Below are positions 1 to 23,302 of a stretch of DNA of 23,302 nt, one piece after another. The translations under genes were made by a program, and so were the position numbers. The notes below the pieces were generated by a model. The model worked only from the letters and a program-made list of their open reading frames with translations, had not been told where the DNA came from and did no database searches. The DNA lies in the IMG/VR virus record IMGVR_UViG_3300045952_000373, positions 1 to 23,302 of that record, one strand, 5' to 3'. Positions within the stretch are counted from its first letter, which is position 1. The number at the start of each line of letters is the position of its first letter. The stretch comes from a virus.

Positions 1-2871
1 GGCTGTGTAGTCTCCGAAGAGATGAAGCCGTTCGATACTCGTCGGATGCATACTCGCCACATCCAGAACGGTAACTTCCTCGTATATGCCTGGTTCGGCA
101 TACACATAACCCCCCTCACCAACGGTTTCTCCATGGTACGTACTTTCCTTTCCATCAAATCGGTACCCTGGGAATTGCTGGGCGAGATCGGTGTAGATGA
201 ACTTGCTCTGTGGGTTCTTGTCTTCACCGAAAATGATTCGTGCGGTGTGTTGCTGCGTGGTGTGGTTGACAGTGAGGCCCGAAATATCCGCAAGGATCTC
301 TCGAGCCACGAAGTCCTGACGCCTCGACTCGAAGACTGCTTCAGTCGAGATGACGTCATTGGCGCAGTACTCGATCACGACAGGCCACTTCTCCACAGGG
401 ACAGGCTCATCCCAAGGCAAGTCGAGCTCCAAGTGATAGATGCCCAACTCGATCTGGAATTTCTTGAGTCCCTGCTTCTTCGAACTGAAGTCGTAAATAT
501 CCGTGTAGGAGAGATTGTACGCTTCACCGAAGAGCGCACTTGACTTGTCGGCGATCAGGTCCTGACTGAGCTTGTACAACTGAGCATTGTCATACCCAAG
601 GTAGCGCCCATAGAGAATGTGGTTGTCGTAGCGCCGATTGTTGAACCCAACCAACTTGAGGTTGAAGAGGGGCTCAATCTCCTGCGCTGACGGATTTACC
701 ATCTTCGCCACAGTTCCACCTGCAGGCTTCCAGCACACCACGAAGAGGTTCGGATAGACCTCCACATCGAAGAACACCAACGGACTGTCGTCATGTGTTG
801 ACGGCGCTGGCATGTCGTTCTTGCCGACGAATTTCATCGTCTGCACGACCTTGATGCAGTCACTCGAGTGATGTGAGCTCTTGGCTGCAAACGCCAGAAT
901 CTTCGGGCGCATGTCCAAGATGTTGTAGCTCAGACCAGAGTCGTATGCCTCTTCGAGGATATGATGGATGAAGTCGACTGACGGCTTGGTACCTGGGTGG
1001 ATCTCCTTGCGGAGATTCCTCTCAACGAGTTCACGAAGAGCCTTCTCGCTCTTCATGTTTTTCTCTTCAATCACTTTTCGCTCCTTCTTTGGAAGCCCCG
1101 AACTGATCTCGGCAATGTCGAGATCGTTGCATTTCGTGAGCTTTCTACGAAGCGACTGGTCCCCAAGCAGCGTCTTTACTTCGATTCCCACGTCGTAGAT
1201 GTTGGACAGCTCGTGAACGTCCCCAGTGTAAATATAATGCAGGTGTACACCAAATCCACTCTGGGAGAGTTCTGTGTATGTTGGAGGCCACTTGGCTGCC
1301 TCCATGAGGTTCTGTTCGAGGTCCTTTTCCCCGTTCTCGTCGACCAAGTCGAAGTCGATTACAATATGGTTCTCAGGAACTTTCACCCAGTGTAACTGGG
1401 TTGTATCCAGATCCTCGAGGACCGTGTCCACTCGATTCCACTTGTATCCAGGGAACCCGCTGTCTTTGGCGTACTGAGCCGGTGCAGATGCGTATCCGTT
1501 GTTGAAGACGGAGTCAGTGTGCTCACTGAAGTCGTGCAGCTCAATAGAATATGGAGGCAGATGAAGTTCTACTGGTCTCATCTTGAACACATCCTTGTAG
1601 CCAGAGTACCAGTTACGATGACGCTCTCCCTCGACCGTTGCTCGTTCTTCTACGTGGTCGAAGTAGTTCTCCAACTCTGAGCGGAATTTGTACATAGGCC
1701 AGCGAGGAACACCTGACTCCTCGCAGTACTGCTTGTACATCTCCCATGCCTGCTTCAATGACACGCCGTCCTGAGACTTGAAGACGTCGTGACACGATTC
1801 GACATAGTTGAAGAAGAAATCCGTCTGGTACTGCATCTTTGTTGGTGTGTAGTCGCTGTAGTAGTTCTTACCCAGCTTCTCATACACCTCGAGGCAATGA
1901 TGTGCAATGCCTCCAAGCTCAAACTTGACCTTGTTGAGAATATCGTGGTAGCGACCATTCTCGATCAAGCGCCCTGATGGCGTGACATCGATCAAACGTC
2001 GGATGACACCAGCTTTGGCGTTACGGATTTTGACAGGCTCGTTCGTTCCGATGAAGAGAAATGCCCTCGGAATGATCGAAACAGGTTTCAGGTACTTCTC
2101 GTTGATCGAGATCTCTTCGTGTGCTGTGATGGTGTTGAGAAGCGTGTTGTCTTCGATTCTCGACATGTCTCCATCGTGCTGAATCGCCACAAGCGGATTG
2201 TGCTTGAATGGTGCAGTAGCAAACGTGTTGTTGAGTCCTGTCAAATCCTTGGCGTTGAATATGGTCGAGTAGCCATCGAACAAGTCCTCAACAATGTTGA
2301 GAATAGTCGACTTACCGCTACCTGGAGGACCATAGAAGACCAAGAACTTCTGAATATGCACAGAGTCACCAGAGACGATTGCTCCGATGGCCCATTCGAT
2401 CTTCTCCCGTTCCTCTTCGTTGTAGAGAGTCCCTACAAGCTCGTCCCAAGCTTCGTAGCCGCTTGGCTCAAGAGAATATGGCAGACGATGCGTAGCATAG
2501 TCAGTCTTCTTGGTCTCCGTGTTTTGGAAGATAAGATGCCCGTCGAGGTCCCGCCTGTTTTCAGGCAGGCTCTCAATGAACCTCCGCACTCCAACCCACA
2601 TCTTGGTGTCCCAGTTGCGCAGGTATTTCACCCACGTGTTGGCACCAGTCTTCTCTCGGTACTCACGATCGAAACGAGCAAGATCTGCATCGACAAGTCT
2701 TTGCAGATCATACTCGTCTTTCGACCACAAACCCGTCACCTCATCCCAAACCGCCTGGAATGAGCCGTGGTTGACCAAGACATCTGTGATCCGTCTGTCA
2801 ATGACCCACTCTGGGTATATGACGTGTGTTCCGTCCTTTTCACGAGCTATGCGGATATCGTAAAAGTCCAA
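1..2871 (-). CDS. Fused SF3 (D5-type) helicase - AEP primase - exonuclease/family B DNA polymerase, 3' end outside window
   Basis: One uninterrupted frame of 957 codons reaches the window edge without a stop. Residues 181-189 are a Walker A loop (GPPGSGKST), DGD at 233-235 fits Walker B, FIGTNEP has the sensor Asn at 277, and Arg291-Arg292 fits the SF3 arginine finger; a D5-type winged-helix tail follows (SLKQAWEMYKQYCEESG). A primase-polymerase-like domain then shows IDFD (Asp506, Asp508) and SGFGVHLHY (His543). Next come exonuclease motifs FDVEVYPN (Asp702, Glu704), GFNNRRYDN (Asp749) and YCAND (Tyr835, Asp839), then family B motif A, DVASMHPTSI, from Asp937. The rest of the polymerase lies beyond base 1. 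I chose TTG at 2871 because a GAGGGGG ribosome site sits 5 nt upstream and the upstream gene stops in the same frame at 2884. Predicted role: phage genome replication in the cytoplasm. Domain calls are from motifs; the primase call is the least certain. Confidence 0.87.
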   Translation of the reverse strand, partial: MDFYDIRIAREKDGTHVIYPEWVIDRRITDVLVNHGSFQAVWDEVTGLWSKDEYDLQRLVDADLARFDREYREKTGANTWVKYLRNWDTKMWVGVRRFIESLPENRRDLDGHLIFQNTETKKTDYATHRLPYSLEPSGYEAWDELVGTLYNEEEREKIEWAIGAIVSGDSVHIQKFLVFYGPPGSGKSTILNIVEDLFDGYSTIFNAKDLTGLNNTFATAPFKHNPLVAIQHDGDMSRIEDNTLLNTITAHEEISINEKYLKPVSIIPRAFLFIGTNEPVKIRNAKAGVIRRLIDVTPSGRLIENGRYHDILNKVKFELGGIAHHCLEVYEKLGKNYYSDYTPTKMQYQTDFFFNYVESCHDVFKSQDGVSLKQAWEMYKQYCEESGVPRWPMYKFRSELENYFDHVEERATVEGERHRNWYSGYKDVFKMRPVELHLPPYSIELHDFSEHTDSVFNNGYASAPAQYAKDSGFPGYKWNRVDTVLEDLDTTQLHWVKVPENHIVIDFDLVDENGEKDLEQNLMEAAKWPPTYTELSQSGFGVHLHYIYTGDVHELSNIYDVGIEVKTLLGDQSLRRKLTKCNDLDIAEISSGLPKKERKVIEEKNMKSEKALRELVERNLRKEIHPGTKPSVDFIHHILEEAYDSGLSYNILDMRPKILAFAAKSSHHSSDCIKVVQTMKFVGKNDMPAPSTHDDSPLVFFDVEVYPNLFVVCWKPAGGTVAKMVNPSAQEIEPLFNLKLVGFNNRRYDNHILYGRYLGYDNAQLYKLSQDLIADKSSALFGEAYNLSYTDIYDFSSKKQGLKKFQIELGIYHLELDLPWDEPVPVEKWPVVIEYCANDVISTEAVFESRRQDFVAREILADISGLTVNHTTQQHTARIIFGEDKNPQSKFIYTDLAQQFPGYRFDGKESTYHGETVGEGGYVYAEPGIYEEVTVLDVASMHPTSIERLHLFGDYTA

Positions 2872-2883
2872 CGGAACCCCCTC

Positions 2884-3414
2884 TCATGCAGTTAGTTCTT
2901 GGTCTTCCAAATATGCGAAGAACTGATACCAGACCTCCACCTTCGTTTGATCGTGATTCGTCTCACTCAAGGGAAACAACCCACCTTGACCAACAGCGTT
3001 GTACTGCCTCCACACGAATTTGTAGAGGACGGCATCGACGTAATCGATGTCAAATACAGAATCACACTGCTCTTCAAGGCCGAGATTTCTCAAGAAATGC
3101 CAGAACCACCAGCTTACGGTGCGTCTTGCCTGAAACTCAGCTCTACGAGAGAGTGCAAGGAGCATCTCGAACACTGAACATTCGAAATGCTCCCAGCCTT
3201 CATCCCGTTCGAACCCTGACTCAAACAAGAATTCCTCTCGAAGCTCGATTCCATCCATGGCTCTGTTATCGTCTCCAACCAACAGCCAGACGTACTCAGT
3301 ACTGAACAGGCGTCGAAACAATTTCCAGTATGTCGTGGATGGACTGTGAACTTCGAGGTATAGGACCTTTGCACAGAGCCAGTTGAAATATAGGTTTTCA
3401 AGCGGCTCGTCCAT
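2884..3414 (-). CDS. Conserved actinophage protein of unknown function, 176 aa
   Basis: The start is the ATG at 3414 (MDEPLENLYFNWLCAKV), with AGGAG 7 nt upstream overlapping the stop of the previous gene; the frame is open further upstream but that part lies inside the neighbour. The protein is rich in Trp, Tyr and Phe, with no signal peptide or membrane segment. From memory it matches a widespread actinophage family containing TYWKL, GDDNR, ELR-EFL and a CSVxEML-ALSRRAEF motif. I know of no assigned function. It lies directly upstream of the helicase-primase-polymerase gene and its stop is 12 nt from that gene's TTG start, so the two are probably translated together. A replication-linked role is inferred only from position. 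Confidence 0.85.
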   Translation of the reverse strand: MDEPLENLYFNWLCAKVLYLEVHSPSTTYWKLFRRLFSTEYVWLLVGDDNRAMDGIELREEFLFESGFERDEGWEHFECSVFEMLLALSRRAEFQARRTVSWWFWHFLRNLGLEEQCDSVFDIDYVDAVLYKFVWRQYNAVGQGGLFPLSETNHDQTKVEVWYQFFAYLEDQELTA

Positions 3415-3418
3415 GATC

Positions 3419-4210
3419 CTACTCCTGACGGAACTTCCGAGGAGAGTGCTCATGCTTGACATCTGCCCTTCGAGCTCGCTCTTCAACCTGATTGCCCAAG
3501 ACAATCATCTCGTACGAACCCGGATCTCTCAGTACCTCGTACTCTGCTTGCAGTCGCTCATTGCGAATATAGCAGACGTTGGCATCCTTTGATCCGTGTC
3601 CGAACTTGAGCTCCCCCACCACGGAGACCCAGTCGTAAATTGGTACATCCTTCGAGTCGGTAAGGATCTTGTCGCCTTCGTACCAAGTCAACGTTGACTG
3701 GCTCTCCCACTCCATCTCATCCGCCATGAATTCGTCTATGTGAATCACATAAACAGATTGACGACGACGCTCGTTGAGTTCGATGGCGTAGTCCCATTCG
3801 TCTCCGGCTGTGTCGAAGACGTTTGTGACAACTTTCGTGTCTGTGTCCGTCTCTTGTTCTGCTGTCTGGACGGCGTGCTCAACCTCCAAGAGCTCGGATG
3901 CAGCCTTTTCGACAACTCCCGTTCCGAGTCCCTTGACGCTTTCGAGGAATCGAAGTCCATTCTCCTTCAACTCCCTTGTGACCAAGGCTGCCTGCTGGAT
4001 CTGCAGGTTGAATTCACGATCCTTCTCGGCTCGTTCGAAATCAAGCTCGAGTTGAACCTGATGTACCTCGGCGATCTCATCCTTGACTGTGCGAACCTTC
4101 TGTCTTGTGAGAAGAAGTCCGACGCCGATTCCGAGTCCGACACCAGCCAGGAGACCGCCAGCAGCAGCTGTCCAACGGCTCTGACCCAGTTTGACGAGTG
4201 TTTCATTCAC
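3419..4210 (-). CDS. Phage membrane protein with one N-terminal segment and coiled-coil region, 263 aa
   Basis: The start ATG at 4210 follows GGAGGGAAGGTGA and lies 10 nt past the stop of the upstream gene. Residues about 14-35 are a Gly/Leu-rich hydrophobic helix (AAAGGLLAGVGLGIGVGLLL). Residues about 40-125 are charged and helical with heptad-like spacing, probably a coiled coil. The last 130 residues look globular and end in a basic, polar tail. This suggests a membrane-anchored protein with a cytoplasmic body. It follows another membrane protein and precedes the conserved 176-aa protein. The family is familiar from actinophage genomes, but I cannot give it a function. Confidence 0.85.
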   Translation of the reverse strand: MNETLVKLGQSRWTAAAGGLLAGVGLGIGVGLLLTRQKVRTVKDEIAEVHQVQLELDFERAEKDREFNLQIQQAALVTRELKENGLRFLESVKGLGTGVVEKAASELLEVEHAVQTAEQETDTDTKVVTNVFDTAGDEWDYAIELNERRRQSVYVIHIDEFMADEMEWESQSTLTWYEGDKILTDSKDVPIYDWVSVVGELKFGHGSKDANVCYIRNERLQAEYEVLRDPGSYEMIVLGNQVEERARRADVKHEHSPRKFRQE

Positions 4211-4219
4211 CTTCCCTCC

Positions 4220-5080
4220 TCAGATCTTGTTGATGATGACCCCGTCGACGTTGAAGTCGAGCAAGATCACCGGCTCATGACCGTTTACGAATTGGATTGA
4301 CTGCGGATCGAAGATTCCGAAGTCGATGTAGTTGTCTCCCTCTCCGCCAAGGAGCCAACCAACAGACTGGCCAGCTACCGATCTGTTAATCCCCAAGGCG
4401 TCATACACCTCGTTGAGAAACACATGGCCTCTGGCCTGCAAGAGTTGATTGAAGTAGTTCTGCTGAACCTGAACAAATATCCGATTCCGTTCCGGATCCT
4501 TGTACCAATTCGCAGACCCCTGATCGAAGAAGCGAGCGTACGGAGACCACTTCGAAGGATCTGCGCTCTTGATCGTGAGCGCTCGACCTTTCTCGTCCGT
4601 CGTCTTCTCTTCGGTGACGCCGTAATAGAGCTCTCGCTCTTTGTCGACGCCGACCTCTGCACGGACCCGTTCACGGTATTCCATGTACGCCGTGTGCAGA
4701 GCAGAATATGCCAACGCAAGCGCCTGATTGCGCTTGGCCAGCTGAACGTGTGAACACGTGAGAAGAGCAACCGAAGCTGCTCCGACACCGATCGCTGGTG
4801 AATATGCCTTCACCAAACGACCGGCGCTCCGGATGTACACATGGGCCACATCGCTACGAGTGACCTTTCCCTCCTGCTCCGGATCTCCGTCCTTCACAGT
4901 GTCGATGTCCTGCTGGATCTCGTCCAGCATCTTCTCGACCTTGAGAGTTGCACGACACGCCAGCACCGCACTGCCGACGACACCAACGAGTCCGACACCG
5001 AACAGAATATGCGGGCTGTTCTGCTTGAGCGAGAGCTGAGTCCTACCCAAGGCAAGCGTCATTTTGTTTTTGATTGACAT
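4220..5080 (-). CDS. Phage membrane protein (DUF6353-like), 286 aa
   Basis: The start ATG at 5080 overlaps the preceding stop (TGATG) and has GAGGAGG upstream. Two hydrophobic segments are visible: residues about 24-45 (ILFGVGLVGVVGSAVLACRA) and about 93-112 (YSPAIGVGAASVALLTCSHV). Between and after them come helical, charged stretches, including KRNQALALAYSALHTAYMEY. The C-terminal part holds LNEVYDALGI and SVGWLLGG. It is clearly related to the 251-aa protein at 6442-7197: both carry NSP followed by a hydrophobic segment, a second segment beginning Y-P, a Y-E(R/K)-V-EG/VG helix and a VGW motif. I recall this layout as DUF6353. Function unknown; probably sits in the host membrane. Confidence 0.85.
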   Translation of the reverse strand: MSIKNKMTLALGRTQLSLKQNSPHILFGVGLVGVVGSAVLACRATLKVEKMLDEIQQDIDTVKDGDPEQEGKVTRSDVAHVYIRSAGRLVKAYSPAIGVGAASVALLTCSHVQLAKRNQALALAYSALHTAYMEYRERVRAEVGVDKERELYYGVTEEKTTDEKGRALTIKSADPSKWSPYARFFDQGSANWYKDPERNRIFVQVQQNYFNQLLQARGHVFLNEVYDALGINRSVAGQSVGWLLGGEGDNYIDFGIFDPQSIQFVNGHEPVILLDFNVDGVIINKI

Positions 5081-5718
5081 CAGACCTCCTCGGTCGGTGG
5101 CAGGTCGAGCAAATATCCATCACGGACTTGCCGCACCTCTGCTTGGTTGAGATACGTCCAGCCCCACTTGTTTTCGATGGGACTCACCGGCAGACCCATG
5201 AGCTGATGCAGGTCTGCAATGGACGCAACTCCGTACTTCTCGATGATGTCCAACAGACGCTCGAGAACTGTTTCCGCCTCCTGCCTCGTGGACAGGACGT
5301 AATCGTTGGTCTCACGCCGCACCTGACGGTACGAGTGACGCTGATCCGGCAAGGCTGGACGTCCGTATCGAGGGTCGTCATACCTGGATGGTCCTGAGAG
5401 CGTGAACCTGGACCTGTAGTCCGTGTACTGTGATGGACGCCGAGCACGAACCGTCTCTCCGTAGACGAGACGCTCCAGACCTCTGCTTCCGCTGTCGAAG
5501 ACCATGTTGCGAAGGCCCGGCAGAAGCACGTCCCTTGCAACGAAACTGAGAGCTGACTTGAACTCTCCGCCGAAGAAAATGGCTCGGACCTTGTGTCCGA
5601 ATGACCGTTCCCTCTTGATCACCTCTCCGGTGACAACAGGTTCGATCTCCTTCTTCTTTTCTTCTTTGTCGGCCTCTTCCTTGGCCTTCTTGCTGTTGCC
5701 TGCATAATCCATACTCAT
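5080..5718 (-). CDS. Conserved actinophage protein of unknown function, 212 aa
   Basis: The start ATG at 5718 (MSMDYAG) follows AAAGGAGCC; a second ATG two codons in is possible. The N-terminus is Lys/Glu-rich and disordered (residues 1-30), then comes PVVTGEVIKRERSFGHKVR, an amphipathic FFGG-containing region and an Arg/Tyr/Ser-rich, low-complexity stretch (about residues 90-135). The C-terminal domain (about 140-212) is helical, contains EAETVLERLLDIIEKYGVAS and ADLHQLMGL, and ends with WGWTYL and GYLLDLP. This architecture is very common in actinophages next to tail or membrane genes, but no role is known to me. The basic central part could bind nucleic acid, which is only a guess. Confidence 0.85.
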   Translation of the reverse strand: MSMDYAGNSKKAKEEADKEEKKKEIEPVVTGEVIKRERSFGHKVRAIFFGGEFKSALSFVARDVLLPGLRNMVFDSGSRGLERLVYGETVRARRPSQYTDYRSRFTLSGPSRYDDPRYGRPALPDQRHSYRQVRRETNDYVLSTRQEAETVLERLLDIIEKYGVASIADLHQLMGLPVSPIENKWGWTYLNQAEVRQVRDGYLLDLPPTEEV

Positions 5719-5721
5719 TGG

Positions 5722-6141
5722 TCAGGCTCCTTTCACTGGTGGTGGAAGTTGTGCAGCATCGATTCGCTTGATTTCGTCCTGCATGTCTTTGGGGAGAATG
5801 CCCTGGATGAACGTCGACATTGTTGTCTCGTTCGTGGCGAGTTGGATGAACAGTTCGTCGAACGCAGCCGACTGTTCGAAATCCTCTCGCAGTTGATCGT
5901 TCTTGATGAACCGTTTGCCGTCATCGGACTTCTGTCCGTACGCCATCAACACGATCTGCTTGAAAAGTTTGATGAGCGCCTTGTGATCCTCCGTTTTGAC
6001 GATCGTTCGGATGAACTCGTCCAGTCCGCCCTTTTCGACGTACTCCAATTCCACGATCTCAGCCCGTGTGAGGTTGAAGTAGAAGGTGTCCGTCTGTTCG
6101 TCACCGTTGAAGTCGGTGTATTTGATGTCTCGCTTAAGCAT
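5722..6141 (-). CDS. Conserved phage protein (MLKRDIKYTDFNG family), 139 aa
   Basis: The start is the ATG at 6141, with AAGGAAAG about 6 nt upstream. The frame stays open further upstream, but that part runs through a terminator-like hairpin and is unlikely to be translated. The protein is soluble and acidic, with the motif order IKYTDFNGDE, FYFNLTRAEI, VLMAYGQKSDDGKRFIKN, and a C-terminal FIQGILPKDM. This family is widespread in phages of Gram-positive bacteria and is usually placed near virion assembly genes. I consider an assembly or chaperone-like role possible but unproven. Its stop overlaps the ribosome site region of the next gene, and it is the first gene of the operon leading to the replication protein. 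Confidence 0.85.
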   Translation of the reverse strand: MLKRDIKYTDFNGDEQTDTFYFNLTRAEIVELEYVEKGGLDEFIRTIVKTEDHKALIKLFKQIVLMAYGQKSDDGKRFIKNDQLREDFEQSAAFDELFIQLATNETTMSTFIQGILPKDMQDEIKRIDAAQLPPPVKGA

Positions 6142-6160
6142 GTGACTTTCCTTGTCTGGT

Positions 6161-6200
6161 GAAAGAGAAAAGAAGAGAGCGCTTGTGGCGCTCCCCTCTT
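6161..6200 (-). terminator. Rho-independent terminator-like hairpin
   Basis: On the minus strand a 13-bp stem (two or three G-U pairs) with a CACAA loop is followed by a T-rich tail (TTCTCTTTC). It lies 14 nt after the 58-aa gene and just ahead of the operon starting at 6141. No copy of the TATAAT element lies between it and that operon. Confidence 0.75.
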
Positions 6201-6213
6201 GTTGGATCACTGA

Positions 6214-6390
6214 TCACTCAGTAATGCCCTTGTTCCGGTAGTTCCTGATCGCCGACAGTCCTCTCAGGTAGCCCTGCTCAGCACCCTTGCTTGCCACCAT
6301 GCCTGCTAGTGCGCAGACGACGGTGATCGCAACGGTGTGAGCGATGACGCCCTTCGTTGAATTGCTGTCGAACAGTTCGTTCCGATCCAT
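6214..6390 (-). CDS. Small membrane protein, 58 aa
   Basis: ATG at 6390 is preceded by AAGGAG 8 nt upstream, and the conserved TATAAT element lies 25 nt upstream of the start. The peptide begins MDRNELFDSNSTKGV, has one hydrophobic segment at residues about 15-34 (VIAHTVAITVVCALAGMVAS) and a basic C-terminal tail with RNYRNKG. It looks like a single-span membrane protein. It is followed by a strong terminator, so it forms its own short transcription unit. No family recognised. Confidence 0.8.
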   Translation of the reverse strand: MDRNELFDSNSTKGVIAHTVAITVVCALAGMVASKGAEQGYLRGLSAIRNYRNKGITE

Positions 6391-6410
6391 TACATTCTCC
6401 TTGTTTGGTT

Positions 6411-6440
6411 CTCCTATTATAGGGTGTGTAAATCTTGCGA
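6411..6440 (-). promoter_or_regulatory. Conserved TATAAT element, copy 1
   Basis: Minus strand reads TCGCA, 14 nt, TATAAT, then AGGAG. It lies directly after the stop of the 251-aa gene and 25 nt before the ATG of the 58-aa gene. Confidence 0.7.
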
Positions 6441-6441
6441 C

Positions 6442-7197
6442 TTACTTCAGGAGACCCTCATAGAGAGGTCTGTAATAGTTGTACTCGAATGCAAGACACG
6501 GTCTTCCGTCCTCTGTCAGGACCGTTGAGAAGTGCAATTCGAGCAGTTTGTCGGACACCCACCCAACGTCCGCAGAGAACTGAGTGGGTTGCAGTCCGAG
6601 AAGGTAGTACAACTCGTCCATCGAGCAAGTATCCTGTTGGAGAAGCTGCTCATTGAGTTTGTTCACCGCCTTCCGCAAGCTCTCCATATCGCTGGTGAAG
6701 TATCGCCCTGTGTAGAGCTCGCAGCAGAGCACGTTCCCTGGCCCTGAAATCAGCATCGGAGGATTTGCGTGGACTTTGTCTTCGGCCAACTTGGCCCGGA
6801 TAGCGGCTTCCTTCTTCTCCCCGATCTCCTCGATGACCTTCTCCTTGTACTCGGAATAAGCACGCTCGGTTAGCGCAAACGCAGCCTGTGCGGCGATTGC
6901 ACGGTTGTGTCCGATACGTGTCGTCCCGATAACGCAAGTAGAGGTCAAGACTACGGCAACAGCCGGCGGAATATAGCACTTCCATACCAACTTTGCGTGA
7001 CGCTTGCGCCTGTCCTTCGGAAACTCCGCCGGTCCTCCTGGATGCCGGTTGTAGTCCGCCATGCGGATGATCTTGTCCGCCTTGAGTGCTGCTTTTCCCG
7101 ACAAATATGCCGTTGCCAGGACTCCAATCACAGATGCGCCTGTGAGCAGCGTTGGAGAGTTGTGACGTACGCTCCTGATGATCGGGTCGAGCTTCAA
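6442..7197 (-). CDS. Phage membrane protein (DUF6353-like), 251 aa, TTG start
   Basis: The chosen start is TTG at 7197, with GAGGT 4 nt upstream, overlapping the stop of the 42-aa gene; no ATG fits without a long overlap. Residues about 13-33 are hydrophobic (TLLTGASVIGVLATAYLSGK) and a second segment lies at about 75-95 (YIPPAVAVVLTSTCVIGTTR). A charged helix follows (RAYSEYKEKVIEEIGEKKE), then a Cys-containing domain with MDELYYLLGL and VGWVSDK. It shares this whole plan with the protein at 4220-5080, so the two are paralogues. Function unknown. The TATAAT element copy 1 begins 1 nt after its stop. Confidence 0.85.
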   Translation of the reverse strand: MKLDPIIRSVRHNSPTLLTGASVIGVLATAYLSGKAALKADKIIRMADYNRHPGGPAEFPKDRRKRHAKLVWKCYIPPAVAVVLTSTCVIGTTRIGHNRAIAAQAAFALTERAYSEYKEKVIEEIGEKKEAAIRAKLAEDKVHANPPMLISGPGNVLCCELYTGRYFTSDMESLRKAVNKLNEQLLQQDTCSMDELYYLLGLQPTQFSADVGWVSDKLLELHFSTVLTEDGRPCLAFEYNYYRPLYEGLLK

Positions 7198-7322
7198 CGG
7201 TACCTCATTTCCCGAACGAAGACCCAGATGAGCCAGAGGCCGCAGGTGAACAGCGTCATGAAGCAGTCTCCCATGAAGTGGAAAAAGCCATAGCGACGCC
7301 GATATGGGTAACAATCTCTCAT
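7194..7322 (-). CDS. Small membrane protein, 42 aa
   Basis: ATG at 7322 has AAAGGAGTAATGAC upstream. The peptide starts MRDCYPYRRRYGFFHF and then has a hydrophobic, Cys-containing segment (residues about 19-35: DCFMTLFTCGLWLIWVF) before REMRYR. The layout basic head, single span, basic tail recurs in small proteins of many actinophages. Its stop overlaps the TTG start of the next gene by 4 nt, so the two are probably translationally coupled. A terminator-like hairpin lies just upstream, between it and the nearest TATAAT element. Confidence 0.75.
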   Translation of the reverse strand: MRDCYPYRRRYGFFHFMGDCFMTLFTCGLWLIWVFVREMRYR

Positions 7323-7344
7323 GTCATTACTCCTTTGCTTTCGA

Positions 7345-7380
7345 CAGAGAAATAAAGAGAGCACTTGTGGTACTCTCTTT
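7345..7380 (-). terminator. Terminator-like hairpin in leader of the 42-aa gene
   Basis: An 11-bp stem (AAAGAGAGTAC paired with GTGCTCTCTTT, one G-U) with a CACAA loop, then ATTTCTCTG. It stands between TATAAT element copy 2 and the 42-aa gene, so it can act as an attenuator or end a small RNA. Confidence 0.7.
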
Positions 7381-7467
7381 TGCCTTCCTGAGAAGTAGCC
7401 ATTTGTTGCACCCCCGTTTCCGTAAGATGCAACTAAGCCCCCGTTTCCGTAAGACCGTTATGGCTTC
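7381..7467 (-). other. Non-coding leader after element copy 2, with direct repeat
   Basis: About 87 nt with no convincing gene. It holds two copies of a 17-nt repeat and ends at the hairpin 7345-7380. The only ATG (at about 7405) lacks a good ribosome site and would read through the terminator. A transcript of about 110 nt from element copy 2 to the hairpin would be a small RNA or an attenuated leader. Confidence 0.5.
7411..7454 (-). repeat. 17-bp direct repeat, period 27
   Basis: TCTTACGGAAACGGGGG (minus strand) occurs exactly at 7454-7438 and again at 7427-7411, with 10 nt between the copies. It lies in the non-coding leader downstream of element copy 2. Confidence 0.9.
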
Positions 7468-7497
7468 CTCTCATTATAGGCGTTGTAAATCTTGCGA
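7468..7497 (-). promoter_or_regulatory. Conserved TATAAT element, copy 2
   Basis: TCGCA, 14 nt, TATAAT, then GAGAGG. It starts right after the stop of the 154-aa gene and faces a non-coding leader rather than a gene. Confidence 0.7.
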
Positions 7498-7498
7498 C

Positions 7499-7963
7499 CT
7501 AGGAATGAATCCCGATTCGCTCGAAGACCCGGTCTCCAGGAAGAGACCGTCCATGATTGATGTGCTTCGAGAAAGTCGAAGGATCTACGCCTGCATCTCG
7601 AGCCGCGGCTGCTTGGCTCAACCAGTAGTTGTCGGTTCCGACTTCACGGGTGATGTAGCTGAGCGCATCGTTGCCGATGTTGTTCGTGGTGATGTTGTTC
7701 GTCGTGTTGTTGATCGTCGGGTTGATGATGTCCCGCCCAGCGTTCAACGCTGCGTTCTGCGTTCCGCCCTCGACCAAAGCCGTATTCACAGCTGACACGT
7801 GTCCGAAATGACGACCCACCTCGAAAATCGCAATGGCAAGTGCTGTGCCACCGCCGACGGCGTACGCCCGCTTGTTCCGTGAAACGTGGCCTGACACCTT
7901 CTTCACGGCTTGGTTCTCCTCAACATTCTTCTTGAGGCGCTCCCATCTGTCTCTCATGGTCAT
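7499..7963 (-). CDS. Membrane-anchored protein with C-terminal helix-turn-helix-like domain, 154 aa
   Basis: ATG at 7963 has AAAGGAGAAATC upstream; a second ATG lies two codons later. The first 30 residues are basic and helical, residues about 33-50 form one hydrophobic segment (AYAVGGGTALAIAIFEVG), and residues 80-98 are a striking Asn/Thr-rich linker (INPTINNTTNNITTNNIG). The last 45 residues resemble a small DNA-binding motif: SQAAAARDAGVDPSTFSKHI followed by GRSLPGD and FERIG, like NUMOD1-type or other helix-turn-helix repeats. I recall related actinophage proteins with the same plan. The likely topology is a membrane anchor displaying a DNA-binding head. Function unknown. It is preceded by a structured leader with a terminator. 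Confidence 0.82.
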   Translation of the reverse strand: MTMRDRWERLKKNVEENQAVKKVSGHVSRNKRAYAVGGGTALAIAIFEVGRHFGHVSAVNTALVEGGTQNAALNAGRDIINPTINNTTNNITTNNIGNDALSYITREVGTDNYWLSQAAAARDAGVDPSTFSKHINHGRSLPGDRVFERIGIHS

Positions 7964-7997
7964 GATTTCTCCTTTGTAGTTAGTTGACCTGGGTGAG

Positions 7998-8040
7998 AAA
8001 AAAAAGAGGCTAGGAAACTCGGCCCATCGAAAACCGAGTT
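7998..8040 (-). terminator. Terminator-like hairpin in leader of the 154-aa gene
   Basis: A 7-bp stem AACTCGG/CCGAGTT is followed, after a 10-nt gap, by eight T residues (minus strand). It lies between element copy 3 and the ribosome site of the 154-aa gene, so it would attenuate that gene or end a small RNA. Confidence 0.6.
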
Positions 8041-8086
8041 CCAGGTGGGTAGGGATCTTCTCCCTACACTTTCGTGTCTCACCTTC
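7998..8086 (-). ncRNA. Candidate structured leader RNA with three-way junction
   Basis: Downstream of element copy 3 the minus strand can fold as a closing stem AGGTG/CACCT (8084-8080 with 8047-8043), enclosing ACAC-GAAA-GTGT (GNRA-type tetraloop, 8077-8066) and AGGGA-GAAGA-TCCCT (8065-8051). The terminator hairpin 8040-8016 and a T8 tract follow. An alternative pairing of ACCTGG (8046-8041) with CCAGGT near 7992-7987 would compete with the closing stem. No gene fits here. The fold was drawn by hand, not computed. Confidence 0.45.
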
Positions 8087-8116
8087 CTCTCATTATAGGA
8101 CGTGTAAATCTTGCGA
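8087..8116 (-). promoter_or_regulatory. Conserved TATAAT element, copy 3
   Basis: TCGCA, 14 nt, TATAAT, then GAGAGG. It begins 3 nt after the stop of the 77-aa gene and opens the structured leader of the 154-aa gene. Confidence 0.7.
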
Positions 8117-8119
8117 CCC

Positions 8120-8353
8120 CTAGGAAACGATCTGGATGAACTGCATTTCCTCCTTGACCATCGCCTTGATTTGTTCCGCCGTTAGATGCTCCTGTGACGC
8201 CCGCACAAGAATATCGCCCATCGCATTAGCCATCAGAGGCTGCGTTGCGATGATCTTCCGCCTTACCGACCTGTGGTACCACTTCGCCCCAATGACGAAT
8301 CCAGTGGCAAATATGAGAATGCCACCGCCAACTATCAACGCTTCTTCTCCCAC
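8120..8353 (-). CDS. Small membrane protein, 77 aa, GTG start
   Basis: The start is GTG at 8353 with an AGGA-type site upstream, inside the 3' end of the 45-aa gene (19-nt overlap). Residues about 6-25 are hydrophobic (LIVGGGILIFATGFVIGAKW), followed by a basic KWYHRSVRRK stretch and a helical cytoplasmic tail ending MVKEEMQFIQIVS. One membrane span is likely, with the N-terminus outside by the positive-inside rule. No family recognised. It is co-transcribed with the 45-aa gene and followed directly by TATAAT element copy 3. Confidence 0.75.
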   Translation of the reverse strand: MGEEALIVGGGILIFATGFVIGAKWYHRSVRRKIIATQPLMANAMGDILVRASQEHLTAEQIKAMVKEEMQFIQIVS

Positions 8354-8472
8354 CGTTCCTGATCCTTTCTTCTCTTGTTTTCTGTTTGGATCTTGAAGAC
8401 TTCCCAGGCGACGTCGATGATCAACAGCCCGGCTAGGACGACAACAAGAAATTCCATTGCATCAGCACTCAT
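8335..8472 (-). CDS. Small membrane protein, 45 aa
   Basis: ATG at 8472 is preceded by a clear GGAGG site 4 nt upstream. The peptide begins MSADAMEFLVVVLAGLLIID, so residues about 6-24 form a membrane segment, and the tail is strongly basic and polar (ENKRRKDQERWEKKR). This is a single-span protein with a charged cytoplasmic tail, a shape also seen in small lysis or superinfection-type proteins, although nothing here proves such a role. It follows a terminator hairpin with no TATAAT element of its own, and overlaps the next gene by 19 nt. Confidence 0.72.
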   Translation of the reverse strand: MSADAMEFLVVVLAGLLIIDVAWEVFKIQTENKRRKDQERWEKKR

Positions 8473-8483
8473 TGTTCCTCCAG

Positions 8484-8513
8484 GGAAAAGATCAAAGCAC
8501 TTGTGTGTGCTTT
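8484..8513 (-). terminator. Rho-independent terminator
   Basis: A perfect 9-bp stem TCAAAGCAC/GTGCTTTGA with an ACAA loop and TCTTTTC tail. It follows the 56-aa gene; no TATAAT element lies between it and the 45-aa gene. Confidence 0.8.
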
Positions 8514-8523
8514 GACCGTAGAG

Positions 8524-8694
8524 TCATTTGTTGACTCGGTAATTGACCTGCTTGGCGTAAGCCCGACGGCCCTGCGCTGCGCTCAATGCATCGATCAGCT
8601 TCGCTGCGGCAACAACCGCAACGGAGCAGACTGCAATGACCTCAACGGGGTGCTCCTCGAACTTCTTCTTCAAGTTGGCCCATCCCTTTTTCAT
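8524..8694 (-). CDS. Small membrane protein, 56 aa
   Basis: The start is ATG at 8694 (MKKGWANLKKKFEEHP). The frame is open further upstream, but that part is the translated TATAAT element and terminator, so it is not coding. AGGAGG, which is part of element copy 4, is the ribosome site 7 nt upstream. Residues about 17-36 are hydrophobic (VEVIAVCSVAVVAAAKLIDA) and the ends are basic. A single-span membrane protein is likely. It is bounded by terminators on both sides and forms a one-gene cassette. Confidence 0.8.
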   Translation of the reverse strand: MKKGWANLKKKFEEHPVEVIAVCSVAVVAAAKLIDALSAAQGRRAYAKQVNYRVNK

Positions 8695-8702
8695 TTCAAT
8701 AC

Positions 8703-8732
8703 CTCCTATTATAGGGGTTGTAGATCTTGCGA
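8703..8732 (-). promoter_or_regulatory. Conserved TATAAT element, copy 4
   Basis: TCGCA, 14 nt, TATAAT, then AGGAGG serving also as ribosome site, 13 nt from TATAAT to the ATG. The six T residues of the preceding terminator abut it. Confidence 0.75.
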
Positions 8733-8759
8733 AAAAACCAAAGCACTTGTGTGCCTTGG
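8732..8759 (-). terminator. Rho-independent terminator
   Basis: A 9-bp stem CCAAGGCAC/GTGCTTTGG (one G-U), ACAA loop and TTTTTT tail running straight into element copy 4. Confidence 0.85.
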
Positions 8760-8767
8760 CTTTGAGT

Positions 8768-8986
8768 TCAGCTTTCAAATGCCGCCGAATTGGCGACCAT
8801 GAAACGTCCGTCTTCAGATGCCCAACCTCCGGTTGGTTCGTCCATCAACCGCTGGAGCTGGTCGTTGGTCATCGTGAAGATGTGCTGCCGCTTGTTTACG
8901 ACAATCATCGTCCCAATGATTCCAACGCCAACGCCGACGGCCACTGGGGCCCAACGCTTGGCGATTCTCTGAATCTTGTCTTTCAT
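8768..8986 (-). CDS. Small membrane protein, 72 aa
   Basis: ATG at 8986 follows AGAAGGAGAAGTC. The peptide begins MKDKIQRIAKRWAP, has a membrane segment at residues about 14-30 (PVAVGVGVGIIGTMIVV) and a polar tail containing TMTNDQLQRLMDEPTGGW, SEDGRFM and a short C-terminus. A single-span protein with its tail in the cytoplasm is likely. The leader from TATAAT to the start is 34 nt, longer than in neighbouring cassettes. A terminator follows its stop within 10 nt. No family recognised. Confidence 0.8.
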   Translation of the reverse strand: MKDKIQRIAKRWAPVAVGVGVGIIGTMIVVNKRQHIFTMTNDQLQRLMDEPTGGWASEDGRFMVANSAAFES

Positions 8987-9016
8987 GACTTCTCCTTCTT
9001 ATGGTTTGAGTTCTTT

Positions 9017-9045
9017 CCTCATTATAGGAGGTGTGAAAGTTGCGA
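9017..9045 (-). promoter_or_regulatory. Conserved TATAAT element, copy 5
   Basis: TCGCA, 14 nt, TATAAT, then GAGG. It lies 34 nt before the ATG of the 72-aa gene and follows a terminator at once. Confidence 0.75.
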
Positions 9046-9046
9046 G

Positions 9047-9074
9047 AAAAAACCAAAGCACTTGCGTACTTTGG
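9047..9074 (-). terminator. Rho-independent terminator
   Basis: A 9-bp stem CCAAAGTAC/GTGCTTTGG (one T-G pair) with a GCAA loop and TTTTTT tail, next to element copy 5. Confidence 0.85.
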
Positions 9075-9081
9075 CTTTGGT

Positions 9082-9246
9082 TCACTTTTCGTTCTTGTTC
9101 TTCCGAAAACCGACCTTGACCGTCACCATGCGACGCACCGCAATGACCCCAAGTGTGATGGCAGCTCCGGCAATGACGCCTCGATGCCATCCATCCTTGT
9201 AGCCCAGCGTGTACGACGCAAGCAACTGTGTATGGTTGGATTCCAT
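9082..9246 (-). CDS. Small membrane protein, 54 aa
   Basis: ATG at 9246 is preceded by AAAAGGAGAACGAA, and element copy 6 lies 26 nt upstream. The peptide starts MESNHTQLLASYTLGYKDGW, has a hydrophobic segment at residues about 22-37 (RGVIAGAAITLGVIAV) and ends with a basic tail (RRM...RKNKNEK). A single-span protein is likely. Its unit is closed by a terminator 8 nt after the stop. No family recognised. Confidence 0.75.
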   Translation of the reverse strand: MESNHTQLLASYTLGYKDGWHRGVIAGAAITLGVIAVRRMVTVKVGFRKNKNEK

Positions 9247-9267
9247 TTCGTTCTCCTTTTTGTAGTT

Positions 9268-9297
9268 CTCCTATTATAGGACGTGTGAATCTTGCGA
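9268..9297 (-). promoter_or_regulatory. Conserved TATAAT element, copy 6
   Basis: TCGCA, 14 nt, TATAAT, then AGGAG; a second ribosome site (AAAAGGAG) serves the 54-aa gene downstream. Confidence 0.75.
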
Positions 9298-9323
9298 AAA
9301 AGAAAGAGCCCCCACAGGGGCTC
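9298..9323 (-). terminator. Rho-independent terminator
   Basis: A perfect 7-bp stem GAGCCCC/GGGGCTC with a TGTG loop and TTTCTTTTT tail, abutting element copy 6. Its stem differs from the others in the array. Confidence 0.8.
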
Positions 9324-9327
9324 AATC

Positions 9328-9702
9328 TCAATCATCATCATCCGTACGCCAATCTATATCTGGATGTGGTCCATGCCAGTCTTCTAGCCATTCATCAAAG
9401 TCTAGCGGTTCGGAGTTTTCATCAACCAACGCATTTGTGCCATCGCCAACGTAAAACTCTTGTTCATAATCGCGATAGTACTCCATCGCCCATTCTCTTT
9501 CGGCTCTGTCTTCTTCAGCACAAAAGCGATCAAACTCTAGTTTTTTGACGAAAGCTCTATACTTTGGGTATGCAATTCCGATCACGATAACCTTTGTTAT
9601 GACCAGTCCTGTTACGACCGCATACCTTCTAGCATTACGCCTGAAGTGGTTCTTGATCTTGCTTACTCTTGTTTCAGCTCTTTCTTCTTCATTCTCGCTC
9701 AT
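9328..9702 (-). CDS. Membrane protein with long acidic tail, 124 aa
   Basis: ATG at 9702 follows AAAGGAGAACGAA. The N-terminus is acidic then basic (MSENEEERAETRVSKIKNHF, RRNARR), a membrane segment spans residues about 27-45 (YAVVTGLVITKVIVIGIAY), and the remaining 75 residues are very rich in Asp, Glu, Trp and Tyr, ending in four Asp. The codons are AT-rich compared with neighbours (TCA, AGA, TCT and CAA on the minus strand are frequent), which suggests a recent arrival. A single-span protein with a cytoplasmic acidic domain is likely. The acidic tail could mimic nucleic acid, a guess without motif support. Confidence 0.8.
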   Translation of the reverse strand: MSENEEERAETRVSKIKNHFRRNARRYAVVTGLVITKVIVIGIAYPKYRAFVKKLEFDRFCAEEDRAEREWAMEYYRDYEQEFYVGDGTNALVDENSEPLDFDEWLEDWHGPHPDIDWRTDDDD

Positions 9703-9724
9703 TTCGTTCTCCTTTCTGAGCGTT

Positions 9725-9754
9725 CTCTCATTATAGGAGGTGTGGAATTTGCGA
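9725..9754 (-). promoter_or_regulatory. Conserved TATAAT element, copy 7
   Basis: TCGCA, 14 nt, TATAAT, then GAGAG; 27 nt from TATAAT to the ATG of the 124-aa gene, which has its own AAAGGAG site. Confidence 0.75.
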
Positions 9755-9781
9755 AAAAACCATAGCCCTTGTGGACTATGG
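9754..9781 (-). terminator. Rho-independent terminator
   Basis: A 9-bp stem CCATAGTCC/GGGCTATGG (one T-G pair), ACAA loop and TTTTTT tail, abutting element copy 7. Confidence 0.85.
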
Positions 9782-9789
9782 CTTTTCTT

Positions 9790-9984
9790 TCAGTTCTCGA
9801 TCAACTTCTGCAACCGCAGATACTCCAGAAACGCATCTGTGTCCTCGATTGTCCTCTTGATGCTGGCGATCCTGTTCTTGCGCGCCTTCCGAATCCGGTA
9901 GCGACGCATGCTTTCACGTCCAGCAATGAGCACTGCGAGTCCACCGACCGTTCCGATCAGTATCTTCTTGTCTTGATTGTTCAT
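9790..9984 (-). CDS. Small membrane protein, 64 aa
   Basis: ATG at 9984; the AGGAGG of element copy 8 is the ribosome site 7 nt upstream. The peptide starts MNNQDKKILIGTVGGLAVLI, so residues about 7-22 form a weak membrane segment, followed by a strongly basic region (RRYRIRKARKNR) and an amphipathic helix (DAFLEYLRLQKLIEN). A membrane-bound protein with a cytoplasmic helix is likely. A terminator follows 8 nt after the stop, which makes this a one-gene cassette. No family recognised. Confidence 0.8.
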   Translation of the reverse strand: MNNQDKKILIGTVGGLAVLIAGRESMRRYRIRKARKNRIASIKRTIEDTDAFLEYLRLQKLIEN

Positions 9985-9992
9985 CTCATTAC

Positions 9993-10022
9993 CTCCTATT
10001 ATAGGAGGTGTAGATTATGCGA
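9993..10022 (-). promoter_or_regulatory. Conserved TATAAT element, copy 8
   Basis: TCGCA, 14 nt, TATAAT, then AGGAGG as ribosome site of the 64-aa gene. In this copy the sequence around TATAAT is a perfect palindrome (CCTCCTA...TAGGAGG). Confidence 0.75.
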
Positions 10023-10034
10023 ATTGTTCTCTAG

Positions 10035-10057
10035 AAATCTCCCCCCGGGGATTTTTT
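10035..10057. terminator. Weak terminator-like hairpin
   Basis: AAATC and CCCC pair with GGGGATTT around a short loop. The T run follows the stem on the plus strand, so it best fits termination of plus-strand transcription; on the minus strand the tail is poor. It lies just upstream of element copy 8. Confidence 0.35.
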
Positions 10058-10220
10058 GGCCTTGAAAACGGGAATTCCTTCGGAAAGGCCTCTGTAAGCC
10101 TCTAGGAGACGAGAAGCGAATTTTCCGCACCCAACATACCCCCCAACCCTGTTTCGTCGCTTAGAACGCATTCTAGAGGGGTGTTTCTAACGAAAAGGGC
10201 AAAAAATATAAGAATTGACC
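10058..10220 (-). other. Non-coding region between terminator and element copy 8
   Basis: About 160 nt without a convincing gene (longest plausible start gives 11 codons). It contains nested inverted repeats (TTAGAA...TTCTAA, with TAGAA-CGCA-TTCTA inside), a G-rich minus-strand tract and CCTTTCCGAAGG. I believe similar sequence occurs at this place in other actinophages, but cannot confirm it. A structured RNA, origin or regulatory site are all possible. Confidence 0.4.
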
Positions 10221-10264
10221 GACAAAAACAGAAAGGCCATGCTGAATTCTCTTCAACATGACCT
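10221..10264 (-). terminator. Strong terminator ending the structural gene run
   Basis: A 12-bp stem (AGGTCATGTTGA paired with TCAGCATGGCCT, two G-U pairs) and a T-rich tail (TTTCTGTTTTT) 40 nt after the stop of the 95-aa gene. Confidence 0.85.
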
Positions 10265-10304
10265 CTCCGTCTTTGTTCAACCCTTTCGGTTGATCGTCCT
10301 CTTG

Positions 10305-10592
10305 TTACCTCGTTCTGAGGAACATCTGTTTTGCGTTGGACGTCACGACATGCTTCTGTTCGTAGGCGACCATGATGAGGATTCCCGCCAAGTTTCCCGC
10401 AACGATGGCCATTGTGTCGCTTGTTACCGGCTTCCGAGCATTCTCGCTCTTCATCCGGCTCAATCGTTCCAATTGATCCATCAGTTTCAGGAACTCTGGG
10501 TCTTCCACACCATAGGTGCGCATTCCTTCCAGAACCTTCTCGATCGGTTCATCGTAAATCGATGTCCGCTCCTTCTTCAGTAGCTTGAACAC
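10305..10592 (-). CDS. Conserved actinophage membrane protein, 95 aa, GTG start
   Basis: The start is GTG at 10592 after AAAGGAGAGTC. The N-terminal 50 residues are a charged helical region (KKERTSIYDEPIEKVLEGMR, then a Leu-rich stretch), followed by SDTMAIVAGNLAGILIMVAY, a membrane segment at residues about 60-78, and EQKHVVTSNAK. I recall this combination, an N-terminal helical part then AGNLxGILIxVAYEQKHV, as common in actinophages between tail and lysis or membrane genes. Its function is unknown to me. It is the first gene behind a TATAAT element (copy 9) and is followed by a strong terminator. Confidence 0.85.
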   Translation of the reverse strand: MFKLLKKERTSIYDEPIEKVLEGMRTYGVEDPEFLKLMDQLERLSRMKSENARKPVTSDTMAIVAGNLAGILIMVAYEQKHVVTSNAKQMFLRTR

Positions 10593-10610
10593 GACTCTCC
10601 TTTCTAGTTT

Positions 10611-10640
10611 CTCCTATTATAGGAGTGGTGAAATATGCGA
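10611..10640 (-). promoter_or_regulatory. Conserved TATAAT element, copy 9
   Basis: TCGCA, 14 nt, TATAAT, then AGGAG; 23 nt from TATAAT to the GTG start. It lies 8 nt after the stop of the holin-like gene with no terminator between. Confidence 0.75.
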
Positions 10641-10648
10641 AAGGCGAA

Positions 10649-11008
10649 TCAAACTTGCTGCTGAAGTACCTTGAACGAGATGCGCTCTTCGTCCGCCAAC
10701 TCTTCCGGATCTGCGTGCAGCACGAGAATATACCCGGCTGCACCACCACCATCCTGCTTCACGACGAATTCACCGTGCAGATCTCTGTCTGACGCCAAAT
10801 ATCGCTTCCTGCTCTCATGAACGAGCCAACCATAGAGCAATGACAGGAGCGCAATGCCCCCGAGCACATACTTAACCGCTGGCAAGTCCACAAAGAGCGA
10901 AGTAGTGAAATATAGCGCTGAACAGACCGGAAGAATGAGCATGACGAACGTCTTGGTGAATTCGTACGCCTCGTTGGTGAGAATCGGCCTTTTTCCATCT
11001 GGACGCAT
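10649..11008 (-). CDS. Holin-like membrane protein, 119 aa
   Basis: ATG at 11008 follows AAGGAGACATA, 9 nt after the stop of the gp37-like gene. Two membrane segments are visible: residues about 18-38 (FTKTFVMLILPVCSALYFTT) and about 45-63 (AVKYVLGGIALLSLLYGWLV). The N-terminal LTNEAYEFTK, the LP followed by ALYF and the later LP match my memory of actinophage holins of the r1t/Dp-1 type. The C-terminal part (GEFVVKQDGGG, GYILVLHADPEEL) is a polar domain also seen in that group. Predicted role: host membrane permeabilisation at lysis. No endolysin gene is visible in the window, so this remains a probable call. Confidence 0.65.
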   Translation of the reverse strand: MRPDGKRPILTNEAYEFTKTFVMLILPVCSALYFTTSLFVDLPAVKYVLGGIALLSLLYGWLVHESRKRYLASDRDLHGEFVVKQDGGGAAGYILVLHADPEELADEERISFKVLQQQV

Positions 11009-11017
11009 TATGTCTCC

Positions 11018-12130
11018 TTACGTTCCCAGAATTTCCAACGTCGGATGTGAGCTTTCTCCCGTTTCGTCCTCAATCTCCACATACTCCACAACCCGCATCG
11101 TCGCAATGGGGCCGTAACTGCTGTCAACCGACACAATGTCGCCCATGTTGTAATCACGGCGATATGCATAAGTTGGCGTACGTGAAATATCGGTACGAGA
11201 GAGCTGGAGGCGCTTTTGGGCCTGTAGGGCCTGATTGCCTCGAGTGGTCATGGCTGTGCGTACTGACGTAAGGGTCGCTCCTGTCGGAATAACGTCGTAC
11301 ACGCCATCGATGTCTGATCCGTCAACGAGAAGGACTCGTCGATCGAGGCCGGTCTCCGGTCCATGCACCATTTGCTCGACATAGCGCCCTGAGACGAGAG
11401 CCGAGGTCTTGAGTTTCTTGATGGACCAGAGGTAATCGGCCGAATCGATGTCTCCGTTTTTGGTGGAGAAGACCACTTGACTACGACGGTCGTCACCGTC
11501 ATGGATGAGAAGCGTCGCATTGGCTCCTGGCTGTGGCAGGCCGGCAACATTGTGAGGACGAATTCCCCGTAATCCAAGGTCGTTGACCTCGAGAATATCG
11601 AGAAGCTCTTTCATCACATTGTTGCGCTTGACAGTTCTCGCCTCACTGACACCTGTGCCGCTCACATCGTTCGCACCGACCAGAGACGGAATTCCATCAC
11701 CAGCATTGATGACGGTGCCTACCCGAATATGATCATTGATGAGCGTTGTGCCCTGAATCCACGTGTAGTTGGCTGGCAGAGTGTAGAGCGAAACGCTGAT
11801 GCTTGCAGGAGGAGCGGCCCAGTTGTTGTTCTGACCGACGATACGCCCCTCAAGAAGTGTCTGCAGGCTTCGACCAGTTACGGTCAGCAGTGGATCTTTG
11901 TCCTCCTCCTCGGCAATCTGGTGATTCTCCACCACCATGACCTCGAGAGTCTTGTGATGGGAAATAAGAGTACCGAGGGGGAGGAACTCACGCAGACCTG
12001 AGCTCAGTTTGGCCTTGATCTCGAATTCGCCAGGATCTCTGTACCTCTCCGTCCAAGAGGCACTGTCCCATTCGTCGATCGTTTGTCCACTCGTGAACGT
12101 GTTGGGGTCGTTGAATCGGAATAGATCCAT
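11018..12130 (-). CDS. Tail protein, ReqiPepy6 gp37-like, 370 aa
   Basis: The start codon at 12130 overlaps the stop of the distal tail gene by one base. The N-terminus (MDLFRFNDPNTFTSGQTIDE) leads into a region with WTERYRDPGEFEIKAKLS and an SLQTLLEGRIV motif, typical of baseplate or tail-tip proteins of the ReqiPepy6 gp37-like family (related to Tal-type proteins). The C-terminal third has YNMGDIVSVD and a final EDETGESSHPTLEIL. The protein should sit at the tail tip and connect the distal tail ring to receptor-binding parts. The length is usual for the family. Confidence 0.88.
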   Translation of the reverse strand: MDLFRFNDPNTFTSGQTIDEWDSASWTERYRDPGEFEIKAKLSSGLREFLPLGTLISHHKTLEVMVVENHQIAEEEDKDPLLTVTGRSLQTLLEGRIVGQNNNWAAPPASISVSLYTLPANYTWIQGTTLINDHIRVGTVINAGDGIPSLVGANDVSGTGVSEARTVKRNNVMKELLDILEVNDLGLRGIRPHNVAGLPQPGANATLLIHDGDDRRSQVVFSTKNGDIDSADYLWSIKKLKTSALVSGRYVEQMVHGPETGLDRRVLLVDGSDIDGVYDVIPTGATLTSVRTAMTTRGNQALQAQKRLQLSRTDISRTPTYAYRRDYNMGDIVSVDSSYGPIATMRVVEYVEIEDETGESSHPTLEILGT

Positions 12131-12975
12131 TACACCCCCCAGTACGCCACGTCGAATCGCAGTTCCTCCCAGGTCATCGCTGCCAGATTCACGAAGTGGA
12201 ATTCGTTGAATCCAGGGAAGATGAGTGGTTGAACCGATGTTGGGTCGATTCGGTCGAGAAGGTGCGTTGTCACACCACTTCGAACCATGTACAAATATCG
12301 ATTGGTGAACTCGCTCGAGAAGTAGATCACATCATTTGCCAAGAAGCTTGACGTCGGTGTGACCTTGAAGTCCCATGTCGGATTCGTTGCCTTGTCCTGA
12401 ATCGTGAAGCTCGCAAGCGTGCTCTTGATCTTGAACCGCATGGTGAATCCGTGAGGAGCCGTCGAGATGCTGTCTGCAATGACGATCGGGTTCGTTGTGG
12501 GAAGGTCATCCACACCCATGACGACTGGGTTGATTCCCCTGAACATCGGGTCATTGCATCGGATTGTGATCTGAAGTTCAGGTGTCTTCGAGAAATATGG
12601 CACCTCGAACTTGATCAGGTGGCCGTCGATCTTGGCGACGGTAGCTGCACCAGAGATGAACTGGAGTGTGAGTTTCCCCGATCTCGTTGCCGAGATCACT
12701 CGGTACAAGTTGTCCCGAATATAGGAGATGGACTCATTGAGGTTGAACCGAGGGTTCAAGACAATTCGAATGATGATGTCTCGAGCCTTCAGTCTGAAGT
12801 CGTAGAACCGATCCGACCCATCCTTGCTGAAGCCGTAGAACCGAGGAGTGATCTCCTCTGCATCCAGACCGACGATCGTCCGCACCATGTACGGCGACTG
12901 AGAAGACACATTCCGGAGATCGAAGCTGATAGCCTCTGACTCATTGGAATATAGACTGACACTTGTCACTCTCAT
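12130..12975 (-). CDS. Distal tail (Dit-like) protein, 281 aa
   Basis: ATG at 12975 overlaps the tape measure stop (ATGA). The N-terminal domain (about residues 1-135) contains GLDAEEITPRFYG and the DFRLKARDIIIRIVLNPRFN segment typical of siphovirus distal tail or phage tail-family proteins, then YRVISATRSGKLTLQF. A second domain follows CNDPMFRGINP and ends in a jelly-roll-like region with FPGFNEFHFVNL and MTWEELRFDVAYWGV. Position right after the tape measure gene supports the call. It would form the ring at the end of the tail tube. Confidence 0.88.
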   Translation of the reverse strand: MRVTSVSLYSNESEAISFDLRNVSSQSPYMVRTIVGLDAEEITPRFYGFSKDGSDRFYDFRLKARDIIIRIVLNPRFNLNESISYIRDNLYRVISATRSGKLTLQFISGAATVAKIDGHLIKFEVPYFSKTPELQITIRCNDPMFRGINPVVMGVDDLPTTNPIVIADSISTAPHGFTMRFKIKSTLASFTIQDKATNPTWDFKVTPTSSFLANDVIYFSSEFTNRYLYMVRSGVTTHLLDRIDPTSVQPLIFPGFNEFHFVNLAAMTWEELRFDVAYWGV

Positions 12976-15900
12976 GGGATTGCCAGCTCCTCCTTCGCCA
13001 TCGTGATCTGATTACGGGTTTGCTTGTAGATGTCACCCGTTGACAGCTGCGTTGGGGCGTTGATCGTCTGATTGAATACGACATCACCACCAGGGGTGGC
13101 TCCTGCCTCTGCGGTCGGCTCCTCGACTGGAGTCGCTGTCCTGGCGATCGTCTGTGCCTGAATATACGCTGGATTGAACGGGATGCTGGCTGTTGGCATC
13201 ATGCCACCGATCAATTGCGCATCTCGTTGCACCTGCGACAAATCAAGCACCGGCGTAATTGTCGGACTTGTGATCTCCACAGCGTTGACCATCTCACTGA
13301 ATTTCTTCAGCTTGCTCTGAACGCTGTCTGTCATGGCTACGACTTGTGATACGGCTTGCTTCTCTGGGTTGCTGTTCTCCTCGATTCCAACAGCCATACC
13401 TTCCATCATCAGATCACCGATCTCCATGAACAACTTCGATGGAGAGCCAATGCCCAAGAAGCTGGCTACGCCACCAACAGCAGACCGAAGTCCACCGACA
13501 ATGGATTGACCAACTCGAGCAACCTTTCCAGCGAGTCCGAACGTCATACCGTCGATGATCGCACCGACGAGACGAGTACCAGCGGACCGAAGTTCGCCAG
13601 AGTGAGACTCGACGGAGGAGGCCAAGCTGTCCACGAATGTGACAACTGTGTCCATCGCTGCGTCCGCAATATCAGAAGCAGCCTCACCAATACCGGTGAT
13701 CAAGTCAATGATCATGTCGGTACCAGCTTGGATGATTCGCTGTGCTTCGGCTCCAACCGATGTGATGAACTTCGTGATCATCGTTCCGACAGCTGTGACG
13801 ATCTTCTGCAGATTGTCCGTCATGCCTTGAAGGAACTTGACCAGGGCGTCTGTACCAGCCTTTGCCACCTTTGTTGCGTTGTTGCCAACAGCAGTGACGA
13901 AGCTGGAGATCATCGTTCCAACGGCATTCACAACCTTGATGAGATTGTTCGTGATACCGCTGAGGAATTGGATCAGTGCATTCACACCAGCCGTAACAAT
14001 TCGTCCAGCGAGACTGGCAACTGTCGTCAGGAATGTTGTGATCATCGTGACGACGGCTGTCGCAACCTTTGCAAGGTTGTTGGTAATACCGCTGAGGAAT
14101 TGGATGAGCAGGTTGATCGCTGCGTCGATGATTCGTTGACGTGCCGCAGCAACCGTATTGATGAACGTGATGATGAGATTCAAGATCGCATCAACGTACT
14201 GGGGCATAGCCTCAGTGATACCGTTGATGAAGTTGACAAGAATCTCGACGCCAACCGTGACGAACTGTTCGATGTTGTCTCGAATAGCGGTCAACAAGGC
14301 AAGAATCAAATCTATACCCAGCTGAACGATGTTCGGGATCAGCGAACGAATCGTATCGATGATTGTTGTGAATATGGCGTAGAGAGCCTCGCCGATCTTT
14401 GGCATGACCTCAATGATGAGTTGCAGCAGTTCCAAGAGGAGCAGCTTGAGTGCTTCGACGAGAACCGGTAGACCCTCGACGAAGGTTGTGAGGAATTCCA
14501 GTAGCGCAAGAGCCATCTCCTGCGCCAGCAGCTGCATGCGCATGGACAGTCGATCTGCGAGATCCAACATTGTTGTGACAAACGTTGTAACGGTTCGCAC
14601 AAGAATCTCCAGCGCCTTTGCAAGCGCCAAGATGCCGATGCCAGCCAAGGCCAAGCCCGCTCCAAGGAGCACGATTGCAACGCCCAGAGCGAGTAGTGCT
14701 GCGATAGCACCAGTCGCCATTATTGCGTACGCAACCGCTGCAAGGACTGCCAAACCAGCAGCCAAAGCGACAATTGCGGTGATGATTTGCGCAATACTGA
14801 GCGAAGCCAACGTCTTGATGACTGCTGCTAGAGCCAAGAGCGACACAGATATGATGGCAATCGCAACCGCACCAGCAATAGCTCCACTCATTGCGTGTGA
14901 AGCAACTGCTAGCACGAGAAGCGCCAACGCCATAGCCGTGATGCCCTTTGCGATTTCACCCCAGGACATGCCACCGAAACTCTGCAGTGCCTTTGCGATG
15001 ATGTTGAGAGCAACGGACACCACAAGAAGACCTGCCCCGGTGAGGAGCAGATTCCCTGGCATCAGCTGCATTCCCAACGCAATTGCCACGAGTCCAGCGG
15101 CAACACCGGCAAGTCCCTTCCCCAACTGACCCCACGACATGGCAGCAAATGCTTCGACAGCGTTTGCCAAGATGCGTAGAGAGGTGGCGATAAGGACCAA
15201 TCCGACGCCCTGGAGTGCGATGTTCTTCGGCATGAGCCGCATGGCTCCTGCAATGATCATCAAACCGGTGGCAATACCGAGCATCCCCTTGCCCATCTCG
15301 CCCCAACTCATCGTCGCAAACACCTTGACGGCGAGTGCGAGGATGTTGAGGGCAACTGCGATGGCAAGCAGTCCGACTCCCATCCGGATCATTCCACCGC
15401 TGGTCTTTGACATGATGGCTGTTGCTACGGTTAGAACACCGAGCAAAACGGTTACACCAATTAACCCCCGGAGCAATTCTCCCCAACTCATTGTGGAAAG
15501 TACTTTGACTGCAACCGAAAGAATTAGCATGGCGGATGCCAACAGGATGAGACCACCGGCGATAATTCCGAGCTTCGCTGCTGACATGGTGCTGAACCCG
15601 GCCTTGTTTAGCAGGGTAAATGCACCAATCAGCTGACCGAAGCCGACAGCCAGAGCCGTCATTGCCTTGGTCAAAGCTGCAGAATCGATCATGGATAGGA
15701 CGACTACCGAAGCGGTGAGGATGCCGATCGCAATGGCGATCTTCATCAAGGCTTCTGCTTTGAGATTGGTCTGCATTGCGCCGAGAACACCGGTGAGCTG
15801 ATCGAGGGCTTGTGTGATGCCCCCAAATATCCCTCCGGTGAGATCGATACTGAGACCGTTCTTCATGAAGTTGCGCAGGATGAGGACAAGACCACCGAGC

Positions 15901-17717
15901 AAGCCCGTATTGATCGTGTCCAATGCCTTGTTGAAGTCGCCTTCGCTGAATGCTTCTCTGAACTTGTCGCCAAGCTCACCGAGCCACTTGGATACCTGTT
16001 CCCAAATATCCCCGAGGACCTCACCGACACGACCGAACAACTTGCCGAGAACTTCACCGATGCTTCCGAGCGTCTGTCCGAGATTGTCGAATCGAGCAGA
16101 TATGCGATCAACCGCTCCCTCTGCGCCGCTCTTTGCACCGCCTGTGAGGATGGCGAAGAACTCTCCGATGAGTCCAATCAACTCACGGACAAACTTGGCT
16201 GGGCCCTTCACTGCAGCGGTCAGACCTTGGAAGAACTTCTTGATTCCTCCGGCGTCGACAAGATGCTCTCGGAGCTTCGAGAAGAAGTCACCGATGTTCG
16301 CCAGGCCCTCCATGATCTTGCCTTCGCCCAGCCCCAGTAGCTCTGAGACCAGACTGGCAACGAACTTGACGCCTTCCTTGAGCACCTCCCATCCGATTCT
16401 CAGGATGGAGAAGAAGCCTGCGAACGCACGTTGGATTTTCTCGAGTGTCTCGGCAGACGGCGTGAGCCTCTGCATCAAGTCTCCAAAAGCTCTTGTGAGC
16501 TCCATCAACCGCTCAGAGGTCATTGCAGGAAATGCTTCCCGCCATGCTGCTCCGATTGTGCGCATGATCTTGCCGAGGGCCTCGAATGCAGTCTTCAGGC
16601 CGATGATGAGACGGTCTCGACCGCCCATGTCCTTCCAGCCTTGAAGGAGCTCGTTCCGAGCATCTGAAGAGCGCTTGACGAAGTCGCCAATCGATGCTCC
16701 GATGCCGCCCCACAGTTCCTTCGCCTCATCAAAGTTACCGATGATGATCTCGAAGGTTTCCGACCATCCGGAGCCGATGGCTTCCTTTGTAGTCTGAATG
16801 AGCTGCGTGAACGTCTTGATGTCCTGAGCGGCTGCGAACGCCTTCTTACCAATCTCGGTCGTCTCATCGGCGTAGTCACCGAGGGTGTTGTTGAGCACCT
16901 CAGTAGTCAACCACTGATCGGTCAGAGACTCGTTGAAGCCCTTCGTAGCAGAGAGAGCGTGACCACTCATGGTCACATACTCTTCGCCCTGCTTCGTCAA
17001 TGTTCCTGCGGCAACTGCTGCATCGATGAGCTGCTGCTTGAATTCAGCAGTACCCATGTTGGCAAGTTCGATGGACTTCCAGTCAATCAACTGGACGTAG
17101 CCCTTCGACAGAGCCTGAGCGAAGTTGTACATCGCTCGAGATGCTTCTTCGGTGTTTGCTCCGGAGACCGCCGCCACGTTTGCGATACCCTGGATTGACG
17201 AAACAGCCGTATCCAGGTCCACACCGGCGTTTGTGAACTTACCGATGTTCGTCGTCATGTCAGCGAACGAGTAAATGGTGCGGTCCGAATACTCGTTCAG
17301 CTCACGGAGCTTTTGGTTAACCACCTCAAGGCTCTCACCCGAGCCCGCCATGATGGTTTGAATCGATCCGAGCTTGAGCTCGTACTCCTGAAAGCCCTGG
17401 ATGAGGGGGTCAAGAGCAAAGGCCTTGGCCATGCGGAGACCGGCATCGACGGCCTTGTTGACGATGTTGTTGATGACGGTGAATGCTGTTGCACTCAGTG
17501 CAGAGAACTTCTGACTGATGCCTTCGATAGCGCTGGCCATGCCAGCCAAGCTGAACCTGTTGGCGTCTGCTTGGACTTTGTCCAACCCGTTCTTGGAGCC
17601 GACTTCGGAGATCGACTTGTCCAGCTTCTCGATGCTCTGGATTGTCGACCCCATCTTCCGTTCGAAGGAAGCGTTGTCGAACTCCATGCGTACGATGCGA
17701 TCATCGATGCTAGCCAT
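12972..17717 (-). CDS. Tail tape measure protein, 1581 aa
   Basis: By far the largest complete gene, with ATG at 17717 (GGAGGAAGG upstream) overlapping the previous gene by 8 nt. The N-terminal 600 residues are helical with charged coiled-coil parts. Residues about 640-1090 are strongly hydrophobic and include four tandem units of about 58 residues marked by MSWGE or MSWGQ (near residues 742, 804, 861, 919). Residues about 1160-1340 hold a second repeat family of about 43 residues with LIQFLSGITNNL. A GIGSPSKLFMEIGDLM motif near the C-terminus is typical of tape measure proteins. No lysozyme or peptidase domain was noticed. It sets tail length and is expected to be ejected during infection. 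Confidence 0.97.
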   Translation of the reverse strand: MASIDDRIVRMEFDNASFERKMGSTIQSIEKLDKSISEVGSKNGLDKVQADANRFSLAGMASAIEGISQKFSALSATAFTVINNIVNKAVDAGLRMAKAFALDPLIQGFQEYELKLGSIQTIMAGSGESLEVVNQKLRELNEYSDRTIYSFADMTTNIGKFTNAGVDLDTAVSSIQGIANVAAVSGANTEEASRAMYNFAQALSKGYVQLIDWKSIELANMGTAEFKQQLIDAAVAAGTLTKQGEEYVTMSGHALSATKGFNESLTDQWLTTEVLNNTLGDYADETTEIGKKAFAAAQDIKTFTQLIQTTKEAIGSGWSETFEIIIGNFDEAKELWGGIGASIGDFVKRSSDARNELLQGWKDMGGRDRLIIGLKTAFEALGKIMRTIGAAWREAFPAMTSERLMELTRAFGDLMQRLTPSAETLEKIQRAFAGFFSILRIGWEVLKEGVKFVASLVSELLGLGEGKIMEGLANIGDFFSKLREHLVDAGGIKKFFQGLTAAVKGPAKFVRELIGLIGEFFAILTGGAKSGAEGAVDRISARFDNLGQTLGSIGEVLGKLFGRVGEVLGDIWEQVSKWLGELGDKFREAFSEGDFNKALDTINTGLLGGLVLILRNFMKNGLSIDLTGGIFGGITQALDQLTGVLGAMQTNLKAEALMKIAIAIGILTASVVVLSMIDSAALTKAMTALAVGFGQLIGAFTLLNKAGFSTMSAAKLGIIAGGLILLASAMLILSVAVKVLSTMSWGELLRGLIGVTVLLGVLTVATAIMSKTSGGMIRMGVGLLAIAVALNILALAVKVFATMSWGEMGKGMLGIATGLMIIAGAMRLMPKNIALQGVGLVLIATSLRILANAVEAFAAMSWGQLGKGLAGVAAGLVAIALGMQLMPGNLLLTGAGLLVVSVALNIIAKALQSFGGMSWGEIAKGITAMALALLVLAVASHAMSGAIAGAVAIAIISVSLLALAAVIKTLASLSIAQIITAIVALAAGLAVLAAVAYAIMATGAIAALLALGVAIVLLGAGLALAGIGILALAKALEILVRTVTTFVTTMLDLADRLSMRMQLLAQEMALALLEFLTTFVEGLPVLVEALKLLLLELLQLIIEVMPKIGEALYAIFTTIIDTIRSLIPNIVQLGIDLILALLTAIRDNIEQFVTVGVEILVNFINGITEAMPQYVDAILNLIITFINTVAAARQRIIDAAINLLIQFLSGITNNLAKVATAVVTMITTFLTTVASLAGRIVTAGVNALIQFLSGITNNLIKVVNAVGTMISSFVTAVGNNATKVAKAGTDALVKFLQGMTDNLQKIVTAVGTMITKFITSVGAEAQRIIQAGTDMIIDLITGIGEAASDIADAAMDTVVTFVDSLASSVESHSGELRSAGTRLVGAIIDGMTFGLAGKVARVGQSIVGGLRSAVGGVASFLGIGSPSKLFMEIGDLMMEGMAVGIEENSNPEKQAVSQVVAMTDSVQSKLKKFSEMVNAVEITSPTITPVLDLSQVQRDAQLIGGMMPTASIPFNPAYIQAQTIARTATPVEEPTAEAGATPGGDVVFNQTINAPTQLSTGDIYKQTRNQITMAKEELAIP

Positions 17718-18084
17718 TAATCACCTTCCTCCATACCTCGTTGGCCATCTTGTCAAATATAGGCCTTAGGGCCGGGTTGATGTAGTCTCGCCCAACGACG
17801 TAGCCGCCGGTGCCTGTACCGTGTCCGTACTGGAGCAATATCGCAATCTTCGCTCCTTGGTTCTCGTTACGGTTGTTCCACCAGATGGTTAGACCGTTCC
17901 TGTGCTTTTCGATTCCGTAATACCAGGAACCAGCGGTCCTACCGGTGTCGTGTGGGGTATTGTGTGCCAGAGCATCGACACCCTGACGCCCGTATTGTTC
18001 GAGCCCCTCGTACATCTTGCCGTCTTGCATCTTGTGCAGCCAGTCAAGGGTCTCCTTGAAATCGCCTTGTGATACCAGCCGCAT
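17710..18084 (-). CDS. HK97 gp10-like tail/neck protein, 124 aa
   Basis: ATG at 18084 follows AGGAGGATCGA. The motifs HNTPHDTGRTAGSWYYGI and LLQYGHGTGTGGYVVGRDYI fit the HK97 gp10 family of tail-completion or neck proteins, which help join the head connector to the tail. This gene would usually sit before the major tail protein; here it is directly upstream of the tape measure gene and behind two minor tail genes, which is unusual. The length is normal for the family. Confidence 0.82.
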   Translation of the reverse strand: MRLVSQGDFKETLDWLHKMQDGKMYEGLEQYGRQGVDALAHNTPHDTGRTAGSWYYGIEKHRNGLTIWWNNRNENQGAKIAILLQYGHGTGTGGYVVGRDYINPALRPIFDKMANEVWRKVING

Positions 18085-18093
18085 TCGATCCTC

Positions 18094-18861
18094 CTAGGCA
18101 AGGTCGAGATTGACGGTGAGCAACGGCACCATCGAAGTGTTGTACGAACCACCTTCCAGACCATAGATCTGAGAATATGCGTTCGTCGTACCACCTGATG
18201 TGGTATAGCCTGACGTGACCTCTGAAAACATCAACGTCTTCCCGGCGTTCATGTCGAGAATATGTTGAGGATCCAGAGTGAACGTCTTGGCTGAACTAGT
18301 CGTCCAACCATCGATGTCGTGTGCTGTTGCGGGTGACCAGTCGTTGTACGTTCCATCCAGTACCGTTGCTGGCATGTTCTGAGCATTTGCCTGCGTCCAG
18401 ATGCCAAACCTTATGTACCCTGCAGGATATGTAAGGCCAGCACCAGGATTGCGATACAAGCGAATCGAAGCGCCCTTGACAGCAGGCCGAGCCGCCAAAG
18501 CTTCAGCAAGAGTCGTTGACCCTCCAACGTTGTTTCCCTTGAACTGAAGTAGAGAGACGGCTTGGTAAGGCTTCTCACCGTTGTAACGCCCAAGCAACAA
18601 GTCAGCCAAACCATCATTTGACTGTGAGAGGTTAGAGTCATAGTCAACCGCCGATCCGTCCCACCTTAGGTTCGTAGTGAACGTCGGATAGAATGTATAG
18701 GTGGCTGGGTCACTCTTCGACCAGGCTTTCACCCAGGCAGATCCGTTCCAATACCAAACTGCATTGGGATATGCCCACGCAGATCCCGTCCAGTACTTGA
18801 ACATGATGCCATCTGTGATCGTTGCCCATGCAGATCCAGTCCAGTATTTGAGCAGCGACAT
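18094..18861 (-). CDS. Minor tail protein with N-terminal YWTGSAW repeats, 255 aa
   Basis: ATG at 18861 overlaps the fibre gene's stop by one base. Three aromatic repeats open the protein: KYWTGSAW at residues 5-12, again at 22-29, and WYWNGSAW near 41. Such repeats are seen in actinophage minor tail proteins and may bind cell-wall sugars. The rest is a beta-rich domain with a conserved-looking RWDGSAVDYDSNLSQSNDG and a late YGLEGGSYNTSMVPLLTVNL end. It probably belongs to the receptor-binding part of the tail. No enzymatic motif seen. Confidence 0.75.
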   Translation of the reverse strand: MSLLKYWTGSAWATITDGIMFKYWTGSAWAYPNAVWYWNGSAWVKAWSKSDPATYTFYPTFTTNLRWDGSAVDYDSNLSQSNDGLADLLLGRYNGEKPYQAVSLLQFKGNNVGGSTTLAEALAARPAVKGASIRLYRNPGAGLTYPAGYIRFGIWTQANAQNMPATVLDGTYNDWSPATAHDIDGWTTSSAKTFTLDPQHILDMNAGKTLMFSEVTSGYTTSGGTTNAYSQIYGLEGGSYNTSMVPLLTVNLDLA

Positions 18862-19721
18862 CAGATATCGACCCAGATCCCCCCAGTGATGCCAGTTGGC
18901 GCTGAGGCTTGGACGAATATGAACGCCACTTTGTCGTACGTCACTGCATCAGCACCGATTTTGGCATTGGTCACAGCACTCGATGCGAGTTCGCTTGCGC
19001 CAACTGCACCAGCAGCAATCTCAGATGCACCGATGGCGTCCGGAGCAATCTGAGACGCCGTGATTGTGTTGTCAGCGATGTACCCAGCACTGACTGTCTT
19101 TGCTGCAAGCTTCGCACCGGTGATTGTGCCGTTGAGAATCGCTGTGGCAGTTACAGCGTTGGCTGCAAGTTCGGACGAGCCAACAGCTCCTGCAGCGATG
19201 GCATCCGCCGTGACGGAGTCAGTTGCGAGAGCAGCTGCGGTTACTGCATCAGCAGCAAGCTTCGTCGATGTCACAGCACCAGTACCGAGCTCTGCTGCAG
19301 TCACAGCACCAGCTGCAAGCTCTGACGCTGTGATGGCATCCGGAGCAATCTGCGAAGCAGTGATTGTGTTGTCAGCCATCTTCGCCGCCGTGACGCTCTT
19401 GTCTGCGAGCTTCGCTGTCGTGACATTGAGGTCCTTGATCTTGACGGTTGTGACTGCGTTGGCGGCAATCATCGTCTCCGTCACTGCATTGGCAGCTTGC
19501 ACCGTTGCGACAGCAGCTGCGATCGCTGCATTCATCTGCGCCGTCGTGACTTCGCCCATCGGTCCTTGGATACCTTGCGGTCCACGGACATTCCCAGCAT
19601 TGATCGGCGTGTTGTTGCGCATCTTGAGAATGAGGTCGTTGCCGACAACGTCACCATCGACGATGGTGGTCTCTTCGATTTCGAGCATCCGCTCTGCGGT
19701 GAATCCTGTTACAGTTGCCAT
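18861..19721 (-). CDS. Tail fibre with collagen-like patch and exact decapeptide repeats, 286 aa
   Basis: ATG at 19721 overlaps the previous stop by one base. After a 40-residue head domain there is a short collagen-like patch (GPQGIQGPMG, residues 47-56). Residues about 78-267 are an unbroken series of about 19 ten-residue units of the form (D/G)AVTAxxLAx with no insertion or deletion; TITASQIAPDAI occurs twice. The tail ends AFIFVQASAPTGITGGIWVD, a common closing motif of phage fibres. The repeat probably folds as a trimeric beta-structured shaft. It is likely part of the tail tip or side fibres. Confidence 0.82.
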   Translation of the reverse strand: MATVTGFTAERMLEIEETTIVDGDVVGNDLILKMRNNTPINAGNVRGPQGIQGPMGEVTTAQMNAAIAAAVATVQAANAVTETMIAANAVTTVKIKDLNVTTAKLADKSVTAAKMADNTITASQIAPDAITASELAAGAVTAAELGTGAVTSTKLAADAVTAAALATDSVTADAIAAGAVGSSELAANAVTATAILNGTITGAKLAAKTVSAGYIADNTITASQIAPDAIGASEIAAGAVGASELASSAVTNAKIGADAVTYDKVAFIFVQASAPTGITGGIWVDI

Positions 19722-20536
19722 CAGCTGATGTCCTCCTCGTTCTTGTCGCTGCTGCTGATTTCGTACGTTTCCGGGTCCAAATATTCAGCGTTGGCGTTGT
19801 TGATCACGAACGTCGTCTCATCCACCATGACGATGTAACCCTCACGAGCTGTTTCAGCAGACCAAGTGCCATCGCCATGATCGGTGATGATCATGCGGTC
19901 CCACTTGCGAATATAACTGATAAAGCCCTTAAGGGAAGGCATGGTTGGGATCTCGTCTTCGCCCGGTCCACCATAGAGAATTGTCTGAATATCCTCGATA
20001 AGCCACTCGTCCATCTTGCGGCTGTCAATGATGACATGTGATGTGGGGCGATAGTTGTCTACTGGCTCTGGAACCGAGGTAATGGACCACTCGAATTCCG
20101 ACGGTTCGACCTCCAATGAGAGAGTTCGGTATGACCTGGTTGATGGAACAGCTGTCAGATTCCACAGCATGTGGATCTTGAACCACTCATTCCCGTGTCC
20201 ATCGACGGTTTTCGTCTGATAGGACATGTGGAACAACTTTTGTGGTTGGTCAGCCATGTAGAGCCCAGCCTGCTCCTCTCCGATTCCCTCGTATTCGAGG
20301 AATTCGTCGGGATAGGTGAAAGCTCTGAGACTTGCGGTGAAATCACCAGCGATGATGATGTCGTTGAACTTGACACCATCGTAGTAGACCGATTCAAGGG
20401 AAGTTGTCGATTCGACATCGATCGACGTGAGGCCATTCCAGGCAACGCCACCACCGTCGGGAAAGTACAGAACTCCCTTGTTGATGCCTGTCTCGAAGAG
20501 CCGATCTTCCATCTGGTCCCAAACGAGGATTGGCAT
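19721..20536 (-). CDS. Major-tail-protein paralogue with C-terminal extension, 271 aa
   Basis: ATG at 20536 has AGGAGG 4 nt upstream. The first 200 residues match the major tail protein at 21113-21772: both begin MP-LVWD, then ETG, GVLY-PD, GVAWNGLT, AFTYPDEF, RPTS, IDSR and IYGG. It adds about 60 residues with WDRMIITDHGDGTWSAET and GYIVMVDETTFVINNANAEY. It probably forms a minor tube or tail-tip ring with the same fold, or decorates the tube. It is AT-richer than the major tail protein. Confidence 0.82.
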   Translation of the reverse strand: MPILVWDQMEDRLFETGINKGVLYFPDGGGVAWNGLTSIDVESTTSLESVYYDGVKFNDIIIAGDFTASLRAFTYPDEFLEYEGIGEEQAGLYMADQPQKLFHMSYQTKTVDGHGNEWFKIHMLWNLTAVPSTRSYRTLSLEVEPSEFEWSITSVPEPVDNYRPTSHVIIDSRKMDEWLIEDIQTILYGGPGEDEIPTMPSLKGFISYIRKWDRMIITDHGDGTWSAETAREGYIVMVDETTFVINNANAEYLDPETYEISSSDKNEEDIS

Positions 20537-20544
20537 AGAACCTC

Positions 20545-21090
20545 CTAGCCGGACGTGTTGTACTTTGCCCTTCGCTCAGCGTTTAGTTCTCTGTTACGTC
20601 TAGCGATCTCTCCTCTAGACATCTTTGATGGCTTCTGCTGTTTGATGTTACAGATACGAATCAAAGAGAAGAGTCTGTTTAGATGCCAGGTTTCACAATC
20701 GAACGGGATGGTGAAGGCGACCATCCAGTAATAGATCAACTCCGAGGTGATGACCTCTTGCCGCCCTCTTCTTTGTTCGGGCAGCTTTCCAAACGTTGTC
20801 GCTGTCTGTTTGGACTCGATGTAGGTGTTGATCTCTTCGATGTTCTCTTTTGTAAGCCGTTCCCAGATGTTTGTTGGAACTTCTTGGTCGAGAATCATCA
20901 TCCGTATGTACCAAAGAAGCTCTTCTGGAGTTTTGGTTTCAGTGGCCAAGAACGGTTTCTCGAATTTTGACTCCCATTTTGACAGCGAGAGTAGAGAATG
21001 CTCAAGGTGCAAAACAAAGTCCCCAACCGTCGAAAACTCCGACGTCTCTTCGTTGAACACCTCTTCACCAGACAGTACTAGTGTTAGCAT
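20545..21090 (-). CDS. Tail assembly chaperone-like protein, 181 aa
   Basis: ATG at 21090 follows AGGAG. The sequence LEHSLLSLSKWESKFEKPFL, then LLWYIRMMI, ELIYYWMVAFTIPFDCETWH and a Lys/Arg-rich tail, fits a phage protein family of Gram-positive hosts that is usually annotated as tail assembly chaperone. It lies between the two major-tail-like genes. No slippery heptamer or second frame was seen, so a programmed frameshift is not supported. The start region forms one arm of a perfect 16-bp inverted repeat (20987-21101), which could control its translation. Its GC content is lower than its neighbours. Confidence 0.72.
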   Translation of the reverse strand: MLTLVLSGEEVFNEETSEFSTVGDFVLHLEHSLLSLSKWESKFEKPFLATETKTPEELLWYIRMMILDQEVPTNIWERLTKENIEEINTYIESKQTATTFGKLPEQRRGRQEVITSELIYYWMVAFTIPFDCETWHLNRLFSLIRICNIKQQKPSKMSRGEIARRNRELNAERRAKYNTSG

Positions 21091-21101
21091 TCTCTACTCT
21101 C
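20987..21101. repeat. Perfect 16-bp inverted repeat across a start codon
   Basis: GAGAGTAGAGAATGCT at 20987-21002 is the exact reverse complement of 21086-21101. The second arm holds the end of the ribosome site and the ATG (21090) of the chaperone-like gene; the first lies in that gene's codons about 30-35. In the transcript the arms can pair with an 83-nt loop and hide the start. Confidence 0.9.
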
Positions 21102-21112
21102 CTGTCGATTGG

Positions 21113-21772
21113 TCAGGCTCCGGAGCTGAACGCTGCGATGACCTCGTCTGGGGTCGGCAGCTTTGCAGCCAAGGTTGCCCCGCCGTAGATGATCTCCTCG
21201 AAGGCCGTGAGGTCGGCCGCATCGACAAGGCGGCTGTCGATGACGATGAGGGAGGTGGGGCGGAGGCCGGTGACCGGCACTGGGGTGGTGGAGACCTCCC
21301 AGCTGAAGGTGATGGCCTCGGGGCTGTCGTTGATGGTGTTGTAGGCCTTCTCCGAGGGGGAGGCCTGACACCCGTAGACGAGGTGGAGCTTGTATCCGTG
21401 GTCCTCGCCCTCGAGGTCGTTACCCACCCGGGTGCGGTACGAGAGGCCGAAGATCTTGCGGACCTGTTGGCCAACGGCGACGCCGACCTCAGGGCTCACG
21501 AGACCGTCGAACACGGAGAACTCGTCCGGGTAAGTGAACGCCTCGATGGTGCACCCGAACTCCTCGGCGGAGAACAGGTTGAGGTACTTGATGTTGTCGG
21601 CGTACTGGGCCGTCGGCTCAGCGCCGGAGGGGCTCTCGGTAACGGTCGTGAGACCGTTCCAAGCAACTCCCGTGGCGTAGACGCCGGTGGCGTCCGGGAT
21701 GTAGAGAACGCCATGATCGACACCGGTTTCGTAGAACCGCTCGCCGATGGAGTCCCAAACGAGTGCTGGCAT
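21113..21772 (-). CDS. Major tail protein, 219 aa
   Basis: ATG at 21772 follows AAGGAG. The protein begins MPALVWDSIGERFYETG and continues with GVAWNGLTTVTESPSGAEPT, a FGCTIEAFTYPDEF segment, GLSYRTRVGNDL, RPTSLIVIDSR and a closing FEEIIYGG. This is the standard actinophage major tail tube protein plan. The gene is clearly GC-rich with C- or G-ending codons, as expected for a very highly expressed gene. It would polymerise to form the tail tube. Confidence 0.88.
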   Translation of the reverse strand: MPALVWDSIGERFYETGVDHGVLYIPDATGVYATGVAWNGLTTVTESPSGAEPTAQYADNIKYLNLFSAEEFGCTIEAFTYPDEFSVFDGLVSPEVGVAVGQQVRKIFGLSYRTRVGNDLEGEDHGYKLHLVYGCQASPSEKAYNTINDSPEAITFSWEVSTTPVPVTGLRPTSLIVIDSRLVDAADLTAFEEIIYGGATLAAKLPTPDEVIAAFSSGA

Positions 21773-21783
21773 GTTGCTTCTCC

Positions 21784-22089
21784 TTAGAAGAAGAGTCGGA
21801 AGACGTCGTGGTTGAGGTTGTCTGCTGTGTAGAAGCGGTCATAGACACACAAAGGCATCTTCATGATTGCTTCATGAATGGCGTCATCTGGATCTTCAGC
21901 GATCACAGTTACCAGGTAACGCTTCTTCAATGCGTACGGTGCATCATCGGCAAACTGAGTAACCGTGTTGTCACGCTTGTAGACAATCGCCGGATACTTC
22001 ATTTGCACGGTTGGTGGTGGCTGGAAGTAGACGTTTGGTGATCCAAGAATCTCGACCAAGCGAGCCTGGAGCTCAAGCCGTTGGGCCAT
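21784..22089 (-). CDS. Tail terminator-like protein, 101 aa
   Basis: I chose the internal ATG at 22089 (MAQRLELQARLVEIL), with GGGGAG 8 nt upstream; the frame is open for 17 further codons, but those overlap the upstream gene. The motifs LGSPNVYFQPPP, MKYPAIVYKRD, FADDAPY and DNLNHDVFRLFF belong to a phage family usually annotated as tail terminator or head-tail connector. It is placed between connector and major tail genes, as expected. It would cap the tail tube. Confidence 0.8.
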   Translation of the reverse strand: MAQRLELQARLVEILGSPNVYFQPPPTVQMKYPAIVYKRDNTVTQFADDAPYALKKRYLVTVIAEDPDDAIHEAIMKMPLCVYDRFYTADNLNHDVFRLFF

Positions 22090-22402
22090 TGTAGACACTC
22101 CCCAGGCTAAGGATGAGACGGGGGCTCCGAACTTCGACATTCGTCACGGTCCAGAGCACCCCAGCCCATCTGATGTACTTGATCAAGAAGAAATGCTCGA
22201 TGGCATACTCGTCTGCGACAATGCTGATCGAATTAACGACAGAAATATCGCTATTGAGCTGTTCCCCTTCGGTCAACTTCCTGGTGTTGCGAATCACGTC
22301 ACCGTAATATGACATTTCGGTGATTTGATCGATCCACACACCGGAGTCTGGTGGAGATTCGACGGTTACGCCGTACCCCACCTGTCCGTAGAAACGAGCC
22401 AT
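22073..22402 (-). CDS. Head-tail connector-type protein, 109 aa
   Basis: ATG at 22402 has AAAGGAG 6 nt upstream. The protein contains MARFYGQVGYGV, WIDQITEMSYYGDVIRN, SISIVADEYAIEHFFLIKY and a WTVTNVEVRSPRLIL end. From memory this is the actinophage family (DUF7253-like) annotated as head-to-tail stopper or adaptor. It lies right after the capsid gene and overlaps the terminator-like gene by 17 nt. Confidence 0.8.
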   Translation of the reverse strand: MARFYGQVGYGVTVESPPDSGVWIDQITEMSYYGDVIRNTRKLTEGEQLNSDISVVNSISIVADEYAIEHFFLIKYIRWAGVLWTVTNVEVRSPRLILSLGSVYNGPTA

Positions 22403-22417
22403 CTGAACTCCTTTGGA

Positions 22418-23302
22418 TCAGCCGCGATTGCGGAACGTCCAGCTCGTGTTGGCCGTGGTCAGGAAGTGGTAACCGCTGGCGGGCTCGGCCGTCACGGTCA
22501 TGCTCTCCCCAACCTCGACGTCGTACGGCGAACCAGCCGCATTGACCACGGTGCCAGCACCGTCCTTGTACACGACGCCCGTCTGGTTGACGATCGACAC
22601 CGAGTCACCGTCGAACGTCGGAGCGTTCGGCGTGACAGCCGTCGAACCCGAAGCCGTCGACTTGACCACGAGAGCGCTCTTCAGCTTGGTCAGAGCGCCC
22701 GAGACCCGGGTTTCGATGAGGTACTTGTACTGATTGTAGTCGATGTCGAAGTCGTCGAACATCGACACGTTGCCGCCCTTGTCGGCACCCAGCACGTAGT
22801 CGGAAAGGTTCACCAGGATGGCGACGATCTCCGGCTCCTCCTCCATGACCTCGACCGGAACGATCGAAGCCACCCGCAGCTCAGCGGCGATCTCGTCGAG
22901 CGAACGGTACAGCCGGCGGCCATCTCCGTCGTTGAGGATCATGAACTGAGCGATGACACTCTCGGTGGTGTACATCGTCGGGAGACCGGTGCCCTTGTAG
23001 AAGCGCCGGTTGAGGATGAGTGCGTCGATGATCTCACGGACCGTCGAGTTGGCGTCGCTGAGGTTGACGCTGATCGTCGTCACGTAGAGCTGGTGATCCT
23101 TCGCCACCGGACGGATGTTGCCCTCGTTGATCTTGTCCTCGTGGGCCACGTCACGACCATCGCCGATGAGGACTGCACGAGCGAGCTCCTCGTCGAGCAT
23201 GAGCCGCATCTCGCCCTTGAGCCAGGCGACGACATCGAAGTCGGTGATGTCGAGCATGTCGTCACGATCCAGCTTCTGCTTCTTGTAGATCGTGGTCGGG
23301 GT
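22418..23302 (-). CDS. HK97-type major capsid protein, 5' end outside window
   Basis: The frame is open to the right edge (TPTTIYKKQKLDRDDM), so the N-terminus is missing; 294 residues are visible. The central part contains DVVAWLKGEMRLMLDEELAR, IGDGR, a FDDFDIDYNQYKYLIETRVS motif and a KLKSALV end, as in HK97-fold capsid proteins of actinophages. After that comes a C-terminal domain of about 75 residues (TPNAPTFDGDSVSIV, GESMTVTAEPASGYHF, TSWTFRNRG) resembling an Ig-like or bacterial repeat domain, probably displayed on the capsid surface. The gene is GC-rich with strongly biased codons. Confidence 0.9.
   Translation of the reverse strand, partial: TPTTIYKKQKLDRDDMLDITDFDVVAWLKGEMRLMLDEELARAVLIGDGRDVAHEDKINEGNIRPVAKDHQLYVTTISVNLSDANSTVREIIDALILNRRFYKGTGLPTMYTTESVIAQFMILNDGDGRRLYRSLDEIAAELRVASIVPVEVMEEEPEIVAILVNLSDYVLGADKGGNVSMFDDFDIDYNQYKYLIETRVSGALTKLKSALVVKSTASGSTAVTPNAPTFDGDSVSIVNQTGVVYKDGAGTVVNAAGSPYDVEVGESMTVTAEPASGYHFLTTANTSWTFRNRG

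Follow-up and report, generated by a model that had tools for sequence, protein, structure and literature searches.

A conserved hairpin over the start codon of a phage tail-region gene as a probable translational brake downstream of the major tail protein

In a phage genome, the ribosome-binding site and start codon of a tail-region gene, here called gene X, pair with codons inside the same gene. Comparison of related loci shows that the resulting hairpin is conserved and covarying, that it belongs to the mRNA strand and that it is tied to a neighbouring major tail protein (MTP) gene. We consider it fairly probable that the hairpin acts in cis on the late tail mRNA as a conserved brake on translation and provides a step-down from MTP to gene X. 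The window, i.e., the whole stretch of viral DNA that was analysed, comprises positions 1 to 23,302 (23,302 nucleotides) of the IMG/VR record IMGVR_UViG_3300045952_000373. The features concerned are as follows:

21113–21772, minus strand: MTP gene, PHROG 2645, with 22 nt between the end of its stop codon and the start of gene X
21102–21106, minus strand: 5' side of the outer helix, GACAG, from the RNA fold
21099–21103, minus strand: Shine-Dalgarno sequence AGGAG, every base paired in the extended helix
21086–21101, minus strand: 5' arm, with part of the Shine-Dalgarno sequence, the spacer, the ATG and codon 2 (−11 to +5)
21088–21090, minus strand: start codon ATG, paired and covarying with the His31 codon among relatives
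20545–21090, minus strand: gene X, an ORF of 181 aa, PHROG 4338 (unknown function; match with E 1.8e-72)
20987–21002, minus strand: 3' arm, in codons 30–35 (EHSLLS motif), with the His31 codon (20998–21000) opposite the start codon
20981–20985, minus strand: 3' side of the outer helix, CTGTC, from the RNA fold, separated from the 3' arm by a single bulged base
20971–20982, minus strand: string TCAAAATGGGAG, almost invariant at silent sites, the SKWE codons, directly 3' of the stem; its first two bases lie in the outer helix and the rest are unpaired
19721–20536, minus strand: PHROG 2645, a second MTP paralogue that follows gene X
5722–6141, minus strand: tail assembly chaperone, Pfam Phage_TAC_17, displaced from the MTP–X interval

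The repeat search returned the perfect 16-bp inverted repeat exactly where the initial annotation had placed it, with 16-nt arms at 20987–21002 and 21086–21101 that are 83 nt apart and complementary at 16 of 16 positions (100%). The view that a chance match of this kind was very unlikely also holds, as a simple base-composition estimate gives about 0.0013 perfect repeats of at least 16 bp, with loops of up to 300 nt, in the window. Folding of the mRNA strand, which had been proposed as a check, gave −65.1 kcal/mol versus −39.0 ± 3.9 for shuffled sequences (z −6.65, none of 200 shuffles as good), and five outer pairs (21102–21106 with 20981–20985) lengthen the helix from 16 to 21 pairs. The fold at the gene X start had z scores from −4.0 to −9.3 in the 12 phages checked, while 95 other gene starts averaged −0.4 and the starts of the next genes −0.56; start hairpins as a general trait were therefore rejected. 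A covariance-model search of 20400–21800 against Rfam returned no match at E ≤ 1, and a known RNA family as the identity of the hairpin was likewise rejected. The element falls into the general class of start-sequestering translational hairpins, with both stable pairing over the Shine-Dalgarno sequence and start codon and conservation by compensatory change.

Gene X has relatives in 240 cultured-phage records and more than 180 IMG/VR loci, named "hypothetical protein" in all of the records listed but one, which has no annotation. Searches against Pfam, NCBIfam and PDB folds gave no match for gene X, and its relatives are uncharacterised viral proteins alone; it is an essential-looking yet unstudied tail-region gene. 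The label "chaperone-like" given in the initial annotation reflects position only, and a chaperone identified by fold was rejected, since the good structural model (pLDDT 90.7) had no PDB match. The clear tail chaperone of the window is the Phage_TAC_17 gene at 5722–6141, which lies a long way downstream from the tape measure gene; in the gut and Lactococcus relatives, the Phage_TAC_17 gene sits between MTP and gene X. The duplicated MTP genes (21113–21772 and 19721–20536) flank gene X, as in most cultured actinophage relatives. One scan of genome contigs gave a single locus, on a Fervidobacterium MAG contig.

The register of the stem is constant in the MTP-adjacent loci: the start codon stands opposite the codon of the conserved His31, part of the conserved EHSLVSLSKWE motif, even though the distance between the two varies from 84 to 105 nt. 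Conservation of pairing in relatives, another check attached to the initial annotation, was found in 47 aligned rows, in which 95.2% of cells were paired and double changes occurred at 9 of 17 pairs. There were 55 double-changed cells, compared with 16.0 ± 3.2 in shuffles, none of 500 of which reached that number; when the register was slid by one to three columns, pairing was only 37–58%. The combinations of start and His codons were ATG-CAT in 36, GTG-CAC in 18, ATG-CAC in 5 and GTG-CAT in 2 cases, counted as sequences and not as events, and the Fisher p value of 3.8e-9 for their association is too strong because the sequences are related. Loci L004 and L005 provide a direct example: of the 54 differences between them over 573 nt, six are the two sides of three pairs (−6/+98, 0/+92 and +3/+89). 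Over 41 nearest pairs, some of which are near-copies of one another, 62 both-side changes were counted versus 24.5 expected (maximum of 37 in 2000 draws). Independent-pair tests on the tree pointed in the same direction, with too few pairs for significance at any single position; for the start-codon pair, the tree-corrected test gave 3.0 changes the same way and 0.0 the opposite way, of 4.

The synonymous null model gave 17.6 of 20 positions paired versus 14.9 expected in the MTP group, and pairing in the chaperone-overlap group did not exceed the expected number (11.1 versus 11.7). Judged from these codons, silent-codon choice in the MTP group raises pairing beyond what the protein needs. G·U cells numbered 107 versus 26 for A·C and C·A, and the structure therefore resides in the mRNA; a DNA-level palindrome was rejected on the same roughly fourfold difference. 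The covariation, synonymous-codon, register and G·U tests agree that the hidden ribosome site and ATG described in the initial annotation belong to a real, selected RNA hairpin. A change in one arm without a matching change in the other, which had been named as evidence against it, does occur, in the form of one-sided breaks dispersed among members of the conserved group (46 of 697 cells); where the hairpin is missing altogether, however, the gene context has changed.

To describe that context, tblastn and Pfam were used to assign the upstream genes, a hairpin of −31 kcal/mol or lower was called strong, and the counts refer to non-redundant loci. A strong hairpin was present in 51 of 51 loci with MTP within 45 nt of gene X (the gap is 12–42 nt in most loci of the hairpin group) and in 5 of 7 with MTP farther away. 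It was found in 2 of 36 loci where gene X follows a chaperone gene with a gap, 20 more having an intermediate one, and in neither the four loci where gene X overlaps the chaperone stop nor the two with minor tail genes inserted upstream. The two loci with MTP upstream and no strong hairpin, L016 and L048, have gaps of 92–102 nt; whole-hairpin losses go with a start overlapping the chaperone stop, inserted genes or a long gap after MTP. In L016, the 92-nt gap contains a terminator-like hairpin, GGGGGAGA..TCTCCCCC (L016:2905–2990), the start hairpin being absent. Energies are weaker in the chaperone-preceded loci partly because of their lower GC content (0.41 versus 0.54 in the MTP group); shuffle-based z scores keep the order of the context groups (−7.0, −4.7, −2.9 and −0.4). 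Because partial hairpins are common in chaperone-preceded loci, the link to MTP is a graded one; the reading from the first count, that a chaperone upstream means no hairpin, was rejected when further loci were added. The loci without a hairpin nest inside the hairpin clade of the tree and are therefore read as losses. In cultured actinophages, the hairpin was present in all 17 examined, with gene X directly after MTP, and in the two Lactococcus phages examined, P162 and CHPC971, it was absent.

Further intergenic elements were observed. Five loci (L023, L027, L031, L039 and L046) have an MTP–X gap of 148–162 nt with a conserved element, CCCAGGTAAAGG..GCGGGG..CTCTCCGGG..ACCGG.CTAC, which is perhaps a structured RNA and had no match in Rfam. 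In Arthrobacter phage Stayer, a second MTP paralogue has a long start hairpin of its own (L095:5605–5770, z −6.4), in which the Shine-Dalgarno sequence pairs with ESPS codons, and weaker forms are seen in L084 and L086. Elsewhere in the window, between 6395 and 10641, an intergenic element is repeated in seven copies (6395, 7452, 8071, 8687, 9252, 9977 and 10595) on the minus strand ahead of small minus-strand ORFs; it reads approximately TTCGCA..nTACAC..CCTATAATAGGAG and resembles a −10 box that leads directly into a Shine-Dalgarno sequence.

By locking the start, the hairpin probably keeps the gene X protein scarce beside the abundant tail-tube protein encoded just upstream. In the proposed mechanism, the Shine-Dalgarno sequence, spacer, start codon and codon 2 of gene X would pair with its own codons 30–35 and, in the finished mRNA, bar ribosomes from the gene, while translation of MTP would be unhindered, its stop codon being outside the core stem. 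The outcome would be scarcity of gene X protein relative to MTP, which is needed in large amounts. As the core stem is predicted hardly to open at equilibrium, initiation would need ribosomes or timing: gene X may be made mainly during mRNA synthesis, before the 3' arm emerges some 90–105 nt later, and a ribosome passing codons 30–40 may re-expose the start for the next one. Folds of growing transcripts, which are equilibrium predictions only, leave the region −12 to +3 about 0.43 unpaired as long as the 3' arm has not emerged and 0.04 afterwards, with a predicted change from 0.51 to 0.00 at the locus of the window. This predicted change in openness agrees with translation on nascent mRNA only, the mode suggested for the MS2 maturation gene. 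We infer from these patterns that the hairpin represses gene X, that it serves as a step-down and that a nascent-mRNA window exists; that little gene X protein is needed is assumed. By analogy, an excess of it may be harmful, since a forced G-T fusion in phage TP901-1 yields non-infectious particles (PMC4493119).

The hairpin could instead serve classical coupling by RNA unfolding, in which ribosomes ending MTP melt the stem, so that the output of gene X scales with that of MTP; we regard this as possible but rather unlikely. Gene X directly follows MTP with a gap of 12–42 nt in most hairpin loci, and the outer pairs come within a few nucleotides of the MTP stop, as coupling would suggest. However, a terminating ribosome covers about 10–12 nt beyond the stop codon and, with the MTP stop outside the core stem, would mostly reach the outer pairs only. 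Moreover, six loci retain the hairpin with the MTP stop 102–162 nt upstream; together with the position of the stop, they speak mildly against coupling. Coupling by RNA unfolding is well documented for hidden starts (PMC12548453), but in the VII/IX gene pair of filamentous phages that this review cites, coupling was lost once the stop had been shifted far upstream of the hairpin. Readthrough or hopping from MTP into gene X was rejected, as the gap occurs in all three frames. A frameshift from the chaperone gene was also rejected: the 120 nt before gene X contained no slippery heptamer in the chaperone-preceded loci listed, where the overlaps are mostly 4–82 nt.

Unlikely, too, is a regulated switch, with a phage or host factor, perhaps acting at TCAAAATGGGAG, that would open or lock the stem at a particular stage. 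The codons of this string (TCA, AAA, TGG and GAG) hardly vary at silent sites among phages of several bacterial groups, beyond what the stem explains: TCA occurs in 60 of 60 sequences (9.9 expected), AAA in 61 of 61 (22.7 expected) and GAG in 60 of 61, and TCAAAA is kept in all 17 loci with GC above 0.58. However, a conserved partner sequence was not found within −500 to +600, where no site was consistent, and the string is retained in the hairpin-less loci L016, L024 and L056, so it may serve something else. An overlapping ORF from an internal AAAATGGG was rejected, as it spans 5–93 codons and is not conserved. A speculative extension of the brake, to which we give little credence, is a two-part RNA device in phages of several bacterial groups: the hairpin would permit translation of gene X on nascent mRNA only, TCAAAATGGGAG would pause the ribosome or bind a factor and so hold the 3' arm open, and the two together, instead of a frameshift, would set the X:MTP ratio.

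Still more doubtful is an element for mRNA processing or stability, with RNase III cutting the duplex or the duplex acting as a cap that protects the MTP message from 3' decay, occlusion of the start being secondary. Right after the MTP stop, a helix of as many as 21 pairs would suit both roles and would lower gene X relative to MTP. A pure processing helix, however, could sit anywhere in the gap, so the register locked on His31, together with the covarying start and His codons, counts against it, as does the helix 102–162 nt from MTP in six loci. A coincidental meeting of a purine-rich Shine-Dalgarno sequence with the pyrimidine-rich codons of the highly conserved EHSLVS motif, which under the synonymous null alone accounts for 14.9 of 20 pairs, is very improbable, because pairing exceeds that null, non-coding bases covary as the start and His codons do, and the MTP group has a z of about −7 against shuffled 5' arms.

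How tailed phages obtain hundreds of copies of one tail protein but only a few of the neighbouring one from a single mRNA has been worked out mainly for lambda-like frameshifts and for the strength of start sites. In many cultured phages of Streptomyces, Arthrobacter, Gordonia and Curtobacterium, a conserved RNA structure appears to set this ratio, and these carriers make its role directly testable. The covariation of start and His codons and the loss of the fold with gene rearrangement are natural experiments, and the results point to an unannotated RNA element without an Rfam family.

Start-sequestering hairpins as a kind are well known; the hairpin family at gene X, with its long-range coding arm, covarying start codon and dependence on the upstream gene, is absent from Rfam and from the open-access papers found. 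In T4, a hairpin sequesters the ribosome-binding site of the lysozyme gene e. This hairpin and that of mobE of phage Aeh1 are found in DNA phages, as at gene X, but regulate a lysis gene and a homing endonuclease, whereas gene X lies in the tail region and its fold is long-range, has a coding 3' arm and is kept across very diverse phages. The lambda-type G/GT arrangement is likewise a translational device for low output of a second protein between MTP and tape measure; unlike the second protein there, gene X forms an independent ORF that has a start of its own, and a slippery heptamer was not found. MS2 coat-lysis and filamentous VII-IX are translationally coupled gene pairs with a hidden start (PMC12548453), similar in having a hairpin over the ribosome site of the downstream gene in a structural operon, and different in that the MTP stop lies outside the core stem and, in six loci, 102–162 nt away. 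The start of the MS2 maturation protein is folded shut in the finished RNA, with access proposed on nascent strands only, according to PMC6071253, which cites Groeneveld et al. 1995. MS2 is an RNA phage with the partner sequence in the leader, while that of gene X lies inside the gene itself and its nascent access, unlike the MS2 proposal, is a fold prediction only; the two starts are alike in being hidden by folding in the finished RNA.
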